This document shows positions 1-48,943 of a DNA stretch of 48,943 nucleotides, piece by piece. Source of the stretch: Halieaceae bacterium (GTDB lineage Bacteria; Pseudomonadota; Gammaproteobacteria; Pseudomonadales; Halieaceae); the NCBI GenBank assembly GCA_902613175.1, contig CACMGJ010000015.1:1-48943 (forward strand), in the 5' to 3' direction. A program made the position numbers and the translations under genes. Position 1 is the stretch's first letter. Every line of letters starts with the position of its first letter. The notes under the pieces were generated by a model. That model was not told where the DNA came from. It did not search any database and saw nothing but the letters and a program-made list of their open reading frames with translations.

Positions 1-636
1 CTGGCTCTTGCCGGTGCTCGGTTGGAGCGGGAGTCGTTGGTGGATGCCATCATCGAGAGTGGTTTATGGCAGCTACTCGATGGCGTGAAGCTACCAAGAT
101 CGCAAGATGAGTTTGCGTCTGTTCAACGCACCGTTACTGCACAGTGGGTGCCGCATGTACTGGAGATGGGGAACCACTTGGCGCAAGCGATTAAGGTCGC
201 GTCTGACACGTGGACTGTACTCTCGCGTTACAGTGCGAACGAATACGCTGAGGCGCGGGCAGATATGGAGCAGCAATTGCAGATGCTCTTCAGTCCGAAA
301 AGCCTTATCGAGACCCCCTCAGAGTGGATAACCTATTACCCGCGATACCTAAAGGCGATTGCAAATCGTGCCGAGCGTCTACCAGCGCAGGGCGGTAAGG
401 ACGATAAGTCCATGGCGATGTTGTTGCCGCAAGTCCAGCGATTGAATGATGGCAAGAAACGGTATCCCGGGCTGGACGTTCTGTGTCCCGAGGCAGTTCG
501 CTTTCGCTGGATGCTAGAGGAGTTTCGCGTGTCGTTATTCGCTCAGCAGCTGGGTACGAAATTACCCGTCTCGGCAAAGCGCCTTGATCATCAGTGGCAA
601 TCTGTTGAGGGGTGGATGACAAATAATCCGCGTTGA
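1..636 (+). CDS. hrpA: ATP-dependent RNA helicase HrpA, C-terminal fragment
   Basis: This is the last 211 codons of a DEAH-box RNA helicase; the frame is open to the window edge, so the gene is cut by the window rather than broken. What remains is the C-terminal DUF3418-type region of HrpA. The closing segment RFRWMLEEFRVSLFAQQLGT followed by a KRLDHQW motif is typical of the very end of HrpA in proteobacteria. The helicase motifs would lie upstream of base 1. HrpA acts on RNA and has been linked to ribosome rescue. The TGA stop at 634-636 lies just before mlaA, whose frame is already open at this point, suggesting close coupling. Family assignment is by recalled similarity of the tail only. 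Confidence 0.85.
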   Translation: MALAGARLERESLVDAIIESGLWQLLDGVKLPRSQDEFASVQRTVTAQWVPHVLEMGNHLAQAIKVASDTWTVLSRYSANEYAEARADMEQQLQMLFSPKSLIETPSEWITYYPRYLKAIANRAERLPAQGGKDDKSMAMLLPQVQRLNDGKKRYPGLDVLCPEAVRFRWMLEEFRVSLFAQQLGTKLPVSAKRLDHQWQSVEGWMTNNPR

Positions 637-686
637 TATTCCTACTTTTTGTTAAAGTCGTGCCACGTGCAAAAGAGAAACACAGC

Positions 687-1412
687 GTGTCACCAGCATC
701 TAATTTTGTAATATCGGTAGTTGTAGCGATCTGGCTAGCGATTGCAGTGGCGCCTGCCATGGCGAATGACGACCCCTTGGAGCCACTCAATCGCGAGATT
801 CTCGAGTTCAACGACGCCGCTGATGCAGCGATCCTAAGGCCAATTGCGGTTGCCTACGACGAAACGATCCCCAGGCCTATCCGGCGCGGATTGATGAATG
901 CCTACGATAACCTGACCGATGTGAACGCAGCGGTGAACGCCTTGCTGCAAGGTAGACCTGGCTCTGCCGTGAAGAACACCGGGCGCGTGTTGCTCAATAC
1001 AACGTTTGGTCTACTGGGCGTCATCGATGTCGCCAGTGACATGGGGATTGAACCTTACGAGACCGACTTCGGTCATACCCTTGCTCGCTGGGGTGCGCCG
1101 GAGGGACCCTATGTCATGGTGCCATTTCTCGGGCCTCGAACATTCCGATCGGGTATTGGCGATATCACCGATAGCTTTATGTCAGCCAACGACTACATAT
1201 TTGACGATGATTCGGTGACCTGGGGATCAAGAGGTTGGCGGGCGCTAGAGTACCGAGCGGACCTTCTGGATGCCGAGGATCTCATCACGGGTGATCGCTA
1301 TGTCTTCATTCGCGACGCTTACCTACAGAACCGCGAGGCATTGGTGAATGACGGTGTGGTTGAAGATACGTTTTCTGACTTCGAAGAAGATGAGTGGGAC
1401 GAGGATTTTTAA
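687..1412 (+). CDS. mlaA: MlaA (VacJ)-type phospholipid-asymmetry protein
   Basis: MlaA is the outer-membrane component of the Mla pathway, which removes misplaced phospholipids from the outer leaflet. The mature N-terminus carries the family hallmark DPLEPLNR, followed by the conserved body with YETDFGHTLARWG and GPYVMVPFLGP motifs. The frame is open back to a TTG at 633 that overlaps the hrpA stop. I prefer GTG 687, because AAGAGA lies 8 bases upstream and the product then begins with a compact signal peptide ending in AMA before NDD. Unlike the classical lipoprotein, no lipobox Cys is present at the signal-peptide end, so this copy may be a soluble or peripherally anchored variant. The tail is unusually acidic (Asp/Glu-rich). 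It converges with dusA with overlapping stop codons. Confidence 0.88.
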   Translation: MSPASNFVISVVVAIWLAIAVAPAMANDDPLEPLNREILEFNDAADAAILRPIAVAYDETIPRPIRRGLMNAYDNLTDVNAAVNALLQGRPGSAVKNTGRVLLNTTFGLLGVIDVASDMGIEPYETDFGHTLARWGAPEGPYVMVPFLGPRTFRSGIGDITDSFMSANDYIFDDDSVTWGSRGWRALEYRADLLDAEDLITGDRYVFIRDAYLQNREALVNDGVVEDTFSDFEEDEWDEDF

Positions 1413-2422
1413 GCGCTGCGACGAGCGAGTAGCGCCTCGGTAGCATCCACCGCTTCTTTGAAGAGTGCGGCATCCGCTCCCACTTTGTGCATACCTTCAC
1501 TCAGCAGTCTGCGAAATAACTTTCCACCTGGCCGGCGCTGATACAAGCCCAGCACATGACGAAGAACATGGTTCACACGGCCGCCTTGAGCAAGGACAGT
1601 CTCCAAGTAGGGTATCAATGCCAAAGCGACATCGTAGCGAGACATATCCCGCTCGGTGTGACCAAACAGCTGAGTGTCTACTTGAGATAACAACCAGGGG
1701 TTCTGATAGGGCTCTCGCCCTAGCATGACGCCATCCACATGATTGAGATGCGCCTGACAGTCATCAAGCGAAGTAATGCCCCCGTTTATCACAATGGTCA
1801 GGTTGGGGAAGTCGCGTTTTAGCTGGTACACCCACTCGTATCTCAGCGGTGGGACTTCTCTATTTTCTTTTGGCGATAGCCCCTGCAACCAGGCGTTGCG
1901 TGCGTGCGCTATGAAGACATCACTACCGCCCTGAGTTACGGTGCCGACAAAATCGCGGACAATGTCGTAGCTGTTGTCATCATCAATGCCCAGCCTGTGT
2001 TTGACGGTTACCGGCAACTCGACGGCCTCATTCATTGCGGCAACGCAGTCGCGAACGAGCTCGGGCTCACGCATCAAGCAGGCACCAAAGGCACCGTTCT
2101 GAACGCGATCTGACGGGCATCCGCAGTTGAGATTGATCTCATCGTAGCCATAGCTCGCACCCATTTTGGCTGCGACGGCAAGGTCGGCTGGGATTGACCC
2201 ACCTAATTGCAGGGCAACCGGATGTTCTTCCTCGTTGAATCTAAGGTGCCTGTCGCTGTCACCATGAATTAACGCACCTGTGGTGACCATTTCGGTGTAA
2301 ACGCGGGTATGCCGAGTCATGAGGCGCCAAAAATACCGGCAGTGCCGGTCGCTCCAGTCCATGCAGGGCGCTGTACTAAAACGCCATGGGCTGTTTATCT
2401 TTGGCTTGCTCGAATCATTCAT
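1409..2422 (-). CDS. dusA: tRNA-dihydrouridine(20/20a) synthase DusA
   Basis: This flavoprotein reduces uridines 20 and 20a in the tRNA D-loop to dihydrouridine using NADPH. It is a 337-residue TIM-barrel protein, normal for DusA. The signature NLNCGCPSDRVQNGAFGACL is near residues 98-116, and the catalytic acid Cys is expected at about residue 115 in GAFGAC. FMN-contacting TVKHRLGIDD and INGGI motifs follow. The DusA-type reading of VYTEMVTTGALIHGD and QLGGS supports DusA over DusB or DusC. The last bases overlap the end of mlaA (convergent, both stops TAA). About 130 bases of non-coding sequence separate its start from the divergent phosphatase gene. Confidence 0.93.
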   Translation of the reverse strand: MNDSSKPKINSPWRFSTAPCMDWSDRHCRYFWRLMTRHTRVYTEMVTTGALIHGDSDRHLRFNEEEHPVALQLGGSIPADLAVAAKMGASYGYDEINLNCGCPSDRVQNGAFGACLMREPELVRDCVAAMNEAVELPVTVKHRLGIDDDNSYDIVRDFVGTVTQGGSDVFIAHARNAWLQGLSPKENREVPPLRYEWVYQLKRDFPNLTIVINGGITSLDDCQAHLNHVDGVMLGREPYQNPWLLSQVDTQLFGHTERDMSRYDVALALIPYLETVLAQGGRVNHVLRHVLGLYQRRPGGKLFRRLLSEGMHKVGADAALFKEAVDATEALLARRSA

Positions 2423-2555
2423 TACGATATTGTCGCATAGTGAGCGTTGGACAGATTAGCCTCTTTTCAAAGCAACAATAACGAAACAAATCATTCATCA
2501 ATGCTTAGTCGGGTGCCCTGACACTTCGGCGATACAGTCAGAGAGTGTAATCATC

Positions 2556-4190
2556 ATGAAGTTGGATCGAAGACAAATACTCAAGGGGCTTGGCTTGGGT
2601 GCCGGAGCCTTAAGTGTGCGAAGCGTGGCGGCTGACAGTGGTTCAGTGTCAGGCTTTACTCACGGTGTTGCGTCAGGAGACCCACTGGCTGATCGCGTGA
2701 TTATCTGGTCAAGGTATGTCCCTGTGACTGGTAGCGACCGCGTCGATAATATTATTTGGCAAGTAGCGTACGATCGCTCCTTCGGTGACATTGCTGCGAG
2801 TGGCGTCACAAAAACGTCTGCGGAGCGAGACTTCACCATCAAGGTTGATGCCACAGGTTTGAAGCCCGGTCGCCGGTTCTTCTATCGCTTTGTGGTCAAT
2901 GGACAACGCTCTGATATCGGAAGCACTAAAACGTTACCTAAAGGCGCTGTTGGACAATTCCGCATGGGCGTCGCGTCCTGTTCAAATTACCCACAAGGTT
3001 ACTTTCACGCCTATGACGATATCGCAAAGAGCGACCTTGACGTGGTGCTTCACCTTGGTGACTACCTTTATGAATACGCCCGGGGCCGCTACGCAAACCC
3101 GATTGCAGAAGATACGCTCGGACGCGCTGTAACACCCGTCAACGAGATTGTATCGCTCGCTGACTATAGAGAGCGATATGCGGTCTACCGTTCAGATAGG
3201 GACCTACAAGCCGCTCATGCAGCGCATCCATGGATCTGTGTTTGGGATGATCACGAATTGACCAATAACACCTGGAAAGAGGGTGCGGAAAATCACAACG
3301 AAGGTGAGGGTGATTTTGACGAGCGCATCGCGACTGCACGCAAGGTGTATCACGAGTGGATGCCCATTCGAACGGCGGCGCAAACCGATCAGGCACCCAT
3401 CTATCGCGCCTTTGAGATAGGGCAGTTGGCAGATCTGATCATGTTGGATACGCGACTTCACGGCCGTGACGAGCAGTTTATCTACCAGCGTGACCTTGAG
3501 AAATTCGGGGGCGCACAGGCCTTTGTTAAAGAGCAGCTCATGAATCCTGAGCGGACAATTCTTGGCGCAGATCAGGAGAATTGGCTGGGTTCGCAATTGG
3601 CAGTGAGCCATGATCGCGGCAGTGTCTGGCAAGTCATTGGTCAGCAGGTGTTGATGGGTAAGCTCACCACGCCGTTGATCCCTCAGGACACCATCGACAA
3701 GATGGAGCTGCCCGAGCGATACAGCCAGCGGCTGCAGGGGCTTCAACAAATTGCCCAGGCGAAGCTCCCCTTGAACCTCGATGCTTGGGACGGTTACCCT
3801 GCCTGTCGTGAGCGTATTCATGGCCTATTCACGGAGTTTGCCAAAAATCCGGTAGTTCTTGCCGGCGATACGCACAATGCCTGGGCGTTCAATATGCGCA
3901 ATGGCTCAGGCTATGCCGTGGGGGTGGAAATAGGTACACCTGGCGTCACCAGTCCGGGAATGGAGGCTTATTTGCCGGCACCGCCAGAGATGATGCGTGA
4001 GGCATTACTCAGTAGCAGCGCTGAGTTACACGATCTAGATACATCCCGACGTGGCTGGACAGTCGTTGAGTTCACACCGGAGCAAGTGACCTCTACCTGG
4101 CGTTTTGTATCGACCATTCTTGAGAGTAAGTACTCCGTCGCGGAGAGCACGCCGATTGTTTGTAAGGCCGGTGATAGGGCATTCAGCTGA
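2556..4190 (+). CDS. phoD: PhoD-family alkaline phosphatase/phosphodiesterase, Tat-exported
   Basis: A 544-residue secreted phosphatase of the PhoD family, which hydrolyses phosphomonoesters and diesters in the periplasm using Fe and Ca. The N-terminus is a twin-arginine (Tat) signal, DRRQILKGLGLGAGAL, consistent with export of a folded metalloenzyme. PhoD metal-binding motifs are visible: HLGDYLYEY near residue 166, WDDHE near 230 and AGDTHNAW near 437. An N-terminal fibronectin-like segment (FTHGVASGDPLADRVIIWSR) precedes the catalytic part, as usual for the family. The gene stands alone; no Pho box was recognised. Its TGA stop forms the first bases of a hairpin shared with the convergent opp operon. 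A phosphate-scavenging role fits a marine lifestyle (inference). Confidence 0.92.
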   Translation: MKLDRRQILKGLGLGAGALSVRSVAADSGSVSGFTHGVASGDPLADRVIIWSRYVPVTGSDRVDNIIWQVAYDRSFGDIAASGVTKTSAERDFTIKVDATGLKPGRRFFYRFVVNGQRSDIGSTKTLPKGAVGQFRMGVASCSNYPQGYFHAYDDIAKSDLDVVLHLGDYLYEYARGRYANPIAEDTLGRAVTPVNEIVSLADYRERYAVYRSDRDLQAAHAAHPWICVWDDHELTNNTWKEGAENHNEGEGDFDERIATARKVYHEWMPIRTAAQTDQAPIYRAFEIGQLADLIMLDTRLHGRDEQFIYQRDLEKFGGAQAFVKEQLMNPERTILGADQENWLGSQLAVSHDRGSVWQVIGQQVLMGKLTTPLIPQDTIDKMELPERYSQRLQGLQQIAQAKLPLNLDAWDGYPACRERIHGLFTEFAKNPVVLAGDTHNAWAFNMRNGSGYAVGVEIGTPGVTSPGMEAYLPAPPEMMREALLSSSAELHDLDTSRRGWTVVEFTPEQVTSTWRFVSTILESKYSVAESTPIVCKAGDRAFS

Positions 4191-4207
4191 GCCACCAGGG
4201 TGGCTCA
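4188..4207. terminator. Hairpin between phoD and the opp operon
   Basis: A perfect 8-bp stem, TGAGCCAC/GTGGCTCA, with a CAGG loop. It starts on the phoD stop codon and sits 13 bases past the end of the convergent opp ATPase gene. There is no T-tract on either side, so it may be a bidirectional hairpin that stabilises both mRNA ends rather than a classical intrinsic terminator. Confidence 0.5.
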
Positions 4208-4219
4208 ATCAGGTGGTTG

Positions 4220-5806
4220 CTAAGCAGCAGATTTCCCTGGTATCGCGGCCAACAAGCGCTGGGTGTAGTCGCTTTGAGGCGAGTTGAATACGTTGCTCGT
4301 GTTACCCACTTCCTCGAGTTTTCCGCGATACAGCACCGCTACACGGTCCGCAATTTGCCGAATCACAGCCAGATCGTGCGAGACAAAGAGCATGGTGAGA
4401 CCGCACTCGTCCTTCAGGTCTTTCAGTAGATCCAGAATCTGCGCCTGAATGGTGACGTCGAGTGCCGAAACGGGTTCGTCTGCAACAATGAACTCCGGCT
4501 TTGTCGCCAGAGCTCTGCCAATGGCAATACGCTGTCGCTGACCGCCCGAGAATTCGTGAGGATATTTCTTGGCAAAACCGCGCGCCAGACCTACGTTGTC
4601 CATGAGTTCTCTGATGGCGGCATCAAGACCCGCACGAGCAACAATCTTGTGGAGCAATAGCGGCTCAGTCAGCGTGTCATAAACCGTCATGCGAGGATTC
4701 AGTGATGCGTAGGGGTCCTGAAAAATCATCTGCATTCGGCGTCTAAGCGCTTTGAGATTATTGCGATCAAGTCCACCAACGTCGATTCCATCAAAGCTGA
4801 TCTGCCCATCGGTGATCGGTGTCAACCGCAGCAATGAACGGCCAAAGGTCGATTTGCCACTACCGGACTCTCCGACAAGCCCCAACACTTCGCCCCGCTG
4901 GATTGACAGCGATACATCGTCAACGGCCTTGACCGGCTCATCACTATTTTCAGAGGTGAAGTAGGTCTTGAGGTTGCTGGCTGTAATCAGCGTATCTCGC
5001 CCATTCTCGGGCTCGGGTGGCGCGCCGTTCGGAATAGCCGCTAGAAGTTTTTGCGTATAGGGGTGCTGTGCGTTGGTAAAGATGTCCGCGGGTGTACCTT
5101 GCTCAACGACCAATCCTTTCTCCATGACGACAATGTGATCAGCAATATCCGAAACCACAGCGAGGTCGTGGCTGATGAACAAAACGCCAATGTCGCGCTT
5201 TTCCTGCAGTGACTTAATCAAGCGAAGAATCTGCGCTTGAATAGTGACATCCAAGGCCGTAGTCGGCTCATCGGCAATCAGAAGTTTGGGCTCAGTTATG
5301 AGTGCCATGGCAATCATGACTCGCTGTCGCATGCCGCCAGAGAACTCGAACGGATAGGCGCGCATGGCCGCTTCCGGGTTTTGAATGCCCACTTCATCAA
5401 GCAGTTCTATTGCTCGCAGCGTCGCTGCCTCTTTGTTCGCCACACCGTGCACGAGAAGGGGCTCAACCAGTTGCTCGCCAATCCGCATATAGGGGTTGAG
5501 GCAGGTCATTGGGTCCTGAAAGATCATGGCGACATCCGAGCCTCGAATACTCCGAAGCTCTCGCTGCGATAATGCGAGCAGATCCCGTCCGTTGAACTCG
5601 GCGGTCCCTGAGTCAATTCTTCCCGGGGGCTGTGGTATCAGGCCTAAGAGTGCATAACAGGAGACCGATTTACCCGAACCACTTTCGCCGATGATGCCGG
5701 TGATGGACTTGGGTTCGACCGTGAAATTGACATTTTTGACGGCTTCTGTGGTCCCGTTCCGAGTAACAAAGCTGACGCTTAAATCATTAACGTTGAGCAG
5801 ACTCAT
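4220..5806 (-). CDS. Oligopeptide ABC transporter, fused double ATPase
   Basis: This 528-residue protein contains two complete ABC ATPase domains in tandem, equivalent to separate OppD and OppF (or DppD/DppF). Domain 1 has Walker A GESGSGKSVS, signature FSGGMRQRV and Walker B LLIADEP. Domain 2 has Walker A GESGSGKSTFG, signature FSGGQRQRIAIGRALA and FIVADEP. Both end with the oligopeptide-type C-terminal segment (QHPYTQKLLAAIP and QSDYTQRLLAAIP). Fused ATPases of this type are known from YejF and GsiA. It powers the permease encoded immediately upstream: only three bases separate its start from the oppC stop. It is the last gene of the opp operon. Confidence 0.93.
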   Translation of the reverse strand: MSLLNVNDLSVSFVTRNGTTEAVKNVNFTVEPKSITGIIGESGSGKSVSCYALLGLIPQPPGRIDSGTAEFNGRDLLALSQRELRSIRGSDVAMIFQDPMTCLNPYMRIGEQLVEPLLVHGVANKEAATLRAIELLDEVGIQNPEAAMRAYPFEFSGGMRQRVMIAMALITEPKLLIADEPTTALDVTIQAQILRLIKSLQEKRDIGVLFISHDLAVVSDIADHIVVMEKGLVVEQGTPADIFTNAQHPYTQKLLAAIPNGAPPEPENGRDTLITASNLKTYFTSENSDEPVKAVDDVSLSIQRGEVLGLVGESGSGKSTFGRSLLRLTPITDGQISFDGIDVGGLDRNNLKALRRRMQMIFQDPYASLNPRMTVYDTLTEPLLLHKIVARAGLDAAIRELMDNVGLARGFAKKYPHEFSGGQRQRIAIGRALATKPEFIVADEPVSALDVTIQAQILDLLKDLKDECGLTMLFVSHDLAVIRQIADRVAVLYRGKLEEVGNTSNVFNSPQSDYTQRLLAAIPGKSAA

Positions 5807-5809
5807 GGA

Positions 5810-6697
5810 TTAATCCTTAGAACCGCGAACATCGAGCGCGTCGCGAAGACCATCGCCCAGGAAGTTGAGAGAGAACAGCGTAATCGTCAGTGCCAAACCG
5901 GGGAAAATGAGTAGCCAGGGGTACTCCTCCATGGTTTCGGCGCCGTAGCTAATAAGCAGTCCCCAGCTGGTTTGTGGCGGCTGAATGCCGAGACCCAGGA
6001 AGCTTAGGAAGGCCTCCAACAACATCACGCTCGGAATCGTCAGTGTTGTATAGACAATGATTGGGCCAAGGGCGTTGGGGATGATGTGTTTGAGAATGAT
6101 GGCTGAGGGAGGGAGTCCCAACGATACAGCCGCTTCGACAAATTCCTGCTGACGTAAGGATTGCACCTGAGTCCGCATAATTCTCGCCATGGTCAGCCAC
6201 TCAACCGCACCAATTGCCAGGAAAAGGAGCAGGATGTTTCGGCCGAAGACTACCATCAGTAGGATGATGAAGATCATGAAGGGCAGGGCGTAGAGGATGT
6301 CGACAAAGCGCATCATGATTGAGTCGATACGGCCACCAACATAGCCTGCAACGGCTCCCCAAGTAACACCGATCACCAGTGCCACGGCTGTGGCGATAAA
6401 GCCAACCGCCAGTGAGATCCGGCCACCGTAGAGAATCTGGGTGAGCAGGTCTCTTCCAAAAATGTCGGTACCCAGCCAGTGCGCAGCGGAGGGTGGTGTG
6501 GCGCCAAGGTCCAGGTTTTGAGCCTCGTAACCGTAGGGTGCAATCCAGGGTGTCAAAATCGCTAGGACGACCATCATTGTAAGCACCACGCCACCAGTGA
6601 CTGCCGCACGATTCTTCTTAAGTCGAAGCCAAGCGTCGTGCCAGAGCGATGCGCCGTCCTCCGCCTCCACGAGAAGTGCCGTTTGTTCAGTATTCAT
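5810..6697 (-). CDS. oppC: Oligopeptide ABC transporter permease OppC
   Basis: Inner-membrane permease of the binding-protein-dependent peptide importer, about 295 residues. It has an N-terminal cytoplasmic stretch, a first membrane helix (AAVTGGVVLTMMVVLAILTP), an HWLGTDIFGRDLLTQILYG motif typical of OppC/DppC, and the EAA loop (EAAVSLGLPPSAIILKHIIP) that contacts the ATPase. The frame is open 15 codons further up, but the ATG at 6697 is chosen because AAGGAGG lies six bases upstream and this ATG overlaps the oppB stop (TAATG), indicating translational coupling. It pairs with OppB to form the channel. Confidence 0.94.
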   Translation of the reverse strand: MNTEQTALLVEAEDGASLWHDAWLRLKKNRAAVTGGVVLTMMVVLAILTPWIAPYGYEAQNLDLGATPPSAAHWLGTDIFGRDLLTQILYGGRISLAVGFIATAVALVIGVTWGAVAGYVGGRIDSIMMRFVDILYALPFMIFIILLMVVFGRNILLLFLAIGAVEWLTMARIMRTQVQSLRQQEFVEAAVSLGLPPSAIILKHIIPNALGPIIVYTTLTIPSVMLLEAFLSFLGLGIQPPQTSWGLLISYGAETMEEYPWLLIFPGLALTITLFSLNFLGDGLRDALDVRGSKD

Positions 6698-7632
6698 TAG
6701 GCACCTCCTTTGAACTGCGCTCGCAGACGCGGATTTAGCCACGCAGCGATCACGTCACTGATGAGGTTAAAGAAGACGATCAATGTGGAGAGGAACACCG
6801 TTGTACCAAGGATCATCGTGTAGTCGCGGTTAAACGCGGCCTGAACGTAGAACCGACCCAGTCCCGGTATTTGAAAGATCGTCTCTACAACGAATGAGCC
6901 CGCGAGCAAGCCAGCAAAGGCCGGCCCTAAAAATGCGATGACAGGAATGAGACCACCGCGCAGCGCATGTTGAATCACGACTCGCCACTCAGGAAGTCCT
7001 TTGGCTCGGGCTGTCCTTATATAGTCCTGCGACAAGATTTCGAGCATTCCAGCTCGGCTGAGACGTGCTATGTAAGCCGCATAGGCGCTACCCAACGTAA
7101 TCGATGGCAGTATCTTGTCTCCGGGGAGGTCTCCCCAGCCAGCTATGGGCAACCAATCGAGATAGATACCGAAAATGAGGAGCAGCAAAGGCCCTAGCAG
7201 GAAGGACGGCATACAGATACCAATCATGGCCATCCCCATGGGTATGTAGTCTTGCCGTGTATTGGGCCTTAGTGCGGCGAACACGCCGGCCAGAACGCCA
7301 ATCAGAAGCGCAAAACTCAGGGCGTAAAGGCCCAGCTCAGCGGTAACCGGGAGCCCGCTACCCAAAATTTCGTTGACGCTTCGCCCCGGGTATTTGAACG
7401 AGGGACCCAGATTGCCATTACTCAGGTCACCTAGATACGCGATGTATTGCTCATGGAGCGGCAAATCGAGTTTGTACTGTGCCTCGAGCGCACGCTTCAC
7501 CTCGGGGAGCACCGCTTTCTCACTGTCGAATGGACCACCGGGTGCGGAGCGCACAAGAAAGAACGTTGCCGTAATTACGACGAAGATGACTGGGATTGCC
7601 TGCAGCAGTCGCCAAAAGATAAATCTCAGCAC
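6697..7632 (-). CDS. oppB: Oligopeptide ABC transporter permease OppB
   Basis: First permease subunit of the peptide importer, about 311 residues. The N-terminus FIFWRLLQAIPVIFVVITAT is the usual first helix of OppB/DppB. It is followed by the periplasmic loop with APGGPFDSE and the EAA motif region (DYIRTARAKGLPEWRVVIQH). The longest frame begins with ATG 7650, which overlaps the end of oppA. I prefer GTG 7632: the sequence GGGGAGG ends about nine bases before it, and it starts one base after the oppA stop. The C-terminus overlaps the oppC start. Substrate is inferred to be short peptides from family similarity. Confidence 0.93.
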   Translation of the reverse strand: MLRFIFWRLLQAIPVIFVVITATFFLVRSAPGGPFDSEKAVLPEVKRALEAQYKLDLPLHEQYIAYLGDLSNGNLGPSFKYPGRSVNEILGSGLPVTAELGLYALSFALLIGVLAGVFAALRPNTRQDYIPMGMAMIGICMPSFLLGPLLLLIFGIYLDWLPIAGWGDLPGDKILPSITLGSAYAAYIARLSRAGMLEILSQDYIRTARAKGLPEWRVVIQHALRGGLIPVIAFLGPAFAGLLAGSFVVETIFQIPGLGRFYVQAAFNRDYTMILGTTVFLSTLIVFFNLISDVIAAWLNPRLRAQFKGGA

Positions 7633-7633
7633 C

Positions 7634-9277
7634 TTAGTTTGCCTCCCCATGGAGACTGCGACCGGGGTGCAGTTTCACGTATTTCAAATTAAGTGAATCC
7701 ATCAGGTTGGGGTAAATGCCTTCAACGCTTGGATGTACTAGGTGCTTACTGGTGTAGGTGTAGATGGGGATGATGGGCATCTCGTTCATCATCATGGTTT
7801 CAGCCTTGTAGAACAGACCGTAGCGCTCATCACGTGTCTTAGCCTTTGGCGCAAAGTTGAGGATGATGTCGTCAAACTCGTCACTGGCATAGCCGGTGTT
7901 GTTGTTGCCACCGTCGGTGATAAACAGGTCCAAGAAATTGTTCGCATCAACATAGTCTCCAATCCAGCCGCGCCGCGCGACTTGGAAGTCTCGTTGCGAT
8001 ACCGAGTTGAGATACACCTTCCATTCCTGGTTGGAGATGGTGACGTCGATGTTGAGCTCTTTTTTCCACATCTGCTGAACAGCCACCGCAATTTTTCTGT
8101 GTGCTTCCTGCGTGTTGTAGATGATTTCTAGCCCGGGCCATCCCTCGCCATTGGGATAGCCTGCGTCCGCCAATAGCTCGCGGGCTTTTGCGGGGTCGTA
8201 GTCGAATAGTTTAGGTGGGTTGTAACCGAGCGTATCGGGCGGCGTGATGCTGTAGGCGGGAATGGCCGTTTCTTGCAGCACGGTTCGCGTCAGCGTGTCT
8301 CGGTCTAGCGCGTATGACAGCGCTCTCCGAACAAGCACGTTGTCCACGGGTGGTCTATCTGTGTTGACGAGGTAGTAGTAGGTTCCAAGGTAAGCAGCCT
8401 GAATATAGGTTGTATTGCCTTGCTTTCGGTATTCCGGAATCTTGTCCAACGGCACAACTTGCGTGTAATGCAGCTGCTCCGCGCGGAACATGCGCTCTTC
8501 GCTCACCACGTTCTCAGTCGGATAAAAATAGACACCGTTTAGGGCCACGTTGTCGCGATCCCAGTAATGCTCACTTTTCTTTATGATGATGCGTCGGTTG
8601 AGTGACCACTCATCGAGGGTAAACGCGCCGTTGCTGACGATATTGCCAACACGCGTCCACGGCGTGAATCGGTCAGTCATCTTTCCGTATTTGAGCAGTG
8701 TTTCAGGATGTACCGCGAAGCTACTGTAGTGATCCATCAACTGAAGAAAATAAGGGGTGGGCGCGTTCAGAGTGACCTGTAGCGTCAGATCGTCGAGCGC
8801 CTTGACACCCACTTGATCAAAGTCGGTGATTTCACGCTTGGAATAGGACTCTGAATTGACAATGGGGTAGAGCATGTAAGCGTAGAGAGAGCCGGTGTCT
8901 GGATGCAGCGCTCGGTTCCAAGACCAGACGTAGTCTGATGCGGTCATCGATTCCCCATTGCTCCATTTGGCTTCCGGGTTGATGTAAAAGGTATAGACCG
9001 TCCCGTCCTCCGAAATGTCCCACCGCTCGGCTACCCCAGGCTCGGGTTCAAGCGTGATGGGATTTTTGACCGCTAAACCTTCAAACAAGGCGCGGATGAT
9101 GTGGTTCTCGGGGACGCCCGTGACCACATGCGGGTCGAGACCCTGAGGCTCGGCTCCGTTACCGTAATGAAGGAAGCCGTCACGGTTTCCCGACTCCACA
9201 TTGCTCTCGCCACCGCCACAGGCGGTCAGCAGTGCCATCAGGACACTGGCAGGTATGATCGATTGAAAAAGGCGCAT
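7634..9277 (-). CDS. oppA: Oligopeptide-binding lipoprotein OppA (SBP family 5)
   Basis: Periplasmic peptide receptor that delivers oligopeptides to OppBC. The 547-residue product starts with a lipoprotein signal ending LLTAC, with Cys 20 as the lipidated residue followed by a GGG tract. The length and motifs are typical of OppA: an early GAEPQGLDPHVVTG segment, SNGESMTASDYVWSWNRALH, and VRRALSYALDRDTLT. In E. coli OppA is a free periplasmic protein, so lipid anchoring here is a difference, though common elsewhere. It is the first gene of the operon and should be most highly expressed. Its promoter would lie in the roughly 160 bases before divergent gltX; I cannot point to it confidently. Confidence 0.92.
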   Translation of the reverse strand: MRLFQSIIPASVLMALLTACGGGESNVESGNRDGFLHYGNGAEPQGLDPHVVTGVPENHIIRALFEGLAVKNPITLEPEPGVAERWDISEDGTVYTFYINPEAKWSNGESMTASDYVWSWNRALHPDTGSLYAYMLYPIVNSESYSKREITDFDQVGVKALDDLTLQVTLNAPTPYFLQLMDHYSSFAVHPETLLKYGKMTDRFTPWTRVGNIVSNGAFTLDEWSLNRRIIIKKSEHYWDRDNVALNGVYFYPTENVVSEERMFRAEQLHYTQVVPLDKIPEYRKQGNTTYIQAAYLGTYYYLVNTDRPPVDNVLVRRALSYALDRDTLTRTVLQETAIPAYSITPPDTLGYNPPKLFDYDPAKARELLADAGYPNGEGWPGLEIIYNTQEAHRKIAVAVQQMWKKELNIDVTISNQEWKVYLNSVSQRDFQVARRGWIGDYVDANNFLDLFITDGGNNNTGYASDEFDDIILNFAPKAKTRDERYGLFYKAETMMMNEMPIIPIYTYTSKHLVHPSVEGIYPNLMDSLNLKYVKLHPGRSLHGEAN

Positions 9278-9440
9278 GATTCTTCGTGCTCTCGGCTTTG
9301 ACGCATCCTATCCAATTTTCACTGCGCGGTGTATGCAAAGTACCGAATAGTAACGCTTAAAAGCTAAGTTTCTGACGCTGTCCCAACCCGTACTCTGGTA
9401 AACTGCGGGCCTCGAATGAGTTGGCACACAAGAGTATCCA

Positions 9441-10925
9441 ATGACTGTACGAACCCGCGTCGCACCTTCACCCACTGGCGATCCTCACGTTGGGACGGCC
9501 TACATGGCGTTGTTCAATCGGTGTTTCGCTCGCGCGCATGGTGGTCAATTCATTTTGCGCATTGAAGACACGGATCAAGCACGCAGCACGGCTGCCGCGG
9601 AGCAGATGATTCTCGACTCATTGCGCTGGCTTGGACTCGATTGGGATGAAGGTCCTGATGTCGGTGGCGAGTATGGTCCTTATCGGCAGAGTGAGCGTCG
9701 CGATCTTTACGCACAGCACGCTTGGCAGCTAGTCGAGCAGGGTGATGCCTTCGTTTGCTACCGCACGCCAGAAGAGCTCGATGCGCTGCGCGAAGCACGG
9801 CGCGAGGCGGGAAAGTCAACTGCCCTAAAGCCTGCCGACCTCGAATTATCCGCTGAAGAGCAAGCCGCTCGAAAGAGTGCGGGTGCACCCTTTGTCATCC
9901 GTATGCGAGTTCCCGACGAGGCGGGAGCTTGTGTTGTAAAGGATCGGTTGCGGGGTGATATCGAGCTGGACTGGGGCATGGTCGACGCCCAGATTCTTTT
10001 GAAATCTGACGGTATGCCCACTTACCATCTTGCCAATGTAGTGGACGACCACCTCATGGACATCACGCATGTTATCCGTGGTGAGGAGTGGCTCAACTCG
10101 GCGCCCAAGCACCAGCTTCTGTATCAATATTTTGGTTGGGAGATACCAGAGCTTTGCCATATGCCGCTCCTGAGAAACCCAGATAAATCAAAGCTCAGCA
10201 AGCGAAAGAATCCGACGAGTATTTTTTATTACGAGCGTATGGGCTTCCTACCCGAGGCTCTGGTGAATTACTTGGGTCGAATGGGCTGGTCGATGCCCGA
10301 TGAGCGGGAAAAGTTTTCACTCGATGACATGCAAGCTGCGTTTGACATCGATCGCGTATCGCTCGGCGGTCCTATCTTCGATGTTGAGAAGCTCAAGTGG
10401 TTGAACGGGCTCTGGCTGCGCGAAAACCTTGATGCTGAACAGCTAAAAGAGCGTTTGAAAACGTGGCTTTGGAATGACGCAACACTCGACAAAATACTGC
10501 CCCACGCGCAGGGTCGCATGGAGGTGCTTTCTGACTTTGTCCCCACGTCATCCTATCTCTTGTCGGGGGAGGTCGCAGTCGACGCTGCTGCATTTGACGG
10601 TTCCGCGGAAACAACTGAAGAGGTTCTCAGACGACTACAGTTTGTTTTGTGGCGTCTCGAGGCTCAGCAGGACTGGGAGCGTGGCGCGTTGTTTGAGAGT
10701 CTGAAGCAGCTCGCCGAGTCGCTGGGACTCAAGCCTAAGGCCCTATTCGCGCCACTGTTTGTCGCGGTTTCGGGTAAGAGCAGTGCGTATTCGATTCCTG
10801 ACTCTATGTCGATCTTGGGTCCTGATTTGACGAGAGCACGTTTGCGAAACGCGATCAGCGCTCTTGGCGGTGTATCCAACAAGGCTGGGAAACGACTCGA
10901 GAAAGAGTACGCCGCGCTGAGCTGA
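9441..10925 (+). CDS. gltX: Glutamyl-tRNA synthetase
   Basis: Class I aminoacyl-tRNA synthetase that charges tRNA-Glu in the cytoplasm. The 494-residue protein begins with [19 protein letters not shown], which contains the HIGH-type signature (PHVG). The KMSKS-type loop is KLSKRK in the segment [17 protein letters not shown]. The [10 protein letters not shown] motif and the C-terminal anticodon-binding helical domain are both present. The ATG at 9441 is preceded by a modest AAGAG element. It is divergent from oppA and converges with a small membrane-protein gene. A 10-bp hairpin spans both stop codons. Confidence 0.96.
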
Positions 10926-10937
10926 GACTCAGCGCGG
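10912..10937. terminator. 10-bp hairpin spanning two convergent stop codons
   Basis: A perfect inverted repeat, CCGCGCTGAG / CTCAGCGCGG, with a six-base loop CTGAGA. The gltX stop lies in the loop and the stop of the convergent gene lies in the right arm. The very GC-rich stem could terminate or protect transcripts from both directions. No long T-run follows on either strand, so strict intrinsic termination is uncertain. Confidence 0.55.
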
Positions 10938-11357
10938 TCGGTTTAGAAGGGCGATCAGCGCTAGCACCGAGACAGCGACTTCGAAGCCCAAGACACCCCA
11001 CGTGTAGCCTGTAAAGCTCGAGGACATCTCGATGTCTACCTGGCTACCAGCCACCTCAAATTTTGAGTCGAGCTCACGAAACACAGTAAAGGCACGAGCA
11101 GCACCGATGTAGCTGATGATGACGAACAGGAGCCAGAGTCCTGCCTTGAGATATTCCTTGATGACGGCTGAGGCAAGGAGAATAGAGCCAATAGCGATCT
11201 CTAGGCCGCCGTACATGGCCGCAATTTCCGCGTAAGCATCCTGAGAGGCAATGAAAATGCCTGACCATCCCGCTGGTATTTCAGGGTCGTAGACACTAAC
11301 AACTCCAAGCCCAAAGAAAATCGCGCCTGTGATACCTAGTAGCAGTTGACCAAACAC
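10929..11357 (-). CDS. Small four-helix membrane protein, DUF4345-like
   Basis: A 142-residue integral membrane protein of unknown function. Four hydrophobic segments are visible: residues about 2-22 (FGQLLLGITGAIFFGLGVVSV), 46-66 around GGLEIAIGSILLASAV, 70-90 (GLWLLFVIISYIGAARAF) and 118-140 (WGVLGFEVAVSVLALIALL). The overall pattern, including the GGLEIAIG stretch and the short spacing, resembles DUF4345-type proteins, but this is a recalled resemblance only. The ATG is preceded by AGGAGG eight bases upstream, a strong ribosome binding site. It stands alone between gltX and the serine hydrolase. Confidence 0.75.
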   Translation of the reverse strand: MFGQLLLGITGAIFFGLGVVSVYDPEIPAGWSGIFIASQDAYAEIAAMYGGLEIAIGSILLASAVIKEYLKAGLWLLFVIISYIGAARAFTVFRELDSKFEVAGSQVDIEMSSSFTGYTWGVLGFEVAVSVLALIALLNRPR

Positions 11358-11478
11358 AAATACCTCCTCCTAACCGGCGCGGATGATAGTAAACTGCTTG
11401 TTCGGACGATAGCAATCGTTTGATGCGCCCACGGACTCTCTAAAGTCCGCACGCGTAACTTTTCCTCGATTCTATTGA

Positions 11479-12711
11479 TCACTCGTATCGAGCGCGGACG
11501 GCTTCCTGGATTAGCGGCAATGCAGTACGCAGAATTGCGCTACCTTGGCCAGAAGCTCTTCGGCTGTAGTCGTCGATAGCAATAAAGCCACCGATGCCAA
11601 TGTTAAGATCAATGAAGCTGACAGCACCAAACATACCTCCGTCGGTATACAGTCCTGGACTTTCAGTTGATATCCACCATCCCATTCCATAGGGGGTAGG
11701 ATTAATGGGAACCGCACTTCCTTTGTCCGCAAACATAGAGTCTATTGAGGCTTGGCTGAGAACTTGACTAGACCCACAATAACCTCCGTTAAGCAAAACT
11801 TGCAGCAATTTCGCGTAGTCCGACAGATTTGTAATTCCTCCACCTTCAATGTTTGGATTATGTTGACCAACCAGGCTGGCTGGCGTGCCGTCAAATGAGG
11901 TGTACGTAAATCCTGAGTAAATAAGCTCTTCGTAGGGATTACCAAAAGTAAATACGTCCAGGTCGCATGGAGCACCGAGATACTCGTCGAAGAGTTGATT
12001 CCAAGACGAGTTACTGGCGACGCTTGCGGTTACTCCGGCAACCTGCCATTGACTGCCCCCATAGTCAAAAATGCTACCCGCTGGATGTGTTGTAGGCAGC
12101 TCAGTAGAAACAAGCAGCTGTCCACATCCCTCAAAAGTCATGAATGGTTGAGAGGTGGCCTGGCAATTGTGAACCCCACCGGACGCAATATAGGCCGGAG
12201 AGAGTGTCACCCGTAGTCCGGGAATGCCTGATGTATTGCTTATCATTTGCTCTACAGTACGATCGACATAAATACCGCCGAAAGGTAGATACTCTCTAAC
12301 TGGTTCGCTTATTGAAAAATCGACCGAGGGGTCATCGTCCAATGCCAGTATTGCCATTACAGCAGGTACTTTGCTGGTTGATGCAAGTATCGTGACTAGG
12401 TCCTCAGTATGGTCGCCGAAAACCGCTTGATGGGTCGTTCCTTCTTTGTCCACTAAGGTGTAGCTAATGCCATCAAGCACTTCGTGGTTATCAAGAAACT
12501 CCTGGAATGCAGCGTCTACCGCAGAGTAGTCTGCAGGTGGAAACGGGATTGCCGTTGGGGCCGCTAGTGACGGCGCCGTGTAATCACTACCCCCACCACC
12601 ACCGCCGCAGGCAGCAAGACCAAACGGGGCAAGCGCAAGGAGCAAGGGTAGCTTTAACTTTTTAATGTTGTAATTGAAACTATTATTACGATTGCGATAG
12701 CGACTAAACAT
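11479..12711 (-). CDS. Secreted serine hydrolase, beta-lactamase/DD-peptidase fold, lipoprotein
   Basis: A 410-residue lipoprotein: the signal peptide ends FGLAAC, with Cys 35 followed by six Gly residues. The body looks like a class C beta-lactamase-fold serine hydrolase (COG1680-like). The nucleophile motif SxxK is STSK at residues 111-114 in ILASTSKVPAVMAILALDDD. Where the family has Y-x-N, this protein has DYGGSQWQVAG, so the Asn appears replaced by Gly, a possible sign of altered chemistry. The C-terminal part includes YGMGWWIS and DGGMFGAVSFIDL. The substrate is unknown. The gene is somewhat AT-richer than its neighbours and is isolated. An upstream AT-rich stretch separates it from tRNA-Ala. 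Confidence 0.82.
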   Translation of the reverse strand: MFSRYRNRNNSFNYNIKKLKLPLLLALAPFGLAACGGGGGGSDYTAPSLAAPTAIPFPPADYSAVDAAFQEFLDNHEVLDGISYTLVDKEGTTHQAVFGDHTEDLVTILASTSKVPAVMAILALDDDPSVDFSISEPVREYLPFGGIYVDRTVEQMISNTSGIPGLRVTLSPAYIASGGVHNCQATSQPFMTFEGCGQLLVSTELPTTHPAGSIFDYGGSQWQVAGVTASVASNSSWNQLFDEYLGAPCDLDVFTFGNPYEELIYSGFTYTSFDGTPASLVGQHNPNIEGGGITNLSDYAKLLQVLLNGGYCGSSQVLSQASIDSMFADKGSAVPINPTPYGMGWWISTESPGLYTDGGMFGAVSFIDLNIGIGGFIAIDDYSRRASGQGSAILRTALPLIQEAVRARYE

Positions 12712-12940
12712 AATGTTGTCCTTCTTTTTATTGGTATCTTGTTTCCGTGTTTCCGCGCTTTAGTTCCGGCGGAGCCGTCATAAAAATGAAACAGTAATGT
12801 TTTAAAAATGTAAAATATCTAAGATAAATGAAATGATCAAGGTGCCATCCAGGCATTCGACTTGCATCGGACACGCAGAAACATTAGCCAGCGAAAAAAT
12901 TTCTAGATATCGTGTGTGTGTCCGGGGATATGCATTTTTT

Positions 12941-13016
12941 GGGGCCATAGCTCAGCTGGGAGAGCGCAACACTGGCAGTGTTGAGGTCGGCGGTTCGATC
13001 CCGCCTGGCTCCACCA
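12941..13016 (+). tRNA. tRNA-Ala (anticodon GGC)
   Basis: A 76-base cloverleaf with encoded CCA. The acceptor stem is GGGGCCA/TGGCTCC (one G-T pair), the D-arm starts with GCTCAGCTGGGAGAGC, and the anticodon stem CAACA/TGTTG encloses loop CTGGCAG, giving anticodon GGC. The T-arm contains GGTTCGATCC. The last 12 bases are part of a 26-bp tandem duplication just downstream. Confidence 0.96.
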
Positions 13017-13056
13017 ATGCCCTGTTTCAACTGGCTCCACCAATGCCCTGTTTCAA
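13005..13056 (+). repeat. 26-bp perfect tandem duplication of the tRNA-Ala 3' end
   Basis: Bases 13005-13030 and 13031-13056 are identical. Each copy begins with CTGGCTCCACCA, the tRNA 3' terminus, followed by ATGCCCTGTTTCAA. The first copy completes the tRNA; the second is an orphan fragment. It could be a replication slippage product or a footprint of site-specific recombination at the tRNA end. No integrase gene is near. Confidence 0.9.
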
Positions 13057-13290
13057 AAAGTTCGGCAATGCTCTCCACCCAAATCACTGACATGCAGATT
13101 CTGCTTCGTCCGAGACCCGCAACTTGTCTGACACTACAAAACACACGTTTTTATCAATTCACAAACGGTTTTTGACATATCGTGACTCAACGCATTGTTG
13201 CTGGAATCCGAATAGTCTGCTGCTACTTGCCTATTTAGGTACTTGGAAATACGCTCAAAGAGTAACTTTTAAATACGGGATGTTACTCAC

Positions 13291-14427
13291 ATGCTGAGAT
13301 ACTTGATAACCGGCCTTTTGGTATCAATTGTGGCGTTACTTCTCTCATGTGGTGGCGGAGGCGGCAGCGACACTGGCAGTGAAAGCACCGGGAGCGTTCC
13401 GCCACCCAGTCCGGGTGACGGTACAAGTCCCGGCGTTAACAATCCCTCAGCGGGCTGCAGTGCCAACACTGGATTGCTGACTGAAAGTGGCGCCTATATG
13501 TTTCAATTTAATAACATTGAGCGTGCTTACCGAGTTCATGTGCCCGAGAACTATGAAAGCACCTCAGCCAGTCCCCTCGTAATGTTATTTCATGGATGGG
13601 GAGGCGGTCAGAATGAGTTCGTTGGCAACGCGACGGTGACCAGTGAAGCGGATCAACAGGGCTTTATCTTGGTTGCGCCTGTGGGCCTTGGCTCGGATGA
13701 GCCCGATAACTCCTTTAACTCATGGACATTTAGTGGATCCGCCGATGGACTTGACGGTGATGGCGGCAATGGCATCGAAGGCGCCATATGCGATTTTAAC
13801 AACACACCTGATTATAGGTACGCCTCTTGTGATGGTATTGCGGAGAATAGCTGCTCTTGGACACAGTGCCAGCAAGACGACGTTGCGTTCACGGCCGCGC
13901 TGGTTGAGCACGTTGGTAACCGCATGTGCGTGGATGCAGACAACGTGTTCGCCAGCGGTGGTTCAAACGGAGGCATGTTTACCTGGGAATTGGGACAGAA
14001 CCCCTTGACGGCACCTTTGTTCAGAGCGATAGCACCGATCATTGGTTTGCCGCACCGGGGCTACCTGAACGGTAAGGGTAAAAATGAGGACATGCCCGCG
14101 TTGCTCATTACTGGCCTCAATGATTCCACCGTACCACCCGGTGGCTGGGAAGATGATAACTTTACCACCACGAGTAATGGCGAATCCTTTTACTATACAA
14201 GCGCTACTGGAATTACGCAGAGCTGGGCCGAGTCGCACGGCTGTGATGTGACGAACAACGCCGTTGTCTTTGATGCCAACACCAGCGAGGGCGAATGTCG
14301 GACCTATTGCTCGAGTGACACGGGCTGGCCTCGAGTTTTGGATTGTCGCTCTGACATGGGTCATACCTACCAGTTCAGTTGGACTTGGCCACTCATCTTA
14401 AAATTTTTTAACGCGCACTCGCTCTAA
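13291..14427 (+). CDS. Secreted esterase/polyhydroxybutyrate-depolymerase-like lipoprotein
   Basis: A 378-residue alpha/beta hydrolase of the COG3509 (LpqC, PHB depolymerase, feruloyl esterase) type. The lipoprotein signal ends LLLSC (Cys 20), followed by GGGGG and a Ser/Pro/Gly linker to about residue 52. The catalytic triad candidates are Ser 225 in GGSNGGM, Asp in ITGLNDSTVPP and His in DMGHTYQ. The oxyanion region is MLFHGWGGGQNEF. More than ten Cys residues suggest disulfides in a periplasmic or surface enzyme. The substrate cannot be read from sequence. Its start ATG has no strong ribosome binding site. It lies between the tRNA-Ala duplication and a degenerate second copy of the tRNA end, so it may have been acquired. 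Confidence 0.82.
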   Translation: MLRYLITGLLVSIVALLLSCGGGGGSDTGSESTGSVPPPSPGDGTSPGVNNPSAGCSANTGLLTESGAYMFQFNNIERAYRVHVPENYESTSASPLVMLFHGWGGGQNEFVGNATVTSEADQQGFILVAPVGLGSDEPDNSFNSWTFSGSADGLDGDGGNGIEGAICDFNNTPDYRYASCDGIAENSCSWTQCQQDDVAFTAALVEHVGNRMCVDADNVFASGGSNGGMFTWELGQNPLTAPLFRAIAPIIGLPHRGYLNGKGKNEDMPALLITGLNDSTVPPGGWEDDNFTTTSNGESFYYTSATGITQSWAESHGCDVTNNAVVFDANTSEGECRTYCSSDTGWPRVLDCRSDMGHTYQFSWTWPLILKFFNAHSL

Positions 14428-14505
14428 TTGGGGTCAGTAATACAGACCAGTCCCGACTGCCGGTCACGTTAAAGATTCAAGGTTTGTTTTAACTTAATTT
14501 TTCAT

Positions 14506-14524
14506 ATCCCGACTGGCCCCACCA
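14506..14524 (+). repeat. Degenerate copy of the tRNA-Ala 3' end (possible att-like remnant)
   Basis: The 19 bases ATCCCGACTGGCCCCACCA match the tRNA-Ala 3' end at 12998-13016 at 17 of 19 positions, in the same orientation. The two sites bracket the esterase gene over about 1.5 kb. This would fit an ancient attL/attR pair or a decayed tRNA copy. Chance similarity cannot be excluded for so short a match. Confidence 0.4.
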
Positions 14525-14550
14525 AATCGAAGCCCCTCACTCACATCTCC

Positions 14551-16119
14551 CTAATTTCGAATATCGCTCGACCGAAATGGATATAGCGTATCTATAGGTG
14601 CATATTGGTAGTCCAGCGCATCAAGGCGCGTCGTGCCAAACCAATCGCCTGGTGCATCAACCACCATGATGGTTTTTGCATACCCCGTCTCGTCAAAGCC
14701 CCGTCGAAAGTGAACGCGGGACTTCACGACAAATACGTCATAGTCGTCGGGATTAAGACCTTCAATCCGCAGTGGCGATAGCGTTCTGATCTGGGTGTAG
14801 GTTGGAACAATGAAAAGTAGATTGTTATCCCCGAATTCAATCATTGCGATCTCGTCGTAACCCCAGCCCTCGCCAAAATATTTAACTGTTCCTTTAATGC
14901 GGACAGGCTTGCCAGCTTGCTCACCTGTGAAGCCCCCTACAGACATATCGAAGGCATCGCCTGGTTTGGCCTGAGTTGCGCTCAGTGCGGAAAGGGCACG
15001 TTCATCGCGTAACGCCGCATACATCATGTTACTGATGCCCTCATCCATCAATGCTTTGAGAAGCCACGTTGCATCCCCGGGGCGATCCGAATAGTCACCG
15101 AGAACCACAGGTGTGGCGCCTCGTTTCATTGCCTGTATCGTCTGCTTTGCAGCGGCCTTGGGCATAGGGAACGCGCCATTGGCAAAGGGTTCTCGTACGC
15201 GCCAAATGAACTCTGACATGTCGTCCGCTATCGCGTCAGCCAACTCTTGATCGTCATTAGTTATGACGTGCACCGTTGCGCCAACGTCTGGCACGTCTGA
15301 CCAGGGAAAGCCATAAAACACGCTGACGAGGGCGTCAGGCTCTCGCGCTTCCCAGCGGCGGGCTCGCTCCATGATATCCATCGACGGAGACTGTCCTGTC
15401 CATTGGAGAACACTGGCGGTAATAACGGGCGGCTTTCGTGTGGCCGTCGTCGCGTGGTAGAGACCCTTTAAACTTCGATAGAGGAACCGCGCTGAGCGCC
15501 CGCCTTGCAATGCCGCGTCGTAATGCGGGTATCGTTTGGTAACGAAGGCAGCATTGGCCCACTGCAGAAATTGCTCGTCCTCATTGCCGTGCAAGTCGAA
15601 AGAACCGGCAATGGGGATATCGGGTCCAACGATTTGCCGAATGCGCCGTGCTATCTCGGCTTCCGGTCGGGGAACGCCTCTTACGGCCATGGCGCCGTGA
15701 AGCGCAAGATACACACCGTCAACGGGCATATTGGCTTTGAGGTCATCAGTGATGGTCGTCATGAAATGCTCGAAGCTTTCTCTACTTTCCCAGCTTCGCG
15801 AGGAGCCCCCGTAAACCTCATCGGGCGAGTTAATGCCGATCACTTCAACATCGGGGTATTCGCGTGCGGCATACACAAAGCCGCCAATGAAGCCTCTTTT
15901 ACTATCAATGAGCTCCTCCCCTTTTACAAAGGGCACTCGCCACGCACGGTCTACAATTTGGGTGTCCCCCCCGGGACAGAATGTGCAGGTCTCCTGCGAG
16001 TACGCGATCACCGCTAGCTTGTGAAGCTCAGCGCTCGTCGAGGATGGAGCGTGAGTGAAAAACGTGAGCAATAAAACTGCGACTGCTTGGCGTAGGACGG
16101 CGTTGCAATGATTCGTCAT
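14551..16119 (-). CDS. Secreted MlrC-like (M81 family) metallopeptidase
   Basis: A 522-residue protein related to microcystinase C (MlrC), a zinc metalloenzyme family that cleaves small linear peptides; the real substrate here is unknown. An N-terminal hydrophobic signal (VAVLLLTFFTHAPSSTSA) suggests export. The family metal-site region is visible as YLALHGAMAV and GSFDLHGN (Asp, His), with further conserved parts FVTKRYPHYDA, VSVFYGFPWSDVPDVGATV and VVLGDYSDRPGDATW. The C-terminal third is the MlrC C-terminal domain. It lies downstream of, and on the same strand as, a sodium symporter gene (280-base gap), so uptake of the product or substrate by that symporter is a reasonable inference. It has no microcystin cluster partners. 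Confidence 0.85.
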   Translation of the reverse strand: MTNHCNAVLRQAVAVLLLTFFTHAPSSTSAELHKLAVIAYSQETCTFCPGGDTQIVDRAWRVPFVKGEELIDSKRGFIGGFVYAAREYPDVEVIGINSPDEVYGGSSRSWESRESFEHFMTTITDDLKANMPVDGVYLALHGAMAVRGVPRPEAEIARRIRQIVGPDIPIAGSFDLHGNEDEQFLQWANAAFVTKRYPHYDAALQGGRSARFLYRSLKGLYHATTATRKPPVITASVLQWTGQSPSMDIMERARRWEAREPDALVSVFYGFPWSDVPDVGATVHVITNDDQELADAIADDMSEFIWRVREPFANGAFPMPKAAAKQTIQAMKRGATPVVLGDYSDRPGDATWLLKALMDEGISNMMYAALRDERALSALSATQAKPGDAFDMSVGGFTGEQAGKPVRIKGTVKYFGEGWGYDEIAMIEFGDNNLLFIVPTYTQIRTLSPLRIEGLNPDDYDVFVVKSRVHFRRGFDETGYAKTIMVVDAPGDWFGTTRLDALDYQYAPIDTLYPFRSSDIRN

Positions 16120-16398
16120 GACTTAGCTCCTTTAATTCGGTGCTTTTTCTTTATGCCAGCCCGTTCTAAAAACTTCCCGCGGCATTTTTTATAGTAGCGG
16201 AGTCGCGATCTCGTGTGCCTCGCCGAATTGTCAGTTGCCTGAGATCAAATTTTTACCGGCCTTTGTGCATGGCTTTTGTATCCTGGTATCCCGCTTTGCT
16301 TCTCCTTGCAAAACCTGACCTCTCCCCTGAATACTAGGCTGCAGGGAAGGTCATCGTTCTCAATTATGCTAGGTGTCATTTCCGGCTTTGGGAACCCC
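16120..16398. other. Intergenic gap between symporter and MlrC-like gene
   Basis: About 280 bases without a convincing gene. A Cys-rich open frame on the minus strand (16245-16460) overlaps the end of the symporter and looks accidental. Short AT-rich stretches near 16150-16195 could hold a promoter for the MlrC-like gene, but I see no clear -35/-10 pair. Confidence 0.4.
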
Positions 16399-17976
16399 TT
16401 ACACGCAGGAGGACATTTTTCTCCCTCGCAACGCCAATAGCACACAGAGCAGTGTCCCAATCGGAAATAACCACGGCCACGCCAGGAGTGGTGTGTTTGC
16501 GGTCGTTGGAAGCACCCAGTGGAAGAGCTTGGGCTCGTTAATGATCAGTACGCCGAGCATGCTCAGGGCGACGGCTGGTGCCAAACCACCGACGTTAAAG
16601 CGTGTGCTCAGGATACTTAGCGCGAAGAGGCCGAGCACAGGGCCCAGTGTGTAAGTCGTCATCGAGAAGGCGAGGGTGATCAGGTCGCCACTGTTTCGCG
16701 AGAATTGCCACGCGATGAAGCCCAGCACAATGCCCCAAATGATGACTAGGCCCCTCGATACCTTAAGGTAATGACTATCATCACTGTCGGGCCGCACAAA
16801 AGGTTTGTAGAACATGGTGACTGAAATCTGAGCGAGAGCCGAGAGGATAGAGTCGAGGCTTGAAATGGCAGCACTGAGAATGCCTGCGATGAGTAAGCCG
16901 CGAACGCCCACTGGCATTTCGCTAATGATGAAGACAGGGAAGATACGATCGCCTTTTGCATCCACCAGCGACGCAAGCTCTGGCGCAAGCGGATTGAGTG
17001 TATAAAACGCGGAGAGACCCACACCGACGAGTAGCATCAACGCAGGAATGGTCTCGCCCGCGAGGCTCCATAATAGCGCTTTCTTTGCTTGGTCTTGGTC
17101 TTTGCAACAGAGCAGCCGCTGAGTAAACAGGTGGTCAGTCCCGTACACCGAAATACCCTGAAACGGCAGCGCAATGAGTGCCGCCCAGAACGTGAATGCC
17201 ACGCGCGGGTCGCTACTGAAATCGAAAACCTGAAATTTCTCGGCGGTACTCCCCATCTCAGAGAGGGTATGCCAGCCGTCAGGCAGTGCACCGGTCATCA
17301 CCACCAGTGCAGCCACCGCACCGGCGATTAAAATGAAGAATTGCACTACGTCGGTCCAGATGACAGTGGCGACACCCCCCATCCACGTCCACAGAATGGC
17401 AAACAACGCGATTACGGTGATGCTCTCGGCCATGCTCCAGCCCGTCAGCAGCTCAAACACCAGTGCTGTGGCGTACACGCGAACACTTTGACCCAGTATG
17501 CCGCCAACGATGAAAAGCCCAGCGGTCAAGCGCCCAATGCCCACGCCGAGTCGGTCGCTCATGTAGTCATAGGGGCTGTAGTAGTCGGCTTGGTAATAGC
17601 GTGGGATTAGATAACGGGCGATCAGCAAGCGCGCAATCACGCCACCGATGGCGAGCTGCAGGTACGCGAAATTACCGTCGCTGGCAAACGCAATTGCCGG
17701 AACGCCAATAAAGGTAACGGCACTGATGGTGGTGGCGATAATAGAGGCGCTGACTGCATACCAAGGGATCTGCCGACCCGCCAAGAAGAAGTCATGCGTT
17801 GTCTCTTGTTTGCCTTTCAGTCGGTGACCAATCCACGTTGTGACCGCGACATAGGCCGCCACGATAAACCAGTCGAAAACAGAAAAATCCATTACATCGC
17901 TTCTTAAAGGTTTAGATGATTCGGGTGGCACAGCATGCCATGAGTTAATTCTCGGCTCGCTAGGCTTTCGTTCCAC
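16399..17976 (-). CDS. Sodium:solute symporter (SSS family)
   Basis: A roughly 525-residue integral membrane transporter with about 13 helices, in the family of SGLT, PutP and related sodium symporters. Family features include FFLAGRQIPWYAVSASIIAT near the N-terminus, a sodium-site region and GILSAAISSLDSILSALAQI in the centre. The subset with long C-terminal helices resembles sugar or sialic-acid type carriers; the solute is not predictable. The GTG start at 17976 has an AAGGAG six to seven bases upstream. The family N-terminus would more naturally begin at ATG 17892 (MDFSVFDWFIV). An ATG at 17978 in another frame opens a 24-codon peptide ending just before ATG 17892, so the ribosome binding site could serve a leader peptide instead. 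Confidence 0.9.
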   Translation of the reverse strand: MERKPSEPRINSWHAVPPESSKPLRSDVMDFSVFDWFIVAAYVAVTTWIGHRLKGKQETTHDFFLAGRQIPWYAVSASIIATTISAVTFIGVPAIAFASDGNFAYLQLAIGGVIARLLIARYLIPRYYQADYYSPYDYMSDRLGVGIGRLTAGLFIVGGILGQSVRVYATALVFELLTGWSMAESITVIALFAILWTWMGGVATVIWTDVVQFFILIAGAVAALVVMTGALPDGWHTLSEMGSTAEKFQVFDFSSDPRVAFTFWAALIALPFQGISVYGTDHLFTQRLLCCKDQDQAKKALLWSLAGETIPALMLLVGVGLSAFYTLNPLAPELASLVDAKGDRIFPVFIISEMPVGVRGLLIAGILSAAISSLDSILSALAQISVTMFYKPFVRPDSDDSHYLKVSRGLVIIWGIVLGFIAWQFSRNSGDLITLAFSMTTYTLGPVLGLFALSILSTRFNVGGLAPAVALSMLGVLIINEPKLFHWVLPTTANTPLLAWPWLFPIGTLLCVLLALRGRKMSSCV

Positions 17977-18097
17977 ATAGCTCTCCTTTCACAAAGCTCT
18001 CGTTTCACAAATCACTATATAAAAAGCTGTTTCGACCGTGCATGCACTTGACTCGAGATGACGCCTGATGGAGGGTAGAGGCTCAGGGAGAGCCGCT

Positions 18098-18874
18098 GTG
18101 AAGCCAATGAAAACAGGGACAAAACTTGCGTTAGTGGCAGCCGTCATTGCGGCGGTGACTGCACGCTATTGGTTTTACCTGGCGGCGGAAGTTTCGCTTC
18201 CCACGGACCGGACCGGCTTCGTCATCGGATTCTTAGGTGCGGCGGCTTTGGGTGTTTACGCCTTGATTAAGCGAACGAGCTGGTTGGGTGCTATTCCAGC
18301 TGTCTTCGCAATTGTTGTCGGTGCTTTTTTACCCTTCACAGTGTCAATCAGTGCACAAATCGTCGAGCGCGATTCGGTGATTGAAGTGGGTGATGCGATG
18401 CCTCAGTTCACGTCGATCGACGGGCAACGACAGGCATTCGACTCTGCGTCACTCAATGGGCACTTGGTGCTCATAAAATTCTTCAGAGCACATTGGTGAC
18501 CCTACTGCGTCGGCGAGTTACGTCGACTGGAAGAACTGCGCGCAGAGTTTGACAAGCGCGGCGTAAAGGTCGTAACCGTGAGTGTCGATTTACCAGAGGT
18601 CATAGCGGACCGACGCCATCTTCATGGTTTGCAGGCGACCATGCTGTCTGACCAGCAACTTACCGTTACGGATAAGTTTGGACTGCGAAACAAGGGGTTT
18701 CATTCGGCGCCAGGTAGCGAGGAAGCCGAGGCCTTACCGGTGCCCGCCACGCTACTGATTGATGAGTCCGGCAAAGTCGTTTGGATAGATCTCTCCGCCG
18801 ACTACCAACGACGCTCTGACCCCTCGGTCGTCCTAGCTGCCATGGAAGCGCACTTCGATATCGCCGGTCATTAA
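18098..18874 (+). CDS. Selenoprotein: membrane-anchored AhpC/TSA-type redoxin with in-frame TGA (Sec 134)
   Basis: The frame runs through a TGA at 18497-18499 without any other stop, to TAA at 18872. Read as Sec, the active site is FFRAHW-U-P-Y-C, the expected W-C-P-x-C redox motif of AhpC/TSA thioredoxin-fold proteins with Cys replaced by Sec; the partner is Cys 137. Three hydrophobic helices (about residues 9-29, 38-56, 61-82) precede the redox domain (about 95-258), which would probably sit outside the cytoplasm. Downstream, family features continue (GELRRLEEL, VVTVSVDL, PVPATLLIDESGKVVW). GTG 18098 was chosen because AGGGAG lies seven bases upstream; ATG 18068 and ATG 18107 are alternatives. 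A hairpin after the TGA fits a SECIS. Its substrate is unknown. It is adjacent and convergent to a second selenoprotein. Confidence 0.9.
18509..18527 (+). promoter_or_regulatory. SECIS element of the first selenoprotein
   Basis: A perfect 7-bp hairpin: GTCGGCG, loop AGTTA, CGTCGAC, with one G-U pair at the fifth level. The apical loop starts 17 bases after the TGA, inside the coding frame, at a distance consistent with bacterial SECIS elements. The G at loop position 2 followed by U resembles the SelB-contacting G-U of E. coli fdhF. Confidence 0.8.
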
Positions 18875-18876
18875 CC

Positions 18877-20085
18877 TCAGCGCTTAGATCGGCGCTCCAT
18901 ACGTTTCCGATTCCAGATGAACTGCAAAAGTCTAAGCGGGTTCTTTCTTACTTTCCGCCAGACAAGCCGCTTCATGGCGGGTGTGCTGTCGTAATTACCT
19001 TCTCGCTGTCCGTGACCGGTGTGTATCGGGAGGTTTGGTACGTCTACTTCTTCAAGTTCAACACGAAGCGTCATTATGCGTGTTTGTGGCAACAAGCACG
19101 TTTCATCTGTGCACGCTTGAAAAGTCACGTGCACTGAGAGTTCTACCTCCCGCTCATCAATAGGACGACACTCGCTCACCAATGCACCTACCGGATAAAG
19201 TGGTGTGGCGAAGCGAACGGTGCCGCGCCATACATTTAGATCGATATCTAATGTTTTTAAACGCAATGGCGCCGTTGATGGCGCCTCCATCGGAAGCGTT
19301 ACCAATCCAGCAGGTCCCTCGATTTTGATTTCAGTGGCGGTCAAACCCTGAGGTACGGGCTCTCCGTAGATGTGAAGGCCCTCGGGAAGCTCAAATGTTG
19401 TGACCAGTTGCCGGACAATACCTTGCCGTAAACTCCCGTTGCCGCCATGCAGCGCCGCTGTTATTCGGATGCCATCATCACTACTTTCAGCGCGTGGTGC
19501 GGTCTCATCGATGGTGATGCGTCCAAGGGCTGCATCGATCAGCATTTCGGGGCTTTCACGCTTTTTGTACGAGTCGTGAAAGAATTTGGAGACTACGGTG
19601 CCGTTCTCATCGCAGACATAAACGCCGGGGTAGGGGATGCCGTAGAGGAAGGCGTCCTTTTTTGACAGCTGCTCGTTAAGGAGTCCGTATTGTTTGATGA
19701 CCCGGGAATCAGTATCTGACAGTAGGGTGTATTGGACTCCCTGCTTCTCTGCAAATTCAGCCAGTGTTTCCTGGTCGTCATACGACAGGGCGTACAGTTT
19801 GATGCCGGCAGCCTCAAACTTATCAAACGCGTCTCGCAACTCACCTAGCTGCGTCCAGCAAGGGGGTCACCAGACAGCTGAGCGGTAGAAAACCAGTGCG
19901 GCTTTACTCACGCCGCGATCTTCATGGAAGTTAACGATACGTCCGAAAGCATCAGGCACGGAAAAATCGGGAAGCCGATCTCCGACGGCGGGACCGGTGG
20001 GCGCATCCGCGGGGAGGCTCGCACGAACCGGGTGTCCCAACGGTGCTGGTGCATCAAATCCAAGTTCGTCGCGTTCCGCTTTCAT
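18877..20085 (-). CDS. Selenoprotein: AhpC/TSA redoxin fused to a DsbD N-terminal-like domain, in-frame TGA (Sec 73)
   Basis: Read through the TGA at 19869-19867, this is a 402-residue protein. The redoxin domain (about residues 35-185) contains VFYRSAVW-U-P-P-C, so Sec 73 and Cys 76 occupy the usual CxxC positions. It continues with YALSYDDQETLAEFAEK, TLLSDTDSRVIKQYG and the peroxiredoxin-like YPGVYVCDENGTVV. From about 190 to 350 a beta-rich domain ends with VTFQACTDETCLLPQT (Cys 325, Cys 330), strongly like the DsbD alpha domain. The ORF has no obvious signal peptide, odd for a DsbD-like domain. The C-terminal tail is very basic. A SECIS-like hairpin follows the TGA. A redox or peroxide-handling role is inferred. 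The stop is a normal TGA without a hairpin behind it. Confidence 0.9.
19835..19853 (-). promoter_or_regulatory. SECIS element of the second selenoprotein
   Basis: On the minus strand: CGCAGCT, loop AGGTG, AGTTGCG, a perfect 7-bp stem with a G-U pair at the fifth level. The loop begins 21 bases after the TGA. Its AGGU start is identical to the start of the E. coli fdhF SECIS loop as I recall it. The architecture matches the first selenoprotein's hairpin, though the stem bases differ with compensating changes. Confidence 0.8.
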
Positions 20086-20280
20086 GACTGCAATGTGCCA
20101 TAACCTATAAGGGTGTTGAAGAGATTAGGAGCATGTATCGATAAAGGTAATTCTTTCCTCTAGCCCTCAACCAAAGGCATGATGGCGGGATGTTGTCGGG
20201 TGGTTGTCATGGCTCTGGCGCCACCGATATCAATCTTTTGAATTACATCCTAATCACCAGATCGAAGTGAGGGCAGGTCA

Positions 20281-20703
20281 GTGATAAAAAGCCTTAGAAC
20301 CAAGCACCATTACTCGCAGGAGCAACTCGCGCAGATGTCGGGTCTGAGCCTCCGCACAATTCAACGTGTTGAGTCAGGTCAAAGTGCGAGTCTTGAAACA
20401 CTGAAATCCCTTGCTGCGGTCTTTGAAATCGATGTCGATACGTTGAAGGGAGACATTATGGTGATTGATAAGAAATCAGAGGAATGGGCCCTTGCTCCGG
20501 CATGGGTGAAGTTTGGGTTTTGGGGAATACGTGATCGGCGCGTGGCGATACGATTCGAGATCTTTTCACTGGTGTGTGGCTTTGTTGGAAGCGTCGCGGC
20601 CCTGTTTTATCCATTGGCCGCTGGTGCACCACTTTTCTTCTTAGCGGCTTACTGCTATGCGGTTCAGATTCGATGGGTGGACAACAAAGGGCTTTGGAGC
20701 TGA
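20281..20703 (+). CDS. XRE-family HTH regulator with C-terminal 2TM domain
   Basis: A 140-residue protein starting at GTG 20281. Residues 1-60 form a helix-turn-helix of the Cro/C1 (XRE) type: YSQEQLAQMSGLSLRTIQRVESGQ is the DNA-binding core. Residues 80-135 contain two membrane helices (FEIFSLVCGFVGSVAALFY and AGAPLFFLAAYCYAVQI), matching the 2TM domain that often follows such HTHs. The protein would be a membrane-bound regulator; the target is unknown. It stands alone, divergent from the second selenoprotein, with about 195 bases between them; the pair might share regulation, but that is speculation. Confidence 0.83.
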   Translation: MIKSLRTKHHYSQEQLAQMSGLSLRTIQRVESGQSASLETLKSLAAVFEIDVDTLKGDIMVIDKKSEEWALAPAWVKFGFWGIRDRRVAIRFEIFSLVCGFVGSVAALFYPLAAGAPLFFLAAYCYAVQIRWVDNKGLWS

Positions 20704-20754
20704 GTTGCATGTCTCGAGGCAGGCCCGGATAATAATGGCACTTGCGAGTCATCG

Positions 20755-20952
20755 CTAGTCAGTGTTCGGGGAAAATACCTCCTCAATGGGGAGTCCAAAA
20801 AGCACCGCAATCTTAAACGCGAGCGGCAAACTAGGATCATATTTACCCTTTTCTATCGCGTTAATGGTTTGTCGGGTGACCTGCAGCCGATCTGCAAGAT
20901 CCGCCTGGGTCCAATCGCGATCCGCCCTCAGTACCTTGAGTCTATTTTTCAT
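20755..20952 (-). CDS. Small XRE-family HTH regulator
   Basis: A 65-residue, single-domain DNA-binding protein of the YozG/HTH type: MKNRLKVLRADRDWTQADLA, then VTRQTINAIEKGKYDPSLPL and FGLPIEEVF. These are the usual helix 2-3 and C-terminal signatures. The frame is open to GTG 20973, but ATG 20952 is preferred: it overlaps the stop of the upstream membrane-protein gene as ATGA, and the motif normally starts there. Such regulators are commonly coupled to a small membrane protein, as here. They likely autoregulate the pair. Confidence 0.87.
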   Translation of the reverse strand: MKNRLKVLRADRDWTQADLADRLQVTRQTINAIEKGKYDPSLPLAFKIAVLFGLPIEEVFSPNTD

Positions 20953-21371
20953 GCATTTGTTCGCCGCAACCACAGGGTGATCACAGACAGTATGTAAGAG
21001 ATCCCGATGACGAATAAGACGTTGGCCGGTTGTGTGCTAGCGAGTACCTTGGCTTGCGGGAGGGCACCATAGATAACGGTCAGTACCATTGTTATCCCCA
21101 AGGTTAATGCCATGGCTTCAAGATGCGTTTGCCGCTGGAGTTCATCCATATTTTTTAAGTGTTTAAAAAAGCTGTAAAGCATGAAGCCACCCGCTATTGT
21201 GTTCACGGCGATGGCCAAAAAAGTCACTGCAGTATCAAAGCCCCAAAGCGCGCTTGGTCCAAAGGACATGAGGGCAGTGCTACTTACCCAGGCACCCGTT
21301 GCGAGGAACAGTTGAAATGTGGATTTTTTAAGGCCTGCCTGTAGCGAGGTCTCGGTGCGTATGTTAATCAT
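20949..21371 (-). CDS. Four-helix membrane protein paired with HTH regulator
   Basis: A 140-residue protein with four predicted membrane helices: around residues 20-38, 46-66, 88-106 and 116-133 (for example AVTFLAIAVNTIAGGFMLYS and VLFVIGISYILSVITLWL). No enzymatic motif is visible. The short helix-loop pattern with a central charged HLKNMDELQRQTHLEA segment recurs in proteins encoded next to small XRE regulators. Its stop overlaps the start of the HTH gene (ATGA), so the two are translated together. Function unknown; possibly a stress or signal-sensing partner (inference). Confidence 0.8.
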   Translation of the reverse strand: MINIRTETSLQAGLKKSTFQLFLATGAWVSSTALMSFGPSALWGFDTAVTFLAIAVNTIAGGFMLYSFFKHLKNMDELQRQTHLEAMALTLGITMVLTVIYGALPQAKVLASTQPANVLFVIGISYILSVITLWLRRTNA

Positions 21372-21470
21372 ATATTGCTACCCTGACAAAATGTTAAGTG
21401 AGCTCTACATATTGCGGTGAGCCTTTCGGAAAGTAAAGGAGGCTTTACATCTTAACTTTTGGGAAGAGGG

Positions 21471-22148
21471 TTACTCCGCGAAGCCCAAAAAAGTGGCTGC
21501 TTCATCAACAGTCTTGCGCTCCGATACGACCGCGTTGGCTGGGAAGGAGTCATCGGGCCAGCCAAGCGCTACCGCCTTCATGATGACTTGATCATCAGCA
21601 ATATTGGCATGTTCACGCACAACCGGGGATTGCATGATGCCCTGGCTATTGATGACCGCTCCAAGACCTCTAGACCAGGCTGCGTTGACGAGTGCCGTGG
21701 TTACCGCGCCGCAGTCAAAGGCCGTATCGTCGCTGTCCGCTAACACCGCATCATAGGTAATGATGACGCAGACCGGCGCGTCAAACTGTCGAAACCCTCG
21801 CAAGACCCAACCCTGACGTTTTTCGGTGTCTTCACGGGCAATATCCATTGCTGCGAACAATTGTTTCGCTACGCCGACCTGCCGGTCCCGATGCTGTCCG
21901 GCGAAAGCAGAGCCGATTCGAAACTCCCGCGAGTGCGGAACACCCGCCAAATTGCGCTCGGTATTGCCCTTGCGGATACGGTCTAGTGGTTCGCCCGTTA
22001 AGACAGTGAAGTTCCAGGGTTGGGTGTTCATTGAGGAGGGGGACCGCATTGCCAGACCTAAGACTTCTTTTATTAGGGATTCGGGTACTGGATCTGGCTT
22101 GTAACCCCGAATGCTCCGGCGTCCCAGGACGACATCATCATATTGCAC
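21471..22148 (-). CDS. Nitroreductase-family FMN oxidoreductase (paralogue 1)
   Basis: A 225-residue nitroreductase-fold flavoprotein. The N-terminal VVLGRRSIRGYKPDPVPESL is the FMN-binding R-R-S-I-R signature, followed by RSPSSMNTQPWNFTVLTG and near the end GLGAVINSQGIM. Members reduce nitroaromatics, quinones or flavins with NAD(P)H; the real substrate is unclear. It resembles the protein encoded at 36556-37227: both share the R-Q-x-G-x-A-K and K-R-Q-x-W segments and an F-F/R-x-F-DAPV block, so these are paralogues. It is a single gene on the minus strand, followed by a gap. Confidence 0.9.
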   Translation of the reverse strand: MQYDDVVLGRRSIRGYKPDPVPESLIKEVLGLAMRSPSSMNTQPWNFTVLTGEPLDRIRKGNTERNLAGVPHSREFRIGSAFAGQHRDRQVGVAKQLFAAMDIAREDTEKRQGWVLRGFRQFDAPVCVIITYDAVLADSDDTAFDCGAVTTALVNAAWSRGLGAVINSQGIMQSPVVREHANIADDQVIMKAVALGWPDDSFPANAVVSERKTVDEAATFLGFAE

Positions 22149-22266
22149 TGAATTTACCCTCGATTTACGCGTGCCTGTAACCTAGAGCAGTCTCAACTGG
22201 AAAGACAGACCTATTCGATATTTGAGTGGGTTTTGGATTAACGACGAAATCGCCAGAGCAGGCTGT

Positions 22267-22297
22267 CAAGCAGAGGGCCAGGAAGGCCCTCTGCTTG
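22267..22297. terminator. 13-bp hairpin downstream of the 22.3-23.1 kb gene
   Basis: The arms CAAGCAGAGGGCC and GGCCCTCTGCTTG are perfectly complementary around loop AGGAA. It lies about 35 bases past the stop of the minus-strand gene at 22333 and before the nitroreductase start. No T-run follows either way, but the stem is long and GC-rich enough to act as a transcription barrier or 3'-end stabiliser. Confidence 0.6.
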
Positions 22298-22332
22298 AAA
22301 TCAGAAGTAAAATGCTACCTAACGCAGATAGG

Positions 22333-23085
22333 TTAGTCGGCTTCGCGACCACCAACCGGAGTCGCATACCAAACTCTTGGGTTGTCGCAATCCCATAGGC
22401 TGTTCCGACCAGCGATTCCCCGATACTCATCCCAATCTAGCTGGTACATTTTTTCAAGCGCAGCACCACGCTCTGACAGTGAAGAGGTGACCCAAACGTC
22501 ATAAAAACTGATGTCTGAATCGACCGGCATACCAACACCGGGTCGCCACATGTAGTTTCCACCCGCGACTTCATTTTCACTAAACCAATCAAAAGCCGCC
22601 GATCTTGCTCGCATTATTTGCCCAAAGGTGACCCCTTCCTGCGCAATACAAGATCTGATTTGAAGAAGCCCCGCTTGTCCAATCTGCGCGTACGGCCTGT
22701 CTTCAAAGCTGTCGATCGTCATGTGCGAGTCGCACGAGCTGACGGCATCAAATTTTGCCTGCAGCTTACTGCCTTCAGACATCCATTCCCCCATTACTGT
22801 CCCCAGTGTGGCTAGGTTGTCGGAGAACCCCAGCCAAACAAAATCAAACGGGAAATCTGAGCCAGTAGCCAAGACAGGCGTGAGAACGTACCCTGCGTAG
22901 CGTTCTGAAAAATTGCTATCTGCCCAACTATCCCACTCTGCTGAAACTTTTTTGAGATCGGACATATCCTTTCCATCTTGAAAACTACAATAAAAAGCTT
23001 CCATGGCGGTTCGGTTGCCTTGCGCTGCAGCATTCGAGGTGAACAGAACAATAAAAAAAATAGGTAAATACTTCAGTAAATTCAT
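22333..23085 (-). CDS. Secreted protein of unknown function
   Basis: A 250-residue protein beginning with a clear signal peptide (LLKYLPIFFIVLFTSNAAAQ), so it is exported. I do not recognise the family. Visible features: four mature Cys residues (in AFYCSFQDG, VSSCDSHM, IRSCIAQEG and LWDCDNP) that could form two disulfides, frequent aromatic residues, and a repeated theme of W/F with D. The start is ATG 23085; AATATG-rich sequence upstream lacks a strong ribosome binding site. It is flanked by a 13-bp hairpin on its 3' side. Base composition is AT-richer than the opp or selB regions, which with the orphan neighbours suggests acquired DNA. Confidence 0.7.
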   Translation of the reverse strand: MNLLKYLPIFFIVLFTSNAAAQGNRTAMEAFYCSFQDGKDMSDLKKVSAEWDSWADSNFSERYAGYVLTPVLATGSDFPFDFVWLGFSDNLATLGTVMGEWMSEGSKLQAKFDAVSSCDSHMTIDSFEDRPYAQIGQAGLLQIRSCIAQEGVTFGQIMRARSAAFDWFSENEVAGGNYMWRPGVGMPVDSDISFYDVWVTSSLSERGAALEKMYQLDWDEYRGIAGRNSLWDCDNPRVWYATPVGGREAD

Positions 23086-23242
23086 ATTTTTTGCCTCATG
23101 GTATTTTTGTGAAAGATTTTGCTAACGGTAGTGACCGCATCTCAAATGCTATCTCGGCTCTGAGTCAGTAATGTTAAGCCGTGCGAAGGCTTTGAAACGT
23201 ATGAGCTCTTTCCGTGAACAGTAGATAGAATTACACGCAGAA

Positions 23243-23344
23243 GTGATTCTTTTGCTGTATGCGCAGATCAAACAGCGAAACAAGAAGATAAGGCTCTTAA
23301 AGAAGATCTTGTTGGATACATTAACGCAAGGAGAAGATGCTTGA
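23243..23344 (+). CDS. Possible small leader ORF before the alpha/beta hydrolase
   Basis: A 33-codon frame from GTG 23243 to TGA 23342, encoding a basic, hydrophobic-start peptide (MILLLYAQIKQRNKKIRLLK, then a KKILLDTLTQGEDA tail). Its TGA overlaps the next gene's ATG as TGATG, and the AAGGAG before that ATG lies within it, which suggests translational coupling. There is no strong ribosome binding site of its own, so it may be a leader peptide or chance. Confidence 0.3.
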   Translation: MILLLYAQIKQRNKKIRLLKKILLDTLTQGEDA

Positions 23345-24183
23345 TGAAACGTATTTCGATTGAACTTGACGATGGCGCGGCGCTATCAGCGCTTACAGTT
23401 GGCGAAGGCCAACCTATAATTATGATTCCGGGTTGGTCACAGACTTCGGCTGAATGGGAGGGAACCGTTGAGTCACTAAGTGCTATTCGTAGCGTTATAG
23501 CACTAGACATGCGTGGGCATGGCGAGAGCGAAAAACCGGAATATGGTTATCGTGTATCTCGCTTGGCGCAAGACCTTCATGAAACAATACAAAAGCTTAA
23601 GCTTTCGAAAGTTGATCTGATGGGTCACTCAATGGGGTGTGCGGTCATATGGGCTTACATTGATCTTTATGGACAGGACCATATCGGACAGCTAGTGCTC
23701 GTTGATCAGGCTCCATGTATGTTTCCAAGAGCAGAGTGGAGTTCTGAAGAAAGATCTGAGTTCGGTTGCTTCTACGGCAGCTCCGCTGATGTTGATGAGT
23801 TAGCGGCTGGCGCACTGGCTTGTGTTGATTTGGATAGCACTATCGAATTCGTGAGGGCATTCTTCACTCCCGATTTTCCGGAGCAGTCGTTGCCGTTTAT
23901 TGCGGAGGAAAACTTTAAATTTCCAAGGCACTTAGCGGCACAATTACTTAGAGATGCCGCGTTTGGCGATTGGAGAGATGTAATAAAACGAATTAAATGC
24001 CCAACGCTCGTTGTTGGGGGTGAAGCGTCTATGTTCACTGGTGACTCTCAGCGCTGGATAGCATCTCAAATCCCAAATGCTGAAGTGGAAATCTTTCCCG
24101 CAAGCGAGGGCGGAAGTCACTTCATGTTCGTAGAGAATCAAGACCGATTTAATTCTAGGGTCTTGGCATTCTTAGAGTCGTGA
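23344..24183 (+). CDS. Alpha/beta-hydrolase (esterase/lipase-like)
   Basis: A 279-residue alpha/beta-hydrolase fold protein. The nucleophile elbow is GHSMGCAV (Ser near residue 98), following the early oxyanion-type motif IPGWSQTSAEWE. The acid is expected in the LVVGGEASMFTGD region, and the His in GGSHFMFVENQDRF. The MRGHGESEKPEYGY segment is typical of the family. The start is ATG 23344 with AAGGAG at 23328-23333; TTG 23341 is a slightly earlier alternative. The ligand is unknown. It lies in an AT-richer region with orphan genes and shows no operon partner apart from a possible leader. Confidence 0.85.
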   Translation: MKRISIELDDGAALSALTVGEGQPIIMIPGWSQTSAEWEGTVESLSAIRSVIALDMRGHGESEKPEYGYRVSRLAQDLHETIQKLKLSKVDLMGHSMGCAVIWAYIDLYGQDHIGQLVLVDQAPCMFPRAEWSSEERSEFGCFYGSSADVDELAAGALACVDLDSTIEFVRAFFTPDFPEQSLPFIAEENFKFPRHLAAQLLRDAAFGDWRDVIKRIKCPTLVVGGEASMFTGDSQRWIASQIPNAEVEIFPASEGGSHFMFVENQDRFNSRVLAFLES

Positions 24184-24456
24184 CCGTCAATCCTTTTTGT
24201 CATTGTACAGGTGCTATCTGAAGGAGAAGGTACTAAATGGATCGTCACGGAGTCTTGAAGTTGACAATTGGGCAGCAGACTTCTACCTGTGTCTTAGCGA
24301 CCGAATAAAATTGATAAAGGAGGCGAGAATCGCCAACACTAACCAGTGGGATATGGAATTGAGTAGTAGTAGTTTGTAGGTGGCAAGCCACGCTGGTTAA
24401 TCTTGCGCGTAACAACGCCCCCACAAAGACAGAGTGCTGTTTCGATTCTTATCGCG
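24184..24456. other. Intergenic gap with no supported gene
   Basis: About 270 bases between convergent genes. A 23-codon frame starts at ATG 24237 with AAGGAGAAGG upstream, but the product has no recognisable feature. A small hairpin GGCGA-GAA-TCGCC lies near 24325. Another frame from 24197 to 24379 looks accidental. I see nothing else convincing. Confidence 0.4.
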
Positions 24457-24876
24457 TTACTCATCATCAATAACGGCGCGTTTTGGTTCATGATCGAGCA
24501 TGTCGGCTGCGACGCCAACAAAAGCCACCCATAAAGCTGTAGTTGCCCAGTCGATGCCGATCTTTTCAGCTGTTGCGGAGCCATTTCTGACTATCAGCGT
24601 ATCAGAGCCGTCTTGCCGTATCCCACACCAAGGTTCGCCCTTTGAAATGACGCCTTGATAGACTGAGCCATCGGGGTACTCGCACCGGCAAGCGCCTATC
24701 CTACTTGAGGTTAGTGCCTCGCAATTCGCGTATTCGGAGCAAGAGTTTCCAGATAACGAGCTTTTAAGCGAACAATTAGTAAAAATCCAGTTGTCACTCA
24801 CGGCGGTCGCAGGTGTGCCACTGTGAACACAACCTGTAATGAACACTAAAACTAACCCAGCAGACATAAGGCGCAT
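24457..24876 (-). CDS. Small Cys-rich lipoprotein of unknown function
   Basis: A 139-residue lipoprotein: the signal MRLMSAGLVLVFITGC ends in a clear lipobox. The mature part has Cys in FTNCSLK, GNSCSEYANCEA, RIGACRCEYP and GEPWCGI (seven in all), pointing to disulfides in the periplasm. Near the C-terminus a hydrophobic segment WATTALWVAFVGVAADML could be a membrane helix. No family recognised. The frame is open to 24930, but ATG 24876 is chosen for the lipobox and the GGAG nine bases upstream. It lies among orphan genes between the alpha/beta hydrolase and selC. Confidence 0.72.
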   Translation of the reverse strand: MRLMSAGLVLVFITGCVHSGTPATAVSDNWIFTNCSLKSSLSGNSCSEYANCEALTSSRIGACRCEYPDGSVYQGVISKGEPWCGIRQDGSDTLIVRNGSATAEKIGIDWATTALWVAFVGVAADMLDHEPKRAVIDDE

Positions 24877-25018
24877 CAGCAATCGCTCCAGCGAAATACT
24901 CGTCTTTACAAGCTTAGCTTCGAATATCACAAAATCCGGTCGTATACATAAACTCCCGCCCGCTCCGCCATTACCTATTTTAGTTTTATTCCGAATGATT
25001 TCTTTTTAGGTAGAGTTC

Positions 25019-25210
25019 TCATTCGCTGTTACGTTTTCTTGCCTTCCAAAAAAAAAGCAGTGAGCCCAGTACTGCTACAAAAAATAGTGTTCTTGATTCA
25101 TTAACACTTATGGCAAGGTTACCCATGTACCAGCCATAACCGCCGAATGCCGCAAAGACAAGAAATGTGAAGGCGTAGACTAAATATTCAATTCGTTTCC
25201 ATTTAGACAC
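25019..25210 (-). CDS. Small two-helix membrane protein
   Basis: A 63-residue protein with two hydrophobic segments (IEYLVYAFTFLVFAAFGGYGWY and TLFFVAVLGSLLFFWKA) and basic ends, so probably an inner-membrane microprotein. No family was recognised and it has no neighbour that hints at a job. The reading frame is compact and the helices are regular, which supports a real gene. Confidence 0.6.
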   Translation of the reverse strand: MSKWKRIEYLVYAFTFLVFAAFGGYGWYMGNLAISVNESRTLFFVAVLGSLLFFWKARKRNSE

Positions 25211-25643
25211 TGAAGTGACTCCCTAAACAGCTGATATTCCAATCTAGAACTAAAGTGTAGACCTTTGTTAAAAACTTTTTTTAATTTTTGAGTAGCCAAG
25301 TTCACTAACGACTAAGTGAGGATTCACAGTACGCCTAACGGGCAACGTAAGAGCTTTTGATTTTGAAAATCGATCTCGCATGTATCTGGCAGGTAACTGC
25401 TGTGACAGTGACATCTGGTTTACACCCAAAACCCCCTCAAATTCTGCACCCACATGTACACATATACGGGAGGGGGTATGGTCACCTGCATGGGGAGAAG
25501 TACTGGCAGGCCAAAGCACTTACGGGCCGTCTGCATTGGGAAAGCGCCTGCGATGAACCGGAACAATATGTGGTACAAGCAAAGGTATTTGTCTAAATAT
25601 TTTAAATTTTTTTGTTATAAAACAGAATTTTATTGAAAAAATA
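25211..25643. other. AT-rich gap next to the 3' end of selC
   Basis: About 430 bases with no firm gene. A frame from TTG 25357 to 25596 could encode 79 residues (with segments such as YGHLHGEKYWQAKAL and ESACDEPEQYVVQAK), which looks protein-like but has no ribosome binding site, no family I know, and may be a remnant. The last 60 bases before selC are extremely AT-rich, including an ATAAAA/TTTTAT arm pair on the minus strand that could help end the sel transcript. Confidence 0.35.
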
Positions 25644-25737
25644 TGGCGGAAGAGGTAGGAGTCGAACCCACCAGGCGCTTTGTCAGCACCTCACTGGTTT
25701 TGAAGACCAGGCACCCCACCGGGGACGTCGCTCTTCC
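25644..25737 (-). tRNA. selC: tRNA-Sec (anticodon TCA)
   Basis: A 94-base selenocysteine tRNA with encoded GCCA. On the minus strand: GGAAGAG acceptor arm pairing with CTCTTCC, a 6-bp D-stem CGTCCC/GGGGTG, anticodon stem CTGGT/ACCAG with loop CTTCAAA (TCA reads UGA), a long 7-bp variable arm AGGTGCT/AGCGCCT, and T-stem GTGGG/CCTAC around TTCGACT. It differs from E. coli selC in that the acceptor and T stems appear to total 12 rather than 13 base pairs. It starts six bases after the selB stop, so selA-selB-selC are probably one transcript. Confidence 0.95.
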
Positions 25738-25743
25738 ATCGTT

Positions 25744-27657
25744 TTATAGCTTGAGTCGGCTGCGGATCGCCTTCGGATTAGCGATTGTACGCTCATTACC
25801 CTGTCGCTGCGTGAAGTTAATACTGTCGAAGAACTCGAGGATTTCAATGGCTAGCTTCCGGCCGACGCCAAGCTCATCTTTAAAGTTGGCCACGGTAAAG
25901 TTCTGCTCCGCGGCGAGCGACTCTGTCGTCTCTGCAAAGTCCAATAGAGTAGTGGTCAGCGCGTATCGCGTGGCGTTGATGCGATGTAGAAAACCTCTGT
26001 CAGCGCCGTGCTTTAATGCCAACTTGAGAGAGGTTCCGTCGAGGCGTGCGTCGCGCTGCAGTTCCGATATCACAGGAATGTGGAGTCCTGCTGTCTGTAA
26101 TTGACGCTCTAAACTTGACCAATGTCGCTCATTGCCATCGGGCTTGTTGCGATCCTTGGCATCATGTACCCGTCCATCCGTCACCCCAAGCACGCCAGTT
26201 TTTATAAGGGTTGTCAGCGTTGCCTCGAGCAATGCGCTATCAGAGGCTCTGCCGGCTAGCTTAATGAGCTTTTCCCGTGGGGTGCCTCTGGTATCACTCC
26301 CTTTTGCCTTGGCATCGCTCAACGCGTTGAGCAGCGTCTGCCTTGCATCGGCAATTGCACTTCGAGTCGTGATCCATGTGCTCTGGTTTAGGTCAAACTT
26401 CACAGCTGTGTCCGTAAGCGAGGGGAGAGCCGCACCCACTTTTAAGTTGAAAACACGGACAATATCTGACCAGTTAGTGGTCACGTTATGCGCCAAAAGA
26501 TGTTGAAGGGCAGTGTCTACACTGCCCGTGGCAAGTGCACTAAGCCATGTCAGTCGCCCGGGTTTTGCTTTTCCGTATTGCGGACCGTTGGGGTCTAAAA
26601 TCACACCGCCGCCAAGATGAAACGATTCGGAATCATCTCTGAGCACGAATCGCTCCCCTGAGTAAGCGCTGATTGGCGCATCGAGGATGAGCTGGGCCAT
26701 TGATGTTTGACCGGGAGCCAGGGATGAGATCGAGTTCTCAATAAGGGCTACTTTCGCGCTCGCCCGCCGTGCCCCGATGTATAGTTTGACGGGTAATAGA
26801 TGCTTTAGCGCAGTCGGCGCATCGGATAAGAGTGTTAATTGCACATCAAGCCGTTGCGAGAGCTGATCGAGAGCACGCTCAACAAGGCAATCACCTCGAT
26901 CGATATCGCTGAGCTCAACTTTACCAGCCAAACATAGCGCGACACGCTGACCTGCGGCTGCCGATTTGGCCACTGCATCATTGGCGCGCAGTTCGCGCAC
27001 TCGTACTTCCAGACCTTTGGGTTGAAGGATTAAATGATCGCCAACATTGACGGTGCCCGTGCTTGCGGTCCCTGTAACAACTATACCTGCCCCACTGATA
27101 TGAAAACGGCGATCAATCGAGAGTCTGAAGCCGCACTCCAGCGCTTGATCTCTACCTTTCGGTTGCAGCGATTGAAGATGGGATTTAAGTGGAGCGATGC
27201 CGTCATCCGTGACCGAGGAAACCTGAAATACCTTAACGTCGCTTTCGCAGCGAGCATCTATGAGCTCGCGTGCTTTTTTCGTTACTTCCCTGACCCGCTT
27301 AGACGTGACTGCATCAATCTTTGTGATCACAAGATCAATATCAGTAATCCCGAGAACATTCAGGACATTTAAGTGCTCGCTCGTTTGTGGCATCGGCCCA
27401 TCATCGGCAGCGATAATCACCAGGGCGCGATCGATGCCCGAGACCCCAGAAATCATGGTGTTGATAAAACGATGATGACCGGGCACGTCGATAAAACCGA
27501 TGATTCGGCCGTCGATCGAGGGAAGGTAGGCGTATCCCAAGTTAATGGTCAGTCCGCGCGCTTTCTCTTCAGCGAGCGTGTCGGTATCGACACCAGTGAG
27601 GGCCTTGATTAACGACGTCTTGCCGTGATCAACGTGACCTGCGGTTGCTATGATCAC
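25744..27657 (-). CDS. selB: Selenocysteine-specific elongation factor SelB
   Basis: A 637-residue GTPase that delivers Sec-tRNA-Sec to UGA codons followed by a SECIS hairpin. The GTP-binding motifs are GHVDHGKT (G1), DVPGHHRF (G3) and TKID (G4), and the opening AGHVDHGKTSLIKALTGVDT is typical of SelB. Two EF-Tu-like barrels follow, then a long C-terminal winged-helix region (about residues 370-637) that recognises the SECIS. The length slightly exceeds E. coli SelB (614). It begins with GTG 27657, whose bases overlap the selA stop as GTGA, so translation is coupled. It is required for expression of both selenoproteins in this window. Confidence 0.96.
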   Translation of the reverse strand: MIIATAGHVDHGKTSLIKALTGVDTDTLAEEKARGLTINLGYAYLPSIDGRIIGFIDVPGHHRFINTMISGVSGIDRALVIIAADDGPMPQTSEHLNVLNVLGITDIDLVITKIDAVTSKRVREVTKKARELIDARCESDVKVFQVSSVTDDGIAPLKSHLQSLQPKGRDQALECGFRLSIDRRFHISGAGIVVTGTASTGTVNVGDHLILQPKGLEVRVRELRANDAVAKSAAAGQRVALCLAGKVELSDIDRGDCLVERALDQLSQRLDVQLTLLSDAPTALKHLLPVKLYIGARRASAKVALIENSISSLAPGQTSMAQLILDAPISAYSGERFVLRDDSESFHLGGGVILDPNGPQYGKAKPGRLTWLSALATGSVDTALQHLLAHNVTTNWSDIVRVFNLKVGAALPSLTDTAVKFDLNQSTWITTRSAIADARQTLLNALSDAKAKGSDTRGTPREKLIKLAGRASDSALLEATLTTLIKTGVLGVTDGRVHDAKDRNKPDGNERHWSSLERQLQTAGLHIPVISELQRDARLDGTSLKLALKHGADRGFLHRINATRYALTTTLLDFAETTESLAAEQNFTVANFKDELGVGRKLAIEILEFFDSINFTQRQGNERTIANPKAIRSRLKL

Positions 27658-29054
27658 TGAGTCAGCTCGGAGAGTTGCTCTATGAACGCGTCTTCGTGAA
27701 TCGCTTCAAGACAACGAAGGTCCAATAGCAGCACGCCATTATGGAGCCGCCCGATAACGGGCTTGGGAAGCCGACGTAAATGCGCAGCCAGTTCGCGCAA
27801 GGGCTCATCCTCACCATTGGCTGCGGTGATGGAAAGTGCGGCACTGGGGAGCACTTCAATGGGTAGCGCGCCGCTGCCAATTTGGCTGGAGACTGATGCT
27901 GTGTCGACCCGGTATTGATCACCCAGAAGTGAGCTAACTTTTGGAGCGAGCTTGTTGACCTGATCACGAACACTGTCTTCTGCTCGCGTGAGTAATCTGA
28001 GTGTGGGAAGCCTTGAGACGAGCTCGTCCGGATTGCGGTACAGCTGCAGGGTTGCCTCGAGCGCTGCTAAGGTCACTTTATCTAGTCGCAATGCACGCTT
28101 CAGCGGGTTCTGCTTGATACGCGCGATAAGATCGGCGCGGCCCGCAATAATACCCGCCTGAGGCCCGCCAAGTAATTTATCGCCACTGAAAAGGACCAAA
28201 TCGGCCCCGTCAGCGAGGGTTTGCTGCACTGTGGCTTCGTGAGGTAAGCCGAGCGACTTCAAATCGATGAGATTGCCACAGCCCATATCAACGACGAACG
28301 GTATTCGGTTTGCTTGAGCAAGCGTCGCAAGCTCGGATTCAGGCACCGTATTGGTAAAGCCCTCGATGCGATAGTTACTCGTATGCACGCGCATCAATAG
28401 CGCAGTGTCAGTATCAATGGCGTTCGCGTAGTCCTTAAGGTGCGTTCGATTGGTCGTACCGACCTCATCGAGGCTACAGCCCGAACGTTCCATGATGTCG
28501 GGTACACGAAACGAGCCACCTATCTCGACGAGTTCACCGCGAGAAACAGGCACCTTTTTGCCAAGCGCCAAGGTGTTCAGGGTTAGCAGGACAGCAGCGG
28601 CGTTATTGTTGACCACCGTCGCAGCTTCCGCTCCCGTGAGCTCACAAATCAACGACTCGATATGGCTATCCCGATCCCCTCGTTGACCCTTGTCTAGATC
28701 GAATTCGAGATTGTTGGCACCGCCGGCTACGCGACACATGGCATCGATAGCGGCGTCCGCGAGGTTGGCGCGCCCGAGATTACTGTGAAGAACAATGCCC
28801 GTAAGGTTGAAGACCGGTTTTAAGGCCGGTTGAGACGCGATAGTGAGCCTCTCGCGAATTGTTTGCTGAATGATTGAGAGATCCGATGTCATCGATTCAC
28901 CTGATTGGATCGCGGCTCTCAGTTCCTCAAGGTGCGCGCGCGTAGCGCTTGTCACCGCATCATGGCCCCACAGTGCGACCTCCGACTGCATATGGTCGAG
29001 AATGACACTGACGGAGGGAAGGTCTCTCAGCTGTTGTTGTCCGTTTTTATTCAC
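27654..29054 (-). CDS. selA: Selenocysteine synthase SelA (L-seryl-tRNA(Sec) selenium transferase)
   Basis: A 466-residue PLP enzyme that converts Ser-tRNA-Sec to Sec-tRNA-Sec with selenophosphate. The length fits SelA (about 463 in E. coli). The PLP-bearing Lys is in SGDKLLGGPQAGIIAG, and other family features are FNLTGIVLHSNLGRA, VNNNAAAVLLTLNTLA, and RVHTSNYRIEGFT. The start is GTG 29054, without a strong ribosome binding site, preceded by a small hairpin. It heads the selA-selB-selC operon. No selD is near, so selenophosphate supply depends on a gene elsewhere. Confidence 0.97.
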   Translation of the reverse strand: MNKNGQQQLRDLPSVSVILDHMQSEVALWGHDAVTSATRAHLEELRAAIQSGESMTSDLSIIQQTIRERLTIASQPALKPVFNLTGIVLHSNLGRANLADAAIDAMCRVAGGANNLEFDLDKGQRGDRDSHIESLICELTGAEAATVVNNNAAAVLLTLNTLALGKKVPVSRGELVEIGGSFRVPDIMERSGCSLDEVGTTNRTHLKDYANAIDTDTALLMRVHTSNYRIEGFTNTVPESELATLAQANRIPFVVDMGCGNLIDLKSLGLPHEATVQQTLADGADLVLFSGDKLLGGPQAGIIAGRADLIARIKQNPLKRALRLDKVTLAALEATLQLYRNPDELVSRLPTLRLLTRAEDSVRDQVNKLAPKVSSLLGDQYRVDTASVSSQIGSGALPIEVLPSAALSITAANGEDEPLRELAAHLRRLPKPVIGRLHNGVLLLDLRCLEAIHEDAFIEQLSELTQ

Positions 29055-29073
29055 GCCGGCACTGCTTTAATGT

Positions 29074-29086
29074 CACTGGACCAGTG
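29074..29086 (-). promoter_or_regulatory. Dyad in the selA leader
   Basis: A perfect dyad, CACTGG-A-CCAGTG (plus strand), 20 bases upstream of the selA start. On the transcript it could form a 5-bp stem CACTG/CAGTG with loop GUC. In E. coli a SECIS-like structure upstream of selA is bound by SelB and controls selAB. Whether this small dyad does so is speculative; it could equally be an operator. Confidence 0.35.
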
Positions 29087-29137
29087 TAACGCGTGAATTG
29101 CGATGCGTGCAGTCGATTAGCCCTAGATCGCGGTTTC

Positions 29138-30553
29138 TTAACTCGATTGCAGCCAGTAAACCGATGCGGATACGAGTAGCGCGGGGAAAACCTCGTGGAG
29201 CAGAGCGCTTAGACCCAAGGTGATCCATAGTATCAGCGTGCTCATTCCAAGAATCATTGAAACTAGCGTGGTTTTTGCAGATGCAACACGGCCGTATAGG
29301 CCAAAAACGACCGATGGGAAGAAGCAAACCGCGTAAAGGCTGCCCGAGAAAATGGTGATGCCGACAATATCTCCCGGTGGGTTCAGTGCTATAAAGGCGG
29401 AGATACAGGCGAAGGCGATGACGGCCGCGCGGGACCAGCGCACCTCGTTTTCAATCGTCTTAAACGGCGCAATAATGTTTTTGTAGAGGGTGGATGAGGC
29501 CACCAGAAGCACGCTATCCATTGAGGACATGGCGGCGGATACGATTGATACGATGAGCAGATCGGTTACCCAAAAGGGGAAAATGGCTGGGTCGTTAACG
29601 AGCCGCGGAATAATCAGGTCGGTATCCGTCACGTTCTCGAGAATGAGATGCGCATAAAGGCCAATGGGAAACATACAGGCCAATATTAGCGTCATACCCA
29701 ATACGGCAATCCACATACCACGTTTTACCTCCGCATCGCTCTTGAGGCCATAAAAGCGTGAGAGCTGCCGGGGATCGACAATGAGCTTTAGGGCACCCGA
29801 CAGTGATACACCTAGTAGCACAGCAAACGGCACTGCGCCGTTAAGATCGAAGAGGTGTTCTTTTGCGGGCATATCGGTAAGCTGTTTGACTGATGTGATG
29901 CCACCGGCCGCCTGCGTAACGAAGTAGAAGATTGTCATGGCGCCGATGAGCATAAGCACACCTTGAATGGCGTCCGTCCTAACGACGGAGACGAAGCCGC
30001 CAATGGACGTGTACAACACGACCACGAGTAAGGTGACACCGACGGCTACCTCATAAGGCACACCGAGGAAGATCTGGAACAAATGTCCAGCACCTTTGAA
30101 GATGGCCAAGAGGTACAGGATGCTGGCGAAAACAATTACGAACGCGGACAGCAAAAGCAGAGGGTGCCGCTCGGCATCAGGGGTATCCCCCAGTATCCGC
30201 CCGCGAATGTAATCCGGAATGGTCAGCGCATCCCAAGCGGCGGCAAAGCGTCGCAGCGGCGGTCCAATCCATCGCCAGGACATCCAGGAGAAGATGACGA
30301 GCAGAACGGCCATGGTGAACCACGCTACACCATAGTCGTAGCCTTTGCCCGCATGCCCAATGAAGGTGTTGGTCGAGGCGAATGTCGCGAAGAAAGAGAT
30401 ACCGACAACGGTGCCGCCCAACTGGCGGTTACCTACGTAGTATCCACCAACGCCAGTCGCCGCCTTGTTACCGACATAGGCATTGTAGAACAGTACAGAT
30501 ACATAGATCACGAGGAGTGAGCTTGCGATCCAATGTTCCACAAACCACGACAT
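29138..30553 (-). CDS. Sodium:solute symporter (SSS family), second copy
   Basis: A 471-residue membrane transporter, distinct from the one at 16.4-18.0 kb. It opens with LLVIYVSVLFYNAYVGNKAA and YYVGNRQLGGTVVGISFFAT, typical of the SSS family, and has VSIVSAAMSSMDSVLLVASS (the conserved serine region) and a sodium-site helix around TFIGHAGKGYDYGVAWFTM. The C-terminal end is hydrophobic. The solute is unknown. It sits between a secreted prolyl oligopeptidase gene upstream (28 bases away, same strand) and selA downstream (83 bases), so the peptidase and the transporter probably form one operon for uptake of peptide breakdown products (inference). Confidence 0.9.
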   Translation of the reverse strand: MSWFVEHWIASSLLVIYVSVLFYNAYVGNKAATGVGGYYVGNRQLGGTVVGISFFATFASTNTFIGHAGKGYDYGVAWFTMAVLLVIFSWMSWRWIGPPLRRFAAAWDALTIPDYIRGRILGDTPDAERHPLLLLSAFVIVFASILYLLAIFKGAGHLFQIFLGVPYEVAVGVTLLVVVLYTSIGGFVSVVRTDAIQGVLMLIGAMTIFYFVTQAAGGITSVKQLTDMPAKEHLFDLNGAVPFAVLLGVSLSGALKLIVDPRQLSRFYGLKSDAEVKRGMWIAVLGMTLILACMFPIGLYAHLILENVTDTDLIIPRLVNDPAIFPFWVTDLLIVSIVSAAMSSMDSVLLVASSTLYKNIIAPFKTIENEVRWSRAAVIAFACISAFIALNPPGDIVGITIFSGSLYAVCFFPSVVFGLYGRVASAKTTLVSMILGMSTLILWITLGLSALLHEVFPALLVSASVYWLQSS

Positions 30554-30581
30554 GTCTTAACTAATCTAATGACCCGGCTCG

Positions 30582-32741
30582 TTAAAGCGCGGATTCACTG
30601 CCCTTGATCTTCTCCACACCCATGTTCTTTAGTGTGAAACTGTAGATGTCAGCGTACTGATCAACCAGCTTATCCGTTGGGGTGCCCGCGCCATGTCCAG
30701 CGTCGCTGTCGATACGAATTAAGACTGGCGCATCGCCCGTGTGGTCGTACTGCATCTGAGCTGCAAACTTGTAGGAGTGCGCCGGCACGACGCGGTCGTC
30801 CCGCTCTGCTGTCGTGATCAGCGTCGCCGGATAGCCGGTTCCGAGTTTGGTGTTATGCAGCGGCGAGTAACCCAACAGGTAGCGGAACATTTCCTCACTC
30901 TCTTCAGACGTTCCATAGTCATACGCCCAGCCCGCACCTGCCGTGAAGGTGTGGTAACGCAACATGTCGAGAACCCCGACACCGGGGAGTGACACCTGGA
31001 AAAGATCAGGGCGCTGTGTCGTCACAGCTCCGACCAGCAGACCACCATTGGATCGACCACTGACAGCCAGTTTTTCCTTGCTGGTATAGCCCTCTGCAAT
31101 CAGATACTCAGCCGCCGCGATAAAGTCGTCAAAGACATTTTGCTTTTGCGTTTTGGTGCCCGCGATGTGCCAAGCTTTGCCGTATTCACCACCACCACGA
31201 ATATTGGGTACGGCGTAAATGCCACCCATCTCCAGCCATGCCGCAACGGTGCTGCTAAAACGAGGTCGGATACTGATATCAAAACCGCCGTAGCCATAGA
31301 GAATGGTCGGAGTACTGCCGTCGAGTATGGTGCCCTTGGCGTACGTAATGATCATGGGTACGCGGGTGCCGTCCTTGGATGTGTAGAACACTTGCTCTGT
31401 TTGATAGTCGTTGCCGTCAAATGGTGACCTTGATGCGCGGTACAAGCTGATATTGCCCGACTCAGGGTCAAGGGAGAAAATAGTGGGCGCGATACGGTAA
31501 TTGGTAAAAGTAAAAAAGACTTCCTCTTGCTCTTTTTTGCCACCAAAGCCTGACGCGCTTCCGAGGTCAGGAAGTTCGATATCCCTAATGAGATTACCGT
31601 TGAGGTCGAACTGTTTCACCTGACTGATCGTATCAATCATGTATTCGACGAAGAGGTAGCCGGCGCTCGAGCTGGCGTTGAGTACGTGCTCGCTCTCGGG
31701 GATGACGTCGCGCCAGTCGCTCTCGCCAGCCGCCTGTGGGTCCAACGCAATCACTCGACCTTTAGGTGCATCGCGATTTGTTTCGATCAAAAGATAGTCA
31801 TCGTTACTCTCAAGCAATGAACCGTCTGCTGACTCGTCAGCAAACACGACAATGAGCTCGTCAGAGTCGGACGCTAAATCCTTGATAAATAACTTGTTGC
31901 CCGACGTAGAGTTGGCGGCACTGATTACTAAGTAGCGATCGTCGCCACCCACGGAGGCGCCCACGTAACGATGCTTTTGCTCAACGGTCGCCCCGAAAAT
32001 TGCCTCATCATCACTCTGCGGTGTGCCCAGTGCGTGGAAATACAGCTTGTGCTGATCGGTTTTTGCGGAGAGTTCACTGCCGTCAGGTTTGTCATAGCTT
32101 GAGTAGAAAAAACCCTCATTACCCAGCCAGTTGATGCCGGAGAACTTTACGTCAACCAGCGGTGACTCAATTACATCGCCGGTGGCGACGTCTCTGATCA
32201 CTATCGATCGCCAGTCACTGCCGCCTTCGGAGAGTTGATAGGCTACGAGACTGCCGTCTTCGGAGAAGCTGACGCTCGACATACTGACCGTGCCATCCTC
32301 ACTAAAGGTGTTTGGATCCAAGAACACAGTTTGGCTGCCATCATCCTCAATCTGATATAACACTCGCTGATTCTGGAGGCCCGAGTTGCGGTAGAAATAG
32401 CGTTTGCCACCTTCAATAAAGGGCGCGGTTTCGCGTTCGAAGTTCAGCAGGCGAGCCACGGTGCTTTTGACGTCGTCGCGCAACGAGATAGCGTCAATAT
32501 ACGAGCGGGTCGACGCATTTTGCTGAGCAATCCAGTTAGCGGTATCTCTACTCAGGTCATCTTCCAACCATCGATAGGGGTCAGGTACTTCCAAACCAAA
32601 GTAGGTGTCTACATGGTCACCGCGTGTGGTTGTTGTCAACTTCTTGCCCGGAGCAGTTGCGGAGTCAGTGTTTTCGTTGCCAGGCTGGCCGCAACCGGTG
32701 AGTACGAGCATTGCCGCTGACATTAAAATAGCGTTTCTCAT
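30582..32741 (-). CDS. Prolyl oligopeptidase family (S9A) lipoprotein
   Basis: A 719-residue serine peptidase with a lipoprotein signal (MLVLTGC), so anchored in the cell envelope. The N-terminal beta-propeller starts with FGLEVPDPYRWLEDD, the S9A hallmark. The catalytic domain has SGRSNGGLL (Ser near 560), ERDDRVVP (Asp near 650) and DSDAGHGAG (His near 685), plus IRGGGEYGKAWH. Prolyl oligopeptidases cleave after Pro in short peptides (under about 30 residues). Its stop is 28 bases before the symporter start. No strong ribosome binding site other than a GGAAA-rich leader was noted. It is a solid member of the family. Confidence 0.93.
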   Translation of the reverse strand: MRNAILMSAAMLVLTGCGQPGNENTDSATAPGKKLTTTTRGDHVDTYFGLEVPDPYRWLEDDLSRDTANWIAQQNASTRSYIDAISLRDDVKSTVARLLNFERETAPFIEGGKRYFYRNSGLQNQRVLYQIEDDGSQTVFLDPNTFSEDGTVSMSSVSFSEDGSLVAYQLSEGGSDWRSIVIRDVATGDVIESPLVDVKFSGINWLGNEGFFYSSYDKPDGSELSAKTDQHKLYFHALGTPQSDDEAIFGATVEQKHRYVGASVGGDDRYLVISAANSTSGNKLFIKDLASDSDELIVVFADESADGSLLESNDDYLLIETNRDAPKGRVIALDPQAAGESDWRDVIPESEHVLNASSSAGYLFVEYMIDTISQVKQFDLNGNLIRDIELPDLGSASGFGGKKEQEEVFFTFTNYRIAPTIFSLDPESGNISLYRASRSPFDGNDYQTEQVFYTSKDGTRVPMIITYAKGTILDGSTPTILYGYGGFDISIRPRFSSTVAAWLEMGGIYAVPNIRGGGEYGKAWHIAGTKTQKQNVFDDFIAAAEYLIAEGYTSKEKLAVSGRSNGGLLVGAVTTQRPDLFQVSLPGVGVLDMLRYHTFTAGAGWAYDYGTSEESEEMFRYLLGYSPLHNTKLGTGYPATLITTAERDDRVVPAHSYKFAAQMQYDHTGDAPVLIRIDSDAGHGAGTPTDKLVDQYADIYSFTLKNMGVEKIKGSESAL

Positions 32742-32800
32742 TATTTTCCTCGCGCGTTTTCGATGAAGCGTTATTGATTTTAGCTGGATTACCTAATTGA

Positions 32801-33220
32801 TTATTCGAAGCGGACAGCAGTCTCTGAAGCCGACTGATCAGTGATAACTTGGTTGGACAAACAGCGCTCCTGCGCTTCGCTGATGACAGCGATACCCATT
32901 CCTGTAAGTAGGCTCGCTTTTGTGGCCCTATTGGGTGCCAAGCGATAGATCTCACGCGCCTCTGCGTTATGCCACAGCCACAGCATCGCGAGTTCCTCGT
33001 TACTTGTGTTTTCCCAAACAGTCATGACTTCATCGCCCGTACGCTTGTCAGAGCGTATTAACCCGCTACTACAGGTGTCGATCAGGCCAACCGGCAGCTC
33101 GTAGTGTGGGAAATGATTGGTGTTTCGGAGGGTAACTGTGTTCATAGTGCTGAGCGTATTGCAGCCAGCCATGAAAGCAATACTTAGACTCGTCAGACGT
33201 AGTCGCGGAAAGCATGCCAC
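32801..33220 (-). CDS. Small lipoprotein, unknown function
   Basis: A 139-residue protein starting at GTG 33220. A signal-type N-terminus (LRLTSLSIAFMAGC) ends at a lipobox-like Cys (Cys 20), so the mature protein is probably lipidated. The body has VWENTSNEELAMLWLWHNAE and ATKASLLTGMGIAVISEAQE. No family was recognised. Only three bases separate it from the upstream regulator-methyltransferase gene, so they form an operon; the lipoprotein may be under that regulator. The start codon is uncertain (no good ribosome binding site visible). Confidence 0.62.
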   Translation of the reverse strand: MACFPRLRLTSLSIAFMAGCNTLSTMNTVTLRNTNHFPHYELPVGLIDTCSSGLIRSDKRTGDEVMTVWENTSNEELAMLWLWHNAEAREIYRLAPNRATKASLLTGMGIAVISEAQERCLSNQVITDQSASETAVRFE

Positions 33221-33223
33221 GAA

Positions 33224-34153
33224 TTAACTGGTCTTGCTGGCGAGAATGAGGCTGATGTCCAAGGACTCTCCGGGAATTTTATCGATCTGCTCGATGTTGA
33301 GATCCTCGCTCATGAGCCAGCCCATAATCGATTTCATATCGACACTCACCGGCACCGGCTGTGAATCGGGATCTTCATGTTGTGTGAAGGCAACAACCAA
33401 TAGTTTCCCGCCGCGTTTGAGTACGCGTGTTGCCTCCTCAAACAAGGCTTTGGGGTCGTCAGCAAAATAAAGCACTTGATCAATGGTAACGGTGTCGAAG
33501 CTGTTGGCTGCGAACCGCATTTGATACATATCCTCTTGCCGCACAGACAAGTGCGTCAGTCCCGCCGTTTCTATCGTATCTCTGGCGACAATCACCATCT
33601 TTTTAGAGAGATCGACACCGAAGCCGCTATCAGCTAGCGGTCCGACCAGTCGTAACATCCGACCAGTACCGGTAGCAATATCCAGTAGGTGTCCGACGGA
33701 GTGGCCGGACAGTAATTGGCTAACGTGCGACTTAAATGTGGCCTCGTCGCCGTGATATCCGTGGAGCTCTAGCCACTCGGGAACTTCGTCCTCAACGTAG
33801 GTCTCCGCAAGCTGCGCACGGGCATCGCGAATGACCGCAAGTCGCCGGCTATCCTCGGCTAAGGTGCTGTCCGCCGTATCCAGACTGGCCAGCAGTGTGT
33901 TGAGAATTGTTTGATGGGGCTGCTGGCGATTGGAGCGATAAAAAATGAAGTGTTGCTCTCGAAAGCTCTCAAGAAGTCCCGCATCTTGCAAGATTTTCAG
34001 GTGACGCGATGTGCGAGGCTGGCTGTAGCCCGTGATCCTGACAAGGTCAGATACGGTGAGTTCACCTTGGCTGCACAATGACATGAGGCGGAACCGGCTA
34101 GGATCAGCCATCGCTTTTAAGCATTGTGATAAAGCATCGACGTTCATGAGCAT
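33224..34153 (-). CDS. ArsR-family regulator fused to SAM-dependent methyltransferase
   Basis: A 309-residue fusion. Residues about 5-85 form a winged helix of ArsR type (ADPSRFRLMSLCSQGELTVS, then YSQPRTSRHLKILQDAGLLE). Residues about 120-300 are a class I methyltransferase with LLDIATGTGRMLRLV (SAM-binding motif I) and FGVDLSKKM, DTVTIDQVLYF, RVLKRGGKLLVV. Fusions of this type are known in proteobacteria, often linked to methionine or SAM metabolism, though no met genes are near. It probably binds its own promoter; a 16-bp perfect palindrome overlaps the start codon. The start is ATG 34153 or ATG 34147. Confidence 0.88.
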   Translation of the reverse strand: MLMNVDALSQCLKAMADPSRFRLMSLCSQGELTVSDLVRITGYSQPRTSRHLKILQDAGLLESFREQHFIFYRSNRQQPHQTILNTLLASLDTADSTLAEDSRRLAVIRDARAQLAETYVEDEVPEWLELHGYHGDEATFKSHVSQLLSGHSVGHLLDIATGTGRMLRLVGPLADSGFGVDLSKKMVIVARDTIETAGLTHLSVRQEDMYQMRFAANSFDTVTIDQVLYFADDPKALFEEATRVLKRGGKLLVVAFTQHEDPDSQPVPVSVDMKSIMGWLMSEDLNIEQIDKIPGESLDISLILASKTS

Positions 34154-34167
34154 AAAGATATCTTTAT
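34152..34167. promoter_or_regulatory. 16-bp perfect palindrome at the ArsR-methyltransferase start
   Basis: ATAAAGATATCTTTAT, a perfect dyad that overlaps the ATG of the gene, followed by a second overlapping dyad GATAT-CTTT-ATATC. ArsR proteins bind AT-rich inverted repeats, so this is a good candidate self-operator. It could also control the divergent glutathione transferase gene at 34298. Confidence 0.6.
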
Positions 34168-34297
34168 ATCTAAAAAATAAATACGGCTTTCACAGATTTT
34201 TAATGTGACAAACGCTACGCTGTTGAGATCTGGCAGTAGATACGAGGCGTGCCGCGCGCTCGATAAACCAAAAATAACCATCGATAAGGGGTTTCAC

Positions 34298-34909
34298 ATG
34301 CTAAAACTTCACTTCGCACCTCAGTCCCGAGCTGGCCGTATTTTGTGGCTCCTCGAGGAACTGCAGCTTCCCTATGAGCTCAACGCCATGGCGTTTCACC
34401 CCAAGGATTTGAAATCGGATGAGCACCGGAGTAGACATCCGCTAGGGCGTATTCCTGTTCTGGACGACGGCGATGTATCGATTTATGAGTCTGGTGCCAT
34501 CGTGGAGTATGTGCTGGCCCGACATAAAGACGGTGGTTTGAAACCAGCCGTGGACGACCCCATGTTCCCCGAATACCTGCAGTGGTTTCACTACTGCGAA
34601 GGCATGGTCATGCCCCCAATGAACACGATTGTTGTTCATACGATCTTATTGCCAGAGGATCGACGAGACCCCGTTGTATTGGGGCAAGCACAGCGCCTCC
34701 TCAACAAGGCGCTTCATCCGGTTAATGAAGCATTGGAGGGCCGCGATTACCTCATTGGTGATTTCTCGGCTGCGGACATCATGCTGGGGCATGCCTGTTT
34801 CATGAGTAATCGTATGGGCTGTGTCTCTGATGACATGCCTCGTTTGAGAGCGTACGTTCAGCGGATTACAGAGCGTCCAGCGTTCCAAACCGCCATCAAT
34901 ATGACGTAA
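34298..34909 (+). CDS. Glutathione S-transferase-like protein
   Basis: A 203-residue GST. The N-terminal thioredoxin-like half contains the SRAGRILWLLEELQLPYEL motif (the catalytic Ser/Tyr position) and LGRIPVLDDGDVSIYESGAI (the cis-Pro and glutathione-contacting ES motif). The C-terminal half is all helical, with YLIGDFSAADIMLGHACF, typical of bacterial GSTs. The frame is open to 34205, but ATG 34298 has AAGGGG seven bases upstream and starts exactly with the fold. Function is inferred as detoxification or dehalogenation; the real substrate cannot be read. Confidence 0.9.
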   Translation: MLKLHFAPQSRAGRILWLLEELQLPYELNAMAFHPKDLKSDEHRSRHPLGRIPVLDDGDVSIYESGAIVEYVLARHKDGGLKPAVDDPMFPEYLQWFHYCEGMVMPPMNTIVVHTILLPEDRRDPVVLGQAQRLLNKALHPVNEALEGRDYLIGDFSAADIMLGHACFMSNRMGCVSDDMPRLRAYVQRITERPAFQTAINMT

Positions 34910-34988
34910 CACGTCGCAAGACTTGGCGGGACGCGCTGCATTGCTTATCTTGCGCCCCGAGGATTGGCATCTAAACATAGGAGTCATC

Positions 34989-36434
34989 GTGTCAAAGCAA
35001 CTGATTATTGCGCTGAGCTTGAGCGTATTAGTAACCGCATGCGGTGGCGGTGGTGGCGGCGGCACAACACCCCCGCCGCCGACTGCAGGTGGTGGGTCTG
35101 GTGGTGGCAGCACAACGGATCCATGCGGTAACACAGCGCAGATTCAGTTCGTTAAAGAGGTGTCTGAAAGTTATTACTACTGGTACGACGAACTCGCGCA
35201 GGTCAACGAGAATGACTATGACGATGCATCCGATTACCTCGCCGCCATCATGCAGCCCATTTGGACAGACGGGTCAGGCCGTGATCCGGGTTTCTCCTAT
35301 CTCACAACCATCGAGGAAGATGAGGCTCGTTTCACCTCAGGTACGTTTTACGGTTATGGCGTGCGCTATCGCATCATCAACAATAACTTCTATTTTGCCG
35401 ACTCCTACGAGGAGGGCCCTGCGCATACAGCAGGTATTCGACGAGGCCAACGTCTGTTAGCCGTCAAACGCGATGGTGAGAGTGACTTTGAGACCTGGGA
35501 GGAAATGGTCGCCCGAAATGCTGAGCTGCCTGGTGCTGTTTTCGGTGCGCGTGGAGAGCTACAAACGACGGTCTTCCGTGTCGAATATGAGGGCGTGACT
35601 AGCGAGATCATCGTGACCACAGCAGAAACTAGTACAACGCCTTTGGCTGGCGATGCGCTGGTAATCCCAAGAGACAGCGGTGGTCCGGCTGGCTACATCA
35701 ACTTCCGGACATTTATCGACGCGGCGGATGGTCCACTTCGAGCCGCTGCAACAACCTTTGGTGAGGCAGGCGTCACTGATCTCATTATTGATCTTAGGTA
35801 CAACGGTGGTGGTCTGGTACGTGTGGCTGAGACCTTCTTAAATCTGTTGGCCGGCGAAACGGCGAACGGTGAGTTGAGCTATATCGTGAATCTCAACGAT
35901 AAGCATCAGGATCAGAACAGCACAGCGAACTTCGCTCAGTTGCCCGAGACCTTTAGTCCGCTTCGAATCGCGTTTATCACCACAAGCGGCTCAGCGTCCG
36001 CCAGTGAACTCCTGATCAATGGCTTGGATCCGCATATCGAGCTTGCAATCGTGGGTTCCGAGACTTCGGGTAAAGCCGTTGGTCAATACGCTTTTGATCT
36101 GGACTCTGACAACTGCCAAACCCGGCTAAGATTGATTGCGTTTGAAATTCAAAACGGTGAAGGGCAGGGCGGTTACTTCACGGGTCTTGTCAGTACTGGC
36201 CGCTTTACCTTCTTTGCGGCAGCCGATGATGCGACGCGCCCCTTCGGAGATGCGGACGAGGATTCTTTCGCAGCCGCCCTGGCGTGGCTTAGCGGAACGC
36301 AGCCCAAAAGTGGCGCGATGGGTGATGTAAAAGTAGACGTACCAAAGCCGCTTCGCGTTGCAGGGTTTGATGCTACTTGGCCCGTTAATCAGGATGCGCC
36401 ACTCAACCCTGATGGGAGTGTTCGCTCCTTCTGA
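34989..36434 (+). CDS. S41-family serine protease, lipoprotein
   Basis: A 481-residue C-terminal processing protease-like protein. The signal peptide ends LVTAC, followed by a GGGGGGG tract and a Pro/Gly linker. A PDZ-like domain (about residues 100-200) contains YGVRYRIINNNFYF and EGPAHTAGIRRGQRLLAV. The S41 core shows TSGSASASELLING (nucleophile Ser, near 335) and SETSGKAVGQ (Lys near 360), the Ser-Lys dyad of this family. DLIIDLRYNGGG precedes it. GTG 34989 is chosen for its AGGAG five bases upstream and for the start of the signal. The frame is open to 34923. It lies alone between a GST and a nitroreductase. Confidence 0.9.
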   Translation: MSKQLIIALSLSVLVTACGGGGGGGTTPPPPTAGGGSGGGSTTDPCGNTAQIQFVKEVSESYYYWYDELAQVNENDYDDASDYLAAIMQPIWTDGSGRDPGFSYLTTIEEDEARFTSGTFYGYGVRYRIINNNFYFADSYEEGPAHTAGIRRGQRLLAVKRDGESDFETWEEMVARNAELPGAVFGARGELQTTVFRVEYEGVTSEIIVTTAETSTTPLAGDALVIPRDSGGPAGYINFRTFIDAADGPLRAAATTFGEAGVTDLIIDLRYNGGGLVRVAETFLNLLAGETANGELSYIVNLNDKHQDQNSTANFAQLPETFSPLRIAFITTSGSASASELLINGLDPHIELAIVGSETSGKAVGQYAFDLDSDNCQTRLRLIAFEIQNGEGQGGYFTGLVSTGRFTFFAAADDATRPFGDADEDSFAAALAWLSGTQPKSGAMGDVKVDVPKPLRVAGFDATWPVNQDAPLNPDGSVRSF

Positions 36435-36555
36435 GTAAGTGATACACGGTGACCAGTCCCGCTTGGGCTATTCACTCAGTTCAGGAGTCGGTGTAGCCTC
36501 GCTGCATCGACTTTTTTTTGGTCAGCAGACAGCAGTAATAGACATAGGTAGCGTG

Positions 36556-37227
36556 ATGAGTAGTACAGCGGAAACTTTTCAGACGATAGTCAACGAGCGG
36601 CGATCCATCCGAGCGTTTAAATCTGACCCGGTCAGCCGAGAGATTATCGACGCCGTGTTTGCGCCTGCGCTTCGGGCGCCGAGTAACTGCAACACTCAAC
36701 CATGGTTTGTACATATCGTGACTGGTGACAAGCTCGAGCAATTACGCGAAAAACTGCCCGCTGCCTTCGCCATACGTGATGTAGCGCCTGACTTTCCTTA
36801 CGACGGCGTCTATGAGGGCGTTTACAAGGATCGTCAGTACGGCGCTGCCAAGGCGCTGTATGACGCGCTTGGAATTCCACGTGAGGAAAAAGCCAAACGA
36901 CAGGAATGGTTCATGGGCAACTTCCGCTTTTTTGATGCGCCGGTTGTGGCCTTCTTCATGTTGCCCGATGGCTTTGGCCTTCGTGAAGCCTGTGATTTGG
37001 GGATGTTCACGCAAACGGTGATGCTGGGCTTAACTGCGCAAGGCCTTGGCTCCTGCCCTCAGACCGCGCTTGGCTTCATGGCAAAGCAGATTCGCGCAGT
37101 CATTGACGTTCCAGAGCATCACAAGCTGATGTTTGGTCTATCGTTTGGTTATCCTGTGGATACACCGATCAATGACGTCGTGACAGATCGAACCGACCTT
37201 GAGTCAGCGGTAACGTTTCACAGCTAG
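36556..37227 (+). CDS. Nitroreductase-family FMN oxidoreductase (paralogue 2)
   Basis: A 223-residue nitroreductase-fold protein. The N-terminal FQTIVNERRSIRAFKSDPVS has the FMN-binding R-R-S-I-R motif, followed by RAPSNCNTQPWFVHIVTG, YDALGIPREEKAKRQ and GLGSCPQTALGFM. It is similar to the protein at 21471-22148 (paralogue 1) along its length, including the K-x-x-K-R-Q-x-W-F/V block and the DAPV segment. The longest frame starts at 36439; ATG 36556 is chosen because it fits the family N-terminus and has AGGTAG upstream. Substrate unknown. Confidence 0.9.
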   Translation: MSSTAETFQTIVNERRSIRAFKSDPVSREIIDAVFAPALRAPSNCNTQPWFVHIVTGDKLEQLREKLPAAFAIRDVAPDFPYDGVYEGVYKDRQYGAAKALYDALGIPREEKAKRQEWFMGNFRFFDAPVVAFFMLPDGFGLREACDLGMFTQTVMLGLTAQGLGSCPQTALGFMAKQIRAVIDVPEHHKLMFGLSFGYPVDTPINDVVTDRTDLESAVTFHS

Positions 37228-37265
37228 GTAAACATGCTATCGATGCCCACGCGTGGGTAAAGCGG

Positions 37266-38375
37266 TTAGCTCTCGCTGGGTCGCGAAATAAAGCCTGATA
37301 CTTCCAGCTGGAATCCAGAGATTGCATTGAATTTGATCGGTGCGGACATGACTTTCATGTTGGTAACACCTAGGTGCCGAAGTATCTGTGCGCCCGTTCC
37401 TATTACTCTGTAGTTCTGGGGAGGTGCCTCCGCTACGGCTTCACCTGCAAGCTCTGCGATATTGCGCATGATTGCCTCGGGAGACTCCCAGCCACCCAGT
37501 ATGATGACGAGTCCACGTCCTTGCTCAGCGACATAAGCCATAGCGGATTCGTAAGACCACCCCTGCGATCCTTGCGGTAGCCGTGTTCCCAATACGTCGC
37601 GGAGCGTATTGATGGGTTGTATGCGCACGGGTAGTTCTGCGGCAGTCAGGTCGCCTTGGTGCAGCGCATATTGAATTTGACCATCGACTAAATCTTCGAA
37701 GGTCGTCAGCCTGAACTTGCCCCATTGTGTGTCGATGGGGAATTCGCCAGTGCAGCGTACGGACTGCTCGTGCAAGGCGCGATACTCGATAAGATCGGCA
37801 ATGGTTCCAATACGAAGATTATGTTTTTTCGCAAATACCTCCAACTCAGGCCGTCGCGCCATCGTGCCGTCTTCATTCATAATCTCGACAATGACAGCGG
37901 CCGGCTCACAGCCAGCCATGCGCGCGAGATCCACGCCCGCCTCCGTGTGACCGGCACGTTGGAGAACACCGCCGGGTTTTGCGACCAAGGGGAAGATATG
38001 TCCAGGTTGCGAAATATCAGAGGGCGTCGCATCGGCTTTCACGGCCTCAAGAACGGTATGTGCTCGTTGACGCGCGCTGACACCTGGACCTACCGAGTGC
38101 GTAGCATCGATCGATACGGTGAAGTTGGTCTCGTGCTGAGAGCGGTTGTCACGCACCATCAGTGGTATTCGCAGCTGCCTCGCACGCTCTGCGGTGATAG
38201 GCATGCAAATCAGACCGCAGGCCTCACTTGCAAAAAAGTTGATAATCTCTGGCGTGACTTTCTCGGCAGCGATTACAAGGTCTCCTTCGTTTTCCCTGTC
38301 CTCATCATCCATGAGGATAACCATCTTACCTTCGCGAATGTCGTCCAAGATATTTGGAACGGTATCTAGGGCCAT
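37266..38375 (-). CDS. ribB: DHBP synthase RibB fused to a degenerate RibA-like domain
   Basis: A 369-residue protein. Residues 1-200 are 3,4-dihydroxy-2-butanone-4-phosphate synthase, a riboflavin-pathway enzyme acting on ribulose 5-phosphate: ILMDDEDRENEGDLVIAAE is the acidic metal loop, and PGHIFPL and RAGHTEAGVDLAR are conserved. The C-terminal half aligns with GTP cyclohydrolase II in position, but lacks the zinc Cys cluster (no C-x-G-D-x-x-x-S-x-R-C-D-C motif), so this half is likely inactive, as in RibBX-type proteins. A separate ribA should exist elsewhere. The start ATG is 52 bases from the thiolase stop; no FMN riboswitch fits there. Confidence 0.9.
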   Translation of the reverse strand: MALDTVPNILDDIREGKMVILMDDEDRENEGDLVIAAEKVTPEIINFFASEACGLICMPITAERARQLRIPLMVRDNRSQHETNFTVSIDATHSVGPGVSARQRAHTVLEAVKADATPSDISQPGHIFPLVAKPGGVLQRAGHTEAGVDLARMAGCEPAAVIVEIMNEDGTMARRPELEVFAKKHNLRIGTIADLIEYRALHEQSVRCTGEFPIDTQWGKFRLTTFEDLVDGQIQYALHQGDLTAAELPVRIQPINTLRDVLGTRLPQGSQGWSYESAMAYVAEQGRGLVIILGGWESPEAIMRNIAELAGEAVAEAPPQNYRVIGTGAQILRHLGVTNMKVMSAPIKFNAISGFQLEVSGFISRPSES

Positions 38376-38427
38376 CTTAACTCTCCTGCTCTAGCACGAT
38401 CTTTTACTGCCTTTCTTTAGTTCGCTA

Positions 38428-39606
38428 TTAGCACTTCTCAATCGCAACGGCAGTTGCCTCACCACCACCAATACAGAGCGCGGCCACACCGCGATCCTTG
38501 CCATAGTGATGCATTGCGTGCATGAGCGTAACGATGATTCGAGAGCCGGTTGAGCCAATAGGGTGGCCTTGGGCGCACGCGCCGCCGTGTACGTTTACTT
38601 TGCTGTGATCGAGGCCGTGCGCTTTCATTGCCAGCATGGTGACCATGGCAAAGGCCTCGTTGATCTCCCAAAGATCTACGTCATCAGCAGACCAACCGGT
38701 TTTATCGAGCAGCGAAGAAATGGCATCAACGGGTGCCAATGTGAACTCCGCGGGCAGGCGGCTGGACCGTGCATGTGCAACGATCTTAGCCATTGGCTTG
38801 AGGCCATGCGCCTCGACCGCTGACTCACTCGCCAAAATGAGTGCGCTTGCACCGTCTGAGATAGAAGAGGCGTTTGCCGCGGTTATGGTGCCGTCTTGTG
38901 CAAATGCCGCGCGCAAGCTTGGAATCTTGTTCATGCGACCTTTATGCGGTTGCTCATCATCGAAAACCGTGATGGTTTCTCGTCGTGTTTTGACCTCTAC
39001 GGGCGCAGTTTCTGCCTTTAGCAGGCCTTGTTCGATCGCATTTTTAGCGCGTGTCAGGCTCTGAATCGCGAAGTCATCCATCGCTTCTCGCGTAATACCA
39101 TGCTCATCTGCTGTCGCCTGAGCAAAACTGCCCATAGCGTCACCTGTATAGGCGTCTTCCAATCCATCCATGAACATATGGTCGTAAATCCTAGTATGAC
39201 CCAGACGTTGTCCGGCGCGTCCCGAGGGCATCAGGTGCGGTGCGTTTGACATGCTTTCCAGGCCACCGGCGATAGCAATGCTATTGGTTCCGGCACGGAT
39301 ACTGTCGATGCCAAAGATCGTTGCCTGCATGCCACTGCCGCAGGCCTTGTTGACGGTGACGGCACCCACGTGGTCAGGTACACCGGCGTAGCGAGCAGCC
39401 TGGCGCGCCGGACACTGCTTGAGTCCTGCGGGCAGTACACAGCCCATAAAGACTTCATCAATGGCTACTGCATCGAGATTGGCGCGTTCCACAGCGGCTT
39501 TAATCGCGGTGCTACCTAATTCAGGTGCTGAGACTGAGGCAAGATCGCCCATCAGGCCACCCATGGGTGTTCTGGCACCGCCCACGATATAGATTGCTTC
39601 TGACAT
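38428..39606 (-). CDS. Acetyl-CoA C-acyltransferase (thiolase)
   Basis: A 392-residue thiolase. The nucleophilic Cys 89 is in VNKACGSGMQATI, the C-terminal catalytic set is GGACAQGHPIGSTGSRI (His) and LCIGGGEATA (Cys). The N-terminal GARTPMGGLMGDLASVSA is typical. Such enzymes catalyse acetyl-CoA condensation or the last step of beta-oxidation; which one cannot be said here. It lies directly upstream of ribB on the same strand and downstream of the AraC regulator. The ATG start has a weak upstream element. Confidence 0.94.
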   Translation of the reverse strand: MSEAIYIVGGARTPMGGLMGDLASVSAPELGSTAIKAAVERANLDAVAIDEVFMGCVLPAGLKQCPARQAARYAGVPDHVGAVTVNKACGSGMQATIFGIDSIRAGTNSIAIAGGLESMSNAPHLMPSGRAGQRLGHTRIYDHMFMDGLEDAYTGDAMGSFAQATADEHGITREAMDDFAIQSLTRAKNAIEQGLLKAETAPVEVKTRRETITVFDDEQPHKGRMNKIPSLRAAFAQDGTITAANASSISDGASALILASESAVEAHGLKPMAKIVAHARSSRLPAEFTLAPVDAISSLLDKTGWSADDVDLWEINEAFAMVTMLAMKAHGLDHSKVNVHGGACAQGHPIGSTGSRIIVTLMHAMHHYGKDRGVAALCIGGGEATAVAIEKC

Positions 39607-39687
39607 GTCGTGTCCCGTTTATGCGTTAGCTTGATTGGGGGGTGGATTAAGCCACAGGCGCGATGGCGCCACAATGCGAGGGTGCGT

Positions 39688-40719
39688 TCAAATAGGTGAA
39701 AACACCTTCCCTTTTACGGCTTTACGGTATTCCGATGGGCTCAATCGATTGGCCTTTTTAAATTGCCGAGCGAAATGTGCTGAATCAACCATGCCCACTT
39801 CCGCAGCGACCTCGGTGATGCTCAAGTTGGTTGTTCTTAAGAGCGATTCCGCCTCTGATAGCCGCAGGTTGAGCAAGTACTGCCATGGTGTTGTGCCCGC
39901 GGCGCGCTGGAAACGGCGCGTCAAGGTTCGCTCTGATAGCTCGAATGTGGTTGCAATCGAAGCCATGGAGAGGGACTGGGTGAATTTCTCCTGCAGGTAA
40001 ATCTGGACATCCAGAACCACTTCGTCGCGATGCTCTCGAATAACCTGCGAACCCAACTGCGTCGATTTGAACCGCCGACGTATCTCAGGCGAGAACTGGT
40101 TTTCCACGTGGCGCGCAATGTTGGTGTGGTAGAAATTACCCATGAGGTAGACCAGCAAATCACTGATGGAGTTGACGCTCCCCGCGCAGTAGAGATTGTC
40201 CGACTGCACGATGAGCTCATCGCGGCGCAGATCTACGGCGGGGTAGCGGGATGCAAACTCGTCCAACCAAAACCAGTGTGTGGTGGCTGGCTTTTTATCA
40301 AGAAGCCCTGTCTGGGCTAAAAGGAAACTGCCCGTACCGACGGCGGCAATGGAAGAGCCTTGATCGACCAGCTTCGCAATAAAAGGGATCAGCTCGGGGT
40401 GGCGTTTGATCACACGACGCGGATCACGCCAAATTGCTGCGATGACAAGGAGATCAAGCGACGCTGCCTCAGAAATAGGTTGCGTCGCAAACTCTAGCCC
40501 ACCGCTGGTCGTGATTTGTCCCCCTTTGGGGGAAAATAAGGTCACGGGCAGCTTGCCAGTGCCGGTACTTTGGCCGCTGGCTTGCGCGGCAGCCATCGCG
40601 AGCTCGGAGGGCAAAGTGACCGAACTTGCCAATGCAAACTCGTGGACAAGTGCACCTATTCTTGGTGTTCGTCGTGGTCTTTGGGCCATTCTGCGAAATT
40701 TTTCCGTCGGTTTTTTCAT
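39688..40719 (-). CDS. AraC-family regulator with DJ-1/PfpI-like sensor domain
   Basis: A roughly 340-residue GlxA-like transcription regulator. Residues about 25-190 form a DJ-1/PfpI (class I amidotransferase-like) domain with the segment VGTGSFLLAQTGLLDKKPAT, where the usual nucleophile position carries Ser rather than Cys. The C-terminal 100 residues are a double helix-turn-helix AraC domain (SMASIATTFELSERTLTRRF, then LSITEVAAEVGMVDSAHFAR and FKKANRLSPSEYR). It is transcribed divergently from fabY. The start is uncertain: 40746, 40719 and 40689 are all possible, none with a strong ribosome binding site. Target genes are not known, perhaps the thiolase downstream. Confidence 0.87.
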   Translation of the reverse strand: MKKPTEKFRRMAQRPRRTPRIGALVHEFALASSVTLPSELAMAAAQASGQSTGTGKLPVTLFSPKGGQITTSGGLEFATQPISEAASLDLLVIAAIWRDPRRVIKRHPELIPFIAKLVDQGSSIAAVGTGSFLLAQTGLLDKKPATTHWFWLDEFASRYPAVDLRRDELIVQSDNLYCAGSVNSISDLLVYLMGNFYHTNIARHVENQFSPEIRRRFKSTQLGSQVIREHRDEVVLDVQIYLQEKFTQSLSMASIATTFELSERTLTRRFQRAAGTTPWQYLLNLRLSEAESLLRTTNLSITEVAAEVGMVDSAHFARQFKKANRLSPSEYRKAVKGKVFSPI

Positions 40720-40802
40720 GATTTTTGTCTGAAAAAAACAAATCATATCGACGTCGCTATCTACAATCTAGGGCGTTGTGTTGTATTCGTGGTAATAAAA
40801 TT

Positions 40803-42605
40803 ATGGCAAAGCTACCCATCATCGTTGCGTCCGGGGGCATCAATACGGCCGGAAGAACCTCCCATCGGCATGCACACAACCGACTCGTATTCGATTCGCT
40901 CGATCAGGCTAAGCGCGATGAAACAGCGCGCGCATTGACGGCGATGATGGATGCTCAGGACGTCGACGAAGTTTTGGATGGCACGCTGGTGCGCAAGATA
41001 GAGCGTGCTCATTTTGATCCCGCTGCGATTCCCACGAATCACCGGTTCCGCGTTGATGATGTGCATGGAGTCGTCAATTTAACCCCTGATGGTTTTGCCA
41101 CGTCGCAGGCTACTGATGCACTTCGAGGGCTGTCGTCGGGTGACACCATTTACGTCGCGTCTGAACGCGAATTTGATGTCAGCGTCGCGGGTCAGTTGCC
41201 TTCGGGTTTTGATCCTGGCGCACTTTATACCTCCCGAAATCATCCTCGGGGTCTGCAGATGTCAATATATGCCATGTCGGACGCGTTGGCAGATTTGGGC
41301 TTGGATTGGGATCAGTTGACGGCCGGCTTATCGCCCGATGCCGTCAGTGTTTATGTGTCGAGCTCAATGGGTCAGCTGGATGAGGCTGCGACGGGTGGCA
41401 TGCTTACAGCCGCATTGCGCGGCGAGCGGGTATTAGCGAAGAATTGCCCCTTGGGCTTTGCAGAAATGCCGGGTGATTTTTTGAATGCCTACGTGCTCAA
41501 GTCGCTTGGTCAGACAGGTCCTGCGCTAGGCGCCTGCGCTACCTTCCTCTACAACCTTCAGCGGGGTGTCGACGACATTCGCTCGGGTCGCGTACGCATT
41601 GCTGTCGTAGGTGCCTCTGAGGCGCCCATCCTTCCATCCCTGATGGATGGCTATGTGGCCATGGGCGCTCTGGCGACAGATAAAGAATTGAGGGCCTTGC
41701 AAGGTATCGATTCAGATGGCTTGGTTGATTATCGGTCAGCCTGCCGGCCCTTCGGTAATAACTGTGGCTTTGTGATGGCAGAATCGGCGCAGATTCTCGT
41801 ATTGATGGATGATGAGTTGGCGCTAGAGCAGGGCGCGCCGGTCCTGGGTGCCGTGCCCTTCGTATCGGTCCATGCGGATGGCGCCAAGAAGTCGATCCCA
41901 GGCCCCGGTCCAGGGAATTATCTCACTATGGCCCGTGCTGCGCAGGCAGCGCGCGATATCGTTGGTGAGACGGTTTTCCGGTCGCAGGGCTTGATCATGG
42001 CACATGGGACTGGTACACCACAAAACAGAACCACCGAGTCAGCGATCATGAGTACGGTCGCGAAGGCCATGGAGGTTTCGGACTGGCGCGTCTCGGCAAT
42101 TAAGAGTCACACCGGGCACTCCCTCGGCGCCGCCGGTGGCGATCAGCTCTCTGCGCTCTTGGGCGTCTGGGACTCCGGCTGGATACCTGGTATAGGCACG
42201 ATTGAGTCTGTTGCTGACGATGTTGAGACCGACCGGCTGAGCTTCTTGCTCGATAACGCACCGACCAACCAATGCGCTTATTCACTGGTTAACAGCAAAG
42301 GCTTTGGTGGCAATAACGCAACAGCGGCCGTAGTGAGCCCAACAGTGTCGCATTCGCTGCTCATAGGTCTGCACGGAGGGCGCGCACTCGATGCATGGCA
42401 GGCGCGCTTTGAGGCGACTCAGCAGCGGCGACAGGATATTGAAGACGCTCGCCTTTCTGGCGATTGGCAGCCACTCTACCGATTTAATGACGGTGTGCTG
42501 GATGACAGCGATATCGAGGCAGAGGTGGGTAAGCTCAAATTGGGAGATGTTGAAATATCGACTAATGACAGACTGATGCCATCCGATTGGCTCCTAGAGA
42601 CCTAA
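40803..42605 (+). CDS. fabY: Beta-ketoacyl-ACP synthase FabY-like
   Basis: A 600-residue ketosynthase, longer than FabB/FabF (about 410). The N-terminus IIVASGGINTAGRTSHRHAH matches the pattern of FabY, the enzyme that begins fatty acid synthesis in Pseudomonas by condensing acetyl-CoA with malonyl-ACP. The catalytic Cys 245 is in LGACATFLY, and the two His are in MAHGTGTPQNR (near 400) and KSHTGHSLGAAGG (near 439). ATG 40803 gives exactly this N-terminus; the longest frame from 40725 adds an unlikely basic stretch. No strong ribosome binding site is seen. FabY identity rests on recalled N-terminal similarity and length. Confidence 0.85.
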   Translation: MAKLPIIVASGGINTAGRTSHRHAHNRLVFDSLDQAKRDETARALTAMMDAQDVDEVLDGTLVRKIERAHFDPAAIPTNHRFRVDDVHGVVNLTPDGFATSQATDALRGLSSGDTIYVASEREFDVSVAGQLPSGFDPGALYTSRNHPRGLQMSIYAMSDALADLGLDWDQLTAGLSPDAVSVYVSSSMGQLDEAATGGMLTAALRGERVLAKNCPLGFAEMPGDFLNAYVLKSLGQTGPALGACATFLYNLQRGVDDIRSGRVRIAVVGASEAPILPSLMDGYVAMGALATDKELRALQGIDSDGLVDYRSACRPFGNNCGFVMAESAQILVLMDDELALEQGAPVLGAVPFVSVHADGAKKSIPGPGPGNYLTMARAAQAARDIVGETVFRSQGLIMAHGTGTPQNRTTESAIMSTVAKAMEVSDWRVSAIKSHTGHSLGAAGGDQLSALLGVWDSGWIPGIGTIESVADDVETDRLSFLLDNAPTNQCAYSLVNSKGFGGNNATAAVVSPTVSHSLLIGLHGGRALDAWQARFEATQQRRQDIEDARLSGDWQPLYRFNDGVLDDSDIEAEVGKLKLGDVEISTNDRLMPSDWLLET

Positions 42606-42632
42606 TGCGCGAGTGACTGTTAAACTCTATCC

Positions 42633-43199
42633 ATGACAGATAACCCCTCATCCACTATTCAATTACTCACTAAGCGCGTATCGCATGCGAGTCTCGGTTT
42701 CCCTGGACCCTCGCCGGATCAGCTTGACACCATTATTCGTGCTGGCATGCGGGCGCCTGATCATGCCATGCAGCGACCGTGGCACTTTGTCATTGTGGAA
42801 GGCGAGCGTAGGGACGCCCTTGGTCTGGTACTTAATGAAAGCCTGAAACTTCGTGGTGTGACTGACGAAGCACAGCTGAACAAGGCACTCCAAGCACCAT
42901 TGCGTGCTCCTGTGATTATTGCGGTACTGCTTAAGTTTAAAGATCACCCAAAGGTTGAGCGTAATGAGCAGATTGGCTCTGCAGCCGCTGCCACGTATGC
43001 CATGTCGCTTGCTGCCAATGCCCTGGGCTTTGGTTCAATGTGGCGAACGGGTCTGTATGCCACCGACCCGCATGTGATCTCCGCGCTTGGCGGTGGTGAT
43101 AAAGATGAGGTAATCGGGTTCCTTTATTTAGGCACACGCGAAGGCCCTTCAAAACTGAGGCCGGCTCTTGACCCAGAGGATTTCATCACGCACTTTTAG
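42633..43199 (+). CDS. Nitroreductase-family protein, YdjA-like
   Basis: A 188-residue nitroreductase of the small YdjA type. The conserved RAPDHAMQRPWHFVIVEG, LNKALQAPLRAPVIIAVLLK and FGSMWRTGLYATD segments match that subfamily. It begins with ATG 42633, 27 bases after the fabY stop, so it is probably cotranscribed with fabY. It differs clearly from the two longer nitroreductases in this window (at 21.5 and 36.6 kb). Substrate unknown. Confidence 0.93.
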   Translation: MTDNPSSTIQLLTKRVSHASLGFPGPSPDQLDTIIRAGMRAPDHAMQRPWHFVIVEGERRDALGLVLNESLKLRGVTDEAQLNKALQAPLRAPVIIAVLLKFKDHPKVERNEQIGSAAAATYAMSLAANALGFGSMWRTGLYATDPHVISALGGGDKDEVIGFLYLGTREGPSKLRPALDPEDFITHF

Positions 43200-43222
43200 C
43201 GCTCTTGCGGGAGTGTGTAGTA

Positions 43223-44146
43223 ATGCGGTTTTTTCGATCTGTCTGGGGTCAGTTTGTCATCATTGGGTTGGGTCTCTTCCTGTTCGACCGAACGTTTTTT
43301 CCAGCACCTAAACCTGTCATTGGGCCACCTGATGCAGTGCGCGTGACGCTGCAAGCTGACGCATTGTCTCAGCTTCAGGGAGCAGAGCTCAATGAGTCGC
43401 AACTAGTTGCCATCAAAGAGCGAGAAATACGCGACGAGTTGCTGTTCGTAGAGGCACTGGACCGCGGTATTATTGAACAGGACCAAGTGGCTCAGCGGCG
43501 TCTTATCCGCAATATGCGCTTTATGGATCCCGAGCGGGATGTCGATGACCAAACGCTTCTGACCGAAGCCTTCGAACTGCGTCTGCATCTGGCAGATGAG
43601 GTGATTCGCCGACGCACGGTGCAGGTGATGGAAACACTCATCGTGGCCAGTCGAGGAAATCCCACGATTACCGAGCAGGATTTGCAGGTTGAGTACGAGG
43701 CGCAAAGGGACAATTTTCAGGTACCGGTGCGCTATAGCTTCACGCACGTTTTTCTTCGTGATGACGCGTCTGATGAGAAGCGGTCGAAGCTACTTGCACG
43801 GCTGGGTGATGATGGGAGCCCCGAGCAAGCCCGAGAGGTGGGTGACGTCTTCCTAGCGGGATATCAGTTCCAGGAGCGAAGTTTATCGGAGATCTCTCGG
43901 CAGTTTGGTGATGAGTTTGCCTATGGCTTTGCTTCTCAAGCAGAGTCGCTGGGTGAATGGGTGGGGCCCATTCGATCTACATTCGGTAGCCACTGGGTAT
44001 GGGTCGATGACATTGCAGAAAGCCGAGTGAAAAGCTTTGCCGAGGTAGCGCAGGATTTACGCCGCGACATTCGTCGGGATTTAGAAGATCAGGCCATTCA
44101 AGACTGGGTCGACTCGACGCTTCAGCAGTACGAGGTGCGGCTATGA
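43223..44146 (+). CDS. Parvulin-type peptidyl-prolyl isomerase, membrane-anchored
   Basis: A 307-residue protein with a single N-terminal membrane helix (about residues 10-27, FVIIGLGLFLFDRTFF), followed by a helical chaperone-like region and a rotamase domain near residues 150-290 (VRYSFTHVFLRDD, EISRQFGDEFAYG, WVGPIRSTFGSHWVWVDD). This layout is seen in SurA/PpiD-like folding factors. ATG 43223 is preferred over TTG 43205 because GGGAG lies nine bases upstream. Its TGA overlaps the start of the HupE-like gene (ATGA), a pairing seen elsewhere. It likely acts outside the cytoplasm. Confidence 0.82.
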   Translation: MRFFRSVWGQFVIIGLGLFLFDRTFFPAPKPVIGPPDAVRVTLQADALSQLQGAELNESQLVAIKEREIRDELLFVEALDRGIIEQDQVAQRRLIRNMRFMDPERDVDDQTLLTEAFELRLHLADEVIRRRTVQVMETLIVASRGNPTITEQDLQVEYEAQRDNFQVPVRYSFTHVFLRDDASDEKRSKLLARLGDDGSPEQAREVGDVFLAGYQFQERSLSEISRQFGDEFAYGFASQAESLGEWVGPIRSTFGSHWVWVDDIAESRVKSFAEVAQDLRRDIRRDLEDQAIQDWVDSTLQQYEVRL

Positions 44147-45120
44147 TGCGAGTAATCAGCCTATTGCTTCTGCTCATAGCCCCGCTTGTTGCGGAGGCGC
44201 ACCGGTTTGCCCCGTCAGCTCTGGATGTTAGGGCGCTCACCAACGATGAAATATCAGTTGTTTGGAAAACCCCCGCGCAAGCGACGTCTAACGTGCCCAT
44301 GCTCCCGATCAAGCCGGACGGCTGTGAAGTGCTTTCCGAGACGCCCTGGTTCCCTGAAGGGACGGGAAAGGTGCTGCGCCAGCAGTGGGCCTGTGCTGGT
44401 GAATCTCTTGAAGGGCTTAACTTGGGGGTCTCAGGATTGGCGGCGAATCAGTCGTCGGCGGTGGTCTCTGTGCGGCCTCACCCGGATGTCTTCTTTCAGG
44501 AAGTACTGACGGCCGATAGCCCAAGTTTTACGGTACCCGCACAACGCTCGGGCTTGGCTACGGCACTGCATTATCTGTGGCTGGGCGCTGAGCACATTGC
44601 GATTGGTACTGACCATCTGTTTTTCGTTGCGGGCCTGTTGTTGTTGGTGGGTTGGGGCGCGCGACTTGTCTACACCGTAACGGCCTTCACGGTTGGCCAC
44701 AGCATTACGCTTGCGCTGGTATCTCTCGGGTTCGTGACCAATCCCGAGGCGCTCATCGAGTGGCTGATTGCTGTATCCATTTGGTTGCTGGCGCTTGAGT
44801 TGTCGCGGCCTGAATACAAAAGTCGACTGTGGGATAAACCTTGGTATCTGGCTGGCGGATTCGGATTGCTCCACGGAATGGGCTTCGCTGGGGCCTTGGC
44901 TGAGACGGGCTTGCCGCAAATGCATCTACCGACGGCGCTCTTATTCTTCAATCTGGGGATCGAGGTGGGTCAGCTAGCGTTCATTGCACTGCTGACCCTC
45001 GCTGGTGCGATGATTTCAAAAATCAGTAGGGCGCCGTGGTTACAAATTGCGCCCGTGTATTTGCTGGGCGCTGTTTCGACCTTTTGGGTGCTGGATAGAA
45101 CCGGCTCGCTTTTTGGGTAA
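44143..45120 (+). CDS. HupE/UreJ-type membrane protein
   Basis: A 325-residue protein with a signal-type N-terminus (ISLLLLLIAPLVAEA followed by His), a periplasmic domain to about residue 130, and six to seven helices. The HupE/UreJ hallmark is LGAEHIAIGTDHLFFVAGLL (His-x5-Asp-His), followed by TVGHSITLALVSLGF and GLLHGMGFAGALAE. HupE proteins are thought to transport nickel or other metals, although members without a hydrogenase context are common. Here the partner is the upstream isomerase, with overlapping ATGA, and no hydrogenase is present, so the ligand is open. Confidence 0.88.
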   Translation: MMRVISLLLLLIAPLVAEAHRFAPSALDVRALTNDEISVVWKTPAQATSNVPMLPIKPDGCEVLSETPWFPEGTGKVLRQQWACAGESLEGLNLGVSGLAANQSSAVVSVRPHPDVFFQEVLTADSPSFTVPAQRSGLATALHYLWLGAEHIAIGTDHLFFVAGLLLLVGWGARLVYTVTAFTVGHSITLALVSLGFVTNPEALIEWLIAVSIWLLALELSRPEYKSRLWDKPWYLAGGFGLLHGMGFAGALAETGLPQMHLPTALLFFNLGIEVGQLAFIALLTLAGAMISKISRAPWLQIAPVYLLGAVSTFWVLDRTGSLFG

Positions 45121-45199
45121 TTCCCCTCGAGTCACTCTGTCTAAGTAACTTTCTGTAAGTAACCTTTATCGGTAACTAGAGCGAGCCAGATAGCTTCAA

Positions 45200-46009
45200 T
45201 CAGTCGGGATTGCCAGGCCACTTAGACATAGGTACCAGAGGATGTAGCGCTAGCGCGATACCTTCCCTGACGTGATCTTCATTCCCAAGAATCTCGCGCC
45301 GTCTCACAAAGCCAGAGCCACTGCGTACATCGACGGCCTCATTAAGCGCCATGCCGCCCTCGCCGCTGAACAATAATTTGAGATCGGTATTGAAGACGGA
45401 GATGCGTATGGTGGTAGCTGCTACCGGTGCGCCCCAGTTGAAGTTTACCGATACACCATCGCCAGCGCCTTGGGTGGGTGGCTTACGACTGACGCCGTCC
45501 CATCGCGCGACGCGGTTAACACCCTGGGCAAAGTAGACATCCTTCTCTAAAAGGTCCGTGAATACCAGTGCATCGATATTGGAGCTTTCCATGATCTGAT
45601 CACGTACTGTCTGGACGATGCGGGAGAACGTTCGCCCATTGACCCGACCGGTAGTAGGGTCCACTGGATTACCAAACATCGAGACAGCGTTACGCCATCG
45701 TTGTGAAAACTCGCGAGAGGAGACAACTTCCCAGCCATAGCTCTCAAGCGCTGCTGCGACGAAGACATCGACATCTTTTTCTCGCTTCTCAAGGTACTTT
45801 CGAGAGGGAGAACCGAGGTTAACGTCAGCAATGACCACGCGTTTGATATTGGCCGCATCAAGCCCCTCTTGATCGATCTGGTTGGTCACGGTCGTTGGGT
45901 TATAACCCGAGCCACTAACGGTTCCCGATGCACAGCCATTCACCAGTGCAAGACAGGTAAGCACAGCGGTAACATAGACAGCAGATAGCCGATGATTTGG
46001 TTTAAACAT
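45200..46009 (-). CDS. Lipoprotein of unknown function
   Basis: A 269-residue protein with a lipoprotein signal (LTCLALVNGC, Cys 26). The mature part contains IKRVVIADVNLGSPSRKYLEK, NIDALVFTDLLEKDVYFAQG and a beta-rich region with ATTIRISVFNTDLKLLFSGEGG, plus a conserved-looking LALHPLVPMSK end. The layout (an NTP-binding-like beta strand, then a strand-turn-strand) resembles envelope proteins that resist clear family assignment. It is divergent from the esterase at 46071 with 61 bases between. No function is claimed. Confidence 0.72.
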   Translation of the reverse strand: MFKPNHRLSAVYVTAVLTCLALVNGCASGTVSGSGYNPTTVTNQIDQEGLDAANIKRVVIADVNLGSPSRKYLEKREKDVDVFVAAALESYGWEVVSSREFSQRWRNAVSMFGNPVDPTTGRVNGRTFSRIVQTVRDQIMESSNIDALVFTDLLEKDVYFAQGVNRVARWDGVSRKPPTQGAGDGVSVNFNWGAPVAATTIRISVFNTDLKLLFSGEGGMALNEAVDVRSGSGFVRRREILGNEDHVREGIALALHPLVPMSKWPGNPD

Positions 46010-46070
46010 GGATCCCCCAGAACGACATCGAATTTAGCGATGCCGCGATCGTAACAAAGGAGCACCGTGA

Positions 46071-46859
46071 GTGGCAGAGCAATTACACGTGAAAACCGCG
46101 GGGGAGGGCGATTCAAACGTCGTTTTGCTTCATGGGCTGTTTGGGTCGGGGAATAACTTAGGGCAAATCGCACGCGGCTTAAAGGAGAAGCACCGAGTAC
46201 ACAGCGTCGACTTGCCCGATCACGGCCGATCTGACTGGTTGCAGCAGGCTTCCATTCAGGGCTATGCACATTGTGTGGCAGCCTGGATGGACGATTGCCA
46301 GCTGACGAACTGTTGTGTTATCGGTCACTCGCTAGGTGGGAAGGTTGCCATGCAGCTGGCGGTAAACCGTCAAGAGTTGATTCAGCGACTTGTCATTCTC
46401 GACATATCACCCATGGTGTATACCGTTCGTAGACACGATCACATTTTTGCAGGCCTCAACGCGGTAAAGGCAGCCGGTGTAAAAACCCGGGCCGATGCGC
46501 GCGAAGTTTTGTTGGGGCATATTGAGGAGTCCTCGGTTGCTGACTTCTTATTAACCAGTGCTTACACAGATGAGTCTGGTTTGATCGATTGGCGGTTCAA
46601 TCTGGCGCAATTGGAGGCCGACTACCGGCACATGCTGTCTGGCATCGAAGTGAAAGAAGCCCGAGAGTTGCCGTGCCAAATGCCTTCGTTGGTGGTCCGG
46701 GGGGCTGACTCGGGCTACGTACCAAAAACCACGAAACAAGATTTTGCGCATCTATTTGGTGCTCTTAACGTCGTAACCGTTAAGAATGCAGGGCATTGGT
46801 TGCATCAGGAGCAGACTGAAACAGTGCTCTCTATAATTAGCCGATTCATCGCACCATAA
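46071..46859 (+). CDS. Alpha/beta-hydrolase esterase, YbfF-like
   Basis: A 262-residue alpha/beta-hydrolase close in length and pattern to E. coli YbfF. The nucleophile is Ser 87 in IGHSLGGKVAMQLAV, the opening LLHGLFGSGNNLGQIARGL supplies the oxyanion loop, and the acid and His are in VVRGADSGYV and VKNAGHWLHQEQTE. DLPDHGRSDW is typical. The GTG start at 46071 has AAGGAG nine bases upstream. YbfF hydrolyses short acyl esters and acyl-CoA; the natural substrate is not known. Confidence 0.93.
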   Translation: MAEQLHVKTAGEGDSNVVLLHGLFGSGNNLGQIARGLKEKHRVHSVDLPDHGRSDWLQQASIQGYAHCVAAWMDDCQLTNCCVIGHSLGGKVAMQLAVNRQELIQRLVILDISPMVYTVRRHDHIFAGLNAVKAAGVKTRADAREVLLGHIEESSVADFLLTSAYTDESGLIDWRFNLAQLEADYRHMLSGIEVKEARELPCQMPSLVVRGADSGYVPKTTKQDFAHLFGALNVVTVKNAGHWLHQEQTETVLSIISRFIAP

Positions 46860-47177
46860 AAGTGCACAGTAGATTCATCAAAAGTGTCCACAAAACCTGT
46901 GGATAATTTGGTGGGTAATTTGTTTGTTCGATTGCCAATCCCTTTAAACAAGGGACTCCAAACAAATTGGTTAATTTTTAACCAATGCCGATTTTTTCAA
47001 TAAAAACAGAAGGTTACGGATATAAAATTAAGTAGTTTGCAGGCAGTCGCGACTAAGTTGGTTACAAATTGATGACATGGCCTTGGTGTGCATAACCTTT
47101 TTTCACGAGTCAATAGATTTTTTTAAAAAAAACAAAAAAACATGGAGTGCGATCGATCTTAACGATGCACAAAGGAC
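46860..47177. other. AT-rich intergenic region with a DnaA-box-like site and stacked inverted repeats
   Basis: A 318-base gap between convergent genes holding no ORF. It contains TGTGGATAA (46898-46906), a perfect minus-strand DnaA box; a 10-bp inverted repeat AATTTGTTTG/CAAACAAATT (46917-46926, 46959-46968) with an inner CCCTT/AAGGG hairpin; and a 9-bp dyad ATTGGTTAA-TTT-TTAACCAAT (46966-46986). Long T and A runs follow near 47110-47142; on the minus strand they could end queD transcripts. Confidence 0.55.
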
Positions 47178-47534
47178 TTACTCGCCGCGATAAATGCAGC
47201 CAACTGTACAAGTTTCCTTTATTTCTACAGCCACGAGGGCAGGAAGTTCAGGTTTCAGGCGGAACCAGATCCAACGCGCTAAATTTTCGCTGGTTGGATT
47301 TTCTAGGCCTTCCACTTCGTTGAGATAGTAGTGGTCAAGCCTCGCAAGGATAGGTGCAAATGCCTTGTTGATGTCATCAAAATCTACCACCCAGCCGGTG
47401 TCAGGATTAACCTCACCATCGATGGTGAGTCGTACCAAATACGAGTGGCCGTGCAAGCGCTCACAGGGATGTCCGGCAGGAACCATGGGCAGGCGGTGAG
47501 CTGCTTCAAAGCGAAAGTCTGTGTAAAGTTCCAA
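47178..47534 (-). CDS. queD: 6-carboxy-tetrahydropterin synthase QueD
   Basis: A 118-residue enzyme of the queuosine pathway, making 6-carboxy-5,6,7,8-tetrahydropterin from dihydroneopterin triphosphate. The zinc ligands are His 13 (FEAAHRL), His 28 and His 30 (LHGHSY), and the catalytic Cys 24 is in [11 protein letters not shown]. Length and motifs fit QueD; the PTPS family also includes animal sepiapterin-pathway enzymes, but in bacteria QueD is the usual assignment. It stands alone between the AT-rich gap and the tRNA cluster, with ATG 47534 as start and TTGGAACTT upstream. Confidence 0.95.
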
Positions 47535-47635
47535 GGTTATTGCTCGCGCCGATCAAACGACGGCGAAGTGTACACAAGTTGCCTGGGTGTCGTTAGACGT
47601 GGCAGAAAAAATGGTGGGTTATTTGTGAAAGGTAA

Positions 47636-47663
47636 TTGACACGGATACAGGCGTCTCTATAAT
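47636..47663 (+). promoter_or_regulatory. Consensus sigma-70 promoter for the tRNA-Val/tRNA-Asp pair
   Basis: A perfect TTGACA (47636-47641) and a perfect TATAAT (47658-47663) separated by 16 bases, followed by a GC-rich discriminator (CGCG). The tRNA-Val gene starts 16 bases after the -10 box. This is the best promoter in the window. Confidence 0.92.
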
Positions 47664-47678
47664 CGCGTTTCCTTGCCA

Positions 47679-47754
47679 GGGTGGTTAGCTCAGCTGGGAG
47701 AGCATCTGCCTTACAAGCAGAGGGTCGGCGGTTCGATCCCGTCACCACCCACCA
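47679..47754 (+). tRNA. tRNA-Val (anticodon TAC)
   Basis: A 76-base cloverleaf with encoded CCA. Acceptor stem GGGTGGT/ATCACCACCC region, anticodon stem TCTGC/GCAGA with loop CTTACAA, giving anticodon TAC (Val), and T-arm GGTTCGATCC. A consensus promoter lies just upstream. Confidence 0.96.
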
Positions 47755-47802
47755 AATTCTTGAAGAGTTTGGATCTATCGATACCCTAGGTGTCGGCTAC
47801 CT

Positions 47803-47879
47803 GGAGCGGTAGTTCAGTTGGTTAGAATACCGGCCTGTCACGCCGGGGGTCGCGGGTTCGAGTCCCGTCCGCTCCGCCA
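47803..47879 (+). tRNA. tRNA-Asp (anticodon GTC)
   Basis: A 77-base cloverleaf with encoded CCA, 48 bases after tRNA-Val and probably in the same transcript. Acceptor GGAGCGG/CCGCTCC, anticodon stem CCGGC/GCCGG with loop CTGTCAC, giving anticodon GTC (Asp), and T-arm GGGTTCGAGTCCC. Confidence 0.96.
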
Positions 47880-47996
47880 TAACTTCATTTTATTATGTTT
47901 CGAAGGCTTGCGCATGGCGCTGATGCTGACCCTTGTTAACAAAAAATTAATCTGGGTTTAAACTAAAACTCAGAGTAACCAGCAAGGAATAGATTT

Positions 47997-48107
47997 GTGC
48001 GAAAACTAATACTGGCCGGTCTATTAATCTCTACCTCACTGCTTGCGGACGAAAAGGTGGAAGCTATTAAGTGCAAGCACTGTGGTTACAGGTTTGATGA
48101 GACATGA
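47997..48107 (+). CDS. Small secreted peptide with a CxxC motif
   Basis: A 36-residue protein from GTG 47997 to TGA 48105. AAGGAA lies seven bases upstream. It starts with a signal-like stretch (MRKLILAGLLISTSLLA) and ends with the short mature peptide DEKVEAIKCKHCGYRFDET, whose C-x-x-C could bind a metal or act in redox. The stop overlaps the ATG of the next gene as ATGA, so the two are coupled. It falls below common gene-caller length limits. No known family; moderate confidence that it is real. Confidence 0.55.
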   Translation: MRKLILAGLLISTSLLADEKVEAIKCKHCGYRFDET

Positions 48108-48472
48108 AAATAATATGGCTCAGCCTTTCGATCTTTCTCACAGCTTCAGCGACGGCACAAGTGACTAATCAATCTGTCTCCCCGGCTTTTACCCGGGGCT
48201 TTATGCTGATCTGTAAGTGGGATCACAACGACGCTCACAGGCAAGTTCGGCTCTATGGCCATGGGGACTATGAAAACGCTGACGTGAGAATCATCGAGCG
48301 ACATTCAGAAGACATGATTTATCAGACAAAGTTAATCAAAACGGAGTCTGAGGAGTCTTCCCTCCAGATCAGTGTCAGCTTAGAGCGATACTCAGGTCAC
48401 ATAGGTTGGAATGAGTCCAATGGGAGTGCCTACACCGGGTATTGCAGACCGGCCACCGAACGCCTGTTTTAA
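48104..48472 (+). CDS. Small secreted protein of unknown function
   Basis: A 122-residue protein with a clear signal peptide (MKIIWLSLSIFLTASATAQ). The mature part is hydrophilic with two Cys residues (in MLICKWDHND and TGYCRPATE), which may form a disulfide, and His/Asp-rich segments (DHNDAHRQVRLYGHGDYENA). No family recognised. It is translationally coupled to the preceding CxxC peptide (ATGA overlap), so the two probably act together outside the cell membrane. Confidence 0.7.
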   Translation: MKIIWLSLSIFLTASATAQVTNQSVSPAFTRGFMLICKWDHNDAHRQVRLYGHGDYENADVRIIERHSEDMIYQTKLIKTESEESSLQISVSLERYSGHIGWNESNGSAYTGYCRPATERLF

Positions 48473-48769
48473 CACTAATGGTGGGTAACTAGGGTATTGA
48501 GGGTGTGTGCCGATACAGGTGCCCACACCACTAATCATAAGTCATTGAATTAATTGATTTTTTATCTTCTCTTCTTCGCTAAACCGTAGGTTTTATGCGG
48601 GTCTTGGGGATGTTGGCGCGTTAGTTTTTGTTACTTATTAGTCGCACACCCCTAAATTGATGACTTTCAAACTTATGCTCGAAGGTTTGATAATGACATG
48701 CGAATAGACGAGTATTTAACTTGAGACCTCGTAATTTATGGCCGTGAAGAACTCGCTTGGGGTAAGTCG
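48473..48769. other. Intergenic gap with a possible terminator hairpin
   Basis: About 300 bases without a gene. An imperfect hairpin (GGTGTG at 48502 and CACACC ending 48529, 6-bp outer stem) could end the small-protein operon. The rest is AT-rich and shows no clear promoter or RNA. Confidence 0.4.
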
Positions 48770-48943
48770 ATGAATAAATCGCATATCTTGTCGTTCATAG
48801 GTGGCGCGATCTGCGTATTTCTGGTCTGGGACATAGCGGACTACCTTATCGGCGGTCTAGGGTTTCCCAGAGGCGAATGGGAGACTTACATCTCGTTCCT
48901 TTATCTGGTTCTGCTCCTTATTCTTGCTCTTCTCATGCAAGAA
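48770..48943 (+). CDS. Membrane protein, partial at window end
   Basis: The first 58 codons of a gene that runs off the window. ATG 48770 follows a GGGGTAAG ribosome binding site. Two hydrophobic segments are visible (SFIGGAICVFLVWDIADYLI and ISFLYLVLLLILALLMQ), so it is probably a small membrane protein. The truncation is due to the window edge. No family assigned. Confidence 0.65.
   Translation, partial: MNKSHILSFIGGAICVFLVWDIADYLIGGLGFPRGEWETYISFLYLVLLLILALLMQE

Follow-up and report, generated by a model that had tools for sequence, protein, structure and literature searches.

Bacterial selenoproteins in which an AhpC-TSA domain (PF00578) carries Sec as the first residue of a UxxC pair have been listed since at least 2008 (PMC2398784, as Prx-like 1; also PMC9312934 and PMC13188914), and the fusion partners named in the family descriptions of these papers are a PP2C-type phosphatase, a Secretin_N-like domain and unknown domains. 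One of these fusions, Prx-like 3/Unknown_3, is described as having three conserved Cys, including a CxxC. The N-terminal domain of DsbD (nDsbD), in turn, passes electrons by disulfide exchange to redoxin-like partners, CcmG and the N-terminal domain of PilB, as far as the parts of PMC3884852 and PMC6210582 dealing with these pairs go; the partners are separate periplasmic Cys proteins. Another selenoprotein with a DsbD-like part, judging by its name, is TsoB (Rhodanese/DsbD fusion-like, PMC13188914).

The protein described here is encoded in a window of 48,943 nucleotides, the whole stretch of DNA analysed, from a Halieaceae bacterium. It shares with the Prx-like UxxC selenoproteins the AhpC-TSA domain with Sec first in the pair, but its partner is DsbD_N; compared with Prx-like 3/Unknown_3 by description only, it has C-x4-C instead of CxxC, a spacing present in 10/10 DsbD-like frames compared. 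Like DsbD and ScsB, it possesses an Ig-fold domain with a Cys pair; however, this domain is N-terminal in the latter, whereas in the fusion it follows the redoxin, with neither a membrane domain nor a C-terminal thioredoxin domain and, in the window's lineage, no export signal. As in the nDsbD-CcmG and nDsbD-PilB pairs, nDsbD is proposed to act on a redoxin or thioredoxin-like partner, but within one chain and with Sec; TsoB, unlike the fusion, is described with a rhodanese partner, a UxxxxU motif and two Sec. No description of the Sec-redoxin-DsbD_N layout was found in the open literature, subscription papers and supplements lying outside the scope of the search. UxxC AhpC-TSA selenoproteins are known; their joining to DsbD_N is real and appears to be new, and the proposed mechanism is plausible. 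A redoxin and nDsbD, so far studied as separate proteins forming a transient complex, are here united in one chain in which Sec occupies the reacting site; the fusion would serve as a natural covalent model for nDsbD-redoxin electron transfer.

The fusion gene lies on the minus strand at 18877-20085: the frame runs from the ATG at 20085 to the TGA at 18879-18877 and contains a single internal TGA at 19869-19867 (codon 73), read-through of which yields 402 residues, with Sec73 in the context FYRSAVW-U-P-P-C; the position that the first-pass annotation had assigned to the TGA in W-U-P-P-C is confirmed. Cys76 (19858-19860), the second residue of the UxxC pair, is invariant in alignment A1, which comprises the window and 25 of 30 loci, after exclusion of L024, L045 and L046 (incomplete), L038 (a downstream TAG breaks the frame) and L050 (no redoxin). 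An N-terminal extension (residues 1-32, 19990-20085), containing an ERDxxGFDAPAPxGHP-like motif common to relatives and devoid of strongly hydrophobic stretches, precedes the AhpC-TSA/redoxin domain (residues 34-165, 19591-19986; Pfam AhpC-TSA E 2.7e-29, Redoxin E 5.6e-16); DsbD_N follows (PF11412, residues 225-339, 19069-19413; E 1.8e-7) and the chain ends with a basic tail (residues 361-402, 18880-19005; 15 K+R and 3 D+E), which forms two helices in the model. The DsbD_N match scores 31.6 bits, above the cut-off of 25, and the earlier proposal of a redoxin fused to a DsbD_N-like domain holds; no NCBIfam model matched the 402-aa chain at its cut-off. Cys325 (19111-19113) and Cys330 (19096-19098), which form the C-x4-C pair, were found where they had been placed originally and are invariant in 26/26 aligned members, Sec73 and Cys76 being the other two invariant redox residues.

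The second domain combines the profile match, the Ig-like fold and the Cys pair of DsbD_N, and a fold search with its model returned the cDsbD-nDsbD complex 1vrs and nDsbD-client entries among the top rows. At the profile level, hhalign against the N-terminus of the genome's own DsbD, a separate DsbD-like protein of 577 aa on contig C4 of genome G000, gave a probability of only 42 (E 2.6e-4), and a PDB sequence search with the second-domain profile alone found no chain at E up to 1. No DsbD membrane domain matched the 402-aa chain at E up to 1, and the weak Thioredoxin match (E 0.15) overlaps the redoxin part, leaving the chain devoid of both additional DsbD domains. The redoxin part has the sequence and the fold of the AhpC-TSA family to which peroxiredoxins belong, and 50 peroxiredoxin-type entries are among the matches listed for the whole model; together with the UxxC pair, its PF00578 match corresponds to a Prx-like thiol:disulfide oxidoreductase selenoprotein. 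The motif PxxxTxxC/U is absent: alignment with 2cx3 puts Sec73 at the Ser/Thr position, Ser69 at the Pro and Cys76 at the following Cys, which we take to be the peroxidatic Cys of 2cx3. PxxxTxxC/U is given as the Prx catalytic motif in the relevant section of PMC13188914.

The conservation of the in-frame TGA was evaluated in several sets. In a contig scan with one genome per species, TGA occupies the codon in 28/28 loci spanning it (30 loci in total, L045 and L050 not spanning); in a whole-genome search it is found in 13/13 strong matches from the same genus, counting that of the window itself, a set that overlaps the 30 loci and contains two partial matches and one that also has a TAG. It also occurs in 23/23 two-domain matches, from 21 of 235 genomes of the phylum of L037, and in 5/5 from 82 genomes of the phylum of L049. 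Three more matches in the phylum of L037 were partial: G579 C190 covers residues 1-218 with the TGA, G382 C3 has just the redoxin with the TGA, and G642 has just the second domain, located at the end of a contig and with no stop. G388 has three fusion copies (C201, C227 and C100, the last being L144) with one TGA each. Downstream of the TGA, dN/dS was 0.03-0.32 in 7/8 segment comparisons, the value of 0.32 being based on just five synonymous and five non-synonymous differences, and the eighth was saturated. Between the window gene and L002 (18880-20085), the synonymous difference is about 0.40 over codons 74-190 but 0.03 over codons 191-402, a drop suggestive of intragenic recombination between close relatives.

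A 3′ hairpin resembling a bacterial SECIS element was identified at 19835-19853 (minus strand), corresponding to positions 17-35 in a numbering that starts at the U of UGA; it has a 7-bp stem and an AGGTG loop, which starts 20 nt past the UGA. It fits the bSECIS rules given in PMC13188914: a 3-9 nt loop with G in its first two positions, a 4-16 bp stem, a spacing of 16-37 nt and an MFE of at most -7.5. In a set of 44 sequences, loop positions 2-3 are G[G/U] in 44/44, and at least 6 of the 7 pairs form in 42/44; the hairpin alone reaches -7.5 kcal/mol or lower in 32/44 (-9.0 kcal/mol in the window) and the 54-nt MFE is at most -7.5 in 42/44. As this set was collected with a pattern demanding TGA, the presence of TGA in 44/44 is no evidence for TGA. 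Kinship not being removed, stem pairing was 94.8%, against 24-44% with slid partners, and 10 cells were changed on both sides; 0/500 shuffles matched that number, the pairing or the covariation score, and 185/500 equalled the number of pairs with both-side change (2). A smaller test (A2, 31 sequences) was weaker, its covariation score being matched by 19/500 shuffles, and the 54 nt of the window itself have an MFE fold that differs from the SECIS hairpin (z -0.70, 47/200 shuffles as good). Codon choice across codons 74-86 is more conserved than the amino acids require, with a mean z of 7.33 (n=12) versus 1.45 (n=120; Mann-Whitney p 7e-4, kinship not removed): Glu82 is GAG in 44/44, Thr78 is ACG in 39/40 and Leu80 is CTA or CTC in 44/44. 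The highest single column of the scan, Ser178, is outside the SECIS region.

The window also encodes Sec machinery, on the same strand as the fusion and about 5.6 kb away: selC, a tRNA-Sec with anticodon TCA (25645-25738), selB, the Sec-specific elongation factor (25744-27657), and selA, the Sec synthase (27654-29054). In the window's own genome, a draft 58.6% complete, no selD scored over the cut-off; it did in 12/14 other fusion-bearing genomes, G001 and G387 being the two without, and the machinery expected in the genome of a Sec user (selA, selB, selC and selD) was judged to be present. With a bar of 64 bits, which was our own choice, tRNA-Sec was found in 23/28 fusion-bearing genomes searched; the five with no match above it (G370, G376, G384, G391 and G392) are all MAGs. 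Within the genus, tRNA-Sec occurs in 12/13 fusion genomes versus 9/44 fusion-free ones (Fisher p 4.4e-6), counting as fusion-free G020, which has a 39-residue tail match only; moving it among the 13 gives p 2.5e-5. selD was also found in G053, G010, G040 and G025 of the same genus, in which tRNA-Sec was not found, perhaps for selenouridine.

Conserved TGA, SECIS-like hairpin, codon constraint, dN/dS and Sec machinery agree in predicting that codon 73 is a Sec codon, and the selenoprotein proposed in the first-pass annotation stands. Reading the TGA as a true stop, with two genes or a pseudogene, would fit a 72-codon ORF terminating there and a second ORF from the TTG at 19839; however, the frame, the TGA and both halves are conserved across phyla, close homologues are fused rather than separate genes with a true stop, and the hairpin, the purifying selection past the TGA and the nearby Sec machinery also oppose this reading, which is extremely improbable. 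A gene finder taking UGA solely as a stop would cut the fusion gene into two.

As for the compartment, the absence of a signal peptide noted at first was substantiated in the window protein: at most 13 codons lie upstream of the ATG, since the open frame has 415 codons, and the N-terminus common to relatives starts at the same Met. The Gammaproteobacteria and Myxococcota members share an N-terminal motif from the first Met and the basic C-terminal tail, and no signal peptide was seen among them; the 5/5 Calditrichota members have, by eye, a signal-peptide-like N-terminus and end shortly past DsbD_N. The hydrophobicity scan began 72 codons upstream of Sec, thereby excluding part of the N-terminus of L085.

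The preferred reading, in which we have moderate confidence, is a UPPC Sec-redoxin and an Ig-fold DsbD_N in one chain, with a relay between Sec73/Cys76 and Cys325/Cys330; UGA recoding, both domains, the four invariant redox residues and the cross-phylum fusion are supported by alignments and models, and the internal relay is plausible because the nDsbD-CcmG and nDsbD-PilB pairs offer an analogy. Probably, to judge from its domains, the fusion reduces disulfides or peroxides. Sec73 would attack the oxidised substrate, either a disulfide or a peroxide, and Cys76 would resolve the intermediate, giving a selenenylsulfide with Sec73, with which the Cys325/Cys330 pair could then exchange, as nDsbD does with CcmG and the thioredoxin-like domain of PilB. 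For the window's lineage the proposed site of the reaction is the cytoplasm, where a soluble molecule such as thioredoxin or glutathione would donate the electrons; for Calditrichota it lies outside the cytoplasm, where a membrane DsbD might supply them. nDsbD works in the periplasm, and the missing export signal of the window protein was counted against the relay; the fusion raises the question of how a module of the DsbD type would operate in the cytoplasm. A bolder proposal, put forward tentatively and at somewhat less than even chances, is a self-contained cytoplasmic Sec reductase with a built-in nDsbD reductant, in which a DsbD-type module moved from the periplasm, is almost confined to Sec users and has Sec in every copy seen here.

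The relay may also run in reverse, the Sec-redoxin taking up electrons and the DsbD_N pair handing them to client proteins, which would make the protein a soluble mini-DsbD lacking the membrane part. In DsbD itself electrons flow from cDsbD to nDsbD to the client, according to the mechanism outlined in PMC3884852, and both 1vrs and the nDsbD-client entries rank among the top structures; against this, Sec would be most useful where the substrate is poorly reactive, and no conserved neighbour points to a client; this direction is considered unlikely. Alternatively, the two redox sites may not exchange at all: DsbD_N would serve to bind a partner or to stabilise the protein, and Sec/Cys76 would use thioredoxin on their own, as in other UxxC Prx-like redoxins. 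Such selenoproteins are a listed category in the family tables of PMC2398784 and PMC13188914, and more distantly related redoxins without DsbD_N do occur: L141 (G382 C3 152700-154600) is a stand-alone Sec-redoxin with the sequence FYRSADWUPYC and a signal-peptide-like start, in a genome that carries the fusion as well, and L112 is a stand-alone Cys-form redoxin, whose frame also contains a TAG. However, Cys325 and Cys330 are invariant in all 26 members, which would be unnecessary in a domain used purely for binding, and the known nDsbD partners are redoxin-like; independent domains are considered quite improbable.

The fusion layout is conserved across bacterial phyla. In a midpoint-rooted tree of 43 rows, Calditrichota form one side with full support, and the gammaproteobacterial rows form two clades inside a fork of 19 rows (95/90) that also holds L034 and L105; horizontal transfer is likely because these clades nest, with the fork, among Myxococcota-type rows, the tree assigning no direction. 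A Cys fusion, with two domains and no TGA, was found neither in 235 genomes of the phylum of L037 (E up to 1e-30), nor in 82 of the phylum of L049 (E up to 1e-20), nor in 240 of the phylum of L050 (1e-22; 14 matches in 13 genomes, all to the redoxin part), nor in 274 of the window's class (1e-20; 27 with a match, both domains only in its own genome), the E limits, and a tool that scored just the top candidates of its first look, being such that remote fusions would be missed. Similar Cys fusions may exist in Acidobacteriota; in that case the restriction to Sec would apply just to this subfamily. The fusion could help to test why some redox sites retain Sec without any Cys version being seen. 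None of 86 plasmid records covers 80% of the query, and 17 pattern matches in viral contigs include no relative.

In HTCC2080 (L026 577-8135), one stretch holds the fusion together with selA, selB and a SnoaL-like gene, and a convergent Sec-redoxin adjoins; in G016, seemingly the same genome given its equal coordinates, the fusion and tRNA-Sec are about 2 kb apart. The sel genes and the fusion of the window are separated by other genes. Operon logic was set aside, the compared neighbours being common mainly to the window's genus or near relatives. The convergent neighbour in the window (18068-18874, plus strand) is a redoxin whose frame likewise holds a TGA (HWUPYC, residue 144); by eye, it has a hydrophobic N-terminal region, and it is a candidate second selenoprotein; downstream of its UGA, the hairpin model of the fusion gave only a 6.1-bit match (E 4.6). 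Neighbour-like frames with one TGA are present in seven fusion-free genomes of the same genus (G008, G028, G031, G034, G047, G048 and G056). Further along, 14554-16119 (minus strand) encodes an M81 metallopeptidase/MlrC-like protein, of a family that includes microcystin degraders.
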